A stretch of DNA of 64,000 bases from Spirochaetota bacterium. Its GTDB lineage: Bacteria > Spirochaetota > UBA4802 > UBA5550. Position 1 is the first letter of the stretch. Each line of letters opens with the position of its first letter. A program made the translations under genes and the position numbers. Below are positions 1 through 64,000 of the stretch, one piece after another. The stretch covers positions 31,476-95,475 of the forward strand of contig JALOTL010000013.1 in the NCBI GenBank assembly GCA_025457915.1, given 5' to 3'. Below the pieces are notes generated by a model. The model was not told the DNA's origin. It ran no database searches and saw only the letters and a program-made list of their open reading frames with translations.

Positions 1-433
1 TGCCGAGAACATAAATGGGCCCTGCGATCCTGTGGGTCAGCCTGATCAGGTAAAAATAAAGGGCCAGGCTTATTATTATGCAAAGCACCGTGGCCGCGGC
101 AAGAAGCTTCCTGTTCCTTGCGGTTATATCCTGGAGGACGGAAAGCCTTATGTCAATGGAGGCGGCGGCCGCATCATGCTCGAGCATCCTTTTCCTGAAG
201 TCGTCACCGCCCTGCCTTCCGGCGATAACGGAAAGATCGCCGACTATGGCCTTTTCCCTCTCCATGGAATAATTGATGTCGGCGACGATGGTCTTTATTC
301 TATTGTTGCCGTCTCCGATGACCACTCCCATCATGACAATGATGGCCAGGAACGAGATTACGGTGGCCCCGAGAATGCCGAACGTCGTTTTAAGCTGAAA
401 AGCCCTGTTGATGATGCGTTTTTTTCTTGTCAT
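1..433 (-). CDS. Membrane signalling protein with HAMP-like region (3' end outside window)
   Basis: This gene runs off the left edge, so only its first 144 or so codons are present. The product starts with a basic N-terminus, has a membrane helix at about residues 20-42 and an extracytoplasmic stretch with predicted helices. A second membrane helix near residues 117-135 runs into Leu-Thr-His-Arg-Ile-Ala-Gly-Pro-Ile, a typical start of a HAMP linker. That pattern fits a chemoreceptor or sensor with a short periplasmic domain. The output domain lies beyond the window. The ATG at 433 is chosen, but a GTG at 442 behind a purine-rich stretch is also possible. It is divergent from parA. Confidence 0.7.
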   Translation of the reverse strand, partial: MTRKKRIINRAFQLKTTFGILGATVISFLAIIVMMGVVIGDGNNRIKTIVADINYSMEREKAIVGDLSVIAGRQGGDDFRKRMLEHDAAAASIDIRLSVLQDITARNRKLLAAATVLCIIISLALYFYLIRLTHRIAGPIYVLG

Positions 434-561
434 GACGGCCACCGCCCTTTTTTTATCCGTAATACTACAGCCAGTTTCAAGCCGGTGTCAATTATTAAAA
501 AGTAGTTGCATTCACGGCTGAAAGCGTGATTTTTGAGCCAGATCAAAACGGAGAATCGTGA

Positions 562-1323
562 ATGGGACGGGTTATTTCTGTGTCAAACCAGAAGGGAGGG
601 GTGGGAAAAACGACCACCACTGTGAACGTGTCCGCGCTCCTCGCAGAAAAAGGGAAACGGGTGCTCATCATCGACATCGACCCGCAGGCAAACGCGGGAT
701 TCGGCCTCGGGATAAACGCCGAGGAACTGGACACCACGATCTACGAGGTACTGATAGGCCACATGCCGATACGGGAAGCGATCTTCAAATCGGGAATAGA
801 AGGCCTTTACCTGGTTCCTTCAAACATACACCTGTCCGGCGCCCAGATAGATCTCCTGGACCTGCCCGAAAAGGAATTCATACTCAAAAAAGCGATAGCG
901 GACATCAGGGGCGATTTCGATTATATATTCATCGATTGCCCGCCCTCCCTGGGGCTCCTGACGCTCAACAGCCTTGCCGCTGCGGATTCGGTAATGATTC
1001 CCCTGCAATGCGAATACTATGCCCTCGAGGGCCTGAGCCAGCTGCTGCGCATAATAGCCATGGTCCAGGAAAACCTGAACAGGAACCTCAGGATCGAGGG
1101 GGTCGTGCTCACCATGTACGATTCAAGGACGAACCTCGCCCAGCAGGTCGTATCCGACGTGCGCGATTACTTCAAGGACAGGGTGTTCAACACCATAATC
1201 CCCCGCAACGTCAGGCTGTCCGAGGCGCCTTCCTTCGGCAAGCCAATCAATCTTTACGACAGGGGCAGCGCCGGAAGCCATACGTATGAAAAACTGGCAC
1301 AAGAGGTAATTCAAAATGACTAA
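562..1323 (+). CDS. parA: ParA/Soj chromosome-partitioning ATPase
   Basis: ParA-type MinD-superfamily ATPase that binds DNA non-specifically and drives segregation of ParB-bound origin regions. The deviant Walker A motif KGGVGKTT is at residues 11-18, with the signature first lysine. The switch DIDPQAN motif follows near residue 40, and DCPPSLG gives the Walker B region near residue 125. The 253-residue length is normal for chromosomal Soj, without the N-terminal HTH of plasmid ParA. A purine-rich ribosome binding site (cggagaa) precedes the ATG. Its end overlaps the parB start by 8 nt, so the pair is translationally coupled. Confidence 0.96.
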   Translation: MGRVISVSNQKGGVGKTTTTVNVSALLAEKGKRVLIIDIDPQANAGFGLGINAEELDTTIYEVLIGHMPIREAIFKSGIEGLYLVPSNIHLSGAQIDLLDLPEKEFILKKAIADIRGDFDYIFIDCPPSLGLLTLNSLAAADSVMIPLQCEYYALEGLSQLLRIIAMVQENLNRNLRIEGVVLTMYDSRTNLAQQVVSDVRDYFKDRVFNTIIPRNVRLSEAPSFGKPINLYDRGSAGSHTYEKLAQEVIQND

Positions 1324-2176
1324 AAAGGTCCTGGGAAAGGGTCTGGGTGCGATAATCACCGCGTCGCCGACGCCGGTGCAGGATTTCGAAAAGGGCGTAT
1401 CCGAAGACGCGGGCAGGATAGTCGAGATTGAAGCCGAGAGCATACTGCCGAACCCGGACCAGCCGAGAACGCACTTCGATCCCCACGGCATCGAGGGCCT
1501 CGCGGAATCGATCAGGGCCGCCGGTCTGATACAGCCGATAATCGTCAGGAAGGCGGGCAGCGCCTATACCGTGGTCGCCGGAGAAAGGAGGCTCAGGGCT
1601 ACGAAGCTCGCGGGACTGAAAAAAATCAGGGCGATCGTCATAGAGGCCGACGAGGTGCAGAACCTAACGCTCGCGCTGATTGAAAACATACAGAGATCCG
1701 ACCTGGATCCCATAGAGGAAGCGGAGGCCTACAGGGTGCTGATCAGCCGTTTCAGCCTCAAGCAGCAGGACATCGCCTCCAGGGTGGGGAAGGAAAGGGC
1801 GACCATAACTAATTCGCTGCGTCTTCTCAACCTCCCGGAACCGATCAAGAGGTCGCTTTCCTCGGGAGAGATAAGCGTGGGCCACGCAAAGGTGCTGCTG
1901 TCAGTAGAGGAGGACAGGCAGATGGACCTCTACAGGGCGGCAAAGGACAGGGGGCTTTCGGTCAGGGCCCTCGAGGCGCTGATATCCGAGACGAAAAAGT
2001 CGCCGAAAAAAGACAGGAAAAAGAACAAGGATGCCCACATAAGAAAAATGGAGGAAAAGCTCATATCGAAACTGGGGACAAAGGTTGAGATAAAACACTC
2101 GGGCGGCAAGGGAAGGATCGAAATCAGCTACTACTCGCTTGACGACTTCGAGAGGATCATCGATCTGATCAAATGA
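1316..2176 (+). CDS. parB: ParB/Spo0J centromere-binding CTPase
   Basis: DNA-clamp CTPase that loads at parS and works with ParA. The first residues (KKVLGKGLGAI) are the usual ParA-stimulating N-terminal peptide. The CTP-binding motif GERRLRA is near residue 86 and ENIQRSDL near residue 122. The central helix-turn-helix region spans about residues 140-170, and the C-terminal 60 residues, lysine-rich then acidic, fit the dimerisation domain. Length is normal at 286 residues. No consensus parS palindrome was recognised in this window. A short dyad follows the stop codon (about 2174-2200) but lacks a T-run. Confidence 0.95.
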   Translation: MTKKVLGKGLGAIITASPTPVQDFEKGVSEDAGRIVEIEAESILPNPDQPRTHFDPHGIEGLAESIRAAGLIQPIIVRKAGSAYTVVAGERRLRATKLAGLKKIRAIVIEADEVQNLTLALIENIQRSDLDPIEEAEAYRVLISRFSLKQQDIASRVGKERATITNSLRLLNLPEPIKRSLSSGEISVGHAKVLLSVEEDRQMDLYRAAKDRGLSVRALEALISETKKSPKKDRKKNKDAHIRKMEEKLISKLGTKVEIKHSGGKGRIEISYYSLDDFERIIDLIK

Positions 2177-2360
2177 CCGTGCGGTCAAAGGCATTGACCG
2201 CCTTCATTAAGCAAGCCTTCATAAGCATAACAAATTGAAAATTCATCCCGTGTTATCCATATAAAAATCATTAAGAGAATAATTGATTGTATTAATAAAG
2301 CATTAATATCAGGCGTTTAACAGGGACATCATCAACAATCCGAAGTCAGGGGACCGGCAT

Positions 2361-2660
2361 ATGAAAAAGGCAAAAATCATCGCTTTTCTTTCAGTTTTAT
2401 TAATGACGCAGGCGCTGCTGCTCAACGCTGAAAAAACGGATCATGCAGAAAAAAAAGCCATAGAGAAGGAATCCGCCAGGGAATGGACCGGGATGCGCGC
2501 CAGCATGGAAAACGAGCTCAAGTCCTACATATCGAAATATGAAAAATTATCGGGCGAATACAACCGGACGGTAAAAGGAAACGGCGGCATTAAGATCAGG
2601 GAAATCGCCCAGGTCCAGAAGGCGAAAAGAACTTTGAAGTTCCTTGAAGAAAACAGATAG
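2361..2660 (+). CDS. Small secreted helical protein, function unknown
   Basis: A 99-residue protein with a clear signal peptide at residues 1-23 (basic start, long hydrophobic core, small residues before the mature N-terminus). The mature part is highly charged, rich in Lys and Glu, and predicted to be almost all helix. There are no cysteines and no recognisable family. An agggga ribosome binding site lies upstream of the ATG. The 180 bp between parB and this gene is AT-rich and could hold its promoter. It is convergent with the phosphodiesterase gene downstream. Confidence 0.65.
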   Translation: MKKAKIIAFLSVLLMTQALLLNAEKTDHAEKKAIEKESAREWTGMRASMENELKSYISKYEKLSGEYNRTVKGNGGIKIREIAQVQKAKRTLKFLEENR

Positions 2661-2685
2661 GACGCGCGGCTGAGCAAAAAAGCCT

Positions 2686-3189
2686 TCAGATCCTCTCCCC
2701 CTCCTCGTTCAGCTTGATCATTTCGATCCTGTCGGCGGAGACATCGAGGACGGCAATGGAAAATTCATCCGGCCCGTAGAGCGAACCCGGGTTTATGACC
2801 CTGGCGTTGTTCGATATGTAGTTCTCGAAAAAATGCGTATGTCCCTTGATGATATAATCATACCTGCCTGAAGCAACGGCCTCGCGGAACATGGGTACGT
2901 TGTTTCCGTGGAACACCATGAACTTCTTGCCCTCGACATCGAAGGTGCAGTATGTCTCGATTTTAGCGAAACCGAGCCTCGCCGCTTCTTCATTGAGGTC
3001 CTCGACGTCCAGGTCGCCGTTGCCGAGCACGAACCTGCAGTCAAAACCCTCGAAAAGCCCGAGTATCTTCGGGGAGGTGATGTCGCCGGCATGGATGACC
3101 ATCCCGACGCCCGCCTCGCGGAACAGGTCTACGGCCCTGCGGGTCAGGTCGATGTTGTTATGCGTGTCGGATGTTATCCCGATTTTCAT
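2686..3189 (-). CDS. YfcE/MJ0936-type metallophosphoesterase
   Basis: Calcineurin-like phosphoesterase of the small YfcE/MJ0936 group, acting on phosphodiesters with a two-metal centre. Metal ligands are visible in order: SDTH near residues 7-10, HAGD near 35-38, GNGD near 57-60 in place of GNCD, FHGN near 94-97, and GHTH near 116-119. At 167 residues it is the usual length. It is the last gene of the minus-strand operon and starts 11 nt after the metG stop. The physiological substrate is not known for most members. Confidence 0.85.
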   Translation of the reverse strand: MKIGITSDTHNNIDLTRRAVDLFREAGVGMVIHAGDITSPKILGLFEGFDCRFVLGNGDLDVEDLNEEAARLGFAKIETYCTFDVEGKKFMVFHGNNVPMFREAVASGRYDYIIKGHTHFFENYISNNARVINPGSLYGPDEFSIAVLDVSADRIEMIKLNEEGERI

Positions 3190-3200
3190 CGCTTTCCGGA

Positions 3201-5123
3201 TCAGCTCAGCCTTGCTCCGGTTGGAACGCTTTCATGGACCTCTATCAGAACCGGCCTGTCGCCCCTGTCCTTCTTCGCCGCGAGGAGCATGCCGAAGGAT
3301 TTTTTCTTGAATATGACCGCCGGCTTCAGGTTCGCCACGAGCAGTATTTTCTTCCCCGGAAGGCTTTCAGGATCGTAAGCCTGGGCTATGCCGGCGATTA
3401 TGGTCCTCTCGTCGAGGCCCGAATCCACCTGCAGCTCGAGAAGCTTGTCCGAGCCCTCGATCCTTTCGGCCTTCAATATCTTCGCGACCCTGATGTCGAT
3501 CTTCGCAAAATCCTGGATGTCCACCAGACCTTCTTCCATGGTTTTCTCCTTTTTTGCCCCGTCATTCTTTCCCTCTTCTTCCGCGGCGGCAGCCTTCTCC
3601 AGCCTCGGAAAAAGTATTCCCACTTCCTTGATCCTGTATCCCTCCTCGAGCTGTTCCATGGACAGAATGGATTCAAGATCAAACTCCGCCGCGGACCGCC
3701 GCATCGCGGACATCAGCACGGCGGACGAGTTTACGAGCATCGGCGAAAGCAGGAACGCGACGGAATATATGGACTCCAGCAGGTTCCTCATGACGGACGA
3801 CAGCGCGGCAGTCCTGCCTTCCTTCGACAGCTGCCACGGCTTGTACTGGTCGATATACTTGTTGAGGTGCCTTACGAATTCCCACATCCTTTCGATCCCC
3901 AGGCTCGTCTGGAAGGCCGACGCGAAGGATATGTACCCTTCCGCGGACGACCTGAGCCTTTTCCGGATTTCATCCCTGTCCGCCGGTTCGCCGGGCTCGA
4001 AGGCCGGCACCTTTCCGTCGAAAAATTTGTTCAGCATGTTCAGGGTCCTGTTCACCAGGTTGCCCAGGTCGTTCGCAAGGTCGTAATTGATCCTGTCGAC
4101 TATTACATCCTCGCTGAACCTGGCATCGTTTCCGAAGGTCATTTCCCTTAGAAAAAAATACCTGATCTGGTCGCCCCCGTACCTGGAAACCAGGTCCAGC
4201 GGCCTGACGACGTTCCCGAGGCTCTTGGACATTTTGGCTTCATCCATATTCCAGTAGCCGTGGACGTTAAGGTTGCCGTAGAGAGGGAGTCCCGCGGACT
4301 TGAGCATGGTGGGCCAGAATATTCCATGGGGCTTGACGATGTCCTTGGCTATGATATGCTGGGCCGAGGACCAGTATTTTTTATACTTTTCGCCGTCCGG
4401 ATAGCCCAGGGCGCTGACATAATTTATCAGGGCGTCGAACCAGACATACGTCACGAAATTTTCGTCGAAGGGCAGGGTTATGCCCCAGGACAGCCTGGTC
4501 TTCGGCCTCGATATGCAGAGATCCTCGAGCGCTTCCCCCCTGAGCATTGAAAGCACTTCATTCCGGTACCTCTCCGGCCTGATGAAATCCGGGTTGGCCG
4601 TTATATGGTCTGTGAGCCAGCCCTGGTATTTGCTCATTTTGAAAAAATAATTCTTCTCCTCGATGTAATCGAGCTTCCTGTCGTGGTCCGGGCACTTGCC
4701 GTCAACCATCTCCTTCTCGGTGAAGAACCTTTCACACCCGACGCAGTAGTATCCGCCGTAGCTTCCGAAGTAGATGTCGCCCGAATCGTAGACCTTCTGA
4801 AGAATTTCACGGACAACTTGCTCGTGCCGCTGTTCGCTCGTCCTGATAAAGTCGTTGAAGTCGAGCCCCATGTCTTCCCAGGTCTTTTTGAAGATGCCGC
4901 TGATCCTGTCGGCATATTCCTGCGGCGTGGTTCCGTGGTCCCTCGCTGCGATGTTGATCTTGTCGCCGTGTTCGTCCGTCCCGGTGAGAAAATAGGAGTC
5001 ATAGCCCAGCATGCGGTGCAGCCTGCACATGAAATCGGCGAGAATCGTAGTATACGCATGCCCGATATGCGGCTCGGCATTGACGTAGTATATCGGGGTA
5101 GTAACGTAGAACACCTTGTCCAT
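3201..5123 (-). CDS. metG: Methionyl-tRNA synthetase with C-terminal tRNA-binding domain
   Basis: Class I aminoacyl-tRNA synthetase that charges tRNA-Met. The HIGH motif is at residues 19-22 and KMSKS at 297-301. A zinc-binding connective peptide carries cysteines near residues 127-144 (CVGC then a single C), so this is a one-knuckle-like insert. The C-terminal 100 residues, after a charged linker near residue 535, form an EMAP-II/Trbp111-type OB-fold (VDIQDFAKIDIRVAKIL) that binds tRNA. A good ribosome binding site (agaggtgatca) precedes the ATG. It sits between ricT and the phosphodiesterase in one minus-strand operon. Confidence 0.97.
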   Translation of the reverse strand: MDKVFYVTTPIYYVNAEPHIGHAYTTILADFMCRLHRMLGYDSYFLTGTDEHGDKINIAARDHGTTPQEYADRISGIFKKTWEDMGLDFNDFIRTSEQRHEQVVREILQKVYDSGDIYFGSYGGYYCVGCERFFTEKEMVDGKCPDHDRKLDYIEEKNYFFKMSKYQGWLTDHITANPDFIRPERYRNEVLSMLRGEALEDLCISRPKTRLSWGITLPFDENFVTYVWFDALINYVSALGYPDGEKYKKYWSSAQHIIAKDIVKPHGIFWPTMLKSAGLPLYGNLNVHGYWNMDEAKMSKSLGNVVRPLDLVSRYGGDQIRYFFLREMTFGNDARFSEDVIVDRINYDLANDLGNLVNRTLNMLNKFFDGKVPAFEPGEPADRDEIRKRLRSSAEGYISFASAFQTSLGIERMWEFVRHLNKYIDQYKPWQLSKEGRTAALSSVMRNLLESIYSVAFLLSPMLVNSSAVLMSAMRRSAAEFDLESILSMEQLEEGYRIKEVGILFPRLEKAAAAEEEGKNDGAKKEKTMEEGLVDIQDFAKIDIRVAKILKAERIEGSDKLLELQVDSGLDERTIIAGIAQAYDPESLPGKKILLVANLKPAVIFKKKSFGMLLAAKKDRGDRPVLIEVHESVPTGARLS

Positions 5124-5169
5124 TGATCACCTCTGGAATAATTGATGCGCCGACGGACCGGACCCGGAA

Positions 5170-6042
5170 TTAATAAAGGGCAGGGTCGTCATCGATCTCT
5201 TCGTCGTTCCTTGCAAGCTTCTCGAGAACCTCCTTCCTTATCGTATAGCCCTCGCTCGAGTGATTGAGATCCGACTTGGAAATATTGATGTACCTTTCCC
5301 CGTCCTTAATCAATACCGATTCCTTGAGGGTATCGACGCCGAGCACGGAAAGGTTCTTGTCGCCGGCCCTTATTACGGTGCCGGGAGGCGGCAGATTTTT
5401 GTTGAATTCCCTGTATGTCGAATACTCATAGCCGAGGCAGCAGAGAAGCCTGCCGCACATGCCGGAAATCTTCAGTGAATTCAGGTTGAGGTTCTGCTCC
5501 TTCGCCATCTTTATTGAAACGGGATCGAAGTCGTCCCTGAGATTGACGCAGCACAGCTCCTTGCCGCAGGGCCCGTAGCCGCCGACGAGCCTCGCCTCGT
5601 CGCGCACTCCGATCTGCCTCATCTCGATCCGCGTCCTGAAAATCGACGCCAGGTCCCTCACGAGCTCCCTGAAATCGATCCTGTTCTCGGCCACGAAATA
5701 AAATATTATCTTCGTCCTGTCAAAAAGGCATTTTACCGATATGAGCTTCATGTCGAGGTTCTTGGCCCCGGCCTTTTCCCTGCACTTTTCGAACGCGTCC
5801 CTCTCTATTTTTTCGATTTCGGGGACGGCCTTCATGTCGCTCTCGTTTATTTTTCTGATAAGCTTTCCCTTCACCTCGAGCGAGGGATTGTTCTGGTACC
5901 TGCAGCACTTCACCACCTTCCCTATGTCGACACCATGTTCGGTTTCGACCACGCACAGGGAGTTCTGCCTCAAAAAAAGATGGTTCGTGTCAACGTAATA
6001 TATCTGGAAGCTGTTTCTCGGCCTTACCGCGGATATTTCCAT
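5170..6042 (-). CDS. ricT: PSP1 / RicT-family cytoplasmic protein
   Basis: PSP1 C-terminal-domain protein, orthologous to RicT (YaaT) of Bacillus, which acts with partner proteins in an Fe-S-containing complex affecting RNA processing. Cysteine clusters typical of the family are present: CGKELCC near residue 160 and CGRLLCC near residue 200. The body matches the family at 290 residues. A strong ribosome binding site (ggaggggg, 8 nt before ATG) supports the start. In Bacillus this gene also lies next to holB, yaaR and metG, and the same order is kept here. Whether the RicA/RicF partners exist cannot be seen from this window. Confidence 0.9.
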   Translation of the reverse strand: MEISAVRPRNSFQIYYVDTNHLFLRQNSLCVVETEHGVDIGKVVKCCRYQNNPSLEVKGKLIRKINESDMKAVPEIEKIERDAFEKCREKAGAKNLDMKLISVKCLFDRTKIIFYFVAENRIDFRELVRDLASIFRTRIEMRQIGVRDEARLVGGYGPCGKELCCVNLRDDFDPVSIKMAKEQNLNLNSLKISGMCGRLLCCLGYEYSTYREFNKNLPPPGTVIRAGDKNLSVLGVDTLKESVLIKDGERYINISKSDLNHSSEGYTIRKEVLEKLARNDEEIDDDPALY

Positions 6043-6105
6043 TTACAGGGCCCCCTCCGGTTTAATCGCACCTGAAAAAACGCCGCTCTCATCAAGAATA
6101 AGCCG

Positions 6106-7083
6106 TCACCGCAGCGACGGCACCCCGGTCCTTCCGATCGATTCGATGGAATAAACGAGCGCCTTCAGGGAGTATTTCACATTTTGATTATTCGAAAGCC
6201 CCCTTTTCACTGCAAGCAGTATTTTTATTATTTTTTTAAGATCGTCCTCGTCCGGGATGTCGGCTTCATTCAGCGCCCCGGGAATAACGCCGCCCCCCAG
6301 GCGCGAAATCAGTATCTCCCTGTATATATTTATCATCACCCCGAGGAGCTTATCCGCACCGATTTTCCTCGTGAGGGGGTTGATGTCGATGATCAGCGGG
6401 GACCTGTTTCTGACGCTCGCGGATATCCCGCAGCAGACCTGAAGCACGCCGCGGGAATTCTCCCCGTCCGACAGCATGATTGCCGTTTCCGGCGATCCGC
6501 CGGAAATGAGGGGTATGAAGTCAGCGCAGGGCGCGCCGAGTATTTTTTCAACCGACGAGGGCGGCAGGGGAAGGAACTTGATCTCGGTGCACCTGGACAT
6601 TATCGTCGGCAGGAGCAGGTTCCTGTTTGAGGTTATGATGATGATATGTGCGCCGTGCTGGGGCTCCTCGATGGTCTTCAGAAGCGCGTTCTGTCCGGCA
6701 GTCGAAATTCCCTCCGCGCCGTCGATGATGACGCCCATCCTGCCCGATACCGACTTCCTGGATAGCCTGTCGATCAGCCATCTTACGCTCCCATCCTCCC
6801 TCTTTGCCTGGCTTCCGATTGATATCCTGCTGGACTCGTCACCGGCCAGTTCGATAAGATCCGGATGGGTGCCCGCGGAAACCTGCGCGCACGTGCCGCA
6901 TTTCAGGCATGGAGGGTTCGCCTCTTTGCAGAAAAAAGACCCGAGAAACCTTTTAGCGATGATTTTTTTCCCGATGCCAGATACCCCGGAAAAAACCATG
7001 GTCTGCGGGATCGTGCCGGAAGCGGCAATGGCCCCCAGTATGGCGATCTGTCTTTCGTGTCCGATTATTCCTTCAATATTCAT
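6106..7083 (-). CDS. holB: DNA polymerase III delta-prime subunit
   Basis: Clamp-loader AAA+ subunit. The P-loop region reads SGVSGIGKK near residues 32-40. The zinc module has Cys near 52, 59, 62 and 65 (CLKCGTC), as in HolB/DnaX-type proteins. ALLKTIEEP near residues 134-142 is the conserved Walker-B-following helix, and TSNRNLLLPTIMSRC is sensor-1 plus the SRC motif. Length is 325 residues, normal for the family. It lies between YaaR and RicT genes, an order conserved in many bacteria. No strong ribosome binding site precedes the ATG. Confidence 0.92.
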   Translation of the reverse strand: MNIEGIIGHERQIAILGAIAASGTIPQTMVFSGVSGIGKKIIAKRFLGSFFCKEANPPCLKCGTCAQVSAGTHPDLIELAGDESSRISIGSQAKREDGSVRWLIDRLSRKSVSGRMGVIIDGAEGISTAGQNALLKTIEEPQHGAHIIIITSNRNLLLPTIMSRCTEIKFLPLPPSSVEKILGAPCADFIPLISGGSPETAIMLSDGENSRGVLQVCCGISASVRNRSPLIIDINPLTRKIGADKLLGVMINIYREILISRLGGGVIPGALNEADIPDEDDLKKIIKILLAVKRGLSNNQNVKYSLKALVYSIESIGRTGVPSLR

Positions 7084-7133
7084 AAATTTCTGCTGCGGCC
7101 GGTCCGGGATATGCTGCTGGAATGAATTAAGGC

Positions 7134-7577
7134 TTAATAAACAAGGTCGAGTATGAATCCCCTGATCTCCTCCATCGTTTTGAGGAGGTTGAAGGCCTTG
7201 TTGGATTTTATTATGGCGTCCGTTATTTCAATAAGTTTGCGGTCAATTTCCTGCACCACCGTGAAAATCGCCCTGTCGCTGGGCTTCCTCTTCAGCGTCT
7301 GCGCCTTGAGTCCGCTGTCGACCAGCGTCTTGATGATTTTTTTCACCAGGGCCTTGTATCTTTCCAGTTCGTATTTCGACTGGCTGTCCAGGAACCTTTT
7401 TTCCTGGTCTTTAAGTTCGTCCATGAGCTCATCGACCGAGCCCTCGAAGACGAAATCCAGGCTGCTTGAAAGCTCGGATGAAAAACTCCTCCTGGATTCG
7501 CCGACACTGGAAGACCTCTTCTTTTTTACCTTGGTCTTCTCCTCTTGCCTGCCGCTTGTGTGGGTTATCTCGATCAT
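7134..7577 (-). CDS. YaaR-family (DUF327) protein
   Basis: A 147-residue, highly charged helical protein of the YaaR family. The N-terminal 40 residues are Lys/Ser-rich and probably disordered; the rest is helical, with the family-typical ending around DRKLIEITDAII...LLKTMEEIRGFILDLVY. Function is unresolved in the family, but the gene almost always sits next to holB. Its ATG overlaps the bactofilin stop codon (TGATG), so translation of the two is probably coupled. Confidence 0.85.
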   Translation of the reverse strand: MIEITHTSGRQEEKTKVKKKRSSSVGESRRSFSSELSSSLDFVFEGSVDELMDELKDQEKRFLDSQSKYELERYKALVKKIIKTLVDSGLKAQTLKRKPSDRAIFTVVQEIDRKLIEITDAIIKSNKAFNLLKTMEEIRGFILDLVY

Positions 7578-7936
7578 CAGCCCTCCGGCGTCTTGTTTAT
7601 AGTGCAGTTGCCTTCAAAAACCACGCCGTCCTCCATTATGAGGCTGGGTGTGATGATGTTCCCGTTCACCCTGCCCGAGGAAAGCAGTATCACCCTTTCC
7701 ATGGCGTAAATATTGCCACGAACCGTGCCTCCGATGACCACGAGCCTTGCCTTGATGTCCGTGACCGCGTCGCCCCACTGGCCGATCAGGACCTTTCCCT
7801 CAGTCTCTATGGTCCCCTGAAATTTCCCGTCAATCCTGAGGAGTCCGTTGATTTTAAACTCCCCCTTGAATTCCGAGCCCTCGCCTATGATGCTGTTTAC
7901 TATATTATCTTCCGCCAGCTTTCCCTGTCTTGCCAT
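7577..7936 (-). CDS. Bactofilin cytoskeletal protein
   Basis: Small self-polymerising beta-helix cytoskeletal protein, 119 residues from the chosen start. The central part shows repeated beta-strand turns with hydrophobic residues every 5-6 positions (GEFKINGLLRIDGKFQGTIE, then VIGGTVRGNIY, then GRVNGNIITPSLIMEDG), as in the DUF583 fold. I chose the ATG at 7936 (MARQGKLAEDN) because it has an aaagaaagg ribosome binding site and gives the normal family N-terminus; an in-frame ATG at 8017 would add 27 atypical residues. First gene of the operon that continues through YaaR, holB, ricT and metG. Confidence 0.9.
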   Translation of the reverse strand: MARQGKLAEDNIVNSIIGEGSEFKGEFKINGLLRIDGKFQGTIETEGKVLIGQWGDAVTDIKARLVVIGGTVRGNIYAMERVILLSSGRVNGNIITPSLIMEDGVVFEGNCTINKTPEG

Positions 7937-8175
7937 ATGCCTTTCTTTGAATTGTTTATTTTGTTCGTCATCACCGGCGAAAAGGGCCCGGAATGGGACC
8001 ATTGGGCCGGACGACATTAATCATCTCAATTGATCCAGAATTAATCAAGTTTTGCAAGTAAAATTTTAAACGGAATGAAAGGGGCCGGACCGGTTTTTAA
8101 TGCCGTCCTCTGAAGACAACAGAAATACCGGATCCGCTTTAAGTACCGTGGCATGTCCGGAGAATGCCGGTATGA

Positions 8176-8640
8176 TCATGACGGCCCGGAGGACGCAAGC
8201 CGCTTGAAATATTTTCTGTAGCCTTTGACTTCGGATGGATCATATCCCAGGCTCTCGTAGAGCCTGTGCGCCTCTTTCCTGTAATGGGAAGAGCAGAACT
8301 GGACGAAAACGCATCCCTTTTCGCGGGCGATCCTTTCACCCTCGAGCATCAGCATCCTTGCGACCCCCTTCCCCCTCCAGGCGGAATCCGTCACGAGGTT
8401 TTCAAGCACCATAAGGGGACTGCAGTCCCTGCAGAGGTCAAGGCATATCACACCCATCAGCGATCCTACAAGGGTGCCGTCTTCGGCCCTGGCGCCCAGA
8501 AGGAAATAATCGTCCCTCGAATCGATTTCGCGGAACACGCGCTGCATGGCCGTGAGCTCGGAAGCCTCGCCCACGAGCTGAAGGTAGAGCCCGGAAAGCG
8601 CCTGAAGATCGCCGAATCCCATCCTGTCAATTGTGAACAT
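8176..8640 (-). CDS. GNAT-family N-acetyltransferase
   Basis: GCN5-related acetyltransferase of 154 residues. The acetyl-CoA pyrophosphate-binding motif is visible as WRGKGVARMLM (R/Q-x-x-G-x-G/A) at about residues 84-94, followed by the C-terminal YESLGY segment typical of motif B. The start at 8640 is supported by a gagggg ribosome binding site; an upstream in-frame ATG at 8709 lacks one. The substrate cannot be told from sequence. It is followed on the same strand by no close partner, and the idi gene lies upstream. Confidence 0.85.
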   Translation of the reverse strand: MFTIDRMGFGDLQALSGLYLQLVGEASELTAMQRVFREIDSRDDYFLLGARAEDGTLVGSLMGVICLDLCRDCSPLMVLENLVTDSAWRGKGVARMLMLEGERIAREKGCVFVQFCSSHYRKEAHRLYESLGYDPSEVKGYRKYFKRLASSGPS

Positions 8641-8736
8641 AAAATTACCCCTCTGAAATACTGGAACCCGCATCAGACAGGGAATGGAAATCTTATTTTT
8701 TTTCAACAATAATTCAGGCGGGCCTCCCCGTTCATG

Positions 8737-9267
8737 TCAGAGCGTGATGTTGAACATGTACAGATAGGCTATCATCCGCTCAAGGGACTTCCTGAACCAG
8801 TAAGTGTATTTCTCCGGATCCCTCTTCATGCTCAGTATGAGGCTGACCATGTCGCTCCATTCCCAGCCTTCCACCTCCATGGGGTTCGGGACCGGATCGC
8901 CGTTGAAGATCCCGCTGTAAACATGGACATACTCGTTTTCCTTGAGTCCGTTGCTTAAAGCGGCGCTGTAGGAATAGCTGAAAACCTCCTCGATCGGGCA
9001 GTCGAACCCCATTTCCTCGATAAGCCTCACGTGCGCCGCTTCGTCGATGAAATCCCCCGGGCCCGGGTGGCTGCAGCAGGTATTTGACCAGAGCCCGCCG
9101 GAATGATATTTCGCGCGCGACCTCTTCTGAATGAGCAGCTGCTTCCTGTCGTTGAACACATACACGGAAAACGCCCTGTGCTTCTGCCCGCTCATGTGTA
9201 TCTGCATCTTTTCACCGTAGCCCAGAATTCCGTTGTCCTTGTCGACCAGTATAAGCCTCTTTTCCAT
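8737..9267 (-). CDS. idi: Isopentenyl-diphosphate delta-isomerase, type I
   Basis: Nudix-fold enzyme interconverting isopentenyl and dimethylallyl diphosphate, the two isoprenoid building blocks. Family marks are RAFSVYVFN near residues 31-39, the catalytic-Cys segment WSNTCCSHPGPGD near residues 60-72, and the Nudix-region acidic residues in RLIEEMGF. ENEYVHVYSG and WEWSDM are further type I signatures. The 176-residue length is normal. It lies 4 kb from a polyprenyl-synthase-like gene (13545-14591) that may use isoprenoid donors; a functional link is only a suggestion. Confidence 0.93.
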   Translation of the reverse strand: MEKRLILVDKDNGILGYGEKMQIHMSGQKHRAFSVYVFNDRKQLLIQKRSRAKYHSGGLWSNTCCSHPGPGDFIDEAAHVRLIEEMGFDCPIEEVFSYSYSAALSNGLKENEYVHVYSGIFNGDPVPNPMEVEGWEWSDMVSLILSMKRDPEKYTYWFRKSLERMIAYLYMFNITL

Positions 9268-9298
9268 ATTTAAAACCCCGCGTATAAATGATTCATGA

Positions 9299-9784
9299 TC
9301 AAATCCGGCTCCATGGCGAGAGGTTCATGAAGCAAAGCCTGCGGACTGAAACAGCCAGGTCATCGGGGTCCCATCCCGCGACGGCAGATGAGGAGCTCAT
9401 TATTTTCCCCGGCAGCACCATCAGCCATCTCGACCTCAGGGCGATGACCGGTTTTCCGAGCTTCCTCGCGATGTCCAGCTCCTTGGATATCCAGAATGAA
9501 TTCCTTTCATACATGTCGGATATGACAATCACGCAGTCCGACGAGGATATCTGTGAAATCAGTCTGCCGTACAGCCCCGAAACGCCTTCCCGGTCCCGAT
9601 CCGGCCTGGGGACCGAGCAGTTCCTCCACCTCAGGGACCTCGCGGAATGCAGAATGTCCATCAGCAGGAAATAATCAGGATCATAATCCCATGAATGGCT
9701 GATGAAAATTCCGTACTCGGCCAATCCGCCGAAAAAAGCATGGAATTTAAAATAGCAAAACCGGAACAGCTTCATTAAAGACAC
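9299..9784 (-). CDS. Stand-alone TIR-like domain protein
   Basis: A 161-residue protein resembling the MTH538-type TIR-like domain. The N-terminal strand GIFISHSWDYDPDY (about residues 24-37) matches the TIR beta-A region, and DCVIVISDMYERNSFWISKELDIARKLGKPVIAL matches the beta-D to alpha-E core. Such domains are NADases or scaffolds and occur in defence systems such as Thoeris. The GTG start at 9784 is chosen because ggagagg lies 6 nt before it; an ATG three codons in has none. No Thoeris partner or other effector gene is adjacent, so its role is open. Confidence 0.7.
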   Translation of the reverse strand: MSLMKLFRFCYFKFHAFFGGLAEYGIFISHSWDYDPDYFLLMDILHSARSLRWRNCSVPRPDRDREGVSGLYGRLISQISSSDCVIVISDMYERNSFWISKELDIARKLGKPVIALRSRWLMVLPGKIMSSSSAVAGWDPDDLAVSVRRLCFMNLSPWSRI

Positions 9785-9942
9785 GATTTACCTCTCCACC
9801 GGTGAATCCGGTTTAATTAATTTACAATATCATCAAGAGGCTGAAATCAGGGGTTTGTATTACGGGTTAGCAGGAAAACACGCGGGTCGGCATAGGAAAA
9901 AAGACTATGTATTCCCAATATGGAGCTTTATTAAACGGTTTA

Positions 9943-10602
9943 TCAATTGTTCTTCGCCCATTCAACCGCGAACCTGACGAGATCCGAGTTGTTGTTTAAA
10001 TGGAATTTTCCCCTGATGTGAATCCTGTGCGTGTCTATTGTCTTGATGCTCAGGTTTAATTTTTTAGCTATATCGGCCGTCTTGTATCCCTGCCCGAGAA
10101 GATTGAACACGTCCAGCTCCCTGTCGCTCAATATGCCCAGGGGGCCGCTCTTTTCGTACTTGCTCGTCACGAGCTCCTTCATGAGCTTAAGCAGCGCCGG
10201 ATCGCTCAGATATATGTTCCCCGTGGAGACCCTTCTTATGGCGTCCACGAGGGTGTGCGTCGCTTCCGATTTCATAACGTATCCGTTGGCCCCGGCCCTC
10301 ATGGCCCTTTCCGCATAAATGTCCTCGTCATTCTGGGAAAGGACCAGCACCCTCGTCCTGAAATAATTATCCCTGATGTTCCTGGTAAGCTCAAGTCCGC
10401 TGGTCCCCCTGCCAAGACCTATGTCCACGACCGCAACGTCCGGTTCCAGCCCGCGCATCATCTCGAATGCCTTCTCCGCGTCGTCAGACATCCCCACAAC
10501 GACCATATCCTCCTCCCTCTCGAGAAGGGACTTGAGCCCGTCCAGGACGATCTTGTGGTCGTCCACCAGAAATACGTTTATCCTGTTCAATAAAACGGCC
10601 AT
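9943..10602 (-). CDS. LuxR/NarL-type response regulator (ComA-like)
   Basis: Two-component response regulator of 219 residues. The receiver domain occupies residues 7-125, with acidic pair D14-D15, phospho-acceptor D60 (VVDIGLG) and K111. The C-terminal LuxR-type helix-turn-helix spans about 155-215 (LSDRELDVFNLLGQGYKTADIAKKL, split here by eye, then KTIDTHR). It starts 18 nt after the stop of the HisKA_3 kinase gene, behind a good ribosome binding site (aagggagat), so the two are cotranscribed and almost surely cognate partners. In family and architecture it matches ComA of the Bacillus ComQXPA system, but the NarL family is very large. Confidence 0.93.
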   Translation of the reverse strand: MAVLLNRINVFLVDDHKIVLDGLKSLLEREEDMVVVGMSDDAEKAFEMMRGLEPDVAVVDIGLGRGTSGLELTRNIRDNYFRTRVLVLSQNDEDIYAERAMRAGANGYVMKSEATHTLVDAIRRVSTGNIYLSDPALLKLMKELVTSKYEKSGPLGILSDRELDVFNLLGQGYKTADIAKKLNLSIKTIDTHRIHIRGKFHLNNNSDLVRFAVEWAKNN

Positions 10603-10620
10603 GTTTATCTCCCTTTTATT

Positions 10621-12948
10621 TCATCCCGGTATCACGCAGCGCACCTCCGTGCCCCCGCCCCTTGCCTTTTTTATACTCAGCGAGGCCCCGATCATCCTTG
10701 CCCGGTAATTCATGATCCTGATCCCTATCCCCTTCTTTTCATCCAGCTTCCTCGGGATGCCTATGCCGTCGTCGAATATGCCGAGATGTATGTCGCCCTC
10801 GTTTTTTTTCAGGGTTATGCCTATGTTCTTCGCCCTGGAATGCTTGACCGAGTTGGTCACTGCCTCCTGAATGATGTAATATGCCTGCGCGTACACCAGC
10901 TTGTCGCTGAACTCGATCACGGGGTCAACATCAATTTCAAGATTTATATCGTACCTTTTCTCCAGGAGCCTCTTCAATTCCTTCATCTGCGTGACAAGCC
11001 CGCCCTCGTCGAAATCCACCGTGGCCAGGCTTTTGGCTATGCTCCTCGTGCTCTCTATGGCCCTGTTTATCAGCCGTTCTATCTCGGCCGCCCTCGCCCC
11101 CTCTCCGCCGTTCCCGGTTCCGAGGTCCTTCGCAAGGAGATTTGCCTTCAGCGCTATCCCGAAGAGGTTCTGGGAAAGTCCGTCATGGAGCTCTATGCCG
11201 AGCGAGTTCCTTTCCTTCTCGCTGATGCTGACCATCTCCCTCTCCAGGTTCATCCTCTCCGTCATGTCCATCGAGTAATACACGACGCCGTTCTGCTTTT
11301 TATTAGGGCTGACATAGGGATAAAGCGCTGTCACCATGTACCTGCCGCCTCCGGAAGGAAAATGGAACCACCTCTCGAAAACGACCTCCTGTCCCGACAG
11401 GCATTTTTCAAAGTGCTCCCCGAACTGGGACGAATAGTCCTTTTCGCCGAGGACGTTCCGGACATAGCCTCCAATGATCTCGAGCCGGTCTTTCTTGAAC
11501 GACTTGAGAAAAGCCTCGTTCGCCTCGACGAACCTGCCTCTTCCGTCAATAAAGGCCATGTGGTCGCGGGAGGCGGATACGATGTTCTTGTATATATTAA
11601 GGTTTTCAATGGCCGAGTCCTTTTCCCTGTTGATATCAAGGAGGATCACATTCGACCTTTCGAGATCGCTGTGCACGAGAGCGAACCGGGAGGCAAGTAT
11701 GGAGGCGAAAATGGCGGTCATCAGGAAAAAGCCCTCGAGAAGCACCGGCTCCATGGTGGTTATGTCCAGGAAGCTCAAAAGGCTCATCACGTACGCGATG
11801 CCGAACAGGGCCACCGACAGGAGTATCCTCCTCGAAAACGGCCTTTTCTTTTTTACGGAATCAAAGGCCAGCCACAACGCATAAATTATGGTCAGGGTGG
11901 TTACGAGCATGAAGCCCATGTAGCAGTATTTCTGGTAAAACTTGATGCCCCCCGTGAAAATCATTTCGGTCACGAGGAAGAGGAGCAGGATGGCGTAAAC
12001 CGCTGTAAATGCCGCAAAGGCCCTGTTGGTCCTGATCCCGAGAAATGAAAACATGAAGCAGATGAACATGAGCGGGGCGATCACCGAACAGGCATAGGTC
12101 GCCAGGATGAACGCCAGCTGGCTGTCGGCGATGAAAAGAACAAGGCCCCTGTATCCAAGTATCCACAGGCCGAGTGAAAGGGACAGGATGGAAAAGTAAA
12201 GGTAGTATTTTTCATTCCTCCTCTTCCCGTACATGAAGAGAAAATATATGAAAAGGAAAATGTTGACCGCGGACAGAAAACTGTTCCACATTACGTACAT
12301 GACGCATTTTTCTTTAACGCTGGAACTGTCGCCGAATATTAACGGGTAACCCAGCCCTCCCAGGTAATTGAGGATGCCGGTTCTTATCGCCAGTACGTTC
12401 CTGCCCGGCCTTATCAATGAGGCCGGGATGTAAACAAGAGTCGGTTTTCCGACAATGGGTTCGGAACGACCGCTGGCGTCGAAAGACCTGGTTTCACCGA
12501 GCATACTTCCGTTGAAATAGACCCGGGATCCCCGCCCCTGCCAGGACAGGAACAGCGAATAATCCCTGTCAGGGTTCCGGTCGAACCGGATGTCCCGCCT
12601 GTACCAGGCGTCGCCTTCGTATCCGGAATATTTTTCGGAGCTTGTCCAGGAGTCTCCGGAATAAACCAGATCCCAGTCCGCGTCGGGAAAATCAGGGTCC
12701 GAAAAGTCCGACCTGTCGGACGGGATGAATTTCCATTCCCCGGAGAGGTCCATGACGAAAGGTCCCGGTTTAACGACGACCGCCTTCATATCGGCCGATA
12801 CAGCCATGGATAGGACTGGAATGACAGCCACGACCATGAACAAAAAAACGACCCGGGCCGAAAATCGCGATATCAGCCGGTTGAGGGTGATAAGACAGCG
12901 GCCTGGATCCATCATCAAAACGCCTTTCCGAAAATCAGAGTGTTTCAT
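10621..12948 (-). CDS. Multi-pass HisKA_3 sensor histidine kinase with extracytoplasmic jelly-roll and PAS domain (ComP-like)
   Basis: A 775-residue sensor kinase. Residues 31-52 form an N-terminal membrane or signal segment; 60-205 look like a GH2-type sugar-binding jelly roll (GEWKF, AWYRRDI, VYFNG, RPGRNVLAIR). About 213-430 hold seven membrane helices of the 7TMR-DISM type, followed by a coiled linker and a PAS domain (about 455-565). The HisKA_3 box has phospho-acceptor H588 in ELHDGLSQ, and the HATPase has N-box QEAVTNS (694-700) and DDGIGI (726-731). Partner regulator is 18 nt downstream; the peptide gene lies 223 nt upstream. A second start at 12915 has a better ribosome binding site. 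ComP is of similar class and size, but has no jelly roll. Confidence 0.93.
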   Translation of the reverse strand: MKHSDFRKGVLMMDPGRCLITLNRLISRFSARVVFLFMVVAVIPVLSMAVSADMKAVVVKPGPFVMDLSGEWKFIPSDRSDFSDPDFPDADWDLVYSGDSWTSSEKYSGYEGDAWYRRDIRFDRNPDRDYSLFLSWQGRGSRVYFNGSMLGETRSFDASGRSEPIVGKPTLVYIPASLIRPGRNVLAIRTGILNYLGGLGYPLIFGDSSSVKEKCVMYVMWNSFLSAVNIFLFIYFLFMYGKRRNEKYYLYFSILSLSLGLWILGYRGLVLFIADSQLAFILATYACSVIAPLMFICFMFSFLGIRTNRAFAAFTAVYAILLLFLVTEMIFTGGIKFYQKYCYMGFMLVTTLTIIYALWLAFDSVKKKRPFSRRILLSVALFGIAYVMSLLSFLDITTMEPVLLEGFFLMTAIFASILASRFALVHSDLERSNVILLDINREKDSAIENLNIYKNIVSASRDHMAFIDGRGRFVEANEAFLKSFKKDRLEIIGGYVRNVLGEKDYSSQFGEHFEKCLSGQEVVFERWFHFPSGGGRYMVTALYPYVSPNKKQNGVVYYSMDMTERMNLEREMVSISEKERNSLGIELHDGLSQNLFGIALKANLLAKDLGTGNGGEGARAAEIERLINRAIESTRSIAKSLATVDFDEGGLVTQMKELKRLLEKRYDINLEIDVDPVIEFSDKLVYAQAYYIIQEAVTNSVKHSRAKNIGITLKKNEGDIHLGIFDDGIGIPRKLDEKKGIGIRIMNYRARMIGASLSIKKARGGGTEVRCVIPG

Positions 12949-13140
12949 ATTGTTCCGTCGGCGGTCATCCGAAAGCCGATACTGACGAATAATCTGGATA
13001 TGAAAAACGGCATGTCAATATTAATTAGACGCTGCTGATAAAATAGAAAAAAATAAAACAACCCGTCCCCGATTCAGGACAAAAATCCGGGCCGTGTTCA
13101 TCAGAAATTTATTGATTTCATGCCGTTGATGAATTTACAG

Positions 13141-13168
13141 ATAAACGGCGGAATAATCCGCCGTTTAT
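13141..13168 (-). terminator. Perfect 12-bp hairpin just after the peptide gene
   Basis: Arms 13141-13152 and 13157-13168 are perfectly complementary around a 4-nt loop, starting 3 nt beyond the stop codon of the small peptide gene. There is no T-run on either strand, so it is not a classic intrinsic terminator. It could protect the 3' end of a short peptide mRNA or cause partial termination before the kinase gene, giving more peptide than kinase transcript. Confidence 0.55.
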
Positions 13169-13171
13169 TCA

Positions 13172-13384
13172 TCAATAGGGCCAGGCCGCGGCAACCGCGT
13201 GCAGCTTGAGTTTTCTCCCGTTTTTTAGGATTTTCTCGCATTCTTCAATGCCGACCATGAAGCCTTTTTCGATAAACCACCCTGAAAGCTCCCCGGCGGA
13301 TGATTTTTTCAGCATCCGGCTAAATTCGATCCCGAGGGACCTGTCTGAAGATAAAAAATCCACGAAATCAATGTATCCCACCAT
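13172..13384 (-). CDS. Putative RiPP/pheromone precursor: Nif11/ComX-like leader with C-terminal Trp
   Basis: A 70-residue peptide. The start at 13384 is fixed by a perfect ribosome binding site (ggagg, 6 nt before ATG). Residues 5-55 resemble a Nif11/ComX leader: a helix with FVDFLSSDRSL, a second helix with ELSGWFIEKGF, then VGIEECEKIL. After a basic hinge (NGRKLK, 55-60) comes a short tail LHAVAAAWPY with Trp at position 68, third from the end. ComX precursors have the same plan: about 55 residues, a leader with a GF...ETE...II stretch and a prenylated Trp near the C-terminus. The gene is divergent from a polyprenyl-synthase-like gene and followed by a kinase/regulator pair. Precursor identity is inference, not proven. 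Confidence 0.7.
   Translation of the reverse strand: MVGYIDFVDFLSSDRSLGIEFSRMLKKSSAGELSGWFIEKGFMVGIEECEKILKNGRKLKLHAVAAAWPY
13307..13320 (+). repeat. 14-bp direct repeat, copy 1 (inside peptide gene)
   Basis: The 14-mer TTTCAGCATCCGGC occurs here within the peptide coding region and again, in the same orientation, at 13597-13610. The two copies are 290 bp apart and bracket the divergent control region. No other role is apparent. Confidence 0.6.
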
Positions 13385-13544
13385 TTGAATACCTCCGTTT
13401 TTCTTTTTAAAAATAACCAGTGTTCGTTTTTTTGAAATCAGCAGTATCGCTGATGACCCCCTAATCCTTTTTGGAAGCATACATCGGGATTTTTACCGAT
13501 GCCCGGGAGCAAATTTTCAGCAAATATTGCTTTAAATTTCCCAA
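13385..13544. promoter_or_regulatory. Divergent control region with three short dyads
   Basis: The 160 bp between the peptide gene and the ComQ-like gene must hold both promoters. Three inverted repeats are visible: ATCAGC-n6-GCTGAT at 13437-13454, CATCGG-n8-CCGATG at 13482-13501, and AGCAA-n3-TTGCT at 13519-13531. The first lies about 50-70 bp before the peptide start codon, upstream of an AT-rich -10-like stretch (13411-13416), a position suited to an activator such as the LuxR-type regulator encoded nearby. No strong -35/-10 pair is seen for either gene, which also suggests activator dependence. Site assignment is inference. Confidence 0.5.
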
Positions 13545-14591
13545 ATGGATGATGAGTTTCCCTCTTCCGGTATTATATTTTTAACAGGTGCAAAGCTTTC
13601 AGCATCCGGCGGTAAAATGAAATTTAGAAGGGATAAATATTTTGCGAAATTGAAGAACCTTTCCTTCGGGGCGGTTGAAATATCGGACCGGATGAAATGC
13701 GCGTATAAGCACCTCAATAAATCGCTTCTGTCCCTTTGCAAGGATCTCCCCCTCTCAGTACAGGCCGAGGCCATTAATTTCCTGATGAGCTACGCGAAAA
13801 TTTCCCCGGGCGAGCCTTTTGATTTCTTCAAAAAATATTATATTCCCGCATGGAGCGTGATATGCCATGCCTCCGGCGGCGCCCGGCCCGGCATCGACGG
13901 CAACCCCGAAGCGGCGGACGCGATAAGGGGCCAGGCGATGAGCATGTTCCTTCACTCGCTCGACGACCATGTAAACGACGGCGACATGAGGGCGACGCAT
14001 CTCATTCTTCTCATAAGAAGCGCCGCTTGGTCCGCCCTGTCGGAATGCATCTCAAGGCTCTCGGAAAGCGACGATTCATCGAAGAAAACCGCCGGCGACC
14101 TCATAGACCTTTATTACGAAGGGATATGCAGCTGTGAAGAAACTGACGGGCTGGAGCAATATCTCCGCCTGTTTAAAAAGCAGATGGCCACATGGCTTAT
14201 AATGCCGTTGATCTCCGCCAGAAGGAGCATGGGGGACGGCAGGCTCGAAGACCTCAGGGCCGCGTATGAATCTTTCGGCATGGCCTGGAGGATACTCGAC
14301 GACCTGAACGACCTGGACAGCGATATAATCCATTCCGAGCGTTCGGCGGCCTACCATATACTTCCCGGCGACGGGAAAAAGCTGTGGTCGGGCGCCGCCG
14401 GGGGAAAGGGAAAAAACCTGGACAGGCTGGTGGACATCATGTATGAAAACCAGACCGCCGAGATCCTGGTTTTGAGGGCGGAAAAGGAGCTGGCATCCGC
14501 AGCCGGTCTTGCCGAAAGAATCGGGCTTGGCGGCCTCGCGTCGGAATACGACTCGCTCAGAAGGCCCCTCGCGGAATTCAGGACCGGTTGA
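13545..14591 (+). CDS. Polyprenyl-synthase-fold protein, ComQ-like (putative peptide prenyltransferase)
   Basis: A 348-residue all-helical protein of the trans-isoprenyl diphosphate synthase fold. The first Asp-rich motif is DDHVND (D140, D141, D145), preceded by GGARPG (111-116) in the place of GGKRLRP. Conserved KKQMATWLIMP (211-221) precedes the second Asp-rich motif LDDLND (D252, D253, D256). Overall it is too divergent for a housekeeping FPP/GGPP synthase. ComQ, which prenylates the ComX Trp, has this fold, and the gene is divergent from a Trp-tailed leader peptide. Unlike ComQ it keeps both Asp-rich motifs. No good ribosome binding site marks 13545; ATG 13617 is an alternative. Its stop overlaps the next start. 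Confidence 0.75.
   Translation: MDDEFPSSGIIFLTGAKLSASGGKMKFRRDKYFAKLKNLSFGAVEISDRMKCAYKHLNKSLLSLCKDLPLSVQAEAINFLMSYAKISPGEPFDFFKKYYIPAWSVICHASGGARPGIDGNPEAADAIRGQAMSMFLHSLDDHVNDGDMRATHLILLIRSAAWSALSECISRLSESDDSSKKTAGDLIDLYYEGICSCEETDGLEQYLRLFKKQMATWLIMPLISARRSMGDGRLEDLRAAYESFGMAWRILDDLNDLDSDIIHSERSAAYHILPGDGKKLWSGAAGGKGKNLDRLVDIMYENQTAEILVLRAEKELASAAGLAERIGLGGLASEYDSLRRPLAEFRTG
13597..13610 (+). repeat. 14-bp direct repeat, copy 2 (before alternative ComQ-like start)
   Basis: Second copy of TTTCAGCATCCGGC (first at 13307-13320). It ends 6 nt before the ATG at 13617, which could be the true start of the ComQ-like gene; if so, this copy lies in its 5' leader and could be an operator or RNA element. 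Confidence 0.6.
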
Positions 14592-15607
14592 CGGCAGACC
14601 GAATGCGAAATCTATCCGGTGAAATACTGACGATCGAAGCGACCACGGAATGCAACAGCGCATGCTCCAACTGCTTCGCAAGGGCCGGCATAGCCGCGCC
14701 TTCAAGCATGGGCCTGGAAACCGCGCTTGAAATCGCCGTAGAGGGAAGGGAGATGGGATACGGGCGTCTCCATGTTACCGGCGGCGAACCGCTTCTCTGG
14801 CCGCACCTGAGGGCCCTTCTTTTCAGGGCCGCGAAGATGGGGTACGGCACGGTTTTTTTCAACACGAACGGGTCCCTGGCGGATACAGGCTTCTGCCGCG
14901 GCATGGCGCCCCTCGGCGGTAAAATCATGATGTCGGTAAGCCTGAACGGCGGCGAAAGGATCCACGACGCGATGAGGGGCGACGGATCCTGCAGGGCGGC
15001 CATGGCGGGGATAAGGAACTCGCTGGACTCCGGAACAAGGACCATGATTTTTTCCACGGTGGGAAGGAGGCTCCTCGGCGAGCTGCCCGGGTTCGCCGAC
15101 ATGGTGACGCGGGAATTCTGCGGGATTGAGTCGCTGACCTTCATCCAGATGATCAGGGTGCACGGCGACGCATTCGACGTCAGAAGCGAATTGCTGGGCC
15201 CTGAAGAATTCATCAGGTTCGTCGCGGCCGTTTCCTCGCTTGGCCTTTACGGCCTTCCCGTTTCGATCATGGAAAACCCGCTGGCCAACGCGGTTGCTTC
15301 AAAAATGGGGCTGGGATACATGCCGTCATCGCATTCCCGGGCCAGGCACGGCCGGCTGGCTGTCCTGGCGGACGGAAGCATAACCCTCCACCACTCCTCG
15401 AGAGACCGCCTGGGGACGTACAGGAAGGGGGCGTTGAAAGAAATTATCGCCTCCGTCGTCTACAGGGAAAAGACGGGGCGTTCGAAGGAATGCCTTTCAT
15501 GCAGGCACGGCACGCTTTGCGCCGAACACGGCGTCGCCTGGCACGATGATAAAACAAGGGACATGGTGGACTCGCCCTACTGCATGAGAGTGCTCGACCT
15601 GGTCTGA
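14588..15607 (+). CDS. Radical SAM / SPASM-like peptide-modifying enzyme
   Basis: A 339-residue radical SAM protein. C22-x3-C26-x2-C29 binds the SAM-cleaving 4Fe-4S cluster and GGEP (65-68) is the SAM-binding motif. The C-terminus carries C302-x2-C305-x5-C311 and C332, the arrangement of SPASM/twitch auxiliary clusters found in RiPP maturases such as AlbA, PqqE and anSME. The TTG start overlaps the ComQ-like stop as TTGA, so the two proteins are made together; ATG 14603 is the alternative. It could modify the same peptide (Trp, Tyr or Pro of the tail), which has no counterpart in Bacillus ComQXPA. Substrate is inferred from context only. Confidence 0.82.
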   Translation: MTADRMRNLSGEILTIEATTECNSACSNCFARAGIAAPSSMGLETALEIAVEGREMGYGRLHVTGGEPLLWPHLRALLFRAAKMGYGTVFFNTNGSLADTGFCRGMAPLGGKIMMSVSLNGGERIHDAMRGDGSCRAAMAGIRNSLDSGTRTMIFSTVGRRLLGELPGFADMVTREFCGIESLTFIQMIRVHGDAFDVRSELLGPEEFIRFVAAVSSLGLYGLPVSIMENPLANAVASKMGLGYMPSSHSRARHGRLAVLADGSITLHHSSRDRLGTYRKGALKEIIASVVYREKTGRSKECLSCRHGTLCAEHGVAWHDDKTRDMVDSPYCMRVLDLV

Positions 15608-15683
15608 TTCCGGAAGGCGGGGAAATCAATTCCTGAAATTCCGGGCCGGGACCGATGATTGCAGAGTAAACAAGGGGGAACCG

Positions 15684-16520
15684 ATGCCGAACTCGCTGAT
15701 AAAGAAAATGAAACCCGTCCGGGTATTCCTGGCATCGGCCGCGATGACCGCGGGGATATTCGCCGCGGACCTCTTCATTGAACCCGACATGTCGATTTTC
15801 TACGCCCTCCCCGCAGCCTTCCTCGCCTGGAACGCGAGAAACAGGGTAATGGCGACCGTGCTCTCGGCCGCTTCGTCATCGTTGTGGATATACGCAGAAT
15901 ATCTCAACTCCGCAGGATGGAACATGCTCCAGGGCCTCTGGAGGACCGCTGTAATATTTTCGTTTTACGAGGCAATATCCATTCTGATAATCCGGGTCAG
16001 GACCCTTCTTGATAAAGAGAAGGATCTGGCCAGGAGGGACCAGCTCACCGGCCTCTGGAACCGGAGATTCTTCATGAAGGTCGCGGAGCACCAGAGGGTC
16101 ATTCTTGAAAGATACGGGAGGCCGTTCAGCATGGCCTACCTGGACCTCGATAATTTCAAGCATGTAAACGACAATTACGGACACAACGCCGGCGACGCCG
16201 TCATTAAGACGGTTGCCGGATGCATCACGGGCAGAATAAGAAAAACGGACCTTGCGGCCAGGATGGGCGGCGACGAGTTCGCCGTCATCTTCACGGAAAC
16301 GGAATCGGACAGGGCCGAAACCGCGGTGCGTAAAATTTCCGGAGACATCGCAAAAATCATGGGCGAAACGGGCTACCCCGTAACGGTGAGCGCCGGCATA
16401 GCGGCGTATAAAACAATGCCGGAGGACGTCGATTCAATGGTCAGATTCGCCGATTCACTCATGTACGAGGTGAAAAACGCGGGAAAAAACTCAATAAAAT
16501 GCGGGATTTTCGAAAAATAA
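15684..16520 (+). CDS. Membrane-bound diguanylate cyclase (GGDEF)
   Basis: Synthesises cyclic di-GMP. The first 110 residues contain about four membrane helices with short loops, followed by a short linker and a GGDEF domain (about 120-275). The active site RMGGDEF is intact and the substrate-binding DxLTGLWNRR and DLDNFKHVND segments are present. No RxxD inhibitory site was recognised just before the GGDEF motif (residues there read GRIRKTDLAARMGG, so RKTD may be one). An aaggggg-like ribosome binding site precedes the ATG. It follows the radical SAM gene by 76 nt on the same strand and could be cotranscribed. Confidence 0.93.
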   Translation: MPNSLIKKMKPVRVFLASAAMTAGIFAADLFIEPDMSIFYALPAAFLAWNARNRVMATVLSAASSSLWIYAEYLNSAGWNMLQGLWRTAVIFSFYEAISILIIRVRTLLDKEKDLARRDQLTGLWNRRFFMKVAEHQRVILERYGRPFSMAYLDLDNFKHVNDNYGHNAGDAVIKTVAGCITGRIRKTDLAARMGGDEFAVIFTETESDRAETAVRKISGDIAKIMGETGYPVTVSAGIAAYKTMPEDVDSMVRFADSLMYEVKNAGKNSIKCGIFEK

Positions 16521-16538
16521 ACGAATCCATGCGGCGGA

Positions 16539-17696
16539 TCAAATTCCCACGGCGGAAACGTATTCCTCGAGGCACATCCTTTCAATGCCCGTCAGATTTG
16601 AAAAGGCATCGGTAAAATCCAGCCTGCCGGTTGTAAAAAGGCCGTGTCCGTAAACGATCGCCCCCCTGTTCCCCTTTATCGCAGGCGGCATGGTGTTGCA
16701 GAGTCCCGTCGGTCCGGTGCCGACCTCGCCCGGAACTATCGGCACGTCGTTTATCGACCTTTTCTTTTCGCATTTGACATGGCACCTGCCCCTGTTTCTG
16801 CAATTAGCCTCATCGCAAAGCATCGACATTATCACTGAAAATTTCGGATGGCCGTGGAGAACGGTTTTTTCGCCGGTCGTCGAATATATGGCCCTGTGGG
16901 CCGAAAGCTCGCTCGATGCCGTGATGGGGGCCGTAGACCTTCCGTCGAGGCGGCACGGATCTATATGTCCCGCGAGCTCATCCAGCGAACTGCCGGTCTG
17001 GCTTATATAAATCGTGTCGCCGAAAATGGAGGATACGTTGCCGAAAAAGGAATCTACCATCCTGGAGCTTACGGTAAGCGACCCGGCTTCGTCAATCGCG
17101 GACACGACTTCCCCGACGCTGCCGAAGGGCCCGCTTGCCTTCGGAGCGTAATCCATCGAACCGATAAAGCCGCCGTAGGACCCGATGGCCTTTTCGACCA
17201 GGCCCGCCGCACTTTCGTCCCTGTTGAAGTAGTAGTCCGCGAAAAATTTCACATAGCTCGAAAAACAAACCGAACTGAAAAGCACGAAGGCCTGTTCCGG
17301 GCTGACGGTGCCGTAGGCGACGACGCCCTTCCCCCTGACGATGACCGTTTTTCTTTTTTTCAGGGCCTCGACAAGGGCCTTTTCGGAAAACGAATCGATG
17401 ACAGGTATTTCGTGAAGGAACGTCCTGGACTCGGAGTCCTCCGGGCGCAGTACCGATCCGGATAAAAGGGCGCGCTCCGCCAGGACATCTATTATCGAAC
17501 CGTAGGGCTCGGCCGGCCTCGAAAAGAGGATGCTCAGCATGTTGAGCGAGCCCATGACCCCGGTCAGCGTCCCGATCTCCGGGGCCTCCCTGTTCCACTC
17601 GACATCCGCGTCGACCTGCCCGAGTAGCGGCTCGCCTTCATGCGCGAGTCCCTGCGACACCAGCTTGCGCGCGTATTTATCTATCAGACTGTCCAT
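16539..17696 (-). CDS. Class II aldolase/adducin-family protein with Cys-rich insert
   Basis: A 385-residue protein whose two halves both recall the class II aldolase (AraD/FucA) fold. The C-terminal half has the metal-binding region LHGHPKF, and a C-terminal His in IVYGHGLF. Between them sits an insert with closely spaced cysteines (C-x5-C-x5-C-x3-C, near residues 292-310) that could bind a metal or Fe-S cluster. It overlaps the upstream AOR gene by 13 nt, so the two form an operon. Substrate is not known; a sugar or aldehyde linked to AOR is plausible. Confidence 0.8.
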   Translation of the reverse strand: MDSLIDKYARKLVSQGLAHEGEPLLGQVDADVEWNREAPEIGTLTGVMGSLNMLSILFSRPAEPYGSIIDVLAERALLSGSVLRPEDSESRTFLHEIPVIDSFSEKALVEALKKRKTVIVRGKGVVAYGTVSPEQAFVLFSSVCFSSYVKFFADYYFNRDESAAGLVEKAIGSYGGFIGSMDYAPKASGPFGSVGEVVSAIDEAGSLTVSSRMVDSFFGNVSSIFGDTIYISQTGSSLDELAGHIDPCRLDGRSTAPITASSELSAHRAIYSTTGEKTVLHGHPKFSVIMSMLCDEANCRNRGRCHVKCEKKRSINDVPIVPGEVGTGPTGLCNTMPPAIKGNRGAIVYGHGLFTTGRLDFTDAFSNLTGIERMCLEEYVSAVGI

Positions 17697-19441
17697 TCAA
17701 GACCGATCTCCTCGCATTTTTCCCTGAGGGGCATGCCTTTTTCATCAAGACCCCTCACCCTGTAGTAATTCGAACGCGCCGTTAAAAAATCATCCCTCGA
17801 AAGGGCGGCCACTTCAATCCCCCCGCCTCCGCTGCCCCCGTCAGAAAAAAACCTCGGAGGGAGGTCGTCGTCGTCGGACGTGAAACCGTTGGACGCGTTC
17901 ATGATCCTTTCGGCATAGTATATCCTCTCTCCCGCCTTCATCAGGTCCTGCGCGTCGAATCCGGACCCGGTGACGCCGGAAAGCGCCCTGGCGTATTCCT
18001 CGAGCGAGGCTGCAAAAAATATGAACTTGCAGGCCGTGAGGGAATCCACAACCGCGTTCAAGTCTTCAGAAAGCTTGATTATCCTGGCCTTGCCGCTCCA
18101 GCCGAACCTGTCGGTCGCAACCGGCTTCCTGAGTATTTCGCTGGATACCGGGTACGCCCTGAGATGGCATCCGCCCCTGGTCGAGGTCGCGTATGAAAGG
18201 GCCATGCCGTAAGCTCCCCGCGGATCGTATGCCGGGAGTTCGAGGCCCTTTACGCTCATCGACGAGGCCGAATGCCCTTTTTTGCCGGCGTAAAGCCTGG
18301 ATCCCAGCTTGAGGATTTCCCCATCGCCCCTGGAAAGTCCCATGTCCCCGATCAGGCCGAGAATCTTGTCGGGCCGCAATTCGAAGCCCTCGATTTCGGA
18401 AAAGCAGGCGATGGTCGACGCGGCGGTTATTGTGTCCATCCCGAATTCGTTACAGAGCCTGTTGGCCTCGACGACGGTCTCGATGTCCGTGTTTCCGATC
18501 AGCGCGCTGAAGTGCGACATAGTCTCGAACTCCGGCACGGGCCTCCCGTCCGATGTCTTTTTTTTGCACTGTATATGGCATCCCCCGCATCCGGACCTCA
18601 CCTGCCCGTACCTGTTTTTATAGTTCCAGGCGTTCATTTCAGGGGCATTTTCAAACCTGGTCCGCTTGAAGTTCGCGGTAGGCATCATTCTCCTGGTGTG
18701 CATCAGGTCATACAGGGCCCCGGTACCGAACTCCGACAGGCCGAATTCCCCCTTCAGCACTGATGAAGCGGACACGAGCCTGAAAATCTCCTCCCTGGCC
18801 TTCAACAGCTCCTCTTTGTCGAAAACCGCGGTTTTCCCGCTGCCCCTGACGTTGATGTATTTGACGTTTTTACCGGCAAGCACAAGGCCCAGTCCACCCC
18901 TTCCGGAAAAAAAATGACCGTCGACGGCGATGTTCGCGAAAAGGACCCCGTTTTCCGCGGCTGGCCCGACTGCGGCCGTAGATCCTTCCGGAAATCTTTT
19001 GAAAACATCGCCGGTTAGTGCGCCCTTCAATGAACCGGCATCAAGTATCCGGACCCTGTCGTCGTCTATCTCTATGCCGCACAGGAAGGAGCTTTTACCG
19101 GTTACGATTAAGCCGTCCCACCCGGCCCTTTTTATCCCGGCGCCCAGGAATCCGCCGACCGATGTATCGCAGACGGCGCCGGTAAGCGGGGAGCGCGACA
19201 TTATGCACATCCTTCCCGAGGTTGGGGACGGAGTGTCCACCAGGGGGCCGGTCATGAAAATAACGGGCATGTCCGGAGAATCCCAGGGCCCGGCCGCCCT
19301 TTCCCTTAAAAAAAAGCCCGCCAGGCCCCTGCCCCCTATGAATCTTTCATATACGGACTTATCCGGCCTTGAAATATAGGTAGCGCCGGAACCAGCGTCT
19401 ATATGCAGTATTTTACCTGTCCAGCCGTGCATATTTGTCAT
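17684..19441 (-). CDS. Aldehyde:ferredoxin oxidoreductase family protein (tungsten type)
   Basis: AOR-family enzyme oxidising aldehydes to acids with ferredoxin, using a tungsto- or molybdo-bispterin cofactor and one 4Fe-4S cluster. The N-terminal beta-sandwich domain opens with GWTGKILHID and GGRGLAGF. Cluster ligands are C285, C288 and C292 (CGGCHIQC), with the fourth Cys in LTACKF near residue 490. The 585-residue length is slightly short for the family. It heads a two-gene operon with the aldolase-like gene. A -35/-10 pair was not obvious in the 158 bp before thiolase. Confidence 0.93.
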   Translation of the reverse strand: MTNMHGWTGKILHIDAGSGATYISRPDKSVYERFIGGRGLAGFFLRERAAGPWDSPDMPVIFMTGPLVDTPSPTSGRMCIMSRSPLTGAVCDTSVGGFLGAGIKRAGWDGLIVTGKSSFLCGIEIDDDRVRILDAGSLKGALTGDVFKRFPEGSTAAVGPAAENGVLFANIAVDGHFFSGRGGLGLVLAGKNVKYINVRGSGKTAVFDKEELLKAREEIFRLVSASSVLKGEFGLSEFGTGALYDLMHTRRMMPTANFKRTRFENAPEMNAWNYKNRYGQVRSGCGGCHIQCKKKTSDGRPVPEFETMSHFSALIGNTDIETVVEANRLCNEFGMDTITAASTIACFSEIEGFELRPDKILGLIGDMGLSRGDGEILKLGSRLYAGKKGHSASSMSVKGLELPAYDPRGAYGMALSYATSTRGGCHLRAYPVSSEILRKPVATDRFGWSGKARIIKLSEDLNAVVDSLTACKFIFFAASLEEYARALSGVTGSGFDAQDLMKAGERIYYAERIMNASNGFTSDDDDLPPRFFSDGGSGGGGIEVAALSRDDFLTARSNYYRVRGLDEKGMPLREKCEEIGLEWTV

Positions 19442-19599
19442 ATTTTATCCAAATCTCCGGAACGGGCGCAAGTCAATCACAGCCCCTTCCGGCGTTCAAC
19501 CACTAATTTAAGCCCGCGGCCTATTTCTTCTTTACAAATTATTTTCATTTTTTCTAAAATGTCTCATCATCATCAGAAACATTCATCTGCGAGGTATTT

Positions 19600-20778
19600 A
19601 TGAAAGACGTTGTCATAGCATCCATAGTCAGAACGCCGGTCGGCTCTTTCGGAGGGGCGTTGAAAGACCTGTCCGCAGTCGAGCTCGGCGTCATAGCCGT
19701 AAAAGAGGCGATAAAAAAATCAGGCATCAAACCGGAGCAGGTCGAAAACCTGATCCTCGGCCATGTACTCCAGGCGGCCCTGGGGCAGAACACGGCCAGG
19801 CAGGTGCTCATAAATTCCGGGATCCCGATGGAGGTGCCGGCCCTTACAATAAACAAGGTTTGCGGGTCCGGGCTCAGGGCGGTGTCCCTCGCCGCCCAGA
19901 TGATAAAGGCGGGAGACGCCGAGATCATAGTCGCTGGCGGGATGGAAAGCATGAGCCAGGCCCCATACGCGATGGCAGGCGCCAGGTGGGGATACAGGAT
20001 GGGGGACGCCGGCATAATAGACGTGATGATCAAAGACGGCCTATGGGACGCATTCAACGGATACCACATGGGAATCACGGCGGAAAACGTGGCGGAAAAA
20101 TACGGCATAACGAGGGACCAGGCCGACCAGTTCTCTATGGCAAGCCAGCAGAAGGCTGAAAACGCGATAAAATCCGGAAGGTTCAAGGACGAGATCGTCC
20201 CTGTAGCAATACCGATGAAAAAGGGCGATCCCAAGATCTTCGATACAGACGAGTTCCCTAAATTCGGCACGACGATGGACATACTCTCCAAGCTCAGGCC
20301 GGCATTTAAAAAGGACGGCGTCGTCACCGCCGGAAACGCGTCCGGAATAAACGACGGCGCTGCGGCCGCAGTGGTGATGTCCGCGGACGCGGCGAAAAAG
20401 CTCGGCATCACCCCGCTCGCGAGGATAGCCTCCTACGCGTCCGCCGGGGTCGATCCGAAAATCATGGGAACCGGCCCGATTCCCTCCAGCAGGAAGGCGC
20501 TTGAAAAGGCCGGATGGAAGCCGGCGGACCTGGACCTGGTCGAGGCCAACGAGGCCTTCGCGACCCAGGCCCTTGCCGTCAACAAGGAGCTGGGATGGAA
20601 TACGGAAAAAGTCAATGTAAACGGCGGTGCCATAGCGATAGGCCACCCGATAGGCGCATCAGGTGCGAGGATCCTCACCAGCCTCGTCCACGAGATGAAG
20701 AAAAGGGGCGCGAAGAAGGGCCTGGCCACCCTCTGCATCGGCGGCGGGATGGGAACCGCCGTGACCCTTGAAATGTAG
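19600..20778 (+). CDS. Acetyl-CoA C-acetyltransferase (thiolase)
   Basis: Biosynthetic-type thiolase of 392 residues that joins or splits acetyl-CoA units. All catalytic residues are visible: C88 in NKVCGSG, the His in GHPIGASG near residue 348 and the C-terminal Cys in CIGGGMG near residue 378. NEAFA near residue 315 is also conserved. A gaggt ribosome binding site precedes the ATG. It appears monocistronic, since a strong hairpin with T-run follows the stop. It could feed beta-oxidation, butanoate metabolism or the mevalonate route; no partner gene is adjacent. Confidence 0.95.
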
Positions 20779-20786
20779 CGCAATGC

Positions 20787-20824
20787 AGGCCGGCGCCCGG
20801 ATAAACGGGGCCGGCCTTTTGTTT
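20787..20824 (+). terminator. Intrinsic terminator of the thiolase gene
   Basis: An 8-bp perfect GC-rich stem (20787-20794 with 20810-20817) with extra inner pairs is followed by TTTTGTTT. It starts 8 nt beyond the thiolase stop codon and ends just before the nitroreductase ATG at 20831. Confidence 0.8.
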
Positions 20825-20830
20825 CACATA

Positions 20831-21526
20831 ATGGCCCGGCGAAAAAAATCAAGGGATCCCTGGAAAAGGAAAATCATCGGAACGCTCCTCGCGGTCCTGG
20901 TCTCCAGCTTTCTGTACGGAGGAGGAATGCACATCAAACTCCCTGAGCCGAAACTGTCAGGCGGACAATCCATCGAAGAAACGCTTTTAAAAAGAAGGTC
21001 TGTAAGGATATTTTCAGACGCGCCCATCGACATCCGCGATGCCGCCCAGCTGCTCTGGGCGGGGCAGGGAACGACACTGGGCGGCCGTTACCGGACCGCG
21101 CCGTCCGCGGGCGCCCTTTTCCCCCTGGAAATTTTTCTCGTAGCGGGAAACATAACCGGATTAAGGCCCGGGATTTACAGGTATCTTCCCGGAAGCCACG
21201 GGCTGGAACAGGTGCTTGAAGGCGATGAAAGAAACGGCCTCTGCGAGGCGTCGCTTGGGCAGGACCCGGTAAGGCTGGCTCCGGCGGTGATAGTGATCGC
21301 ATCGGCATATGAAAGGAACGCGAAAAAATACCGCGGGCGGGGCATCAGGTACGCCGACATGGAAGCGGGACATTCAGCCCAGAACATATGCCTTCAGGCG
21401 GTGTCGCTCGACCTGGGAACGGTAGTGATCGGGGCCTTTGACGACGACCGCGTGAAAAAAATCGTCAAGATGAAAACAGGCGAGCTGCCCCTCTACGTCA
21501 TACCGGTCGGCAGACCGAAACAATAA
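20831..21526 (+). CDS. SagB-type nitroreductase-family protein, membrane anchored
   Basis: A 231-residue FMN nitroreductase-fold protein of the SagB-type dehydrogenase group. A basic N-terminus and one hydrophobic helix (about residues 13-30) suggest a signal or anchor. The FMN-binding segment KRRSVRIFS is near residue 55, and the body has RTAPSAGALFPLEIF and the C-terminal LPLYVIPVGRP. I start it at 20831, because upstream in-frame codons lie inside the thiolase terminator. No azole-peptide genes (cyclodehydratase, precursor) are nearby, so it is probably a general oxidoreductase rather than a toxin maturase. Confidence 0.8.
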   Translation: MARRKKSRDPWKRKIIGTLLAVLVSSFLYGGGMHIKLPEPKLSGGQSIEETLLKRRSVRIFSDAPIDIRDAAQLLWAGQGTTLGGRYRTAPSAGALFPLEIFLVAGNITGLRPGIYRYLPGSHGLEQVLEGDERNGLCEASLGQDPVRLAPAVIVIASAYERNAKKYRGRGIRYADMEAGHSAQNICLQAVSLDLGTVVIGAFDDDRVKKIVKMKTGELPLYVIPVGRPKQ

Positions 21527-21590
21527 AAACGGCCCGGTACGCTTTTCATAATGTTGCGCATGGAGCAAAATTCAACCGGTGAAAACAATC

Positions 21591-22151
21591 ATGAATAAAA
21601 AATTTTTCAGCCTGATCATTCTCGCGGCATCGGCGACGATTTTCCTGACGTCATGCTCGGTCGAAAAAGTGGACAAGGGCGTGAAAAAGATAGACGGGAT
21701 AGGACGGGTCTATGAGGACTACAAGGAAGACGCCATCGACAGTGCGGTATGTTTCGTTTTCCGGTTTGCCGACTGTTATGCGAGAAGGGGCTGGTACGCG
21801 CTTTACCAGGCAAGAGCCTATGACGAAGCAATAGAGGAGTTCAACACTGCCATTAAAAAGGATCCGGCAGACTCAAGTTCCTATTACCACAGGGGTACGG
21901 CATACAGGCTCAAGGGGGATTATTCGCGTGCGGTTTCGGATTTTACATCGGCCATAAAGCTGTCCCCCGGATACGCGAACGCCTATAACGACAGGGCGAT
22001 AGCATATTATCAGCTAAAGGATAGCGACAACGCCGTCGCGGACGCCGAAAAGGCGTGCAAACTGAAAACCTGCAAAATGAGGGATTTTTTAATCGCAGAA
22101 GGAGTAATTCAGCCGACGATAAAAAAAAATAAATACGGAAAGCGAAGATAA
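21591..22151 (+). CDS. TPR-containing lipoprotein
   Basis: A lipoprotein of 186 residues. The signal peptide ends in a lipobox-like LTSC, with Cys near residue 22 as the lipid-modified residue. From about residue 75 to 155 it carries two to three tetratricopeptide repeats (YDEAIEEFNTAIKKDP, YSRAVSDFTSAIKLSP, and a partial third with NAVADAEKACKL), a protein-protein interaction scaffold. The ATG at 21591 is preferred over a GTG four codons earlier. The C-terminal 25 residues are basic. Function is unknown. Confidence 0.82.
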   Translation: MNKKFFSLIILAASATIFLTSCSVEKVDKGVKKIDGIGRVYEDYKEDAIDSAVCFVFRFADCYARRGWYALYQARAYDEAIEEFNTAIKKDPADSSSYYHRGTAYRLKGDYSRAVSDFTSAIKLSPGYANAYNDRAIAYYQLKDSDNAVADAEKACKLKTCKMRDFLIAEGVIQPTIKKNKYGKRR

Positions 22152-22193
22152 GAAAACGGGACACCTCATGGATCAGGGTTTAATCATTTTTTG

Positions 22194-22223
22194 TTGACTT
22201 TTCGGGATCATATGCTTTATGAT
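22194..22223 (+). promoter_or_regulatory. Sigma-70-type promoter before the P-loop kinase gene
   Basis: TTGACT at 22194-22199 and TATGAT at 22218-22223 are separated by 18 bp, and lie 21 bp before the next start codon. Both hexamers differ from consensus at one base. Confidence 0.5.
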
Positions 22224-22243
22224 TAATAAAAGGCCAATCATCC

Positions 22244-22747
22244 ATGGATCTGAATAAATTCCATTCTCTGGACATCATCCTTGTGTGCGGACTATACGGC
22301 TCCGGCAAGAATGAATTCGCAGTGAAGTTCTTCGGCGACAGGGACCGCGGCAGGATAAGCAGGTCCGACATCAGAAAAAGCATGTACGAGATGACTCATT
22401 TCGGGGAAAAATGGTCGCCGGACCGGTTCACGGAGGAAAATGATTCGCTCGTGAAGCACATCGAAAGGAAGGCGATCGAGCATTTCATCTTCATCAAGAA
22501 AAAAATCCTGATAATCAACACCTTCGTCACGAAAAAATCCCGCAGGCGCTTCGTGGACCTCGCAAAGGAAAACGGCAAAACCATAGGCGCGATATTCCTC
22601 AACAGGGGGCTGGACGAGTGCATCGGCAGAAACGAAGCCAATACCATTTCCATACCGAAGGGGGTCATACAGGCGCTGCATTCGAAGATCGAGCTGCCCG
22701 ACAAAACCGAGGGATTCAACGAGCTGCTGGTCGTGACCTTTAAATGA
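22244..22747 (+). CDS. P-loop nucleotide kinase-like protein
   Basis: A 167-residue P-loop NTPase. Walker A is GLYGSGKNE at about residues 16-24. SRSDIRKSMYEMTHFGEKW (about 40-58) resembles the substrate region of polynucleotide-kinase-type or zeta-like AAA_33 proteins, and IIINTFVTKKSRRRF resembles their Walker B plus lid region. The length is right for a minimal kinase domain. Substrate is unknown: RNA ends, nucleotides or a small molecule. It is single and convergent with the BaiN-like gene. Confidence 0.75.
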   Translation: MDLNKFHSLDIILVCGLYGSGKNEFAVKFFGDRDRGRISRSDIRKSMYEMTHFGEKWSPDRFTEENDSLVKHIERKAIEHFIFIKKKILIINTFVTKKSRRRFVDLAKENGKTIGAIFLNRGLDECIGRNEANTISIPKGVIQALHSKIELPDKTEGFNELLVVTFK

Positions 22748-22784
22748 AGGGCCGCTCCCCCCTGCATCTTCAAATCCGATGATT

Positions 22785-24035
22785 TTATTTTCTAGAAGCG
22801 ATGGTTTTGCCCGCAAGCGAGCCGGTGGAAAAAGCGGCCTGGATATTATATCCGCCGGTATCGCCGTCGACGTCCAGCAACTCTCCGGCAAAAAAAAGGT
22901 TTTTCACGATCCTGGACTCCATGGTCTTCCGGTCGACCTCGTCAAGGCATACGCCGCCCCTCGTAACCATGGCCTCGTCGTAACCGCCCAGGCATTCTAT
23001 GGTGAAAGGAAAACCCGAAGCAAGGGCGATTATCCTGTCGCGCGAAGCCCCTTTCAGCCCTGATAATTTCATGGAAGCCGGGACCCCGGCCTCTTCAAGA
23101 ACGGCAGCGGCCAGCCTTGCAGGAAGGGCTCCCGCAAGAACACCCTTCACCGTCCCGGGGCCGCCCTTCCGGAACCTTGCCGATAAATCGAAACGGCAGG
23201 ACTCCGCGTTTCCGGATCCGGCCAGGCATACCCTGATCATGTCGCCCTTCCTCATGTACCTGCTTGAATCCAGGATGACCGGGCCGGAAAGGCCCCTGTG
23301 CGTTATCTGGAGATCCCCGGCGGCCGACATCACCCTGCGCCCGTCCCTCCATAATTCGATACCGGATCCGCTGAAGGAAAGCCCGGACAGTTTCCCGAGC
23401 CTGTGGTCCCTTACTATTACCGGCGCAAGGGCCGGGGCGGGATCAATTATGGTGTGACCGAGCCCGGCGGCGAACGCGTAGCCGTCTCCCGCGGACCCCG
23501 TCCCGGGATAGGACTTTCCACCCGTGGCCAGTATAAGAAATTCGGATTTGATTTGAGCGCGGCCTGTTGTCAGCGAAAAACCGTCCCGGTCTTTTTCAAT
23601 CTTCTTCACCGGGCCGCCGAAGAGGATTTTCACTCCCATTCTGCCGCATTCCATGACCAGCAGGTCAAGCACATCGCGCGAATGAAGGGTCGCGGGAAAA
23701 AATTTTCCGTTTTTGTCGGTGACCGCGCCCAGGCCCCTTTCCTCGAGGAACCCCACGAGATCCCTGTTCGAAAAATCATACAGGGCGGGCTTCAGGAACC
23801 TGCCGTTTTTTCCGTAATGTTCCAGGAACCCGCCTATTTCGCCGTCATGTGTGAAATTGCACTGGCCCGAGCCGGATATCAAAAGCTTCCTGCCGGCCGA
23901 TTTATTCCTCTCGATTATGACCGCGGTTCCGCCTTCCGCGGCCCTGATCGCGCACATCAGGCCGGCCGGGCCGGCGCCCACCACGGCGGAGCGGCAGCAG
24001 ATCACCCGCCCCTGTTCATCCTGTACACGTGCCAT
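22785..24035 (-). CDS. BaiN/HI0933-family flavoprotein
   Basis: A 416-residue FAD-dependent oxidoreductase. The Rossmann dinucleotide motif VVGAGPAGL lies at residues 18-26. The family signature GRKLLISGSGQCNFTH is near residues 48-63, and the C-terminal GGYNIQAAFSTGSLAGK ends the FAD site. Family members include an oxidoreductase that reduces bile-acid enones, but most are uncharacterised. The start at 24035 has an aaggga ribosome binding site and lies inside the end of coaX (34-nt overlap), so it ends the selA-selB-coaX operon. Confidence 0.9.
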   Translation of the reverse strand: MARVQDEQGRVICCRSAVVGAGPAGLMCAIRAAEGGTAVIIERNKSAGRKLLISGSGQCNFTHDGEIGGFLEHYGKNGRFLKPALYDFSNRDLVGFLEERGLGAVTDKNGKFFPATLHSRDVLDLLVMECGRMGVKILFGGPVKKIEKDRDGFSLTTGRAQIKSEFLILATGGKSYPGTGSAGDGYAFAAGLGHTIIDPAPALAPVIVRDHRLGKLSGLSFSGSGIELWRDGRRVMSAAGDLQITHRGLSGPVILDSSRYMRKGDMIRVCLAGSGNAESCRFDLSARFRKGGPGTVKGVLAGALPARLAAAVLEEAGVPASMKLSGLKGASRDRIIALASGFPFTIECLGGYDEAMVTRGGVCLDEVDRKTMESRIVKNLFFAGELLDVDGDTGGYNIQAAFSTGSLAGKTIASRK

Positions 24036-24787
24036 ATTCCCTTCATGGTTAATAGCGGGTCGAGAATAGTCTCCCTCCCGATATGCGGGGCCATCTCGCC
24101 GGAGTATCCGCCCGTAAGCACAACCCTGAACTTCCTGCCGTATTCAGATTCTATCCTTGAAACGATTCCTTCGACAAGCGAAATCCATCCGTAGAAGAAG
24201 CCCGATTTCAAGGCGTTGACCGTGTCCCTGGCCACCAGCCGGTCAGGCCTGCCGAATTCAATTTTCGGAAGCCGGGACGTCTTTTCGGACAGGGCGGATA
24301 TCGTGGTTCCGATGCCCGGCGCGATTATGCCGCCATCGAAGACGCCGTCCTCGAGAAGCACGCAGAAAGTGGCGGCTGTGCCAATGTCGATTATGACGCA
24401 CCCGCCGCCGTATTCCCTGAAGGCGGCCTCGGCGTTGACGATCCTGTCCGCCCCGAGCTCTGCCGGGTCGCCGTAATTGATCCTGATGCTTAGCCTGCTG
24501 GATGATGTAATCTCGTAGATTTCGGCCCCGAAGTGAGGCATCGACATCGCCATGAACGCGGGGTTAAGCTCCCTGACGACGCTTGAAAAAGCCATGCCAC
24601 TCACCCGCACCGAATCCATCTCGCAACCGCACGACATATCCAGGAAGCCCTTCGCAAGCGCGCCGACCTCGTCCGCGGAACAGGACCTGTCGCTCTTGAA
24701 CCTGAAGGTCCTCACCGGAACGGGCGAATCATCCCGGTGGATGCCCATCATCGTGCTGGTGTTTCCGATGTCGAAGCCGATGAACAT
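24002..24787 (-). CDS. coaX: Type III pantothenate kinase
   Basis: Catalyses the first step of coenzyme A synthesis. The ASKHA-fold phosphate-binding loop FDIGNTST is at residues 4-11, the pantothenate/second motif NYGDPAELGADRIVNA is near residues 100-115, and DIGTAATFCV near residues 133-142 is the second phosphate loop. Length is 261 residues, normal for CoaX. The ATG overlaps the selB stop and a ggaagggg site lies just before it, so translation is coupled. The gene pairing with selB has no known biochemical reason. Confidence 0.94.
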   Translation of the reverse strand: MFIGFDIGNTSTMMGIHRDDSPVPVRTFRFKSDRSCSADEVGALAKGFLDMSCGCEMDSVRVSGMAFSSVVRELNPAFMAMSMPHFGAEIYEITSSSRLSIRINYGDPAELGADRIVNAEAAFREYGGGCVIIDIGTAATFCVLLEDGVFDGGIIAPGIGTTISALSEKTSRLPKIEFGRPDRLVARDTVNALKSGFFYGWISLVEGIVSRIESEYGRKFRVVLTGGYSGEMAPHIGRETILDPLLTMKGIWHVYRMNRGG

Positions 24788-26607
24788 CAGCCCCTTCCGC
24801 TCTTTATTCTGAAGTCGCCCAGCCTCTTTATCAGTCCCTCCGATTCGATCTTGTTGAGAAGCGGAATCACGTATTTGCGGGAAAGCCCCGTCGCGTCCTT
24901 CGCCTCCGGCACGGTCAGTTTGTCCCTTGATTCGAAGAGGGCCATCACGTTTTTTTTCATGCCCTCGTAGGTCTTTTTGTGATAAACGATGTTGCCGTCG
25001 AGGCTTACCAGGAAACCGAGCCTTACGAGCTCCCTGATCTTTTTCTTTATCGGATCATCGGCGAGCCTGTCGATCTCAACGCCGGCCGCTCCCTTTTCAT
25101 ATACGCCATCGAGCAGATCTTTCCTGTCCGCGGAAAGGTCGTCCTCCGAAATATTTTTCGATGAAAAATATTTACCGTCCTTTTCTATCCATGAATCGCC
25201 TGCCAGCTCGACGAGAATCCTGCACAGGTCAACATCTATGCCGGCCGAATCGGAGAGCTCCCTGATGTTGAGGCCGGAGCCCTTCTCCACCATCGCCGTG
25301 AGCGACTCGACCTTCGCGGACATGAATCCGGGCGAGAGAACGTAATCCCCGGCCGGCTTTATCGCTCCGGCATCAGAAAGCTCCGCGAGCGTTTTTTCAA
25401 TCCACTTCCTGGCGTAAGGAAGACCGGCCTCTAGACGGTCCCTGGATATCCACCCCGAGGAAATCACGATGAAGGACAGGATGCCCCTGGGGGAAAAATC
25501 CCGCAGACCGGCAAGCTCGGCCATGAAAACGCTCCTTGACGCCCTGCCGGCGGCCCCGGTTTTCAATACCGTGCCGCCGCCGAGAATCCTGAAACCCCCG
25601 GGGGCGGTGATGACGAACTTCTCGCCCGGGAAAAGGTGACACGGTCCGTCCAGCCTGATCCTGGCATTGACCGAGCGCCCGTTTATTTCACCGGTGAATA
25701 TCAGCTTGCCTTTCAGGTCCGAGGTCCCGGCCAGGACCTCGATGCCGCTGTTGTTCCTCGTCCCCCTCCCCTCGTCGAAAAGTTCGATACGGGCATAGAA
25801 TTCACGCGTTTCTGTGAAAAAATTTCTGCCGCAGATGATGTGCCCCCGCCGCAATTCCTCCGCGGACACGCCCGACAGGTTGAGGGCGGTCCTCTGGGCC
25901 GGCCCTCCCTCGCCAAGCACGGCGCCGTGGCTCTCTATTCTCTTGATCCTGGCGCCCTTTTTAAGCGGCAGCACCGTCACGTCCTCGTCCCGTTTGAACG
26001 CGCCGTTCTTCAGGGTCCCGGTGACGACGGTACCGTATCCCTTCGACGCGAAAACCCTGTCCACGAACAGATAGGGCTTGCCCGAATCCTGGGCCTTCTG
26101 GAGTTTTTTAAGATTTTTCAGGATGAGCGCCTTCAGTTCGGCGATTCCGCTGCCGGTCTTCGAAGAGACCCTGCACATTTCCGACCCCTCGTACGGGGTC
26201 CCCTTCAGCCTTTCGGTTATCTCGGCTTCAACCATTTCTATCGTCTCATCGTCGGCGATGTCGGTCTTGTTCAGCACGACGATCAGCCTCTCCACCCCTA
26301 TGGCGGCAAGGACCCTGAAATGGTCCTCCGTCTGAGGCATCCACCCGTCGTCGACCGCCACGACCAGGAGCCCGACGTCGATTCCCCATGCGCCGGCCAC
26401 CATGTTCCGGATGAACCTCTCGTGGCCGGGCACGTCAATGATTCCCACCATGCCGAAACCGGCATAATCAATGCCCGCGAACCCGATATCGATCGTCATC
26501 CCACGCGCCTTCTCCTCGGGGAGCCTGTCGCAGTCCGTTCCGGTCAGGGCCATGATCAGGGACGTCTTGCCGTGGTCTATGTGCCCGGATGTTCCGATTA
26601 TGTACAT
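24787..26607 (-). CDS. selB: Selenocysteine-specific elongation factor SelB
   Basis: Delivers Sec-tRNA to UGA codons marked by a SECIS hairpin. The GTPase domain starts [12 protein letters not shown] (G1 near residues 8-16) with DVPGHE (G3) and NKTD (G4). EF-Tu-like domains 2 and 3 follow, and the last 250 residues form winged-helix domains that bind the SECIS RNA (ending [19 protein letters not shown]). The 606-residue length is normal. It begins 5 nt after selA, with a gtaggga ribosome binding site. Confidence 0.96.
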
Positions 26608-26612
26608 TTTCC

Positions 26613-27980
26613 CTACACCTTTTCGGAGGCCAGCTTTTCGATCGCGGATGCCAGGACGGGAACGTCCTCGTCCAGAACGGTGGAAAAATCCAGCAGGAAG
26701 CGGCCGTCGCTGATGATTCCGATGACGGGGGTCTCGAGCCTTGAAAAATATTTATATACGGCGTCGGCCGAAAATCCGGGTACCGATACGGCCACGCCGG
26801 AGCTTTCCATTTCCGCTCCGGGCATCGACCCGCCGCCGAACGCGCACATGGTTTTTGTTTTCTTCAAAAAACTCCTGCCGGCCTGGTTCCTGACGCTCCT
26901 GACGAGCCTCGAAATCCTTCTGTCCGCGGCCTTCCTGCCGCCCAGGATTATGCCCCAGAGAGGGATTTCATCGAGCAGCCCGTTCTGATAGCAGACCAGG
27001 ATTTCCTGCAGGATGAAATAAGTCATCTTGTCCGGCCTTATCATCCTCATGATCGGATTCTTCCTCATGGCCGCGATAAAGGCCGCGTTCCCGGCAATGA
27101 TCCCGGCCTGGCACCCTCCGAGCAGCTTGTCCCCGCTGAAGCAGATGAGGTCCGGTCCCCTTGAGAGCTCCCTTGCAACGGTCGCCTCGAAGGACGGCGG
27201 AACGCCCCCTCCGCCGTAAAGGTTCCCGCTTCCCAGGTCCCTTACGAGCATGACCCTCTGCGTCTTCAGCGACGCCAGATCGTCAAGCGTCGGCGAAGAA
27301 GTAAAGCCCTCGATTTTATAATTGGAAGAGTGGGCGGAAAAAATCATGGCCGTATTTTCGTTGATGGCCCCGCGGTAGTCCTCGATCGTGGTGATGTTGG
27401 TCGTGCCGACCTCCACCAGCGAAACCTCGGCCTGGCTCATGATGTCGGGGATCCTGAAGCCGCCGCCGATCTGCATCATCTCGCCCCGGGAAACCACCAC
27501 CTCGCGCCCCCTGGCGAACTCGCTCAGGACCAGAAACACGGCCGCGGCATTGTTGTTCACGAAGAGGGCGTCATCAGCCCCGCAAACCCCGGCCGCCAGC
27601 TCCTCCGCAAACCCTCCCCTCGAGCCCCTCCCGCCCGATGAGACTTCGATCTCCAGGTTGCAGTAACCCGACAGGACGCCCTGCATTTTTTTCAATATCC
27701 CCTGCGGCAGGGGCGACCTCCCCAGGTTGGTGTGTATGATGATCCCGGTGCCGTTGACGACCCTCTGCAGTCTGCGCAGCCCCTTCTCCCTGCAGGACTC
27801 TTTTATGGAAGGAATCAGGCCGTCCGTTTCGGATGAAGCGGTCCTCCTGTATTCCTCCACGGCGCTTCTTATTATCCCAAGCACCGTCCCCCGCCCGAGG
27901 TCCTTTATGTATCCCGCAAGCTCGGCGGATTGAAGCAGTTTCTCGACCTGCGGTATGTTTCTCAGCCTGTCGTTTTCCAT
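26613..27980 (-). CDS. selA: L-seryl-tRNA(Sec) selenium transferase
   Basis: PLP enzyme converting Ser-tRNA(Sec) to Sec-tRNA(Sec). The PLP lysine is K285 in FSGDKLLGG. The N-terminal domain starts IPQVEKLL, and [17 protein letters not shown] near residues 75-91 is the family signature. I place the start at ATG 27980 (455 residues, family-normal); a longer reading frame up to 28127 is an artefact because it runs through the tRNA-Sec gene. No strong ribosome binding site precedes this ATG. The gene lies 19 nt downstream of selC. Confidence 0.95.
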
Positions 27981-27999
27981 GATCGGGTCCGTTTTTTTT

Positions 28000-28089
28000 C
28001 GGAAGGGGCAGGAATCGAACCTGCCGCAGCAATAAATTGCAGCCAACGGTTTTGAAGACCGCGGAGACCACCAGATCCCATCCTCTTCC
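28000..28089 (-). tRNA. selC: tRNA-Sec (anticodon TCA)
   Basis: A 90-nt tRNA with anticodon TCA at 28055-28053 in the loop CTTCAAA. Selenocysteine-specific traits are present: a long 6-bp D stem with a 4-nt loop (GGGATC / GGTCTC with wobbles), a long variable arm built on GCAAT/ATTGC, a TTCGATT T loop and discriminator G at 28000. CCA is not encoded. The acceptor GGAAGAGG pairs with CCCCTTCC except for an A-C mismatch at position 6, and acceptor plus T stem total about 12 pairs, one fewer than in E. coli. It is transcribed toward selA and probably with it. Confidence 0.92.
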
Positions 28090-28213
28090 AATGACTTAAT
28101 AAACATCGATCCGGGGCCGCGTGTCAATAATATTTACGGGCCCCTCCCTTTTTTTGCAACCGTATCCGACAGCGTCCGGTCTTAATAAATAAACGGGAGA
28201 TAATGCGGAAATT

Positions 28214-29953
28214 ATGAAGAAAAAAATATTGATGGTATATCCTGAAATTCCCACGACCTACTGGAGCTTCAGGCATGCCATGCCCTTTGCAGGCAAGAAG
28301 GCGCTCATGCCCCCTCTGGGCCTCATAACAGTGGCCGCCATGATTCCGGCGCATTATGAAATCAGGCTGGTGGACATGAACATCTCGCGTCTGGATGAAC
28401 GCGACGTCCTGTGGTCCGACATAGTTTTCATCTCGGCCATGATCGTCCAGAAGGACTCCTTTGCAAGGGTCGTGGAAACATGCAACAGACTCGGGAGGCC
28501 CGTCGCCGCAGGCGGACCGTATCCGACTACGTCTCATGACGAGATCCGGGGCGTCGACCATTTCATTCTCAACGAGGGCGAAGTGACCCTGCCGAAGTTC
28601 ATTGCCGACTACCAGGCGGGAAGGCCCGCGGGGATTTACACTGACGAAACCAAGCCGGACATTACGAAAACGCCGGTCCCGAGGTTCGATCTCCTCGAAA
28701 TCGACGCGTACGGATCCATGGCGCTCCAGTCGTCCAGGGGCTGCCCGTACAACTGCGAGTTCTGCGATATCATAGAGATGTTCGGCAGGACGCCGAGGTA
28801 TAAAAAACCGGAACAGCTGACCGCGGAAATGGAGGCCCTGAAGGGCGCAGGATACACCGGTCCGCTCTTCATCGTGGACGACAACTTCATAGGCAACAGG
28901 AAAAAAGTGAAGGAAATCCTCGCCCGGATCATCGTCTGGCAGGAGGAGAACGGCCGCCCGTTTTCCCTTTACACGGAGGCCAGCATCAACCTCGCGCAGG
29001 ATGGCGTGCTGATGGACATGATGGTCGAGGCCGGGTTCAACATGGTTTTCATAGGGATCGAAACGCCGGACACGGAAACGCTCGAGATGACCAACAAGCA
29101 GCACAACGTGAGGACCGACATCATGGAGAGCGTCGGGAAAATCCAGAGAAAGGGGATAGAGGTCCTCGCGGGATTCATACTGGGTTTCGACAACGAGCCG
29201 GAAAACATATTCGACCTGCAGCTGGAATTCATCCGGAAGTCCGGCATACCCCTTGCCATGATCGGGCTCATGATGGCGCTTCCAAACACCCAGCTCCACA
29301 GGAGACTGCAAAGGGAGGGACGGCTGAGGGGCGGGACGCACGGCAATAATACCCACGAGTTCGAGCTGAACTTCATACCGACCATGCCGGTGGAAAAACT
29401 GGTCGCCGGCTACAAGCGCGTCATATCTGAGATCTACAGGCCCTCGAGGTATTTCGACAGGTGCTTCACTCTCATAAAAAGGCTCCCGAAGAAAAAACTG
29501 GCCGGAAGGCCCGTAACCAGGGGAGACATCAAGGCCCTGTTTATGTCCCTCGCGAAGCAGTCATTCACGCGTTACGGCCACAGGTACCTGGCGTTCATAA
29601 TCAAGACCCTTCTTTTTAATCCCTGGAACATGGCGGCCGCCTTCAACCTGTCCATAAAGGGGTATCATTTCTTCAAGATAACCGGCGATATAATAAGGGC
29701 GAATGAATTCAAGGAATACATTGACAGGAGCTGCAGGCTTCTCGAGACCGGGATCGAATCACTCGTCAGGGACGGCGCCGCGGCCGGGGAATCATCCCTT
29801 GCCGGGACCGGCAGCAGAATAAAGGAAAACATCGCCGCCACGTACGGCAGGCTCGACAGGGAGGTGCAGGCCCTTGTTGCCGGGAAGATGGATGAATTTT
29901 ACGCGAGATGCGACGCCACGAAATCCGGACCCTCCCAGGGGGTCATTGAATAA
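28214..29953 (+). CDS. B12-binding radical SAM protein with DUF4070-like C-terminus
   Basis: A 579-residue protein. An N-terminal cobalamin-binding Rossmann domain (about 1-140) is followed by the radical SAM core with C-x3-C-x2-C in RGCPYNCEFCDI (about 175-186) and the DUF4070-type C-terminal region. Family members are methyltransferases or ring-forming enzymes; the hopanoid C-3 methylase HpnR belongs to this group and shares the CDIIEMFGR segment style. No hopanoid or other substrate genes are adjacent. A gggaga site lies upstream. It is divergent from selC-selA and appears to be a single-gene unit. Confidence 0.87.
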   Translation: MKKKILMVYPEIPTTYWSFRHAMPFAGKKALMPPLGLITVAAMIPAHYEIRLVDMNISRLDERDVLWSDIVFISAMIVQKDSFARVVETCNRLGRPVAAGGPYPTTSHDEIRGVDHFILNEGEVTLPKFIADYQAGRPAGIYTDETKPDITKTPVPRFDLLEIDAYGSMALQSSRGCPYNCEFCDIIEMFGRTPRYKKPEQLTAEMEALKGAGYTGPLFIVDDNFIGNRKKVKEILARIIVWQEENGRPFSLYTEASINLAQDGVLMDMMVEAGFNMVFIGIETPDTETLEMTNKQHNVRTDIMESVGKIQRKGIEVLAGFILGFDNEPENIFDLQLEFIRKSGIPLAMIGLMMALPNTQLHRRLQREGRLRGGTHGNNTHEFELNFIPTMPVEKLVAGYKRVISEIYRPSRYFDRCFTLIKRLPKKKLAGRPVTRGDIKALFMSLAKQSFTRYGHRYLAFIIKTLLFNPWNMAAAFNLSIKGYHFFKITGDIIRANEFKEYIDRSCRLLETGIESLVRDGAAAGESSLAGTGSRIKENIAATYGRLDREVQALVAGKMDEFYARCDATKSGPSQGVIE

Positions 29954-29981
29954 AAAACCCGGCGCGGTCGACAAAAATGGT

Positions 29982-30011
29982 TTGCATTGCCGCGCGGAAC
30001 TGTTATAACAG
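29982..30011 (+). promoter_or_regulatory. Promoter with palindromic -10 region for the ECF sigma operon
   Basis: TTGCAT at 29982-29987 and TATAAC at 30004-30009 are 16 bp apart. The -10 box lies in a perfect 12-bp palindrome, CTGTTATAACAG (30000-30011), which could be an operator. A near-perfect ribosome binding site (aaggaggt) and start codon follow at 30042. Confidence 0.5.
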
Positions 30012-30041
30012 CTATATTCATGCAGGAATAAAGGAGGTACC

Positions 30042-30395
30042 ATGCCCTCTGAAGCGGCGCAAGTGATAATATCGATAATACCGATAGTGGGGATCGTAAT
30101 GGGATGCGTTGTGATATTCTTTTACATGTTGTGGAACTACAGGCACAAGATGCTCCTGATCGAAAGGAATCTTTTCACAAAAACCGAATTCGATCTTGAT
30201 TCCTTCAGCCTCTTTGCCGGTCTGCTGCTATTTTGCGTCGGCGCCGGGCTCACGCTTTTTTTCCTTGTAAAAGAAGGGGTAAGCTACGGGCTTCTGGGGG
30301 GGTTGATGCCGCTTTTTATCGGTACGGGCATGATCATTTTTTTTATTATAAGGATGAAGACTGGCAATTATGACAGGCGGGGCCGCTCCGGATGA
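30042..30395 (+). CDS. Small membrane protein, DUF6249-like
   Basis: A 117-residue protein with three membrane helices (about 8-29, 56-75 and 82-104) separated by a short charged loop. This is the layout of small membrane proteins often found beside ECF sigma factor genes. The ribosome binding site is aaggaggt, 3 nt before ATG. Its 3' end overlaps the sigma factor gene by 26 nt, so expression is coupled. Function unknown; a sensor or accessory part of the sigma/anti-sigma unit is likely. Confidence 0.75.
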   Translation: MPSEAAQVIISIIPIVGIVMGCVVIFFYMLWNYRHKMLLIERNLFTKTEFDLDSFSLFAGLLLFCVGAGLTLFFLVKEGVSYGLLGGLMPLFIGTGMIIFFIIRMKTGNYDRRGRSG

Positions 30396-30930
30396 AAAAA
30401 TAATCCGGGAGGTGCTCAGGGGAGATATTGAGGGCTACAGGATAATCGTTGACCGCTACAGGAAAAAAATATTCAGCCTTGGAATGCGGTTCTTTAAAAA
30501 CAGCGAGGAGGCCAACGATTTTGCCCAGGAAGTCTTCCTGAAGGCATACGGAAACCTCGGATCGTACAAGTCGCTTGCCCCGTTCAGGTTCTGGCTGGCG
30601 CGGCTTGCCTACAACCTGGGCATCGACAGGATAGGCTCACTCGACGGGGAGTGCGTCATAAACGATTCGATACCCAGTTCCAGTGACGGGCCCGAAGAGA
30701 AACACGCAAAGAACGAACTGAGGGACGCCGTATGCGGGGCGATGGACAGGCTCCCGGAAAAATACAGGGTATGCATAGACCTTTATTTCTACATGGGGCT
30801 TGCGTACTCGGAGATCAGCGAAATTACCGGAATGCCGGTAAACACAATCAAGTCAAACGTACTCAGGGCCAAGGTCAAGCTCAGGGACATGCTCAGGGGA
30901 ACGATCGCGGAGGATTATGAAGAACTGTGA
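30370..30930 (+). CDS. ECF-type RNA polymerase sigma factor
   Basis: A 186-residue sigma-70-family factor with region 2 (about 15-85; FAQEVFLKAYGNL and FRFWLARLAYNLGID are the core-binding and -10 recognition segments) and region 4 (about 120-175; LPEKYRVCIDLYFYMGLAYSEI, then the HTH MPVNTIKSNVLRAK). There is no region 1.1 or 3, as in extracytoplasmic-function factors. It overlaps the membrane-protein gene before it and the anti-sigma gene after it (14 nt). Confidence 0.94.
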   Translation: MTGGAAPDEKIIREVLRGDIEGYRIIVDRYRKKIFSLGMRFFKNSEEANDFAQEVFLKAYGNLGSYKSLAPFRFWLARLAYNLGIDRIGSLDGECVINDSIPSSSDGPEEKHAKNELRDAVCGAMDRLPEKYRVCIDLYFYMGLAYSEISEITGMPVNTIKSNVLRAKVKLRDMLRGTIAEDYEEL

Positions 30931-31384
30931 AAAAATAATGGGAATATTTCTCGAACTCGACAACGGCGAAGCTCTGCCGCCCCGTGCGGTCATCCACAGG
31001 ATGTTCTGCGGCAGGTGCAGGACTGAAATGAGGCGTTTAAAGGACTCAATCAGCGACATCAGGGCAGGCTCTCCTTTCGAGCCCGCCGATGACATTACCG
31101 AGACCGTAATGACCGGCCTGATGCAATCAGGAGCCTCACATGGAAAAAGAGTTTCCAACCTGAACTGGCTCGGCGCGGGGCTAATCATGCTGGGCGGCGT
31201 ATTCATTCTTTCATTCAGCGAATCCTTCAAATGGCTCAGCGCGTTCTACGGAAAACATATCGAGATTCCGGTCAGCATAGTATTGAGCCTGATACTGTGC
31301 ATTTACGCCGTCATCTTCATCGGCACTCACCTGGATTTCATCAAGGAACGCATCAACCTCCCCTTTTTGAAAATAAACAGGTAG
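30917..31384 (+). CDS. Membrane-bound ZAS-type anti-sigma factor
   Basis: A 155-residue protein. The N-terminal cytoplasmic part carries H-x3-C-x2-C (HRMFCGRC, about residues 27-34), the zinc-associated anti-sigma (ZAS) motif. Two membrane helices follow (about 80-100 and 118-138), ending in a short cytoplasmic or periplasmic tail. It overlaps the ECF sigma gene and most likely holds that factor at the membrane until a signal. The fused short length leaves little periplasmic sensor, so sensing may be by the small membrane protein encoded first in the operon. Confidence 0.8.
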   Translation: MKNCEKIMGIFLELDNGEALPPRAVIHRMFCGRCRTEMRRLKDSISDIRAGSPFEPADDITETVMTGLMQSGASHGKRVSNLNWLGAGLIMLGGVFILSFSESFKWLSAFYGKHIEIPVSIVLSLILCIYAVIFIGTHLDFIKERINLPFLKINR

Positions 31385-31437
31385 GGGCCAGAAACCTTTT
31401 CATACAAAAAAATATTTTTCCAGCCGAAAAAGATTAT

Positions 31438-31467
31438 TTGACATTTTTGGGCGATCTTTATTATCAT
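31438..31467 (+). promoter_or_regulatory. Sigma-70-type promoter before the lipoprotein gene
   Basis: TTGACA at 31438-31443 is a perfect -35 box and TATCAT at 31462-31467 matches five of six -10 positions, with an 18-bp spacer. The lipoprotein gene starts at 31555 behind an aggaga ribosome binding site. Confidence 0.55.
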
Positions 31468-31554
31468 TATCGCCAGCCCGCAGCTGCGGGCGCCAACGCT
31501 GAAATGTTTCAGGGCGGCAGCCGTCCGCCATATTCGGTTCCTAGGAGATTCTAA

Positions 31555-31986
31555 ATGAAAAAAGTCCTCGCCATTATACTACCGGCAGTTCTGTTGCTCG
31601 CCTCCTGCGGGTTTTTCAGGTCTACAATAACCATCAACGACGCGCTCGCAGAAAAGGTAAAAATCGACGCATCCAAAAATCCGGCCCAGCAGTACGTCAT
31701 CAAAGAGGACCTGAGCGATAAAAACATAAAGCTTAACGACGTGCTCGTAAAGCAGGTAACCCCCTCAACCAACATCGATTATGATTTTTGCATAATAACC
31801 GACGTTACGACCGAAAAAGGCCTGGTGGAGTGCTACATATACACCAGAAACGTAAACAAGGTATCCAAGCTTGATGTAGGAAAAACCAGGATAGACGTCA
31901 TCGGTGAATTCGGAAGATTCTTCACCCTTCTCGATGAATACTATACCAAGATCGAGATCGTTGAAGCCAAGATCATCATAAAATAA
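31555..31986 (+). CDS. Small lipoprotein, function unknown
   Basis: A 143-residue lipoprotein with a lipobox LLASC (Cys near residue 18). The mature domain alternates strands and helices with no known signature; it holds one more cysteine pair (FCI and VECY) that may form a disulfide. It follows the sigma operon but has its own strong promoter, and lies upstream of the S45 hydrolase gene. It is not a member of any family I recognise. Confidence 0.75.
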   Translation: MKKVLAIILPAVLLLASCGFFRSTITINDALAEKVKIDASKNPAQQYVIKEDLSDKNIKLNDVLVKQVTPSTNIDYDFCIITDVTTEKGLVECYIYTRNVNKVSKLDVGKTRIDVIGEFGRFFTLLDEYYTKIEIVEAKIIIK

Positions 31987-32112
31987 GCTTGGGACATTTT
32001 TCTTGAAAAACTTAAACGCGCACGTAATAGCCTCACTCAATTAAGGGCGCGTCAAAACGCCGGGAAGGGTCCGGGTTTTTCCGGATGCACCCGGTTTCAC
32101 ACAGCCGGATTT

Positions 32113-34392
32113 ATGCCTAAAAAAATTCTCTTCATACCAGTAAAATATTTCATTCCGGCGGCCCTGGCCGTAACGGCCGGAATCTCCGTCTATATATATT
32201 TTTCCGCCTTTCATGTATCTTACAGCAAAACTCACGAGGCCCGCGTGGAAAACCCCGTCAAGATAAAACGTGGAACATCAGGCATACCGGAAATCTCCGC
32301 GAAAACCCCGGAGGACGCTTACCTTGCCCTTGGATACCTCCACGCCAAGGACAGGTTCAACCTCATGGAATATTTCCGGGCCGCGGCAGGCGCGAGGTCC
32401 GAAAAACTGGTCGGGGAAGAATCGCGCATGATCGACAGGCTGTCCAATGCCGCCGGGTTTTCCAGAAAATCACAGGAACTGGTAAAACTGGTTCATGAAC
32501 CATATCTGTCTTACCTGACATCCTACACAGAGGGAATAAACATTTACAGGGAAAGGTCCGGCAACTGGAAAATTTCGCCGGTGAAATGGACCCCGGCCGA
32601 CGTGATTTCCGTGCTGCTGATGAAGGAATGGGCTTCGGCATTCCTGTCTAACAGGGAGCTGCTCTTCCAGATCCCCGAATCGGACAGGTCGAGGATCATC
32701 GCGGAAATCATTCCCGAGGAGCTCCAGTATCATTACAGGACGGGGGAGGAAAAAAATATTGAAATACTCCGCAACCTTGCCGAAGGGGTCCGTAAAAAAA
32801 TCGGCCGCTACTGCTCCGGACACGCGTTCCTTGTCCCGGCGGAAAAAACAGAAAACGAAAACCCTTTCATGGCGCTCAGTCTTCAAGACGAAATCAGCCT
32901 CTACCCCGCCTGGTATCCGGTTCACATAATAATCGACGGCAAAAAAATCAAGGCGATCACCCAGGCCGGGCTCCCGTTCATTTACCACGGAAGCAGCGAT
33001 GTCTTCACCTACTTCGGGTTCCCGCTCAATCTTGATACGCAGGAATTCTACACGCTGAAAACAAAAAAAACAGGCGACGCCGTCCAGTACCAGACGCCGG
33101 CCGGATGGAAAAATTTCGAGGCGATAAGGAACCCCGTCTACGAAAACGACAAGACGAAACAGGCTATAATCTGGTCCACGGACTACGGCATAGTTCTCAA
33201 TGACGTGGCGGAGGATTCAGACTACAGGAAAAACGTGGTAACGATCAAGTTCCTTCTTCCCGGGGAGGACTACATATCCCGCCTCTTCGATCTTCCTTTC
33301 GCGGAAAGCACTGAGGCCGCGGCCGCGATGCTGAAAAATACGGGCTCGCTTCCAAGGACTTATCTTTTTTTCAGCGACAGGGGCGGCTACAGGGTTTTCT
33401 GCGGCAGGGCCATTAAGCCGGGAAAGGACAGGAATGTATTTAAAACCGCGGAGATCCCCCCCGCAAACAACACGGTCGACCTGTCGGCTTACAGCGCGGC
33501 CGCGAAGTGGCCCGCCATCATCGGCAGCGAGTGCCTGGACGGTCTCCCGGCCGACCTGGCCGAACAGTCCCTGAACCCCGTCGCTTTTGAAAGACTGAAA
33601 GTCATAATGGAAAAAGACAGCAATATAGGATCGGATGACATAAAGGCGATCCTGGGCGACAGGTACTCGGTCTGGGCCGAAAGGTTCCTCCCGTTATTCA
33701 TCGGGATCCTGAAAAACAATCCGATCACGTCAGCCAGGCTGACAAGGATATATCTGCAGGACTGGGACCTCAACATGACCTCCGGGGACGTATCGCCGAC
33801 TATCTTCGAGATGCTCCTGCACAAGTTCATGCTGGAGACGATCGGGGACAACCTGAAGGAAAATGCAAACAATGCCATGGCCAGCTACCATCTCCTGCTC
33901 CCGAGGTTCTACGAGCTCTGCAGGGCAAACGCCTCGGAACTGTTTGACGACATAACAACATACAACACGGAAACAAGGGACAATGTTTTCGACAGGGCTT
34001 TCCTTAAAACCATCAGGCATTACAGCAGGACCATAAGCCCGGTCATGGAAAACTGGAAATGGGGGCTGGTCCACAAAGGGAACTTCAAGATACCGATGAT
34101 TGAAAAAAGCCTGGTGGCAAGTTATTTCAGAAAGACCGAGCAGAAGCCCTTCGACGGCGGGGTGTCTACGCTGTACAACGGGTCGATGGGGCAGGCCCTT
34201 GAGCCTGTAGCGGAGACCTCGCTCTGCTGCTATTTCAGCAGGGACGGCTCGTCCCTCCTCATGAATTACTCTGTTTCAACCGATCCGGGATCCAGGCTCT
34301 ATTACGGAAGGTTCGTTCAGCAGGATTATATCTCATTTGACTCAATCGACGAGGCCTTTTCAACGATGATATTCCCCTTGAAAAACAAGTAA
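32113..34392 (+). CDS. Penicillin acylase (S45) family hydrolase
   Basis: A 759-residue Ntn-hydrolase of the S45 family, which self-cleaves and hydrolyses amide bonds (beta-lactams, acyl-homoserine lactones or other acyl-amides). Residues 10-30 form a signal anchor. The alpha-chain region has AYLALGYLHAKDRFNLMEYFRAAAGARSE... (split by eye), a strongly conserved family block near residue 75. The likely beta-chain N-terminus is the Ser in CSGHAFLVP near residue 237, where the family has a Ser-Asn start, so this Ser/Gly variant needs a check. The natural substrate is unknown. Confidence 0.85.
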   Translation: MPKKILFIPVKYFIPAALAVTAGISVYIYFSAFHVSYSKTHEARVENPVKIKRGTSGIPEISAKTPEDAYLALGYLHAKDRFNLMEYFRAAAGARSEKLVGEESRMIDRLSNAAGFSRKSQELVKLVHEPYLSYLTSYTEGINIYRERSGNWKISPVKWTPADVISVLLMKEWASAFLSNRELLFQIPESDRSRIIAEIIPEELQYHYRTGEEKNIEILRNLAEGVRKKIGRYCSGHAFLVPAEKTENENPFMALSLQDEISLYPAWYPVHIIIDGKKIKAITQAGLPFIYHGSSDVFTYFGFPLNLDTQEFYTLKTKKTGDAVQYQTPAGWKNFEAIRNPVYENDKTKQAIIWSTDYGIVLNDVAEDSDYRKNVVTIKFLLPGEDYISRLFDLPFAESTEAAAAMLKNTGSLPRTYLFFSDRGGYRVFCGRAIKPGKDRNVFKTAEIPPANNTVDLSAYSAAAKWPAIIGSECLDGLPADLAEQSLNPVAFERLKVIMEKDSNIGSDDIKAILGDRYSVWAERFLPLFIGILKNNPITSARLTRIYLQDWDLNMTSGDVSPTIFEMLLHKFMLETIGDNLKENANNAMASYHLLLPRFYELCRANASELFDDITTYNTETRDNVFDRAFLKTIRHYSRTISPVMENWKWGLVHKGNFKIPMIEKSLVASYFRKTEQKPFDGGVSTLYNGSMGQALEPVAETSLCCYFSRDGSSLLMNYSVSTDPGSRLYYGRFVQQDYISFDSIDEAFSTMIFPLKNK

Positions 34393-34499
34393 TCCTGTCC
34401 CGGCGTCGCAGACCGGACGCACGGCCAAAATTTCATTGACAGGATTGCCTTACTCGACAAAAATCATATAACCGTCATAGTCAAACGAGAGGTTGCGCC

Positions 34500-35801
34500 A
34501 TGTTCAACAAAGAATTTGAAGCGATGCCGCTTAAAAAAATGAAGGAGCTCCAGCTCGAAAGGCTGAGGTGGGCTACCGGTCACGCCTACAAAAACAACGC
34601 TTTCTACAAAAAAAAATTCGATGCGGCCGGGTTCCATCCGGACCAGCTCAAGACGCTCGACGACATGAAGAGGGTGCCGTTACTCACCAAGCAGGACATG
34701 AGGGACAACTATCCCTTCGGCCTGTTTTGCGTTCCGATGGACAGGGTGGTCAGGGTCCACTCATCGTCAGGCACAACCGGCAATGCCACGGTCGTCGGGT
34801 ATACCAAAAACGACGTGGGCGTTTTCGCAGAGGTCGTGGCACGCTGTCTGGCAAGCTACGGCGCCACTGAAAAGGACGTAATACAGGTGGCCTATGGATA
34901 CGGGCTGTTCACCGGCGGTCTCGGACTTCATTACGGTTCGGAAAAGCTGGGCGCCATGACCATTCCGATATCCGGCGGTAACACCGAAAGGCAGCTGATG
35001 CTCATTAAGGACTTCGGCACCACAATGATAGCCTGCACGCCTTCATACATGCTTAACATCGCCGACTACATCGAAAAGAAAAGGCCGGACTTCAAAATAA
35101 AGGACACGAAATTGCGCGCTGGAATCCTTGGCGCGGAGCCGTGGTCCGAGAACATGCGCAAAGAGATCGAACACCGCCTCGGGATAGATGCGTACGACAT
35201 TTACGGTCTTTCCGAGATAATCGGCCCGGGGGTATCATGCGACTGTTCCGAAAAATCCGGCCTTCACGTGTTCGAGGACCATTTCTACGTTGAGATCATA
35301 GATCCCGAGACGGGCGACATTCTCCCCGAGGGATCCAAGGGCGAAATCGTATACACCACCCTCACGAAGGAGGCCTTCCCGGCGATCCGCTACCGTTCGC
35401 GCGACATCACGCGCCTTTACCACGACCACTGCAAGTGCGGAAGGACGCTCGTGAAAATGGAAAAGGTGAGCGGAAGGTCCGATGACATGCTGATAATCAG
35501 GGGCGTGAACGTGTTCCCGTCGCAGATAGAATCCGTCCTCATGGAGGTCGAGGGAACAGAGCCTCATTACCAGATCATCGTGGACAGGAAGGGCGCCATG
35601 GACGACGTCGAGGTCATGGTAGAGGTCAGCGAAAAAATCTTTTCGGACGAGCTCAAGGTCCTTGACGGCCTGTCGAAAAAAATCAGCGACAGGTTCAGGA
35701 GCGTTCTCGGGATTTCGGCGAAGATCACCCTCGTCGAGCCGATGACGATAGCCAGGAGCGAGGGCAAGGCCGTCCGGGTCGTCGACAAAAGAAAAATTTG
35801 A
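34500..35801 (+). CDS. paaK: Phenylacetate-CoA ligase
   Basis: A 433-residue ANL-superfamily ligase that activates phenylacetate or related aryl-acetates to CoA esters. The ATP-binding loop SSGTTGNATVV is near residue 92, and the adenylate-binding YGLSEIIGPGV is near residue 233. GRSDDMLIIRGVNVFPSQIE near residue 328 is the hinge and family-specific motif. The length is right for PaaK. A good agaggt ribosome binding site precedes it. It heads a four-gene operon with ACT, iorA and iorB. Confidence 0.95.
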   Translation: MFNKEFEAMPLKKMKELQLERLRWATGHAYKNNAFYKKKFDAAGFHPDQLKTLDDMKRVPLLTKQDMRDNYPFGLFCVPMDRVVRVHSSSGTTGNATVVGYTKNDVGVFAEVVARCLASYGATEKDVIQVAYGYGLFTGGLGLHYGSEKLGAMTIPISGGNTERQLMLIKDFGTTMIACTPSYMLNIADYIEKKRPDFKIKDTKLRAGILGAEPWSENMRKEIEHRLGIDAYDIYGLSEIIGPGVSCDCSEKSGLHVFEDHFYVEIIDPETGDILPEGSKGEIVYTTLTKEAFPAIRYRSRDITRLYHDHCKCGRTLVKMEKVSGRSDDMLIIRGVNVFPSQIESVLMEVEGTEPHYQIIVDRKGAMDDVEVMVEVSEKIFSDELKVLDGLSKKISDRFRSVLGISAKITLVEPMTIARSEGKAVRVVDKRKI

Positions 35802-35816
35802 GGCAGGAGGACAACA

Positions 35817-36248
35817 ATGAACGTAACACAGCTGTCGGTATTCGTGGAAAACAAGCCCGGCCACCTTCAGGGGGTTTTGAAAATTCTTGGAGAGGCGAAC
35901 ATAAACATCGTGACGCTGACGATCGCGGAGACCTCGGATTTCGGCATTCTCCGGATGATAGTTAACGATCCCGAAAATGGCGCGAAGGCGCTAAGGGACA
36001 ACCATATCACCTGCTCGATAACTGACGTCCTTGCCATCGAGATCGACGACAAGCCGGGCTCCCTCTACAGGGCCATCGAGACCTTCTCAAGGAGGCAGCT
36101 AAACATCGAATACATGTACGCCTTCACCGAGAAAAGGCAGGACAAGGCCGTAATGATATTCAGGTTCGACGACATCGAGGCCGCGAAGCAGGCCCTTGCT
36201 GAAGAGGGATACGGAATAGTCAAGAGGATTGATATAATCGGAGAATAA
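35817..36248 (+). CDS. Tandem ACT-domain protein
   Basis: A 143-residue protein with two ACT domains (about 3-70 and 72-140), each opening with a VENKPGHL or IDDKPGSL ligand-binding loop. Such proteins bind amino acids and often accompany PaaK and indolepyruvate oxidoreductase genes, where they probably sense aromatic amino acids. The ribosome binding site is ggaggacaac. The gene is 15 nt after paaK and is followed 2 nt later by iorA, so it is one operon. Confidence 0.93.
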   Translation: MNVTQLSVFVENKPGHLQGVLKILGEANINIVTLTIAETSDFGILRMIVNDPENGAKALRDNHITCSITDVLAIEIDDKPGSLYRAIETFSRRQLNIEYMYAFTEKRQDKAVMIFRFDDIEAAKQALAEEGYGIVKRIDIIGE

Positions 36249-36250
36249 AG

Positions 36251-37804
36251 ATGAAAAAGGTTTTACTGGGAAACGAGGCGATCGCCAGGGGCGCATGGGA
36301 GGCCGGCTGCCACGTTGCGACGTCTTATCCCGGGACCCCCAGCACGGAGATACTCGAGACGATAGCCCGCGAGTATACCGACATCAGGTCGCAATGGTCC
36401 CCAAATGAAAAAGTCGCTCTTGAGGTCGCAGCCGGCGCGTCCATCGCCGGCGCCAGGGCCCTTGCCTCGATGAAGCACGTCGGTCTCAACGTGGCCGCCG
36501 ACCCGCTGTTCACATTTTCCTATACCGGGGTAAACGGCGGACTCGTCATACTTAACGCCGACGATCCCGGCGCCTGGAGCTCGCAGAACGAGCAGGACAA
36601 CAGGCACCTCGCAAGGGCATCCAAGATCCCCATGATCGAGCCGTCGAGCCCTCAGGAGGCCAAGGACTTCACCATGCTCGCGTTCGAACTGTCCGAGCAG
36701 TTTGACAGGCCGGTAATCGTCAGGATAACTACGAGGATAGCCCACTCGCAGGGCATAGTTGAGATGGGCGAAAGGAAAAACGTGCCGGTAAGGGAATTCG
36801 TGAGAAATCCGCAGAAGTACGTCATGATACCGGCGCACGCCCGCCCCAGGCACAAATTCATAGAGGAACAGTTCATAAAGCTGAAGGAATACTCCAACAA
36901 ATCCGGCATCAACCGGATTGAATGGGGAAATAAAAAAAGGGGCATCATAACCGACAGCGTCGCCTACCAGTACGTGAAGGAGACCTGCCCGGAAGACTCT
37001 GTCCTCAAAATCGGGATGGTCTGGCCCATGCCGGACGACGTCATCAGGGAATTCGCGGCCGCCGTCGGCGAGCTTTACGTGGTGGAGGAGCTCGACCCCT
37101 TCATAGAGGATTACGTAAAGGCGCTGGGCATCAAGGCCGTCGGCAAGGAGATAATCCCGCTGCTGAACGAGCTTACCCCGGAAATAGTGGACCAGGCCCT
37201 GAACGGCAAAAAAATAACGAGCCTCGTATCGGATTACAAGACCCCGATACCTCCAAGGCCGCCTGCGCTCTGCCAGGGCTGCCCCCACGGGTTCGTATTC
37301 AACGTGCTCAAGAAGCTCGACCTGAACGTAAACGGCGACATTGGGTGCTATACTCTCGCCGTTCTCCCGCCGTATTCCGCGATGCACACGCAGGGATGCA
37401 TGGGAGCCAGCATCGGCATGACGCTGGGATTCGAAAAGGCCCACGGCGAGGAGATGGCGCGCAAGACAGTCGCGGTTATAGGAGATTCGACCTTCGTCCA
37501 CTCCGGCATCACCCCCCTGATCGACCTGGTTTACAACAGGGGCACGGGAACGGTGATCATTCTCGACAACAGGAGCACCGCCATGACCGGGCACCAGGAC
37601 CACCCGGCCACGGGTAAGACCGCGAACGGGGAGGAAACCCACGAGCTTGATCTCGAGCTCCTGGCCAGGGCGTGCGGCGTCAAACGGGTCGTGAAGGTTG
37701 ATCCGAAGAACACCGAAGAGTTCGAAAGGGTCGTCAGGGAGGAGACCGCGGCAAGGGAGCCGTCGGTCATCATATCCCTAAGAAAATGCATACTGAAGAA
37801 ATAG
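36251..37804 (+). CDS. iorA: Indolepyruvate:ferredoxin oxidoreductase alpha subunit, without ferredoxin domain
   Basis: A 517-residue thiamine-diphosphate enzyme that, with IorB, converts aryl pyruvates to aryl-acetyl-CoA using ferredoxin. The N-terminal pyrimidine-binding half starts LLGNEAIARGAWEAG; the C-terminal half has CQGCPHG and GDSTFVHSG, the TPP/Mg-binding segment. The usual IorA carries a C-terminal two-cluster ferredoxin domain of about 90 residues after SVIISLR; here the protein ends directly at KCILKK and lacks it. No frameshifted remainder was found because iorB starts 9 nt later. Confidence 0.93.
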   Translation: MKKVLLGNEAIARGAWEAGCHVATSYPGTPSTEILETIAREYTDIRSQWSPNEKVALEVAAGASIAGARALASMKHVGLNVAADPLFTFSYTGVNGGLVILNADDPGAWSSQNEQDNRHLARASKIPMIEPSSPQEAKDFTMLAFELSEQFDRPVIVRITTRIAHSQGIVEMGERKNVPVREFVRNPQKYVMIPAHARPRHKFIEEQFIKLKEYSNKSGINRIEWGNKKRGIITDSVAYQYVKETCPEDSVLKIGMVWPMPDDVIREFAAAVGELYVVEELDPFIEDYVKALGIKAVGKEIIPLLNELTPEIVDQALNGKKITSLVSDYKTPIPPRPPALCQGCPHGFVFNVLKKLDLNVNGDIGCYTLAVLPPYSAMHTQGCMGASIGMTLGFEKAHGEEMARKTVAVIGDSTFVHSGITPLIDLVYNRGTGTVIILDNRSTAMTGHQDHPATGKTANGEETHELDLELLARACGVKRVVKVDPKNTEEFERVVREETAAREPSVIISLRKCILKK

Positions 37805-37812
37805 GTGCTTAT

Positions 37813-38388
37813 ATGGTTAACGTGATTTTCGCCGGGGTAGGCGGCCAGGGAGTGATACTGGCCAGCAAGGTTCTCATGGAAGTAGCCAAGGACAGGGGGT
37901 ACGACGTGAAGGAGTCCGAGGTCCACGGGATGGCCCAGAGGGGGGGCAGCGTGGAATGCAACGTGAGATACGGCGAAAAAGTCTACTCGCCGCTCATTGA
38001 GAAGGGAACGGCCGACTACGTCGTGAGCCTCGAGGAGCTCGAGATTCTCAGGAAAATCGATTACCTGTCCCCAGACGGAGCGGTGATCGTCAACAGGGAA
38101 AAGATAGACCCAGCGCCAGTCCAGACCGGCGCCATGTCATATCCGAACGACATACAGGAATGGATAAAGTCCAGGGTGAAACAGGCTCATTTCGTGGACA
38201 CCGTCGGGGCGCTCAAGGAGGCCGGATCAAAAAAGGCGCTGAACATAGTAATGCTCGGCTTTCTGTCCAGGTTCCTGGAATTCACGGACGAGCAGTGGGA
38301 AAAGGCGATAAAATCCCTGGTCAAGGAAAAGTTCGTGGAAATGAACCTCAAGGCATTCAAACTTGGCCGCGAGATGAAGTCATCCTGA
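37813..38388 (+). CDS. iorB: Indolepyruvate:ferredoxin oxidoreductase beta subunit
   Basis: A 191-residue gamma-type pyruvate-ferredoxin-oxidoreductase-like subunit. The CoA/nucleotide-binding glycine loop AGVGGQGVILA is at residues 7-17, and GMAQRGGSVECNVRYG is near residue 45. The start at 37813 is supported by an aggtg site and gives the normal N-terminus; an upstream ATG at 37786 overlaps iorA. It is the last gene of the paaK operon. Confidence 0.95.
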   Translation: MVNVIFAGVGGQGVILASKVLMEVAKDRGYDVKESEVHGMAQRGGSVECNVRYGEKVYSPLIEKGTADYVVSLEELEILRKIDYLSPDGAVIVNREKIDPAPVQTGAMSYPNDIQEWIKSRVKQAHFVDTVGALKEAGSKKALNIVMLGFLSRFLEFTDEQWEKAIKSLVKEKFVEMNLKAFKLGREMKSS

Positions 38389-38417
38389 TCTCAATGCTGT
38401 TTTTTTAGCAAGGTATT

Positions 38418-39377
38418 ATGATAAAAAAAGCTTTACTGGCAGCCGTCCTGATTTTTTCTTTTAACGTACAATCACGTGCCCTGGACATGAGCATCGGCCC
38501 GGTCGTATGGTATGCCTGGTGGAAGCCGTTCCTGCTGGATGATTTCACCGGAAAAAGATACTTCCCCAACGGCTACATCAATGCCGGCTCGGGTTATAAA
38601 TTCACTCCTTCATTCCTTTACGGGCCAGCGGTTTCCCTGGGTTTCCTCGATAGGTTCAGACTGTCCTGCGTTTTCATCTACGGGGACGGGTATCACATGA
38701 AAAGCAGGTACGGGACATACTATTTTTTCAGGGACGAGACCTATTACAACACGCACAATTTAAAAATAACCAAATACGACCTGGACGCAACCCTGTCTTA
38801 TATCATATCCGATAATTTCTCCGTATTCGGCGGGTTCAAGTATCAAAGATACAAATATCCGGAGACCAGGATCGTCCCGTCGCTGGATTTCACCGGCACA
38901 AACATCAGGCGGATATCATATCAGACCAGGGCCCCGGGATTCGGCCTCGGGGCGGCCGTAATCATTCCCGTCGCCGACGCCCTGAACCTTTCGGTGAATT
39001 TTTCCGGGCTTTACCTGAGGAGCACAACCGCATACTCTTTTAAGGAAGCGTACCTTTCCGGGGACTCGTACTGGATGAAGGAGGTCGGCAAATACAACGC
39101 CTGCGGAGGCAACACCGGCATTACCCTGTCCTACAAAATCAGGTCCATCAACACTACCATCTCAGTTGGATTCAGATACCAATTCCTGAAATACATCCCG
39201 GCGGACTATTCCGAGAGGATCGACGCGACCTATTTCGGCAAAACACCCTACTCCTATCTCCTGGACAAGGCATACGCGCAGATTTCGGAAAGAAGAATCA
39301 ACATGACCCCGGACGACAGGCTGTACGACCACTTCTACGGGATCACCCTGATGGCGCTTTATTCATTCGAGATCTGA
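38418..39377 (+). CDS. Putative outer-membrane beta-barrel protein
   Basis: A 319-residue protein with a signal peptide (residues 1-21, cut near Ala). The mature part is rich in Tyr, Phe and Gly, with alternating short amphipathic strands and turn-rich loops, typical of an outer-membrane barrel of roughly 12-14 strands. The C-terminus ends in a strand with terminal aromatic/hydrophobic residues (YSFEI). No specific porin family was recognised. An aaggt site precedes it. It is 29 nt after iorB, but its role looks unrelated. Confidence 0.75.
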   Translation: MIKKALLAAVLIFSFNVQSRALDMSIGPVVWYAWWKPFLLDDFTGKRYFPNGYINAGSGYKFTPSFLYGPAVSLGFLDRFRLSCVFIYGDGYHMKSRYGTYYFFRDETYYNTHNLKITKYDLDATLSYIISDNFSVFGGFKYQRYKYPETRIVPSLDFTGTNIRRISYQTRAPGFGLGAAVIIPVADALNLSVNFSGLYLRSTTAYSFKEAYLSGDSYWMKEVGKYNACGGNTGITLSYKIRSINTTISVGFRYQFLKYIPADYSERIDATYFGKTPYSYLLDKAYAQISERRINMTPDDRLYDHFYGITLMALYSFEI

Positions 39378-39460
39378 AACCGTGCGAAACACCAGTCATA
39401 CGCTGTTCTTTACGCCGTTGAAACGGATGACGGCAGAATTTCTAAAGGCTGTGAAACTTC

Positions 39461-40600
39461 ATGGACATATTCGATAAAAGCGACAGCAGGACGCAGAAAT
39501 CCAAAAAATACAACCGCATAAAAATCATCCTCTCAATCACGGACATCGTGATGACGATCGCGATGCTGTCCGTGCTGGCATGGAGCGGGATTTCTGCCGT
39601 GATCGCGAGCCTTGTTTCAGGTTTTTTTTCAAACGAGTATCTCAAGTTCATGGCTTTCCTTTTAACGGCAGGCGCGGGATTTTCCCTGATCGGCCTGCCG
39701 CTGGACTTCTACGGGGGATACGTTCTTGAACACAGGTTCGGCCTTTCAAACCAGACAGTCCTTAAATGGCTCGCGGAGAAAATCAAGGCCGCGGCCGTAA
39801 GCCTTGTCCTGGGGGCCCCCCTGTCCATCGCCTTCCTTTTCTTCCTGAGGACGGCCGGCGGACTGTGGTGGCTGTTTTTCGGGACGGCAGTTATACTTTT
39901 TTCCGTGGTGCTGGCGAGTATCGCGCCCGTGGTGATTTTTCCCCTTTTTTACAAATTCAAAAAAATCGAAAATGAAGAACTCATGGAAAAACTGCTCTCG
40001 CTCCTCGGTGACATGAGGAAAAAAACAACCGGGGTCTATTCCTTCAACATGAGCAAGGACACGAAAAAGGCGAATGCCGGGTTCACGGGCATTGGCGGGA
40101 GCAGGAGGATAATACTGAGCGACACCCTGCTGGAAAAATTCACAGATGCCGAGATATTGACCGTCTTCGCGCACGAGGTCGGCCACTACAGAAAAAGGCA
40201 TATATTGAAGAATATCGCGATAAGCGTGGCAGTGACCTATTCATCGCTGTACCCCTGCGGCCTTGCGTACGGAATGTCGCTCCGCGCGATGGGCTTCACG
40301 GAAGTCCATGACATCGCCGCAATACCGATACTGCTGTTTTACCTGTCGGTCTGGGGCCTGGCCACCATGCCGCTCATGAACTGGATATCCAGGCGCTTCG
40401 AGGTGCAGGCCGATGCCTACGCGCTCGAAGCATCCGGCGACGTCACGGCCTTCATATCGTCCATGGAAAAGCTCGCCGAAATCAACCTGGCGGACAGGGA
40501 CCCCCACCCCCTGGCTGAATTCCTCTTCTACAGCCACCCCTCCATTAAAAAAAGGACCGGGTTCGCCCGGGACTTCGGCAGGAACAGAATCACTTCCTGA
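39461..40600 (+). CDS. M48A (Ste24-like) zinc membrane protease
   Basis: A 379-residue membrane metalloprotease of the Ste24/CAAX prenyl protease group. The zinc motif HEVGH is near residues 239-243, and the third ligand is in the FEVQADAYALE helix near residue 308. Multiple membrane helices flank these (about 25-50, 65-85, 100-125, 150-175 and 260-300). In bacteria M48 proteases act in envelope quality control; the eukaryotic relative cleaves prenylated peptides. Its presence in a genome with a ComQ-like gene is suggestive only, being 24 kb away. Confidence 0.87.
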   Translation: MDIFDKSDSRTQKSKKYNRIKIILSITDIVMTIAMLSVLAWSGISAVIASLVSGFFSNEYLKFMAFLLTAGAGFSLIGLPLDFYGGYVLEHRFGLSNQTVLKWLAEKIKAAAVSLVLGAPLSIAFLFFLRTAGGLWWLFFGTAVILFSVVLASIAPVVIFPLFYKFKKIENEELMEKLLSLLGDMRKKTTGVYSFNMSKDTKKANAGFTGIGGSRRIILSDTLLEKFTDAEILTVFAHEVGHYRKRHILKNIAISVAVTYSSLYPCGLAYGMSLRAMGFTEVHDIAAIPILLFYLSVWGLATMPLMNWISRRFEVQADAYALEASGDVTAFISSMEKLAEINLADRDPHPLAEFLFYSHPSIKKRTGFARDFGRNRITS

Positions 40601-41129
40601 CAGTATAGGTGTTTATGATGTAATTGTACATGGTCTTCAGCGCCGTATCGGTTGAACTGAAGATCTCCGTATTGTTGATGACGTCAATCCTCTCCCTCTT
40701 GAAAAAGTTGTAGAGGCTTATCATCCCGTCCCTCTCGTCCCTGGCCGCGTGGCAGATATTCACGATCCTCTTCATCTCGTCGCGGGCGAAGAAGTTCCTT
40801 GACCTGTTCACCACGAGCACGAAGCTCGAACCGTCGTCCGCCTCAACAACGTCAATGGAGTTTCTGTCCATCCCGGGCTTATTGGCAGTCTTTTCCTTGA
40901 TGCCCTTGTTTATCTCGTCGACCCTCATGTTATGCTGGAGGATCAGGGCCTGCCTGATGAGCTGTCTCAGCGACGTTTCATCGAGCATGTCCGTGATCTT
41001 TTTCAGGTCCACCATGAGTCCCGTCCTCTCGGACGAGGCCGCGGGCCTTTTCACCGCGGCTTTTTTAGTAGCGGTTTTTTTCGGCGATGCTTTTTTAGAT
41101 GCGGCTTTTTTGACCGGCTTCTTGGTCAT
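40590..41129 (-). CDS. Lysine-rich N-terminus (histone H1-like) plus unknown C-terminal domain
   Basis: A 179-residue protein. The first 35 residues are Lys/Ala/Pro repeats of the KKAAxKK type, as in histone H1-like or HupB-type tails, probably binding nucleic acid. The remaining 140 residues form a compact domain of unknown family with a helical, mixed alpha-beta pattern (LKKITDMLDETSLRQLIRQALILQ, here split). The ATG at 41129 is supported by a ggaggtagat site; an ATG four codons upstream is not. The end overlaps the protease gene by 11 nt in convergent orientation. Confidence 0.78.
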   Translation of the reverse strand: MTKKPVKKAASKKASPKKTATKKAAVKRPAASSERTGLMVDLKKITDMLDETSLRQLIRQALILQHNMRVDEINKGIKEKTANKPGMDRNSIDVVEADDGSSFVLVVNRSRNFFARDEMKRIVNICHAARDERDGMISLYNFFKRERIDVINNTEIFSSTDTALKTMYNYIINTYTVRK

Positions 41130-41266
41130 ATCTACCTCCATATCTCCAGAAAATTTTTATATTTTTTTAAATCCTGGAACGGCATTTTACAGGCACGCCC
41201 GGGATTTTTCAACAAATACCGGCATGGATCATCATGGAACCATTATCCGTAAATTCCCGTGAACGA

Positions 41267-41713
41267 TCATTGATCCAGAACCCTTCCCGCGCCGGCGAAC
41301 CTCCTGGCCCAGTACGGTATGTTCATGTCCGCAACAGACACCCTCTTCCCGCGGCTCGGCGAATGAATGAATTTGCCGTCGCCCATGAATATGCCGACGT
41401 GCGAAACCCTCTTCCTGTAGATCCTGAAAAAAACAAGGTCCCCTGGAAGCGCCTCTTCCAGGTTTATCTTCTTCACTGCCCCGAACTGGGCCTCGGATGA
41501 ATGGGGCAGCGTTATTCCGTTTTCCCCGAAAACCCTCTGTACAAAACCGGAGCAGTCGAACCCGTTGGCGCCGGTCCCGCCGTAATTGTATCTGGTCCCC
41601 ATGTATTTTTTCGCGGAATCAATTATCGTCTTCCTGTCGGGCCCCGCAAGGCTCCCGGTTATCGTTAAAAAATGCAGCAGCAGGAATAGCGCGATGACGG
41701 ACCGTTTATTCAT
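41267..41713 (-). CDS. NlpC/P60 peptidoglycan endopeptidase
   Basis: A secreted cell-wall hydrolase of 148 residues. A signal peptide (about 1-23) precedes the NlpC/P60 fold. The catalytic Cys is in FDCSGF near residue 54, His in SHVGIF near residue 105 and the third residue near HSPSRG about residue 119. There is no SH3 or LysM targeting domain. Its start overlaps the DoxX-like gene by 8 nt, so they form a two-gene operon. Confidence 0.93.
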   Translation of the reverse strand: MNKRSVIALFLLLHFLTITGSLAGPDRKTIIDSAKKYMGTRYNYGGTGANGFDCSGFVQRVFGENGITLPHSSEAQFGAVKKINLEEALPGDLVFFRIYRKRVSHVGIFMGDGKFIHSPSRGKRVSVADMNIPYWARRFAGAGRVLDQ

Positions 41714-42107
41714 ATGCCCTGAAAATCACGAACAGCGCCGATGCTATCACCAGCTCCGCGGCAAGAACCAGGAGCCAGGTGGAAAATTGCGGAATGAAAA
41801 GAAGTCCGTGATTGCTGAAGCTCAATCCCCATATGATTTTGGAAAGGAAAATCCTGGCCGTCCAGAAAATGAGGACGACAAGGCTCGCGGCATACACGAC
41901 TTTTTTTCTCATGAAAGTGAAAAGCCCTACTATTAGCAGCAGGCCGCACGCCACCTCCACGATGCCGAAAGCGATCTCCAGTCCGTGCCTGTCGTTGAGC
42001 GTGAACACGCTCTCCTGGACGTTCGGGATAAACCCGATGATTCCGAGTATGATGAAAAACAATCCAAGGCTCAGCCTGAGGAATTTAAAGGATATAAGTC
42101 TGGCCAT
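41706..42107 (-). CDS. Four-helix DoxX-like membrane protein
   Basis: A 133-residue protein with four membrane helices of the DoxX/DUF417 type. The first helix (residues 10-27) is followed by a short periplasmic loop; others lie near 42-64, 70-90 and 105-127. A gggagg site precedes the ATG. No enzymatic function is known for most relatives; it is cotranscribed with the NlpC/P60 gene. Confidence 0.75.
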   Translation of the reverse strand: MARLISFKFLRLSLGLFFIILGIIGFIPNVQESVFTLNDRHGLEIAFGIVEVACGLLLIVGLFTFMRKKVVYAASLVVLIFWTARIFLSKIIWGLSFSNHGLLFIPQFSTWLLVLAAELVIASALFVIFRAYE

Positions 42108-42211
42108 GCAAACCTCCCGTATATTAAATTATCCCGTTTTAATAAAACACCGGCTTTTTTCAAAAAATTACAAGAACTTTTCAATCAGGGAACCTGTTTT
42201 CTCCGCCTTCT

Positions 42212-43066
42212 TCATCGACGCATGGATTCCCAGCCGGCCACGTACTCGGTCAACCCGGGAACATCCAGCCCGGGGTTTTCACCGACCCACCGGCCGCGCA
42301 GGCCCAGTTCCGCGCAGGCCAGCCCGAAATGGCACATCGCGATCCCCATGTCCACCCTTTGCAGGTCTGCCGCCTTTATCAACCTGTCGTATCCCCTGCT
42401 CCTTGTCAGAAAAAAATGAAAGGTCCCTTCATCGGCCACGATCCTCCAGGGCTGTTTGTTCGAGGCCGAAGGCGCGAGCCTGACCATCTCGAGGGGCACG
42501 TCATATGGGCCGGTTTTATTTTCATCCAGGGGGATACCGAATTCTCCGTCGAAAAAAATCTCGTCCCGGCCTTTCCTGCCCGCGGATCCGGCACCGGTCC
42601 TGAAAATCCTGTCCACCACTGTTCTCTTTCCCGCCCTGAATCCGACCGCGCACACTGCCGGCATCCTCTCATTCTCCCCGAGCTCCATCGCGGCCGCGAA
42701 CCGGCTCCTGCGGAACGTGCCGCCGAGCCAGCAGGTCCCCAGCCCGAGATGCGTCGCGTGAAGTATTATGGATTCCATAAGGTAACCGTAATCCTCGTAA
42801 TCCCTTTCCCCTTTTTTTACGGCGCCCGCGATGAACTTTCGCGCCCCCCTTATCACTCCGTACGTCCCCAGTACTTCCCCCCTTTCCGGCACTTTCGCGT
42901 CGACAAGTCCGAACCTGGCGTCAGAGCCGAACGGCGGGGAAGGCAGCCGGGACATGAACGTCTTCAATTCATCCTCGATGTCCGCGCCGATTTCCTCGGA
43001 ACTATAGCTCCTCCACGAGGAGCGTTCCCTTATCAATTCGATTATAGAGCCTTTACCGTGTTTCAT
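42212..43066 (-). CDS. Nitroreductase-like protein (TM1586 group)
   Basis: A 284-residue protein built from two tandem nitroreductase-like halves, as in the putative TM-nitroreductase family. The N-terminal half opens IIELIRERSSWRSYSSEEI, the FMN-binding arginine segment; the second half has RLAPSASNKQPWR near residue 194, the classic nitroreductase FMN motif. The redox partner is unknown. An aggatgg site lies upstream of ATG 43066. It appears monocistronic. Confidence 0.85.
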   Translation of the reverse strand: MKHGKGSIIELIRERSSWRSYSSEEIGADIEDELKTFMSRLPSPPFGSDARFGLVDAKVPERGEVLGTYGVIRGARKFIAGAVKKGERDYEDYGYLMESIILHATHLGLGTCWLGGTFRRSRFAAAMELGENERMPAVCAVGFRAGKRTVVDRIFRTGAGSAGRKGRDEIFFDGEFGIPLDENKTGPYDVPLEMVRLAPSASNKQPWRIVADEGTFHFFLTRSRGYDRLIKAADLQRVDMGIAMCHFGLACAELGLRGRWVGENPGLDVPGLTEYVAGWESMRR

Positions 43067-43174
43067 GCGCCATCCTGACTTTTATTTGAAATTTTCCTGA
43101 TACTGACAGACAACTATGGATGCTTTTTATAAAAAATCAATTTACAATTTTAAAAAAAAATAATTAATGCTCGC

Positions 43175-45400
43175 ATGGAAAGCCTGATCAACAAATTCAG
43201 TCCGTTCATCATCCCGCCGCTCCTGTCGCTCGCGGTGGGCCTCACCCTTTCGGTTGTGTCGGTCGTAAGGGGAAAATTCAAAACCGAAAACGTCCTTTTT
43301 TCGCTTCTCTGTCTCTGGTGGGCCCTGCTGGCGCCGGCATTCATTTCGCACTTCATATTCTGGGGCGAGACGGACCGCATACTCGGCATAGAAAGAATCA
43401 TACATTTCTTTTACGTTTATCTCCCCCTGATCAACCTGCTGTATTTTCATTATACATTCAAGGTGAGGAACAGGCCCCTTCTGGCGGTCTTCCTGTCGGT
43501 CAGCCTCGTGATATCAATCTTCACGCAGACGGATTACTATTTCTACGGCCTGCATGAATACGACTGGGGCTACATAGCAAAGGGCGGCCCGGCGTTCCAG
43601 GCATTCGGAGCGTATTCTTTCCTGTCGATAATCTACTTCATATACTTCCTCGTGAAGCAGCTGAAAATTTCCGGCAACCAGGTTGAAAGGCTCAAGCTGA
43701 AATATATCCTTCTTTCATTCATCATATCCGCGTTCCTCAGCCTGATGAACATCCCGGCGATCAACGGCATCGACTTCTATCCCTTCGGCAACCTGATATT
43801 CATCCCCCTCGCCTTCATGGCTTACGGGGTGCTGAAATACAGGCTCATGGAAGTGAGGAGCATTCTTCACGTGACGCTGATCTGGGGGATCACATCGTCC
43901 CTTATAATAATTCCAAACATGGCCATCTATCTTCTGATACAGCCCTACTTCAGCCTGTTCACGCAGATGACGCTTTTCGCGGTGCTCCTGTTATGGTTCC
44001 TGATCAACCACCTGTATCTCAGGAAAAACCAGCCCAGGATAGACCAGCTCTTTAACAGGAGAAAATTCGACCTGAGAAAAAAAGAGGCCGACTTCATCGA
44101 GGCCATTTCCTTCCTGAAGGGTCTGGAAGATCTGATAATGGAATTCTCCGAGATACTGAAGACATCCCTGTCCATGAAATCCGCCGAGATATTCATCCGG
44201 AAAGGGCGCCCGGGGTCTTACCGCAGCATGGACGGCCTTGAATTCGCGATGGATCCGGACATAACTGAATGGTTCATGGGCGCCAATCACCTCGCCGACA
44301 GGAGCATGGTTGAAACGAACCCGTATTACGCGCAGGTCGCGGACAGGCTGCTGCCGATGTTCGGCGCGTTCGGCTGCTGCTACATCGTACCGCTCATCCA
44401 GAACGACGAGATGCTGGGCTTCGTCATCCTTCCCGAAAAACTCAACCTCCGCCAGCTCACCCAGGACGAGGTCCGGTTCATAAACAACGTGAGGTCGGCA
44501 TTTTCAATCGCGCTCTCGAACTCCATCATGTACGAGGACCTGACGGACATCAAGGAAAGGCTGGAAATCATGGTCATGGACAGGACTGAGGAACTGGAAA
44601 AAGCGAACACCAGGCTCAGCGATGCGAACAAGCTCCTTGAAACGGCGCACCGGGTGGCGGAGATGGACATGAGAATAGCCTCGAACGTGCAGGCCAGCCT
44701 GTTCCCAAAGACGCCCCCTGCCTCGGACGCATGGGACGTGGCTTTCGAGTTCAGACCGATGTCAGGGGTTTCGGGCGACCTTTACGACTTCTACATGAAA
44801 GACGGCCTCCTCGGCGGCGTTTCCCTTTTCGATGTTTCCGGGCACGGTATAGCCTCCGGGCTCATCACCATGATCGCCAGGTCCGTCTCTCACAGGTGCT
44901 TTACCAGGATGGAGGACAGGCCCCTGAAAGAGGTAATGGGGAAGATAAACAGGAGCCTGATAGGGGAAATAGGAAACCTCGACAACTATCTCACAGGCGT
45001 CCTTCTGAGGCTTTCCGGCGGAGAAATCGAATACGTAAACGCCGGTCATCCCGACATGCTGCGCAGGACCGCTGGCGGCGGGGTCCAGCGGGCGGGTGGG
45101 AACGCCGGGGAAAACAAGGGCTACTTCCTCGGGTTCGGAGAAATGGACAGGCCCTACGGCTCGTTTGAATTCAAAATGGAAAAGGGGGACTCCCTGCTTC
45201 TCTATACGGACTGCCTGACTGAAAGCGTCAATGCCGCCGGCCGTGAATACGGCGAATCCGGGGTCATTTCTTCCTTCGAAAGGGCCGGGGACGGTACGGC
45301 GAGAGAGGCCCTCGATCGGATATTGAGAGATTTCCACGGGTTCACGGAAGGAAGGCCTCCCGGCGACGACCTCACGGTCATCATTATCAAAAAAAATTGA
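43175..45400 (+). CDS. Membrane RsbU/SpoIIE-type serine phosphatase with GAF
   Basis: A 741-residue protein. The first 290 residues contain about eight membrane helices of the 7TM histidine-kinase-N type. A GAF-like domain (about 310-455) follows, then a coiled coil (about 455-490), then a PP2C-like SpoIIE phosphatase domain (about 505-741). The metal-binding motif is VSGDLYDFY (about 529-537) with D in DVSGHG (about 552-557). Such phosphatases act on anti-sigma antagonists or STAS proteins; none is adjacent. It is followed by kinase and response-regulator genes. Confidence 0.9.
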   Translation: MESLINKFSPFIIPPLLSLAVGLTLSVVSVVRGKFKTENVLFSLLCLWWALLAPAFISHFIFWGETDRILGIERIIHFFYVYLPLINLLYFHYTFKVRNRPLLAVFLSVSLVISIFTQTDYYFYGLHEYDWGYIAKGGPAFQAFGAYSFLSIIYFIYFLVKQLKISGNQVERLKLKYILLSFIISAFLSLMNIPAINGIDFYPFGNLIFIPLAFMAYGVLKYRLMEVRSILHVTLIWGITSSLIIIPNMAIYLLIQPYFSLFTQMTLFAVLLLWFLINHLYLRKNQPRIDQLFNRRKFDLRKKEADFIEAISFLKGLEDLIMEFSEILKTSLSMKSAEIFIRKGRPGSYRSMDGLEFAMDPDITEWFMGANHLADRSMVETNPYYAQVADRLLPMFGAFGCCYIVPLIQNDEMLGFVILPEKLNLRQLTQDEVRFINNVRSAFSIALSNSIMYEDLTDIKERLEIMVMDRTEELEKANTRLSDANKLLETAHRVAEMDMRIASNVQASLFPKTPPASDAWDVAFEFRPMSGVSGDLYDFYMKDGLLGGVSLFDVSGHGIASGLITMIARSVSHRCFTRMEDRPLKEVMGKINRSLIGEIGNLDNYLTGVLLRLSGGEIEYVNAGHPDMLRRTAGGGVQRAGGNAGENKGYFLGFGEMDRPYGSFEFKMEKGDSLLLYTDCLTESVNAAGREYGESGVISSFERAGDGTAREALDRILRDFHGFTEGRPPGDDLTVIIIKKN

Positions 45401-45504
45401 CCCGGCGAGCCGTCCATACCCCCGATTCATGAATGAAAACTTCCCGGGTCCCGCCGGTAAAAATTATGATTGCAAATATTGATTTATTATGGTCGGGTAA
45501 TATC

Positions 45505-48500
45505 ATGGGCAAACAGCGGATAATGATTGTCGAAGACGATTCAGTAACCGCTCATTTCATAAAAAGAATCCTTGAAGGTTTCGGTTACTCGGTCCTGCCG
45601 GTCATTTCATCCGGCGAAAACGCGGTGAGCAAGGCCGCAATCCTTTCGCCGGACGCGGTCCTGATGGACATACTGCTTTCAGGCGACATGGACGGCATAG
45701 AGGCCGCGGAAAAACTCGGGTTCCTTGACGTTCCCATCATCTACCTGACGTCCCAGACCGAACTCGACACCCTCAACAGGGCCAGTAAAACCACCCCTTA
45801 CGGTTTTATTTTAAAACCGGTAAACGAAAAAAACGTATACATCACGGTCCTGAACGCAATCCAGAGGCATGAACTTGAAAAAAAACTGAAGCAGGAGGAC
45901 GAGGGATTCAAGGGGCTGTTTGAAAACGCTCCCCTCTCATACGTCTCCATAGACCAGCGGGCCAACATCATGAACGTCAACCGCGCCTTTATGGAGATCA
46001 CCGGTTATGCGCAGGAGCAGCTTGCGGGCAGGTGGTTCGGAAATTTCCTCACGAGCGACAGCATTGAAGAATTCAACCGCACCATGGAGACGATAATATC
46101 GAAGGGCTTCGTGTCAGGATCAGGCATCAGGCTCCTGAAAAAAAACGGCTCGGTCCTGCCTGCGTACTTCAGCGCCAGGGCCTCTTACGACTTCGGGGAC
46201 AGCTTCAGCCAGGCCCAGTGCATACTGATGACCCCTGGCGAGGAAAGGTCCCATGACTCTTCTCTCAGGATCCAGCGCGACCTCGCCATGGAGCTGGCAT
46301 CGGTAAAGTCGCTGGATGCGGCCTTCAAGCTGATAGTGGACTCGCTGGTTACTCTTGAAGACATTGACTGCGGCGGGATTTATCTTTACAGCGACGACGA
46401 GGGCCTGGACCTGGTTTACCATACAGGCCTCTCGAAAAAATTCATACATGACGTGTTTCATTTCAACCCGGATTCAAAAAGCATGTGGCTGGTCGGGTCC
46501 GGCAAGCCGTTTTTCGTGAAACACGGGGATCCTTCCATGTCTATGCCCGCATACAGGGATGAAGGCCTGATGTCCCTGGCGGTGATCCCCATAATGCACG
46601 ACGGAGTCCTCCTGGCTGTATTGAACTGCGGCTCGCATGCCGCGGATGAAATACGCGAGGGATCCAGGTACATACTGGAATCTACCGGTGTCCAGATGGG
46701 CGAGATTCTCTCCAGGCTGAAGGCGGAAAAGGAAAATACGGCCGCACAGAAGGCACTCTTGGAAAGCGAAGAGAAATTCAGGAACCTGATGGATTTTCTC
46801 CCGGCAGTCAGCATCATAGGATACAGGCCCGGCGGCGGCATCATTTACTGGAACAGGGCCAGCGAGGACATGTTCGGATACGGCAGGGACGAGGCGGAGG
46901 GAAGGAACATCGGCGAACTGATCGTCCCGGAAAACATGCGTGACGCCTATTCAAAATGCCTTGTTTCAGGTTCCGAGTTCAAAGGCTCGGGCGAATTCAT
47001 GCCCGCAGGCGACATGAGCCTGAAAGGCAGGAACGGAGACGCCGTTCCGGTCCATACGATACACATGAAAATCGGGACTTTGGACAAGGAGCCCACGCTC
47101 TTCTGCATCAACATCGACCAGCGGGAACGAAAGGCCAGCGAGGAGCTGCTGATGAAAAACCTCTCGCTTCTCCAGAAGCTCATCGAAACCATCCCCATCC
47201 CCATATTTTACAAGGACGCCGGCGACAGATACATAGGATGCAACGACGCCTTTTCAAGGATAGTCGGCATTGAAAAAAAGGGAATAGTCGGAAAAACGGT
47301 GTTCGACATCGTGCCGAAAAAACTGGCGGATTTCTATTCCCAGTCCGACGCCGAGCTGAAGAAGACGGGGCAAAAACTGGTCTTCGAATCTAAATTCATA
47401 GACCGCGACGGGAAAAAACACCAGGTCATCTTCAACAAGGCCCCGATCTACAAACCGGACGGAGCATACGACGGGATCATAGGCGCGATGCAGGACATAA
47501 CGGACCTCAAGCTCGCCCACGAGGCATTGAGCGAGAGCGAGGAAAGGTACAGGCGCCTGGTCGAGACCTCCCCCTTCGGCATCGCGATAACGGCACTCCC
47601 CGAGAGGACATTATCCTACATCAATCCCGCCGGCGTAAAAATACTCGGATACGGCAGCGCGGATGAAATGATCGGTAAAAAACCCGACCATTTTCTGCCC
47701 GAGGAGGTAAAGCCAGGATACTACAAAAGGATAAGGGAATACCTCGATGACGGCTCTCCCCACCCACTGGAGGAGCGCCTGGTCAAGCCCGACGGTGAAG
47801 AGATTTTCGTGGAGACGAGGCCCATACAAATCGAGTACATGGGGAAATCCTCGGTGATGATAACCTTCATCGACATAACATCCAGGAAAAAGATCGAGGA
47901 CATTATCAAGGCGTCCCTGAAGGAAAAGGAAGTGCTCCTGCGCGAGATCCATCACAGGGTCAAGAACAACATGCAGATAATTTCAAGCCTGATAAACCTG
48001 CAGGCCAGGCTGATTACTGACGAGAAGATACGGCACGAAATCTACGAGATAAGGGAAAGGGTTTCCTCCATGGCCCTCATTCACGAACTCCTTTATCAGA
48101 CGGACAATTTCACCAGCATCAATTTCAACAAGTACCTGAACACCATGATCATCAACCTCTTCAGGGGATACGAGATAGACCAGAGCAGGATAAAAATTGA
48201 AATCAACATAGACGAAAATCTCACCCTCCCCATGGAGAAGGCGATACCGGCCGGCCTCATCTTCAACGAACTGATAACGAATTCCCTGAAATACGCGTTC
48301 GAAAAAACCGGCACCGGAACGATATCCATCGGGCTCAAGAAAAACGGCGTGGAACTGTACCTTTTCGTCAGGGACGACGGCTCGGGCCTTCCCGAAGACT
48401 TCGAAAACAGGAGAAAGGAAACCCTCGGGTTCGAGCTGGTTGAAATTCTCACGAAGCAGATCAAGGGAAGGCTTGAAATCAAAAAAGGCGGGGGCACGGA

Positions 48501-48525
48501 GGTCGGGATCTACTTTCCTGAATGA
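45505..48525 (+). CDS. Large hybrid kinase: receiver, PAS, GAF, PAS, PAS, PAS, HisKA_2, HATPase
   Basis: A cytoplasmic signalling protein of 1006 residues. The N-terminal receiver (1-125; EDD near residues 10-12, phospho-acceptor in LMDIL near residue 55, K near 107) precedes a PAS (about 138-255), a GAF (about 265-425), and three more PAS domains (about 435-560, 565-690, 700-820). The kinase core is the HisKA_2/HWE type with REIHHRVKNNMQI near residue 823 and a HATPase-c to the end. No membrane segment. The start at 45505 gives a normal receiver N-terminus. It is followed 13 nt later by the next regulator. Confidence 0.9.
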   Translation: MGKQRIMIVEDDSVTAHFIKRILEGFGYSVLPVISSGENAVSKAAILSPDAVLMDILLSGDMDGIEAAEKLGFLDVPIIYLTSQTELDTLNRASKTTPYGFILKPVNEKNVYITVLNAIQRHELEKKLKQEDEGFKGLFENAPLSYVSIDQRANIMNVNRAFMEITGYAQEQLAGRWFGNFLTSDSIEEFNRTMETIISKGFVSGSGIRLLKKNGSVLPAYFSARASYDFGDSFSQAQCILMTPGEERSHDSSLRIQRDLAMELASVKSLDAAFKLIVDSLVTLEDIDCGGIYLYSDDEGLDLVYHTGLSKKFIHDVFHFNPDSKSMWLVGSGKPFFVKHGDPSMSMPAYRDEGLMSLAVIPIMHDGVLLAVLNCGSHAADEIREGSRYILESTGVQMGEILSRLKAEKENTAAQKALLESEEKFRNLMDFLPAVSIIGYRPGGGIIYWNRASEDMFGYGRDEAEGRNIGELIVPENMRDAYSKCLVSGSEFKGSGEFMPAGDMSLKGRNGDAVPVHTIHMKIGTLDKEPTLFCINIDQRERKASEELLMKNLSLLQKLIETIPIPIFYKDAGDRYIGCNDAFSRIVGIEKKGIVGKTVFDIVPKKLADFYSQSDAELKKTGQKLVFESKFIDRDGKKHQVIFNKAPIYKPDGAYDGIIGAMQDITDLKLAHEALSESEERYRRLVETSPFGIAITALPERTLSYINPAGVKILGYGSADEMIGKKPDHFLPEEVKPGYYKRIREYLDDGSPHPLEERLVKPDGEEIFVETRPIQIEYMGKSSVMITFIDITSRKKIEDIIKASLKEKEVLLREIHHRVKNNMQIISSLINLQARLITDEKIRHEIYEIRERVSSMALIHELLYQTDNFTSINFNKYLNTMIINLFRGYEIDQSRIKIEINIDENLTLPMEKAIPAGLIFNELITNSLKYAFEKTGTGTISIGLKKNGVELYLFVRDDGSGLPEDFENRRKETLGFELVEILTKQIKGRLEIKKGGGTEVGIYFPE

Positions 48526-48538
48526 ACAAGGAGGCCAT

Positions 48539-49837
48539 ATGACACAGGGCAGGTTCATGATAGTCGAGGACGAGGGGATAGTTGCCAGGGACATCAAGCA
48601 CATCCTGGAAGAAAACGGTCATGACATCACCGGGATCGCTTATTCGGCTGACGAGGCGATCCACCGGATAGAGCATGACCGGCCCGACATGATCCTGATG
48701 GACATCATGCTCAACGGCGAAATCAACGGCATTGACGCGTCCAGGCTCATAAGCGAGAAATTCGAGATACCGGTCGTGTTCGTGACCGCTTATTCAGATA
48801 AACCCCTGATCGAAAAGGCCAAAAAAATATCAACCTACGGCTACATACTGAAGCCGCTCAAGAAAAAAGAGCTGGAAATCACGGTGGAGATGGGCCTTGC
48901 CAGGCTGGAACTAGAAAAGAAACTCAAGGAAAAAGAAAGGATGCTCCGACACAGCGAGGAAAAATTCAGGACCGTGTTCGAGAGCTCGCCCATAGGACTC
49001 GCCCTTTATTCGGACAACTGGGATTTGATCAACGCCAACAGATCACTGATGGACCTCTTCGGAGCCGAAAGCCTGGAAGAACTCATGGATTACAGGCTCC
49101 TCACGGACCCCGACGTCATCCATATCTTCAAAGAGAAACTCGCTTCCGGCGAACAGTTCCGGATAGAAATTCCTTTCGACTTCGAGCTTCAGAATACGGG
49201 ATGGAACAAGCCTTCGAAGAACGGAATGATTTTTCTCGAGATCCTGGTCAAAACGGTTAAATCCGACGGGAACTGGGCCTATAACGGCTTCCTGATACAG
49301 ATCCAGGATGTTACAGACAGGAAGGAGCACGAGGAGAACCTGCGCGAGCTTTCCATCATGGACGTCCTTACGGAAACCTACAACAGGCACGGCTTCATCA
49401 ATCTTTCAGCAAAGCAAATAGACATAGCCAGAAGGACCAACAGCGGCATGTACATGCTTTTCCTGGACCTTGACGGGCTTAAAGGGATAAACGACTCGAT
49501 GGGCCATAAAACCGGCGACTCGGTCCTGATATCGGCGGTCGACGTGCTTCACAGGACCTTCAGAAGCTCTGACATAATCGGAAGATGGGGCGGGGACGAA
49601 TTCGTTGTGTTAATGGTGAACGCAGGAGGGATCTCCTGCGAGGAGATATCCGGAAGGCTCCAGAAAAACATCGACTTAATAAATTCCTCCACCGCCGGAC
49701 CTGCGAGGCTTTCCATGAGCTGGGGGATCATCAACTTCGACCCGGCAAGCGAAGTCACGGTCGAAGATCTGATAAGGGAGGCCGATGAACAGATGTACCG
49801 GCACAAGGCATCGAAAAAGCCGGCGAACATGAACTGA
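48539..49837 (+). CDS. Response regulator: receiver, PAS, GGDEF
   Basis: A 432-residue regulator. The receiver (1-120) has its phospho-acceptor in LMDIMLN near residue 53, a PAS domain occupies about 140-265, and the GGDEF diguanylate cyclase domain covers 270-430. The active site GRWGGDEF is intact, so it should make cyclic di-GMP. The start at 48539 has an excellent ribosome binding site (aaggaggccat). Its gene follows the hybrid kinase gene, which probably feeds it. Confidence 0.93.
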   Translation: MTQGRFMIVEDEGIVARDIKHILEENGHDITGIAYSADEAIHRIEHDRPDMILMDIMLNGEINGIDASRLISEKFEIPVVFVTAYSDKPLIEKAKKISTYGYILKPLKKKELEITVEMGLARLELEKKLKEKERMLRHSEEKFRTVFESSPIGLALYSDNWDLINANRSLMDLFGAESLEELMDYRLLTDPDVIHIFKEKLASGEQFRIEIPFDFELQNTGWNKPSKNGMIFLEILVKTVKSDGNWAYNGFLIQIQDVTDRKEHEENLRELSIMDVLTETYNRHGFINLSAKQIDIARRTNSGMYMLFLDLDGLKGINDSMGHKTGDSVLISAVDVLHRTFRSSDIIGRWGGDEFVVLMVNAGGISCEEISGRLQKNIDLINSSTAGPARLSMSWGIINFDPASEVTVEDLIREADEQMYRHKASKKPANMN

Positions 49838-49854
49838 CTGCCGCCTGGACCTTC

Positions 49855-50769
49855 ATGCAAAAAGTTTCCCAAAACCGGATTATACAGGAATCGATATTCA
49901 TCCCAGTTGAAAACGGGGAAGTGCTCCACATGCGTAGGATAAGTCCCGGTAAGCCGGGTCCGGCGGTCTTCATGCTGCACGGAGCGGTGGAAAACGCCCA
50001 GATATTCTATTCCGAAAACGGGAAGGGACTGGGCCCTTTTCTCGCTGAAAACGGGTACGACGTCTACGCCGCCGATCTCAGGGGAAGGGGGCTCAGCAGG
50101 CCGCATGTCGGACGCGGTTCTGATTACGGCCAGAACGAGGCTATCAACACGGACATCCCGGCCTTCCTGGAAAAAATCAGGCTGATCCGGGGCGGCTGGC
50201 CCGATTTCTGGATCGCCCATTCCTGGGGCGGCGTCCTGCTGACGTCCCATATCGCCCGCTACCCTGAAAGGTCCGGCTCGATAAAAGCCATGGTCTATTT
50301 CGGATCCAAAAGGATGGTAAGGGTCTGGAATATCCAGAAGATACTGCTGATAGACCTCGCGTGGAAGCACCTCTCGAGGCTGATCATAAAAATCTGGGGA
50401 TACCTGCCCGCAAAAAAATTCAGGATGGGCTCGGACGACGAGTCCGACAGGTCGCACCTCCACTGCAAGCTCTGGGTGAAAAACACCGGCTGGGTCGACA
50501 GGGACGACGGGTTCGACTACGGCTCCGCGGTAAAAAAAACCGGCCTGCCGCCCATACTCTACCTGGCCGCTGAAAACGACATGTGCCTGGGGAATCCCGC
50601 TGACGTGAAGTTTTTCATGGAGGAGTCAGGAGGCGGCGGAAGGTTCGTACTCATAGGCAAAAAATACGGAAACAGGCACGACTACGATCATGTAAGCATG
50701 ATGACCCATCCTGACGCACCAGCGGACCATTTTCCGCTGGTGCTGCAATGGATGAGGGCGCATCAATAA
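49855..50769 (+). CDS. Alpha/beta hydrolase
   Basis: A 304-residue hydrolase. The oxyanion region HGAVENA is near residue 42, nucleophile Ser in AHSWGG near residue 124, and the catalytic Asp/His in NDM and HDYDHVSMM near residues 241 and 282. The fold and length suit an esterase or lipase-like monoacyl hydrolase (LRGRGLS near residue 77). It begins 17 nt after the regulator gene. No substrate can be assigned. Confidence 0.85.
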   Translation: MQKVSQNRIIQESIFIPVENGEVLHMRRISPGKPGPAVFMLHGAVENAQIFYSENGKGLGPFLAENGYDVYAADLRGRGLSRPHVGRGSDYGQNEAINTDIPAFLEKIRLIRGGWPDFWIAHSWGGVLLTSHIARYPERSGSIKAMVYFGSKRMVRVWNIQKILLIDLAWKHLSRLIIKIWGYLPAKKFRMGSDDESDRSHLHCKLWVKNTGWVDRDDGFDYGSAVKKTGLPPILYLAAENDMCLGNPADVKFFMEESGGGGRFVLIGKKYGNRHDYDHVSMMTHPDAPADHFPLVLQWMRAHQ

Positions 50770-50770
50770 A

Positions 50771-51742
50771 TCACTTTTTTTCGGACTTTTCTATGCCCGA
50801 CACCTTCAGCTTCTGCCCCGGGTATATCAGCGTAGGGCTCTTTATACGGTCCTTGTTGTTTTCAAACAGCTTCTTCCAGTCGTCGTATTTTCCGGAAATG
50901 CTTTCGCTGATGCTGACGAGGCTGTCCTTTGGCTGAACAACGTAGTAGCCGGACTCATCTTCAACCTTGACGGGTTTTTGCTCCACAACCGGCTTTTCTT
51001 CGACGGTTTTTTTCTCTTCGGCGACCTCGGCCTGCTTTTCAGGAACTGCCTCCTTTACGCCGGCTGTCTCGGGGGCCTTGCCGAATTTCTGGAACGCGCT
51101 TTTTATTTCAGGAAAAAACCTGTACCCGAGAAACGCGATCAGCGCCAGCACCAGAAGTATTATAATAATCTTGACCGGAGAGCGGCCGGATTTTTCCTTT
51201 TTCACTGGATAGGATACCCTGGGCTCCTGGGCCGCAGGCGCGGGAAAAAACGCCTGTTTCTGCGGAGCCTTTTTCACCGGCGTTTTGGATTTTGGTTTCG
51301 CTTTAGGTTTCGGCTTCGGAATTGGTTTTGGTTTCAATTTCGGCCTGGGTTTTGCCTTGGGTTTCGCTTTCGCTTTGGCGGCCGGCCTGGATTTCGCCTT
51401 GGGTTTTGATTTCACTTTGGCGGCTGGCCTGGTTTTCGCCTTGGGTTTTACCGGCGGCTTTTTGGCGGTTTTTATCCCAGCCTTCGCTGCCGCCCATTTT
51501 CTTATCTCCATCCTGAACCACCTGTCCGCCTCAGCCGTAAACTTGTAATGGTCCCGGATGTATCTCATCGTGTTCTTTTCAACGTCAGTGTAATCGTCCG
51601 AGTCCTTTACCGTCGCAAGGATTCTTTTCGCGTCGCCGATGGATATCCTTCCGTCGCCCTTCCCGGAAATGGACCTGTCCGCGATATCAATCATCTTGCC
51701 GTCATACTTTTTGCCCTTTATAGATTTGTAGTAACTGGCCAT
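50771..51742 (-). CDS. LysM protein with Lys/Pro/Ala-rich linker
   Basis: A 323-residue protein. The N-terminal 95 residues form a small helical domain with no known name (DAKRILATVKDSDDYTDVEK...); residues 96-190 are an unusual tract of KPKAKxRPAAK-type repeats. A membrane helix (about 197-218, VKIIIILLVLALIAFLGY) separates this from a charged linker with many Glu/Val and a C-terminal LysM domain (about 268-316). LysM binds peptidoglycan, so the helix likely crosses the inner membrane with LysM in the periplasm and the basic part in the cytoplasm. A good acaggtgg site precedes the ATG. Confidence 0.85.
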   Translation of the reverse strand: MASYYKSIKGKKYDGKMIDIADRSISGKGDGRISIGDAKRILATVKDSDDYTDVEKNTMRYIRDHYKFTAEADRWFRMEIRKWAAAKAGIKTAKKPPVKPKAKTRPAAKVKSKPKAKSRPAAKAKAKPKAKPRPKLKPKPIPKPKPKAKPKSKTPVKKAPQKQAFFPAPAAQEPRVSYPVKKEKSGRSPVKIIIILLVLALIAFLGYRFFPEIKSAFQKFGKAPETAGVKEAVPEKQAEVAEEKKTVEEKPVVEQKPVKVEDESGYYVVQPKDSLVSISESISGKYDDWKKLFENNKDRIKSPTLIYPGQKLKVSGIEKSEKK

Positions 51743-52146
51743 AAACCACCTGTTGTTGTTTAAAATTTTTTGGCCGGAAGTAAAACCGCTGGTCCTCCGG
51801 CCTTGATAATCGTGAAATTCAAATCACGCGCCAGGATCCTATTCCCCTTCGGTCTATATAATCCCTGCGCCAGACCGGTCCGCCGAAACGGCCGGTGGAG
51901 AATTTGAAAAAACAATAACGCTCTCCGGGGCATATTTTATGCGCCAATAATATAAAATTACAACAAAAAAAATTCCATCCCGGGTGCGGCCGGGCCTTAA
52001 TATCAAAAAAAAACGACAAAAACCATTCCATTTGTGCAGGATAATTTCAAATACACGATCCGAACAGGTGCCACACGGAAACAACAGGAAAGCGATACTG
52101 GAAAATTTAATTTGACCGGCAGAATGCAGGCGTTAGATTTTCATCC
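51743..52146. other. Gene-free, AT-rich spacer with one hairpin
   Basis: No gene is supported in this 404-bp stretch between divergent genes. It contains a 7-bp hairpin (51772-51778 with 51796-51802) lacking a T-run, AT-rich DNA and short palindromes. A 70-codon frame on the minus strand (51819-52031) with Trp/Arg-rich residues has no ribosome binding site and no recognisable family, so it is not called. Both flanking genes presumably have promoters here. Confidence 0.6.
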
Positions 52147-53436
52147 ATGGATCTGCTGGATATAAAACCGTTCGAGATATGCTCGATAAGACCCCCCACT
52201 GAAAACTCGAGCCTTACCTTCAGGCTGGCAAGGAACTGCTACTGGAACGGGTGCCGGTTCTGTCCCGTGTACAAGCTTGGATCAAAATTCTCGAAAAGGA
52301 GCATCGATGAGGTCAGGGAGGACGTCCGGAGAGCGAAGGCGATCGACGACCTGCTCTTCGACAGGGGCATCGGACACCCCTTCTATTCCGAATCCGACTT
52401 CCCGAGGGCGGCATCGCTCGCGGAAGAAATAAGCCGCGCGAAATGGGAGGCCGGCATGATCGATGACGACTGCGACGGCGAAACGCTCCTGCCGCGGCCC
52501 ATCGACCCCAGGCTGGAATGGTTCCTCTCATGGTTCAAGGACAGGCCGACGATCGAGGACGGGATCAACAACATCCTCGGCTGGAGGATCGCGGGAGGAA
52601 AGACCTGTTTCCTCGGGGATTCCGATTCCCTCATCTTTAAGCCGGATTTTATCGCAGAGTCGGTGGATTACATTAAGTCCCGTTTCCCGTCCATTGCAAG
52701 GTTCACCGTTTATGGAAAAACCAGAACGGCCGCACGCACCAGGAGCCCGGCCGAGCTGCGCGCGTTCAGAAAAGCAGGGATCGACCGCGTCCATTTCGGC
52801 CTGGAAAGCGGCTGCGACGGCGTCCTCTCCATGATGAACAAGGGCTCGAACGCGGAAGACCATGTGACCGGCTGCCTGAGGATTAAGGAAGCGGGGATTT
52901 CCTGTTCGGTCTACGTAATGCCGGGGCTTGGCGGTTCCGCGCTATCCGGGGACCACGCGGAGGAAACAGTCAGGGTGCTGAATGCTGCCGGACCGGACTT
53001 CATCAGGCTGAGGACGCTTGAGGTATTCGCGGGCACGCCGCTCGAGGAAGACACGAGGGACGGCAGGTTCATTGAGGCCTCGGAAGAGCAAGCGGTACGC
53101 GAAATAAGGACAATGGTCGAGGGAATCTCCTGCGAGACCGAGCTGGCAAGCGACAGCGCTTCCAACCTGATCCCGGTATTCGGCAAACTCCCCGCGGACA
53201 GGAAGGCCATGCTCGGGATCATAGATTCCTATCTCTGCCTGTCGCCCAGGGAAAAGCTCGAATACAGCCTGGAGTCGAGGCTCTCGTCGTTCCTGGGCCA
53301 GTACGGCAGCCTGTCAGGGGACCTGGTAAAGGCCCTTTCCCCTATGATAAAAAACGGAAGGATTGACACGTCTGCGGTACCGGACGCGGAACTTGGAGAG
53401 ATAATAAAAAAAATCAGGGCAAAGCTGATGCCCTGA
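52147..53436 (+). CDS. Radical SAM protein with Cx4Cx2C cluster motif
   Basis: A 429-residue radical SAM protein. The cluster motif is NCYWNGCRFCPVY (about residues 31-43), with four residues between the first two cysteines rather than three, so it is a CX4CX2C variant known in one broad family (NCPWNRCxFCPVYK type). The middle has FGLESGCDGVL and YVMPGLGG, as in HemN/Elp3-like radical SAM barrels. The last 100 residues are alpha-helical. Reaction and substrate are unknown. It is the only gene of its transcript before the convergent CsgG gene. Confidence 0.85.
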   Translation: MDLLDIKPFEICSIRPPTENSSLTFRLARNCYWNGCRFCPVYKLGSKFSKRSIDEVREDVRRAKAIDDLLFDRGIGHPFYSESDFPRAASLAEEISRAKWEAGMIDDDCDGETLLPRPIDPRLEWFLSWFKDRPTIEDGINNILGWRIAGGKTCFLGDSDSLIFKPDFIAESVDYIKSRFPSIARFTVYGKTRTAARTRSPAELRAFRKAGIDRVHFGLESGCDGVLSMMNKGSNAEDHVTGCLRIKEAGISCSVYVMPGLGGSALSGDHAEETVRVLNAAGPDFIRLRTLEVFAGTPLEEDTRDGRFIEASEEQAVREIRTMVEGISCETELASDSASNLIPVFGKLPADRKAMLGIIDSYLCLSPREKLEYSLESRLSSFLGQYGSLSGDLVKALSPMIKNGRIDTSAVPDAELGEIIKKIRAKLMP

Positions 53437-53451
53437 GCATCAGGCAGGGGA

Positions 53452-54081
53452 TCAGAACTTCTGGCTGTAAATCTCCACCGTGAGCCTTTTAATGGCGTCG
53501 TTTATGTTTTCGGCAACGCTGGAATCCACGGTCTTTTCATCACCCAGGTTTATCAACGAATCTTTATCATCTATCGCAATCTTGAACTGGTTTGTCCTGA
53601 AAACAAGCTCCTGCGTGGCGGCCCCGACCGCCGCGCCGGTCCCGGTCTGGATCACCCTTGAATTCAGCGTGATGAAAACCCTGGTAACGTTAAAATTGAT
53701 ATTGATATCCCCTATCCTGCTCTTCTCCACGTTGAAGGCGCTTATGGAATTCAGTATTATGTACGGGGCCTGGAGAAACTGGCCAAGGCTTATGGCCTCG
53801 TTGGTCTTCATGAGTCCGGTAAGGCCGAGCCTGTGCTCCTTGATGATCTCCTGGATCCTGCTCCTTTCGACCACGCCGAATCTCCCTGTTTTGATGAGCC
53901 CGGCGATGTACTGGTCGGTTATGCCCTCGAGAAAATTCTTGGAAATCTTTCTCTCTGTAAGATTCACGAAAGGCATGACGGCCACTATCTGCCGCTCACC
54001 CTGGTAGGTTTTTATTTCTGAACAGGATGCGAAAAAAAGGAACGCGGCAACGAGCACTATATTTTTTTTGATGGAAGACAT
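53452..54081 (-). CDS. CsgG/curli-type lipoprotein
   Basis: A 209-residue lipoprotein with lipobox FFASC (Cys near residue 20). The mature part opens IVAVMPFVNLTERKISKNFLEG, and has RFGVVERSRIQEIIKE and the C-terminal IKRLTVEIYS of the CsgG/TolB-like N-domain group. These form secretion-linked oligomers or lipoprotein scaffolds. The length is short compared with E. coli CsgG (277), so it may lack part of the barrel. The ATG follows a gggggt site. Confidence 0.83.
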   Translation of the reverse strand: MSSIKKNIVLVAAFLFFASCSEIKTYQGERQIVAVMPFVNLTERKISKNFLEGITDQYIAGLIKTGRFGVVERSRIQEIIKEHRLGLTGLMKTNEAISLGQFLQAPYIILNSISAFNVEKSRIGDININFNVTRVFITLNSRVIQTGTGAAVGAATQELVFRTNQFKIAIDDKDSLINLGDEKTVDSSVAENINDAIKRLTVEIYSQKF

Positions 54082-54117
54082 TAATTATATAACCCCCGGG
54101 CTTTATTATCACGTTAC

Positions 54118-54145
54118 TTTATAAATAAATAATGTCCTTAATCAA
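54118..54145 (-). promoter_or_regulatory. Sigma-70-type promoter before the CsgG-like gene
   Basis: On the minus strand TTGATT (54145-54140) and TATAAA (54123-54118) are 16 bp apart, 37 bp before the start codon at 54081. Confidence 0.45.
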
Positions 54146-54326
54146 GTAAAATTTGTTTCTTTTCCATGATCCGTAAAAAATTCCGGCCGGTTCATATTCA
54201 AATTTTATCGAACACATCAAGAAAACATGGACACGGAAGAATTCCCGCAGCGCGGCCCGCAAAATTAATGTTTGACCGCGGCGCATCATTCATGATAATA
54301 CCAGTGACTTTCACCCCGGAGGCGGT

Positions 54327-54872
54327 ATGAAAAAAATAATAATCGCGAGCGCAGCAGCGCTGATCGCCGCCGCGGCGGCTTATGCCGTGTACAGCGGTCT
54401 TTTCACCGGAGTCGTAATCACCGAGAAAAGCATCGGGCCGCTCAAACTCGTTTACGAAGAGCATGTCGGCGATTACAGGGAATCCGGAAGGATACAGAAC
54501 ACGGTCTACCGCGAACTTGCTTCAGCCGGGATCATGACGAAAAAGGGTTTCGGCATCTATTACGACGATCCGAAAACAGTGCCGGCGGAAAAGCTGAGGA
54601 GCAGGGTCGGATGCGTGCTTGAAAGTGAGGATTATGGAAAAATTCCGGTCCCGGGAAAAAAATTCAAAATTATGGACCTCCCCGAGAAAAAATGCGTTTA
54701 CGCCGAGTTCCCTCACAGGACATGGCTTTCGATCTTGTTCGGGATATCCAGGGTCTATCCGGCCATGTCCGAATACGTCAGGGCGAAAGGCTACAGGTTT
54801 TCAGAGGTAATCGAGATTTACGACGTCCCCATGAAAAAAATCGAATACGCCATGGCCGCTGTAAAAAGATAA
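54327..54872 (+). CDS. GyrI-like small-molecule-binding protein, secreted or anchored
   Basis: A 181-residue protein with an N-terminal hydrophobic segment (residues 3-22) then a GyrI-like/SRPBCC-type effector-binding domain. Family marks are VVYEEHVGDY near 45, FGIYYDDP near 78 and RVGCVLESEDY near 93, with the YAEFPHRTWLSI segment near 120. Unlike AraC-type regulators no DNA-binding domain is present, so a ligand-binding role in the envelope is likely. A ggaggcggt ribosome binding site precedes ATG. Confidence 0.8.
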   Translation: MKKIIIASAAALIAAAAAYAVYSGLFTGVVITEKSIGPLKLVYEEHVGDYRESGRIQNTVYRELASAGIMTKKGFGIYYDDPKTVPAEKLRSRVGCVLESEDYGKIPVPGKKFKIMDLPEKKCVYAEFPHRTWLSILFGISRVYPAMSEYVRAKGYRFSEVIEIYDVPMKKIEYAMAAVKR

Positions 54873-54931
54873 CGGCCGGGACGTCGCCAGCGGCAGTCTT
54901 AGTGACGTAAAAAATCTATGAGGATAAAAAA

Positions 54932-55882
54932 ATGAACAACTGCCAGAAATGCGGAAAAGAGATTGATGCCGGGGCCGACGTCTGCGGGTTCTGCGGCGCG
55001 CCTGCTGAAAACGCGGGCGCAACCGCCGTCCAGCCAGTAACTGGAGCAGGACTGTTTCCCGACGGCATAGCATTCTCCGTGAACGCGATAATCGATTCCG
55101 GATTCAGACTCTGGATCAAGGCCCTTGGGCCGCTGATAATACTGCAGCTGATCATGTTCTCGGTGATGGCGGCCCTTGTGATTCTCATGATCATTTTCGC
55201 GGCGGCGTTTTTCGGCCCGGATTTCGGCCTGCCCGCTGTGAAATCGATCGTGGCCGCCGCCGTACCCGCGGTGATAGCTGCCGTCGCCGTTTCGCTTGCC
55301 GCGACCGCCGGATCGTACATGCTGATAGAAGATTACGCGGAACACGGCGATAAAAAAAGGGAGATCAAGGACTCGCTCATGGACGGATTCAGGAAACTCC
55401 CGGTGATGCTCTGCGCGGTCATGGCATATGTCGCCTGCGTGATTATCTGCGCCGCGCCGGGCCTGGCCGTGATGGCCGGCATGAGAGAGATGCTTGCAGC
55501 CGGAGCCCTTTTGCTGCTGACGGGAATGGCCGGCATGCTGTACCTGTTCATACGCATGTATCCACTCTTCCCGGTCATCGTGCTTGAAAACAGGGGCGCG
55601 GTAGAATCAATGAAAAGGTCATGGGAACTCACTGGCGGCAGGTGGTGGAAGGTCCTCGGGATTGTTCTCGCTATAACCCTCATATTTTTCGGCATAGGCA
55701 TCGGGATCGGCATAGTCGGGTTTATACCGGTATTAGGTCAGATCGCATACATCGGAATGCAGATCATTCTCGGGCCGCTGAATACCGTATTCAGTTACTG
55801 CTGTTACGACGCGCTCAAAAAGTCCGCGTCCCGGCCCGTGCCACCGGCCCAGGATGCCTGTCATGCCGACGGCCCCTCATGA
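54932..55882 (+). CDS. Zinc-ribbon membrane protein with GPDPase-like membrane domain
   Basis: A 316-residue protein. A zinc ribbon (CQKCG at residues 4-8, CGFCG near 22-26) opens the protein, followed by a linker and about six membrane helices between residues 45 and 300, with a GGRWWKVLGI segment as in the glycerophosphoryl diester phosphodiesterase membrane domain. The zinc ribbon is cytoplasmic. Role unknown; proteins of this kind may control membrane-lipid or envelope processes. It is convergent with a GDPD gene, which may be significant. Confidence 0.83.
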   Translation: MNNCQKCGKEIDAGADVCGFCGAPAENAGATAVQPVTGAGLFPDGIAFSVNAIIDSGFRLWIKALGPLIILQLIMFSVMAALVILMIIFAAAFFGPDFGLPAVKSIVAAAVPAVIAAVAVSLAATAGSYMLIEDYAEHGDKKREIKDSLMDGFRKLPVMLCAVMAYVACVIICAAPGLAVMAGMREMLAAGALLLLTGMAGMLYLFIRMYPLFPVIVLENRGAVESMKRSWELTGGRWWKVLGIVLAITLIFFGIGIGIGIVGFIPVLGQIAYIGMQIILGPLNTVFSYCCYDALKKSASRPVPPAQDACHADGPS

Positions 55883-55975
55883 AGAACCTCAATGCCTCGC
55901 CCCCGCCCTGTGGCCTGAATGGCACTCGGCCCATATTTCGATCCTGCCGGTCACTTTACATATCCCGGTGATAAT

Positions 55976-56836
55976 TTACCGCGAAATGCCGGCCCCGTCC
56001 ATCACCTCTTTTAAAAGATGCAGCCGGTCCGTGACGATCCCGTCTATTCCCCATTCCATCAGCCTCTGCATGTTTTCCCTCATGTTGATGGTCCAGGCGA
56101 ACACCGGAATGCCGGCCGAATGTGCGTCGGCGATGAACCTGCGCGTCACGAGCCTGGTCCCCTGTTCCGCGTCCTCCCCCTGGTACTCGTGCAGTCCGGG
56201 ACCGGTGAATTCAGGAATAAACATGCCGTCGTCCCTTCCCCGGAAAAAGCCGGCAAGGCACAGCCTGTGTAGAAAGTAAAACCTGATGACTTCGCGCCTC
56301 GAAAAGCACCTCGCTATCGAAGGGTGCCTTTTTCTCAGCAGGCCAGACACGGCCTCGTGAAACGACGCCAGGACCACCCTGTCGCCCGCCCCCATCCGGG
56401 ACACGAGGGACGCTACCCGGTCCGCGAAGTCCGGATCATCGTCCTTGACGTCTATGGAGAACCTTGAATCCGGGAATTCCTCCAGGACCTCTTCAAGGGA
56501 CGGCATGACGAACCCGCGCCCCCTGAAGGGACGGGTTTTACCTCCGTCGAAGCTGATGTTGTATCCCGCGTCCAGTTTTTTTATCTCAGCGGCCGGAAGC
56601 CCGGCCGCGGGCCCGCAACCGTCCGTATTGGACTCGAGGAGCCCGTCGTGCATGATCATTATGCCGCCGTCGAGGGTCTTTCTCACGTCCGTCTCCAGGA
56701 TGCAGCCCGGCGCGATTTCAAGCGCCCTCCTGAAAGCGGGCACGGTGTTCTCCGGGAAATCCGTCGAAGCCCCCCTGTGCGCGACAGGCGTGAATTTTCC
56801 GAGTCCCCTTATGAAAACAGCCGGTTCCCCTCGCAT
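55976..56836 (-). CDS. Glycerophosphodiester phosphodiesterase
   Basis: A 286-residue TIM-barrel enzyme hydrolysing glycerophosphodiesters. The catalytic start VAHRGASTDFPENT lies near residues 18-31 (His and Glu), ETDVRKTLDGG with metal ligands near 49-59 and MHDG near 62-65; GIDGIVTDR is near residue 268. Normal length. The start at 56836 has a ggaggg site 6 nt upstream. No signal peptide is seen, so it is a cytoplasmic lipid-turnover enzyme. Confidence 0.95.
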   Translation of the reverse strand: MRGEPAVFIRGLGKFTPVAHRGASTDFPENTVPAFRRALEIAPGCILETDVRKTLDGGIMIMHDGLLESNTDGCGPAAGLPAAEIKKLDAGYNISFDGGKTRPFRGRGFVMPSLEEVLEEFPDSRFSIDVKDDDPDFADRVASLVSRMGAGDRVVLASFHEAVSGLLRKRHPSIARCFSRREVIRFYFLHRLCLAGFFRGRDDGMFIPEFTGPGLHEYQGEDAEQGTRLVTRRFIADAHSAGIPVFAWTINMRENMQRLMEWGIDGIVTDRLHLLKEVMDGAGISR

Positions 56837-56872
56837 GGCGCCCTCCATGCCGCTGACGCGGCAATATACCGC

Positions 56873-56901
56873 TTGACATTAATAAAAACAATGACTATTA
56901 T
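56873..56901 (+). promoter_or_regulatory. Strong sigma-70 promoter before the P83/100 gene
   Basis: TTGACA at 56873-56878 and TATTAT at 56896-56901 are 17 bp apart in AT-rich DNA, and an acggaggac ribosome binding site precedes ATG 56950. The -35 box is perfect and the spacing ideal, so the gene is probably highly expressed. Confidence 0.75.
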
Positions 56902-56949
56902 TCATAAAAATACCGCCTATTATCAACGAAAATTTTCACGGAGGACTCG

Positions 56950-58584
56950 ATGAAAAAGTCAATAGTGATATTTTTAGCCATTCTTCTGTCCGGCATCAGG
57001 GGATTCGCCCTTGAAGTCGACGTGGACGAAATAAAAAACACGAAAAAGGTCAACTTCATAAATTACACCGGGAAGCACAGGACCTTTGAAACGCCCCGAG
57101 AGGTAAGGGAGATAGGCGGCAAGCTCGCTGCGGGCATAAGCAAAAAAAGCATCAACGACAGGTTCAGGTACCACATGAAATATTCCGTGGTCAGGGCCAT
57201 TTCCAAGGACGATCCAGGCAGGCTGTCGGCGGACATCATATCCATAGACAGGGACGCAAGGGTGGACCACGTTAAAAACATCCAGAGAATACTCGCGGGC
57301 TACCTGCAATCAATGTATTCCTATTCCGAGAAAAACGCCAACACCCTCGCCCTTTTTACCCTATACTACAACGCGGTATACAGGGGCAATCTCGAATACT
57401 ATTCCACGAAGTATAAAAAAGTGGTGATGGGAAACATAACCAAGGAAAACGCCGGCATATCAACGGTCTACTACGAATGGCCGGGCCGGACGAAACTGAT
57501 AATACCCCTCACGGAAGAGGCAAAGCGCGGCAAGCTCGATTCGATAGACCCGTTCATCCTGGGGGATGAAAAAACGAAGGGCGAGATACGGAAGGATAAA
57601 AAGGCCATAGAGGAAAGAAAGGACATGGTCGACATCAAGAAGAGGGTGGTCGACAAAGAGAAAACCGAAATCGACAGGGAAAAAAAGGCGATTGAGAAGA
57701 AGAAGGAACAGATCGAGGAAAAGAAAAAGGAGACCGCCAGGAAGGAAGATCAGATAAAAAAGGAAAAAAAGGCTGCCGAAGAGATTAAGGAACCAGAGAA
57801 GAGGAAGGAAAAGGAAAAGGAGATAGAGAAAAAAGAGGAGCAGATAAAAAAAGACAAAGAGACCGTCAAAAAAGAAGAAAAGGAGATAGAGAAGAAAAAA
57901 GAGGATATAAAGAAAGAGGAGAAGGAGACCGCCGGGAAGGAAGAGCAGATAAAAAAAGAGGAAAAGGAGATAGCAAAGGACGAGAAAAAGGGTCCTGACG
58001 CGGACAGCCTTAAACAGAAGGAAAAAGAGCTCGATAAACGTGAAGACAAACTCAGGGACAAGGACCTTGACAAGAACATATACGGGCTGAAGCTCTACTA
58101 CCTGAAGATCAAGGAATACCTGGAGGATGGACACTACAACAACGACATGTACATGATAGACGCTTCCCAGAGAAAGGTCCTGTTCAAATCGCCGGTGACA
58201 AACATATGCGGCAGCAGGTACGACGTCTTCTCGGGCGGCGTCGTCGTGATAACGCACACTGGAAACCACAAGGCCGGTCACCATCTTACGCTCATAGACA
58301 AGGAGACCCTGGCCGCCAAGGTCGAGGGAAAGGACAACGTGTTCTGGAGGAGCTTCATCGAGATTAGGGACGGATACATTTACGCCCTCACAGCGGAAAA
58401 CGGCAAATACTACCTCGGCAGGTTCGACGGGACCCTGAAGCTCGTTGCCAGGTCAAAGGAGGAGGTGAGTGAAAACACCTTCATAAGCTTCTTCGAGAAC
58501 TATATATACATAAACAGGGCTAACAACCAGATAATGGTCCTGAACAAGGAGGACCTGTCGCTTATCGACGAGATAAAGCCGTAA
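56950..58584 (+). CDS. P83/100-family surface or periplasmic protein
   Basis: A 544-residue protein related to the spirochaetal P83/100 antigen. A signal peptide (1-20) leads to a helical/mixed domain (about 21-190; LYYNAVYRGNLEYYSTKYK and VYYEWPGRTKLIIPL are family hallmarks). Residues 195-375 are a very charged Lys/Glu coiled-coil, mostly KKxE and EKEI heptads. The C-terminal 165 residues form a beta-propeller-like domain with GGVVVITHTGNHKAGHH and repeated aromatic turns. It is a strong taxonomic marker for Spirochaetota. Secreted location is predicted; exact role is unknown. Confidence 0.92.
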   Translation: MKKSIVIFLAILLSGIRGFALEVDVDEIKNTKKVNFINYTGKHRTFETPREVREIGGKLAAGISKKSINDRFRYHMKYSVVRAISKDDPGRLSADIISIDRDARVDHVKNIQRILAGYLQSMYSYSEKNANTLALFTLYYNAVYRGNLEYYSTKYKKVVMGNITKENAGISTVYYEWPGRTKLIIPLTEEAKRGKLDSIDPFILGDEKTKGEIRKDKKAIEERKDMVDIKKRVVDKEKTEIDREKKAIEKKKEQIEEKKKETARKEDQIKKEKKAAEEIKEPEKRKEKEKEIEKKEEQIKKDKETVKKEEKEIEKKKEDIKKEEKETAGKEEQIKKEEKEIAKDEKKGPDADSLKQKEKELDKREDKLRDKDLDKNIYGLKLYYLKIKEYLEDGHYNNDMYMIDASQRKVLFKSPVTNICGSRYDVFSGGVVVITHTGNHKAGHHLTLIDKETLAAKVEGKDNVFWRSFIEIRDGYIYALTAENGKYYLGRFDGTLKLVARSKEEVSENTFISFFENYIYINRANNQIMVLNKEDLSLIDEIKP

Positions 58585-58607
58585 GCCGGCACAGTGAATG
58601 CTCCGGG

Positions 58608-58636
58608 CCGTCGCTGCACGGGATGTGCAGCGACGG
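58608..58636 (+). terminator. 12-bp hairpin after the P83/100 gene
   Basis: Perfect 12-bp GC-rich stem, 58608-58619 with 58625-58636, with a 5-nt loop, 24 nt after the stop codon. The downstream run is AATTAATTTCTCT, weak in T, so termination strength is uncertain. Confidence 0.65.
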
Positions 58637-58775
58637 AATTAATTTCTCTATTAAAATATCAGCGGGAATCAACCGGATCCAGCAAAAGGCCAATGCCGGA
58701 ATATTTCTTGCACATCAGTCTGATTACACTTAAGATTCCACATTTAAATAACTAAATCTTTAAATGGAGGCCCGC

Positions 58776-59222
58776 ATGATAGTTATAATCGGCATACTTG
58801 TTGCCCTGGCAATATTGGCATCAGGGATTTTATTCGCGGGCGGGAGCCTGCTCCTGTTCTGGGACCTGCCGTCAGCGCTTATCGTTTTAGGTTTCGATTT
58901 CGGGGCGCTCCTGGTGTGCGACGGGATCAAACCCTTCTGGCTCGGCCTGAGCAGCCTTTTCACAAAGCAGGTCCGCGGCACAAAGGCGGAACTGGTCGCC
59001 GCTGCGGAAATCTTCGGGCTGATGTCCAGGTGTTCGATAGGCGGCGGGTTCATCGGCCTGATCATGGGCGTAGTGATGCTTCTTGTGAATTTAATGGATC
59101 CTAAAAATATCGGACCGTACATGGCGGTTGCGGTAATTACGGTGCTTTACGGCATGATGCTTGCGTATCTCTTTTTTATTCCCGTTAAAGTAAGGCTGAT
59201 GAACATGGCCGACAGAATATAG
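58776..59222 (+). CDS. Shortened MotA/TolQ-type membrane protein
   Basis: A 148-residue relative of the MotA stator subunit. Helices TM1 and TM2 (about 3-24 and 27-48), then a short cytoplasmic loop, then TM3 and TM4 (about 78-103 and 110-133) are present, but the roughly 80-90-residue central cytoplasmic domain of MotA is absent. The TM3 region GGGFIGLIMGVVMLLVNLMDP... matches MotA very well. The chosen start (58776) follows a ggagg site; an ATG four codons upstream does not fit. No MotB-like gene is next to it, so a non-flagellar or partner-elsewhere role is likely. Confidence 0.8.
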   Translation: MIVIIGILVALAILASGILFAGGSLLLFWDLPSALIVLGFDFGALLVCDGIKPFWLGLSSLFTKQVRGTKAELVAAAEIFGLMSRCSIGGGFIGLIMGVVMLLVNLMDPKNIGPYMAVAVITVLYGMMLAYLFFIPVKVRLMNMADRI

Positions 59223-59231
59223 CACCGAATA

Positions 59232-60452
59232 CTACTTTTTCAGGAGGATGATGCCGTCCCTTTCATTGAGGGTGATGCTCCCTGCATCCAGGCCGTTGTT
59301 TACCGCCGGGTCCTGCGTCCCGGAAATCCGCCTGTATCCCGGATCCACTGTAACGGTGGCGGCGCCATTACCCTTCGGGTTCACCAGAACCATTCCCCGC
59401 ACGAATCTCCTGCTGAACACTCCGTTCTGCCACGCCGCGGTCGGAGGGGCATCCAGGGGCGCGCCGAGCGATACGTCGAATTCGTCGAACCAGGGAATCG
59501 CCCCGTAGCCGACGGCGGAGTCCGTGTAGGAAAAATGCCCGTTATCGAGAAGGCACGAGGCCAGGCCGTACCTCATGAGCGCGTAATCATTGGAGGCGCC
59601 CCACACGTTGAATATCACCATTTTTGGATTCTTAACGTTCGCGATCGCGCTCCTGTAGCCGTCCATCATGGCGGACCAGGTGCCCGTCGTTTCTATCGAC
59701 CAGGCTTTCCCCATAGCGCCTTCGAGGAACCCACCGTCGAGCTTCTTTGTGTATTCCGTCGAGGAAAGGTCCGTGACGTTCCCGATGAAAATCGTCGAAT
59801 TTTTCAGCGCCCTTGCAGCAGTCCATTCAGCAACTACTCCGCTGCGGTATGCCTGCTTGATGACCGCATCGTCCGGTGAATCGTCGACGACGTCAAGATT
59901 GTAATCGGCCGTGACCCTCGGCTTCGGGAACACGTTGTCGAAATACCAGACGTCGAATTCCGGGACGGGCTGGAAAAAGTTATTATAATACATCCGGGCG
60001 ATCCACTGGGGATACCTGTAGCCGTCCGAGTCAGGGGAGGTGTATGAAGTGAAGTTAACCTCCCAGGTATTGAACGCCGGTGTCCACTGGACTTTGTTTC
60101 CGGCGGCGTTTAAAAGCCACCATCCCTCGGCGTAGAGCTTGGCGCGGATTTCATCTGTTGAGGGGTTTGCATAATCGTACATTTCGCTCAAAATCGTGTA
60201 TTGCCCGATCAGTATATCCGGATTCAGGGCCTTTATGGCCCGCACTGTTTCGCGAATGGTCTTTCCGCCGAGATTCCATCCCTTGTAAAATCCCAGCACG
60301 GCAAGGTCGGCTTTGGCGATATTCGCCTGGTAGGCGGCGTCGTTGTAGTTGGTCGCGGATATATTCATGCCGGCGATCAGGGGATAATCCGGTGCAATTG
60401 TCTGAACGCACGCCGCGCAGAAAAACAATAACATCAACGGGATGAACTTCAT
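59232..60452 (-). CDS. Putative glycoside hydrolase lipoprotein (GHL15-like)
   Basis: A lipoprotein of 406 residues, with lipobox FFCAAC near residue 15. The mature protein is a TIM-barrel-like domain resembling the hypothetical glycosyl hydrolase GHL15 group, with FYKGWNLGG, GQYTILSEMYDY, WYFDNVFP and RYGLASCLLDNGHF segments. Conserved acidic residues (D in WYFDNV) could be catalytic. The end is a beta-rich region. The start at 60452 has an aaagg site; an ATG at 60506 adds 18 basic residues and is less likely. Confidence 0.78.
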   Translation of the reverse strand: MKFIPLMLLFFCAACVQTIAPDYPLIAGMNISATNYNDAAYQANIAKADLAVLGFYKGWNLGGKTIRETVRAIKALNPDILIGQYTILSEMYDYANPSTDEIRAKLYAEGWWLLNAAGNKVQWTPAFNTWEVNFTSYTSPDSDGYRYPQWIARMYYNNFFQPVPEFDVWYFDNVFPKPRVTADYNLDVVDDSPDDAVIKQAYRSGVVAEWTAARALKNSTIFIGNVTDLSSTEYTKKLDGGFLEGAMGKAWSIETTGTWSAMMDGYRSAIANVKNPKMVIFNVWGASNDYALMRYGLASCLLDNGHFSYTDSAVGYGAIPWFDEFDVSLGAPLDAPPTAAWQNGVFSRRFVRGMVLVNPKGNGAATVTVDPGYRRISGTQDPAVNNGLDAGSITLNERDGIILLKK

Positions 60453-60712
60453 TGCCTTTTTCAATTTCTTAATTCTCCGTGTTTTCGCTGAAAAATTTGC
60501 CTGCATCCTTATATAATCAATTTATTGAAATATAATATAAAATGCAGATATTTAATGCAATATTTTTTTCAGCGCTGATATTCTCCCGGCACCGGATCAA
60601 TCAATACCGTCTGAGAAATCAAAAATACCCGATAATGTCTCATTACAAATGACTATTTTTTAAAAGATATAAATAATTTTTATAACTGATTCGCCGGGAC
60701 AGGGAGAGGGTA

Positions 60713-61675
60713 TTATAAAATTCCGACCCCGATAATAGTGATGTCGTCGTTCAGGGTCCCCGGACCGATAAATTTCGTAACGTCATCAAGCAGGCGCGTA
60801 ATTACTCCGCTTACCGGTGTGCCGGCGCAATTGCCGAGCAGGGACCTGATCCTGTGCTCGCCGTATTCTTCATTGGATTCATTGAATTCTTCGTAAATCC
60901 CGTCGGAAAAAAAATACAGCTGGCTCTTCGGATCCACTGGCATCTCGATTTCTTTGAAGTGCATGTGATCGAAAACGCCTATTATCTTCCCCGTGTGGGG
61001 CATGGACCTGATGTTCCCATCGGCGGATACCAGGTATTGTACGGGATGGCCGGCGCTCGAATAAATTATTTTTTTATTATTCAGATCTATATCCGCGACG
61101 ATGCAGGTGAAAAACGAGCCGATGTTCCTGTACAGATGGAAGAATTCCCTGGAAAGCGATTCTATCACCCGGGAGGGGCCGGGGATGTCTTTTTTAAGCA
61201 TTTCATATTCGGCCTTGATTATCATCGTGACAAGCGCGGCCTGGACGCCGTGACCCGTCGCGTCCGCAAGGAAAATTCTGACCAGGCCGGGCCCGATCTG
61301 CGTGACATCATAAATGTCCCCACCGACCTCTGACATCGGAATGAACCTGGCGCAGACGTCAAGACCGTCTATCTTTTTCTGCTCGGGGAGGATGCTTTCC
61401 TGGATCTTCTTCGCGAGCTCCAGGTCGCTTTTAAGAATGCTGTGCAGCTGGTTGATCTTGTTCGCCTTTTCGATGATATTGGAATTGAGCATGCTGTAAA
61501 GCGTATCGGTGCTGACCTTGAGTTTTTCGAAAAATTCGATCGTTCCCGTTTCATCCTCTCCATCGAGGCCGCCGTAGTAAAGGAAATCTATCTTGCCCTT
61601 TAAATTTGATATCGCCTCCCGTAAAAAATAATCGGCGTCCCGGGAATCATAACCAGCAGGCATTCTTTTCATCAT
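60713..61675 (-). CDS. RsbU/SpoIIE-type phosphatase
   Basis: A cytoplasmic serine/threonine phosphatase of 320 residues. The N-terminal 85 residues are helical (linker/sensor), and the PP2C-like domain has MSEVGGDIYDV (metal motif, about 113-123), DATGHGVQAA and DDITIIGVG near the C-terminus. The start overlaps the stop of the response regulator as ATGA, so these form an operon with the hybrid kinase. It likely acts on a STAS/anti-sigma partner encoded elsewhere. Confidence 0.92.
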   Translation of the reverse strand: MMKRMPAGYDSRDADYFLREAISNLKGKIDFLYYGGLDGEDETGTIEFFEKLKVSTDTLYSMLNSNIIEKANKINQLHSILKSDLELAKKIQESILPEQKKIDGLDVCARFIPMSEVGGDIYDVTQIGPGLVRIFLADATGHGVQAALVTMIIKAEYEMLKKDIPGPSRVIESLSREFFHLYRNIGSFFTCIVADIDLNNKKIIYSSAGHPVQYLVSADGNIRSMPHTGKIIGVFDHMHFKEIEMPVDPKSQLYFFSDGIYEEFNESNEEYGEHRIRSLLGNCAGTPVSGVITRLLDDVTKFIGPGTLNDDITIIGVGIL

Positions 61676-62109
61676 TCAATTCCCATTCTCATCCTGGTTT
61701 TTTGCGGAATTTCAAGTTTCAGCAGTCTCGCGACTTTCTGGATCAGCTGAACCTGGTCAAAGGGCTTTGTTATATAGTCGTTGCAGCCGGCCTTGATGCA
61801 TTTATCCCTGTCGCCCTCTTCGTCATCATGGGCTTCCATCGCCTGCGATGTCAGCGCCCAGATAGGCGTGTTTTTTATCACCTCGTCTGACCGGATGGCT
61901 TTTGTAGCGTCAAGACCCGCGTAATCCGATTCCATTTTTACGTCCATGATTATCAGGTCGGGCTTGTATTTTTTCGCCTGCTCCACAGCGTTGGTGCCGG
62001 ATGAGGCCTCTTCAATCTCGATCCCGGAATTCATGCCGAAAAGCTTGAAAAAATTCTTGAGGACATAGCGGTTTTCCTCCTTGTCGTCGACTATCAGTAC
62101 CCTGGGCAT
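61672..62109 (-). CDS. Stand-alone response regulator receiver
   Basis: A 145-residue single-domain regulator. DDK near residues 8-10 are the acidic pair, phospho-acceptor in IIMDVKM near residue 56, Thr in LTSQA near 85 and K near 114. The start at 62109 is fixed by a ggagggag site and a normal N-terminus (MPRVLIVDDK). It lies between the hybrid kinase (25 nt upstream) and the RsbU phosphatase (overlapping), and may carry phosphate between kinase and phosphatase. Confidence 0.93.
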   Translation of the reverse strand: MPRVLIVDDKEENRYVLKNFFKLFGMNSGIEIEEASSGTNAVEQAKKYKPDLIIMDVKMESDYAGLDATKAIRSDEVIKNTPIWALTSQAMEAHDDEEGDRDKCIKAGCNDYITKPFDQVQLIQKVARLLKLEIPQKTRMRMGIE

Positions 62110-62134
62110 TACTCCCTCCTTATTCTGAAAAAAA

Positions 62135-64000
62135 TTATACGGGCAGCGTAAACCAGAACCTGCTGCCCTCCCCGTATTTGGATTCAAACCCCACTCCCCC
62201 GCCCTGCAGCTCTATGAGCCGTTTTGATATGGCAAGGCCGAGGCCGGTTCCCTCGATGTTTTTCGTGGTTTCAGTCCTCTCGAATTCCATGAAAATCCTG
62301 TTCTTGTCCTCGTCCCTGATCCCGTGCCCCGTATCGCTGACGGCAAACATCACCCTGCCCCCGTTAAGCCCGACAGTGAGCCTCACGGAGCCCTCTTCGG
62401 TAAACTTGACGGCATTGGACAAAAGGTTCAGGAGCACCTGCCTGGTCTTCTGGTTGTCCAGGGAAATCTTTTCCGGAACGGAACCTCCGACATCAAATCC
62501 GATCGCGAGAGTTTCCTTTCCTTTCGTTTTCGCGTAACTCTTCACGTCGGTGATTACCGAACCGACCATGTTGCGGATGTTAACTTCAGCCTTTCTTATT
62601 TCTATTTTACCAGACTCTATTTTAGACAGGTTGAGAATCGTGTCGATCAGGCCGAGAAGGTAATCTCCCGCGTCCTTAATGCGGTTGTACGAGCTGAAGG
62701 TGTCCCTTTCCTCCTCGTCCACGAGTTTCAATATGTTCTCGACGTGCTCCAGGAATTTCTTTTTGCGGGCCGGACTCATCGACATGAAGTCTTCTTTCAA
62801 CCTGGAAAAATAATACCTTTTGCAGTTTCCGTCCGCGGACAGGTGATCAGTAAATGAATCTATCCTTTCCAGAATCTGGTTCGAGTTGTCCCTCCCATCC
62901 CTGATCCTGGATTTCCGGAGCTTCTCTGATATCATCCGCATCTCGTTGATGATCTCCTCGTCCCGCTCATACGATCCGAACCTGAGGAGGTCCACTATTC
63001 CGTTGATCGCGTTCAGCGGAGTCCTGAGCTCGTGGCTCATGCTGGCCAGGAACCTGCTCTTGGCCTGGTTCGCCGACTCTGCCGACTCCTTGGCGACCTT
63101 CAACGCCTCGTCCACCATTTTTCGCTCGGTTATATCTATCCCCAGCACCCTGAATCCGATAACGTTCCCGTTTTTATCGGTCATCGGGTTTACATAATTT
63201 TCACCGTATACCCTGCTGCCGTCCTTCCTGATTATTTCCATATCCACGCTGTTGTTTACCTGGTCGCCTGAAAAGACCCTCGCGTATGCCGAGAGCACTT
63301 TCTTCGCCGTTTCATCCGACATCAGCTTCTTGTAATCCATTCCCATCAGCTCATCTTCGCTGTAGCCGACGAAATCAGAGAAGTTTTTATTGAAAAAAGA
63401 TATTGTCCCGCCGGATGATATTTCAAAATATCCGATCATGGCGCTGCTTACGACCGTGCGGTATTTCTCCTCGGACTCCCGCAGCGCTTCCTCGGCCTTC
63501 ATTCTCTCGGTGACGTCGCGGACCATTCCCCTGAAGCCGGACGGCCTCCCCGAATCGTCGGCCATCAGGTTGACCGATGTCTCGGCAATTCTTATGCTTC
63601 CGTCCTGCCTGGTTATATCCCATCCGACGATGATCCCCTTTTCCCCGGTTTTAAACACCTTATTGAATTCCCTGAACATTTCAGCGGCGGTCTTTTCAGA
63701 CGTAAACTGCCTGTAATTGAGGCCTATCATCTCTTCCATTGAACGCCCCCAGATCGTGCACATGGCCTCGTTGCAGAAGACCAGGGTGCCGTCCAGGTTG
63801 ACCTCAAAATATCCCTCCTGGATGCTGCCGAGGATCGAACGGTATTTTTCCTCGCTCTCATGAAGCGCTTCAAGCGCTTTTTTCTTTTCAGTAATGTCGC
63901 GGGCTATGCTGTAAAACTCGATTTTCCCGTCCGCGCCGGTAACGATGCTCACGACCTGCCCGACCCACATGACGCTGCCGTCTTTAATGAGTATCGGGAG
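62135..64000 (-). CDS. Multi-PAS sensor histidine kinase (5' end outside window)
   Basis: The C-terminal 620 residues of a kinase that continues beyond 64000. At least three PAS domains precede the core, followed by HisKA with SHELRTPLNA. About 85 extra residues separate this H-box from the usual LSKIESGK end of HisKA, replacing the normal short hairpin. The HATPase has LLNLLSNAVKFT, DTGHGI and GTGLGLAISK. It is the first gene of the operon with the receiver and phosphatase genes, and its PAS domains are typical of cytoplasmic redox or small-molecule sensing. Confidence 0.92.
   Translation of the reverse strand, partial: LPILIKDGSVMWVGQVVSIVTGADGKIEFYSIARDITEKKKALEALHESEEKYRSILGSIQEGYFEVNLDGTLVFCNEAMCTIWGRSMEEMIGLNYRQFTSEKTAAEMFREFNKVFKTGEKGIIVGWDITRQDGSIRIAETSVNLMADDSGRPSGFRGMVRDVTERMKAEEALRESEEKYRTVVSSAMIGYFEISSGGTISFFNKNFSDFVGYSEDELMGMDYKKLMSDETAKKVLSAYARVFSGDQVNNSVDMEIIRKDGSRVYGENYVNPMTDKNGNVIGFRVLGIDITERKMVDEALKVAKESAESANQAKSRFLASMSHELRTPLNAINGIVDLLRFGSYERDEEIINEMRMISEKLRKSRIRDGRDNSNQILERIDSFTDHLSADGNCKRYYFSRLKEDFMSMSPARKKKFLEHVENILKLVDEEERDTFSSYNRIKDAGDYLLGLIDTILNLSKIESGKIEIRKAEVNIRNMVGSVITDVKSYAKTKGKETLAIGFDVGGSVPEKISLDNQKTRQVLLNLLSNAVKFTEEGSVRLTVGLNGGRVMFAVSDTGHGIRDEDKNRIFMEFERTETTKNIEGTGLGLAISKRLIELQGGGVGFESKYGEGSRFWFTLPV

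Follow-up and report, generated by a model that had tools for sequence, protein, structure and literature searches.

A conserved spirochaete locus that likely makes a lipid-tagged peptide signal, with a C-terminal tyrosine as the predicted tagging site

Five linked genes and their conservation

A five-gene locus in a 64,000-nt stretch of DNA from a Spirochaetota bacterium (GCA_025457915.1, contig JALOTL010000013.1, positions 31,476 to 95,475 of the forward strand; hereafter the window) likely makes a lipid-tagged peptide signal. In the reading that we prefer, at a probability of roughly one half, an enzyme with a prenyl-synthase fold would prenylate the C-terminal Tyr of a short peptide; the product would be altered further by a radical SAM enzyme and detected extracellularly by a seven-transmembrane (7TM) kinase. 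The gene content, its conservation, the linkage of the genes and a near-invariant C-terminal Tyr are direct observations. The synthase gene is divergent from the peptide, kinase and regulator genes (Table 1). The first-pass annotation had described the locus as ComQXPA-like with an added radical SAM enzyme. The five genes were confirmed and stay associated in related genomes, so the architecture (prenyltransferase-fold enzyme, peptide, receptor kinase, NarL regulator and radical SAM enzyme) and the X-P-A gene order stand, whereas the membership in ComQXPA does not.

Table 1. Positions of the locus features in the window
Feature	Position	Strand	Basis
Isopentenyl-diphosphate isomerase type 1	8737..9267	-	NF002995 and TIGR02150 above cut-off
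NarL/LuxR-type response regulator	9943..10602	-	Pfam; identity to L101/L103 regulators
Receptor histidine kinase (7TMR-DISM 7TM, PAS, HisKA_3, HATPase_c)	10621..12948	-	Pfam
Kinase 7TMR-DISM seven-transmembrane segment	11674..12291	-	PF07695, E 1.9e-12, residues 220-425
Precursor peptide, 70 aa	13172..13384	-	ORF with Shine-Dalgarno
Predicted peptide core/tail, last 13 residues, ending W-P-Y	13175..13213	-	Identical in P0041
Shine-Dalgarno of the peptide gene	13392..13396	-	Sequence
Trans-isoprenyl-diphosphate-synthase-fold enzyme, predicted peptide prenyltransferase	13617..14591	+	ORF opens at 13545, likely start 13617
First Asp-rich motif of the enzyme, DDHVND, residues 140-145 of the 348-aa ORF	13962..13979	+	Alignment
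W-R and second Asp-rich motif of the enzyme, DDLND, residues 248-256	14286..14312	+	AWRxxDDxxD in 38/38 rows
Radical SAM enzyme with four extra C-terminal Cys	14588..15607	+	PF04055, E 4e-16

The peptide, the synthase and the sensor co-vary over 198 genomes. The peptide gene was found on the same strand as the sensor gene and directly upstream of it in all 17 pairs measured, with a gap of -11 to 275 bp; three further pairs are separated by 811 bp (L025) or 331 bp (L146), or overlap with a broken peptide (L098). Furthermore, the peptide is present in 16 of the 17 synthase-bearing relatives and in 17 of the 19 genomes with a strong sensor, and no peptide was found for the strong sensors of G003 and G024. 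The kinase and the regulator could be bystanders unrelated to the peptide, and weaker sensor matches without a peptide nearby (L104-L107) indicate that receptors of this type occur independently of the peptide as well. However, the peptide immediately precedes this sensor subtype in 17/17 pairs and three more and is present in nearly all strong-sensor genomes, which makes this explanation very improbable. In three draft genomes (G032, G044 and G045) the peptide and the sensor were detected and the synthase was not, the radical SAM gene of G045 lying at a contig end. The sensors of G041 and G017 carry an internal stop. One synthase (L020) seemed to be unlinked; this was ruled out, since the radical SAM enzyme, peptide and sensor of the same genome are located on another contig (L100).

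The module of synthase, radical SAM enzyme and peptide is also present in Deltaproteobacteria. No sensor of this type was found in the fetched deltaproteobacterial stretches, and the receptor role therefore rests on the spirochaetes. In a Bacteroidete and a cyanobacterium (L056, L062), the 18-21 kb that were fetched contain the synthase and the peptide, and neither a sensor nor a homologue of the radical SAM enzyme. The synthase therefore seems to be the minimal partner of the peptide.

The precursor peptide

The peptide has a helical leader-type N-terminus and a C-terminal tail ending in HAVAAAWPY. In the alignment of 26 peptides, only F7 and the C-terminal Y70 are invariant; the tail varies in sequence and length across the family, and Tyr is its sole conserved residue. 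Of the 26 peptide genes found at E<=1e-7 across the 198 related genomes, 23 have a terminal Tyr; the three others comprise a gene with a broken frame (L140) and two paralogues resembling the window peptide, which end in FLFLTR and YLFLTH (L147 and L150). The window-type peptide of L146 ends in LMAGY. The first-pass annotation had taken Trp as the key residue, and its own refuting observation, a lack of Trp in relatives, is largely what was found: only two of the 26 aligned peptides (window and L052) have a Trp within the last 10 residues, and Trp was rejected as the conserved residue. Thus, the C-terminal Tyr, not Trp, is the predicted tagging site.

A profile of the leader, from which the tails had been removed, was run on 1758 short ORFs from 18 further loci. 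With E<1e-5 as the limit, no more than 9 of the 18 loci yielded a peptide, nine in total, and all nine end in Tyr, compared to a background of 54 of the 1758 short ORFs. It found none in three Calothrix loci, L061, L054 or L057, the last two being short contigs, and for the peptides of L044, L048 and L063, which were picked by eye, its E-values were just 0.1-0.4. Nearly all of the peptides related to that of the window in other phyla are Tyr-terminal.

In a 91%-identical relative (P0041) the 13-residue tail is identical although the leaders differ, which fits a peptide ligand; a cut between the leader and these 13 residues is predicted. The genome itself has one convincing copy of the peptide, at this locus. 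The AlphaFold2 model has five helices and an unstructured end (pLDDT 68.6), and the best match in a PDB fold search with it had an E-value of 4.6. Searches of Pfam and NCBIfam assigned 13 peptides to no family. The Nif11 relationship considered in the first-pass annotation did not appear: only 2 of these 13 peptides matched PF07862 weakly, below its gathering score (best E 0.094), and the profile run across the own genome had no match at this locus. PF05952 (ComX) gave no match at E<=1, and none at the locus when run across the own genome, at a cut-off that was not passed in any control genome, Bacillus subtilis among them.

The prenyl-synthase-fold enzyme

The second Asp-rich motif (SARM), DDxxD, is intact in 38/38 enzyme rows, and the first (FARM) is altered to D[D/N]Hxx[D/E]. 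An Arg stands three residues before the SARM in all 38; in HMM alignments to solved synthases, the W-R of the enzyme lies opposite the F-Q of trans-prenyl-diphosphate synthases. Modelling predicts a trans-prenyl-synthase (isoprenoid-synthase-superfamily) fold, with 9-16% identity to the solved proteins in the Foldseek list. Fusions join the enzyme to the radical SAM enzyme in L054 and L057; its fusion partner in L030 resembles a geranylgeranyl reductase.

The predicted fold with both Asp-rich motifs would also suit a synthase that makes a free isoprenoid or terpene, the peptide acting separately, for example as a lone ligand or a regulator of the enzyme; the three Calothrix loci have a synthase and no recognisable peptide beside it. 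Nevertheless, the synthase adjoins the peptide in several phyla, even where radical SAM enzyme and sensor are missing (L056, L062), nearly all synthase-bearing relatives have the peptide, and the enzyme stays below the PF00348 gathering score (18.6 vs 27 bits). A free product is thus improbable.

Radical SAM enzyme and accessory genes

The radical SAM enzyme exceeded the PF04055 gathering score (60.1 vs 29.5 bits), and its CxxxCxxC consists of C22, C26 and C29; these, C302, C305, C311 and C332 are invariant in 19 radical SAM proteins. In 14 of 17 related spirochaete loci, counting contig-end and remnant cases, its gene is no more than 2 kb away from that of the synthase, and the same holds for 12 of 18 further loci, twice as a fusion. 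Moreover, the distances of synthases and radical SAM proteins correlate (r 0.83, n 19, Mantel p 2e-4). The coupling of the two enzymes, as first annotated, is no oddity of the window. A contig search with the single radical SAM protein of the window found nothing, whereas the search with the synthase alignment found homologues.

An isopentenyl-diphosphate isomerase was found in 2 of the 45 loci searched (window and L022); it may supply the prenyl donor, and may belong to the system. Geranylgeranyl-reductase homologues occur in 7/45 loci, above the TIGR02032 cut-off in L028 and L029 and as homologues in L030, L045, L097, L099 and L100. The window locus has none, and the best match of the genome lies elsewhere, slightly below cut-off. 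Methyltransferase homologues are found nearby in L021 and L026, and homologues of B12-type radical SAM proteins near four of the spirochaete loci and several from Deltaproteobacteria. Some loci also have a neighbouring protease: L048 and L063 a C25 protease, L055 part of one, and L044 an S8 protease.

Mycofactocin and PQQ are both made from a peptide Tyr, and the mycofactocin enzyme MftC is a radical SAM maturase that acts on a peptide with a C-terminal Tyr; we know of no prenyl enzyme in the mycofactocin system. By analogy, the peptide here might be a scaffold, whose Tyr is prenylated, rearranged by the radical SAM enzyme and clipped off as a small prenyl-phenol, either a meroterpenoid signal or a redox cofactor. 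The conservation of Tyr as the only fixed tail residue would suit such a scaffold, as would the methyltransferase, B12-type radical SAM and protease genes near some relatives' loci. The mycofactocin maturase is also among the better NCBIfam matches of the radical SAM enzyme (E 8e-14 for the window, 1e-17 for L048), but the window protein is far from the TIGR03962 cut-off (51.5 vs 265 bits) and other maturases score alike. The tail strictly kept between the window and P0041 argues against a scaffold, which we regard as rather unlikely.

Receptor kinase and response regulator

The kinase is a multi-pass HisKA_3 kinase (PF07730, PF02518 and the 7TM segment) and adjoins a NarL-type regulator, so the ComP-like and ComA-like traits first assigned to the pair are present. 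The order peptide-kinase-NarL recurs in one other genome (L101) and the kinase-NarL pair in L103; BLASTP identified the same kinase type in both, and the regulator is 55-56% identical to those beside these kinases, compared to at most 44% for its paralogues in the own genome. The sensor part, at about residues 25-444, is common to the peptide loci. The 7TMR-DISM sensor is conserved among relatives and the output domains vary; the two relatives scanned with Pfam (L021 and L023) have HisKA hybrids, not HisKA_3. The N-terminal domain of the kinase is probably extracytoplasmic. Neither an exporter nor a leader protease was found among the neighbouring proteins scanned with Pfam and NCBIfam.

Comparison with known systems

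The locus is not ComQXPA. As described for Bacillus (PMC5331326, PMC4008528), that system likewise has a prenyltransferase fold, a short peptide, a HisKA_3 kinase, a NarL regulator and the X-P-A order. In contrast, the conserved residue here is Tyr rather than Trp, the sensor is of the 7TMR-DISM type, a radical SAM enzyme is present, and the divergent synthase gene breaks the arrangement of four adjacent genes on one strand. Moreover, the ComQ pattern outlined in PMC5331326 is a DDxxD FARM with a pseudo-SARM NDxxx/GDxxx, and here the SARM is intact and the FARM altered. A true ComQXPA system would have to prenylate the Trp at -3, the position that Trp also has in ComX; the gene types, their order and a second W-x-Y peptide in L101 would fit. 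However, nearly all relatives lack the Trp, the intact SARM is a form called unsuitable for Trp in PMC5331326, and PF05952 did not match, though it also failed to pass in any control genome. PalQ keeps the SARM aspartates as well (PMC10853753), so the Asp motifs set this family apart from ComQ but do not distinguish it from every Trp enzyme. Altogether, ComQXPA is quite improbable. The Trp at -3 of the window peptide would suit a Trp enzyme as well.

The closest known analogue is PalQ/PalX/PalP of Paenibacillus alvei. In the account of PMC10853753, PalQ prenylates only the C-terminal Trp of a leader-type peptide, accepted only Trp when given other electron-rich end residues, contacts the Trp by a Gln three residues before the SARM, and shares its gene cluster with a histidine kinase. 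Both systems have a peptide prenyltransferase of the isoprenoid-synthase superfamily (predicted here), a kinase in the cluster and a leader-type precursor (NHLP in PalX) with a conserved C-terminal aromatic residue. They differ in that residue, Trp there and Tyr here, and in the Gln, which is Arg here (38/38); the three genes named there include no radical SAM enzyme. The likeness is drawn from the published description.

Nif11/NHLP-leader RiPPs such as MppE/MppC, where prenylation of a leader-type peptide is reported and MppC targets Trp82 (PMC12715784), share a structured leader and a short variable tail, but the peptides here fall short of Pfam Nif11. Ord1 (PDB 9v4g), a Trp prenyltransferase according to a review (PMC13290415), was among the Foldseek matches of one search and not among the 50 listed by another; it is 13% identical to the enzyme. 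Rgg/RaS-RiPPs and lanthipeptide prenylation, as far as described, are other systems and were set aside.

Proposed pathway and its meaning

In the pathway that we favour, the peptide would be the substrate of both enzymes and its C-terminal Tyr the prenyl acceptor. Further modification of the prenylated peptide would fall to the radical SAM enzyme, and a geranylgeranyl-reductase-family protein may saturate the prenyl chain in some relatives. The leader would be removed and the product leave the cell, where the neighbouring 7TM kinase may bind it and pass phosphate to the NarL-type regulator. A broader proposal, which we hold only tentatively, is a chemistry shared across phyla: the Tyr-prenylated peptide would be remodelled by the radical SAM enzyme and the geranylgeranyl reductase into a peptide-templated prenyl-phenol, read by separately recruited receptors, 7TM kinases in spirochaetes and cyclase-AAA-TPR proteins in Deltaproteobacteria.

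A census of two-component quorum-sensing systems lists Com(XQPASK) proteins for bacilli and clostridia, and none for spirochaetes in the part concerned (PMC8895600); among the titles and abstract openings listed in literature searches, there was no report of such a system in spirochaetes. According to a 2026 review, as far as its account goes, all characterised trans-prenyl-synthase-like peptide prenyltransferases target Trp (PMC13290415). An enzyme for a C-terminal Tyr, if true, would be a new specificity, here combined with a radical SAM step, and the locus would also provide a spirochaete peptide signal with its own receptor.

Gene organization and peptide precursor

The five open reading frames that the first-pass annotation had placed at 9943-15607 were all borne out, in coordinates and strands, by ORF reading and Pfam (see table). 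A gene for a 161-aa ThsB/TIR-like protein (9299-9784, minus strand; PF08937, E 5e-8) is located between the NarL regulator and IPP isomerase genes, all on one strand. Next after the radical SAM gene comes a GGDEF protein, followed by an aldolase-II-domain protein and then an aldehyde ferredoxin oxidoreductase (Pfam; stretch 15684-19441, comprising 15684-16520, plus, and 16539-19441, minus).

Genes of the window locus, and geranylgeranyl-reductase-family proteins at loci from other genomes (L-handles)
Feature	Locus	Positions	Strand	Remarks
NarL/LuxR regulator ORF	window	9943-10602	minus	Pfam Response_reg, GerE
Receptor histidine kinase ORF	window	10621-12948	minus	Pfam 7TMR-DISM_7TM, PAS, HisKA_3, HATPase_c
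Precursor peptide ORF	window	13172-13384	minus	GGAGG site; C-terminus AAAWPY
Synthase ORF	window	13545-14591	plus	Pfam polyprenyl_synt, below cut-off
Radical SAM enzyme ORF	window	14588-15607	plus	Pfam Radical_SAM
Geranylgeranyl-reductase-family protein	L030	28-2232		fused to synthase
Geranylgeranyl-reductase-family protein	L029, L045			adjoining synthase
Geranylgeranyl-reductase-family protein	L028, L097, L099, L100			adjoining peptide

The peptides adjoining a sensor or synthase had a helical leader in common and a variable tail, and only Phe7 and the C-terminal Tyr were invariant in a 26-row alignment, three rows of which (L044, L048, and L063) were put in by eye. The Trp near the C-terminus, previously taken as the prenylated residue, was not conserved in relatives; the C-terminal Tyr was. 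When the whole genomes of 198 relatives were searched, 30 places were obtained at E<=0.001, of which 26 (E<=1e-7, 19 genomes) were accepted and four weaker ones, within long ORFs, were left out. Tyr was terminal in 23 of the 26; the other three were one broken frame and two window-like paralogues from different genomes (L147 1501-1725, ending FLFLTR; L150 1450-1743, ending YLFLTH), whose tails are alike and which are perhaps a separate subfamily. A protein-database search gave 21 peptides, several duplicating the loci, and 20 of them were Tyr-terminal. As a control, a profile was built from 14 spirochaete peptide leaders with the last 18 residues cut away. Among 1758 short ORFs of the 18 further synthase loci described below it gave nine matches (E<1e-5), one per locus in nine loci, and 9/9 were Tyr-terminal, versus 54/1758 of all short ORFs. 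The main alternative to a prenylated peptide signal is that this Tyr would be cut out as a small prenyl-phenol.

Distribution of the synthase and radical SAM genes

Synthase homologues were present in 17/198 related genomes, own genome counted, and in 18/392 genomes sampled from the phylum, 17 of the 18 belonging to one order. Since genomes and alignment rows are relatives, their independence is overstated by p values and correlations. The wider synthase search gave 25 loci, seven repeating the 17 places and 18 further, which include Deltaproteobacteria, Telluribacter, Calothrix, Alkalinema, and one bin labelled Firmicutes (L054). The coupling of a radical SAM enzyme to the synthase was retained: a homologue was found <=2 kb away in 14/17 fetched loci, a count including L021 (cut by the contig end) and L035 (a remnant pair), and the gene adjoined the synthase in 12 of the 18 further loci, two of which (L054 and L057) carried a single fused protein. 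The fusion and the neighbouring genes of L054 correspond to those of the spirochaete locus L057, which makes the Firmicutes label of L054 doubtful.

Neither a radical SAM gene nor a recognisable peptide was found near the Calothrix synthases (L058, L059, and L060), and no recognisable peptide was found for the L061 synthase. After synthase and peptide, the Telluribacter (L056 11222-13398) and Alkalinema (L062) loci had two proteins in common, one of 276 aa that matched nothing in Pfam and the other a FAD_binding_4 protein. In the related genome G029 (L035 8271-9382), the synthase and radical SAM genes were broken remnants and the peptide and sensor were open, possibly a signal-blind or listening-only state.

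Putative receptor and regulator

The kinase part common to the loci was the sensor (residues ~25-444), and the output domains varied: the window kinase carries HisKA_3 and has its NarL regulator as a separate protein, and the two relatives scanned had hybrids of the types HisKA-Rec-SpoIIE (L021) and HisKA-Rec-His_kinase (L023). Strong sensor matches (E<=1e-100) occurred in 19/198 genomes, 17 of which had the peptide; in the other two (G003 and G024) the 198-genome peptide search found none. Intermediate matches (1e-30 to 1e-100) occurred in 17 further genomes. The peptide lay directly upstream of the sensor on the same strand in 17 pairs (gap -11 to 275 bp), and likewise upstream in three more. 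The claimed peptide, kinase, NarL regulator order was kept in L101, and the kinase-regulator pair in L103; their regulators were 55-56% identical to that of the window, compared with at most 44% for its own-genome paralogues.

The sensor was not found in the deltaproteobacterial stretches examined. A homologue of a Zn-ribbon/adenylate-guanylate cyclase/AAA/TPR protein (Pfam-scanned representative, L042 4370-8014; homologues in nine other loci) was upstream of the synthase in all 10 deltaproteobacterial loci for which this side could be seen; a receptor role for the protein is no more than a guess.

Comparison with known systems and proposed mechanism

The AlphaFold2 synthase model was confident (pLDDT 93.9) and predicts a trans-prenyl-synthase fold. 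The family has both diphosphate-binding Asp motifs: the second reads DDxxD in 38/38 rows, and the first has the form D[D/N]Hxx[D/E]. Geranylgeranyl-reductase-family proteins occurred at 7/45 loci searched, and IPP isomerase at two (window and L022). Taken together, these make an isoprenoid substrate likely. The family carries W-R before the second Asp motif, where solved prenyl synthases carry F-Q; in PalQ, a Gln three residues before this motif contacts the indole (PMC10853753). The Arg may serve a phenol or carboxylate.

The ComQXPA-like reading held for the proposed mode of working, which would be closer still to PalQ/PalX/PalP; the tested Trp-related features of both systems and the second Asp motif form of ComQ were not matched. 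According to a 2026 review (PMC13290415), all characterised synthase-like peptide prenyltransferases act on Trp. No report on this locus type was found in open-licence literature by titles and abstract openings.

Beyond the gene-level facts, we propose that the leader-bound peptide is the starting substrate, whose C-terminal Tyr would be prenylated by the synthase-fold enzyme and which the radical SAM enzyme would alter further. The modified peptide would then be processed and released, and its detection by the 7TM kinase would lead to phosphorylation of the NarL regulator.
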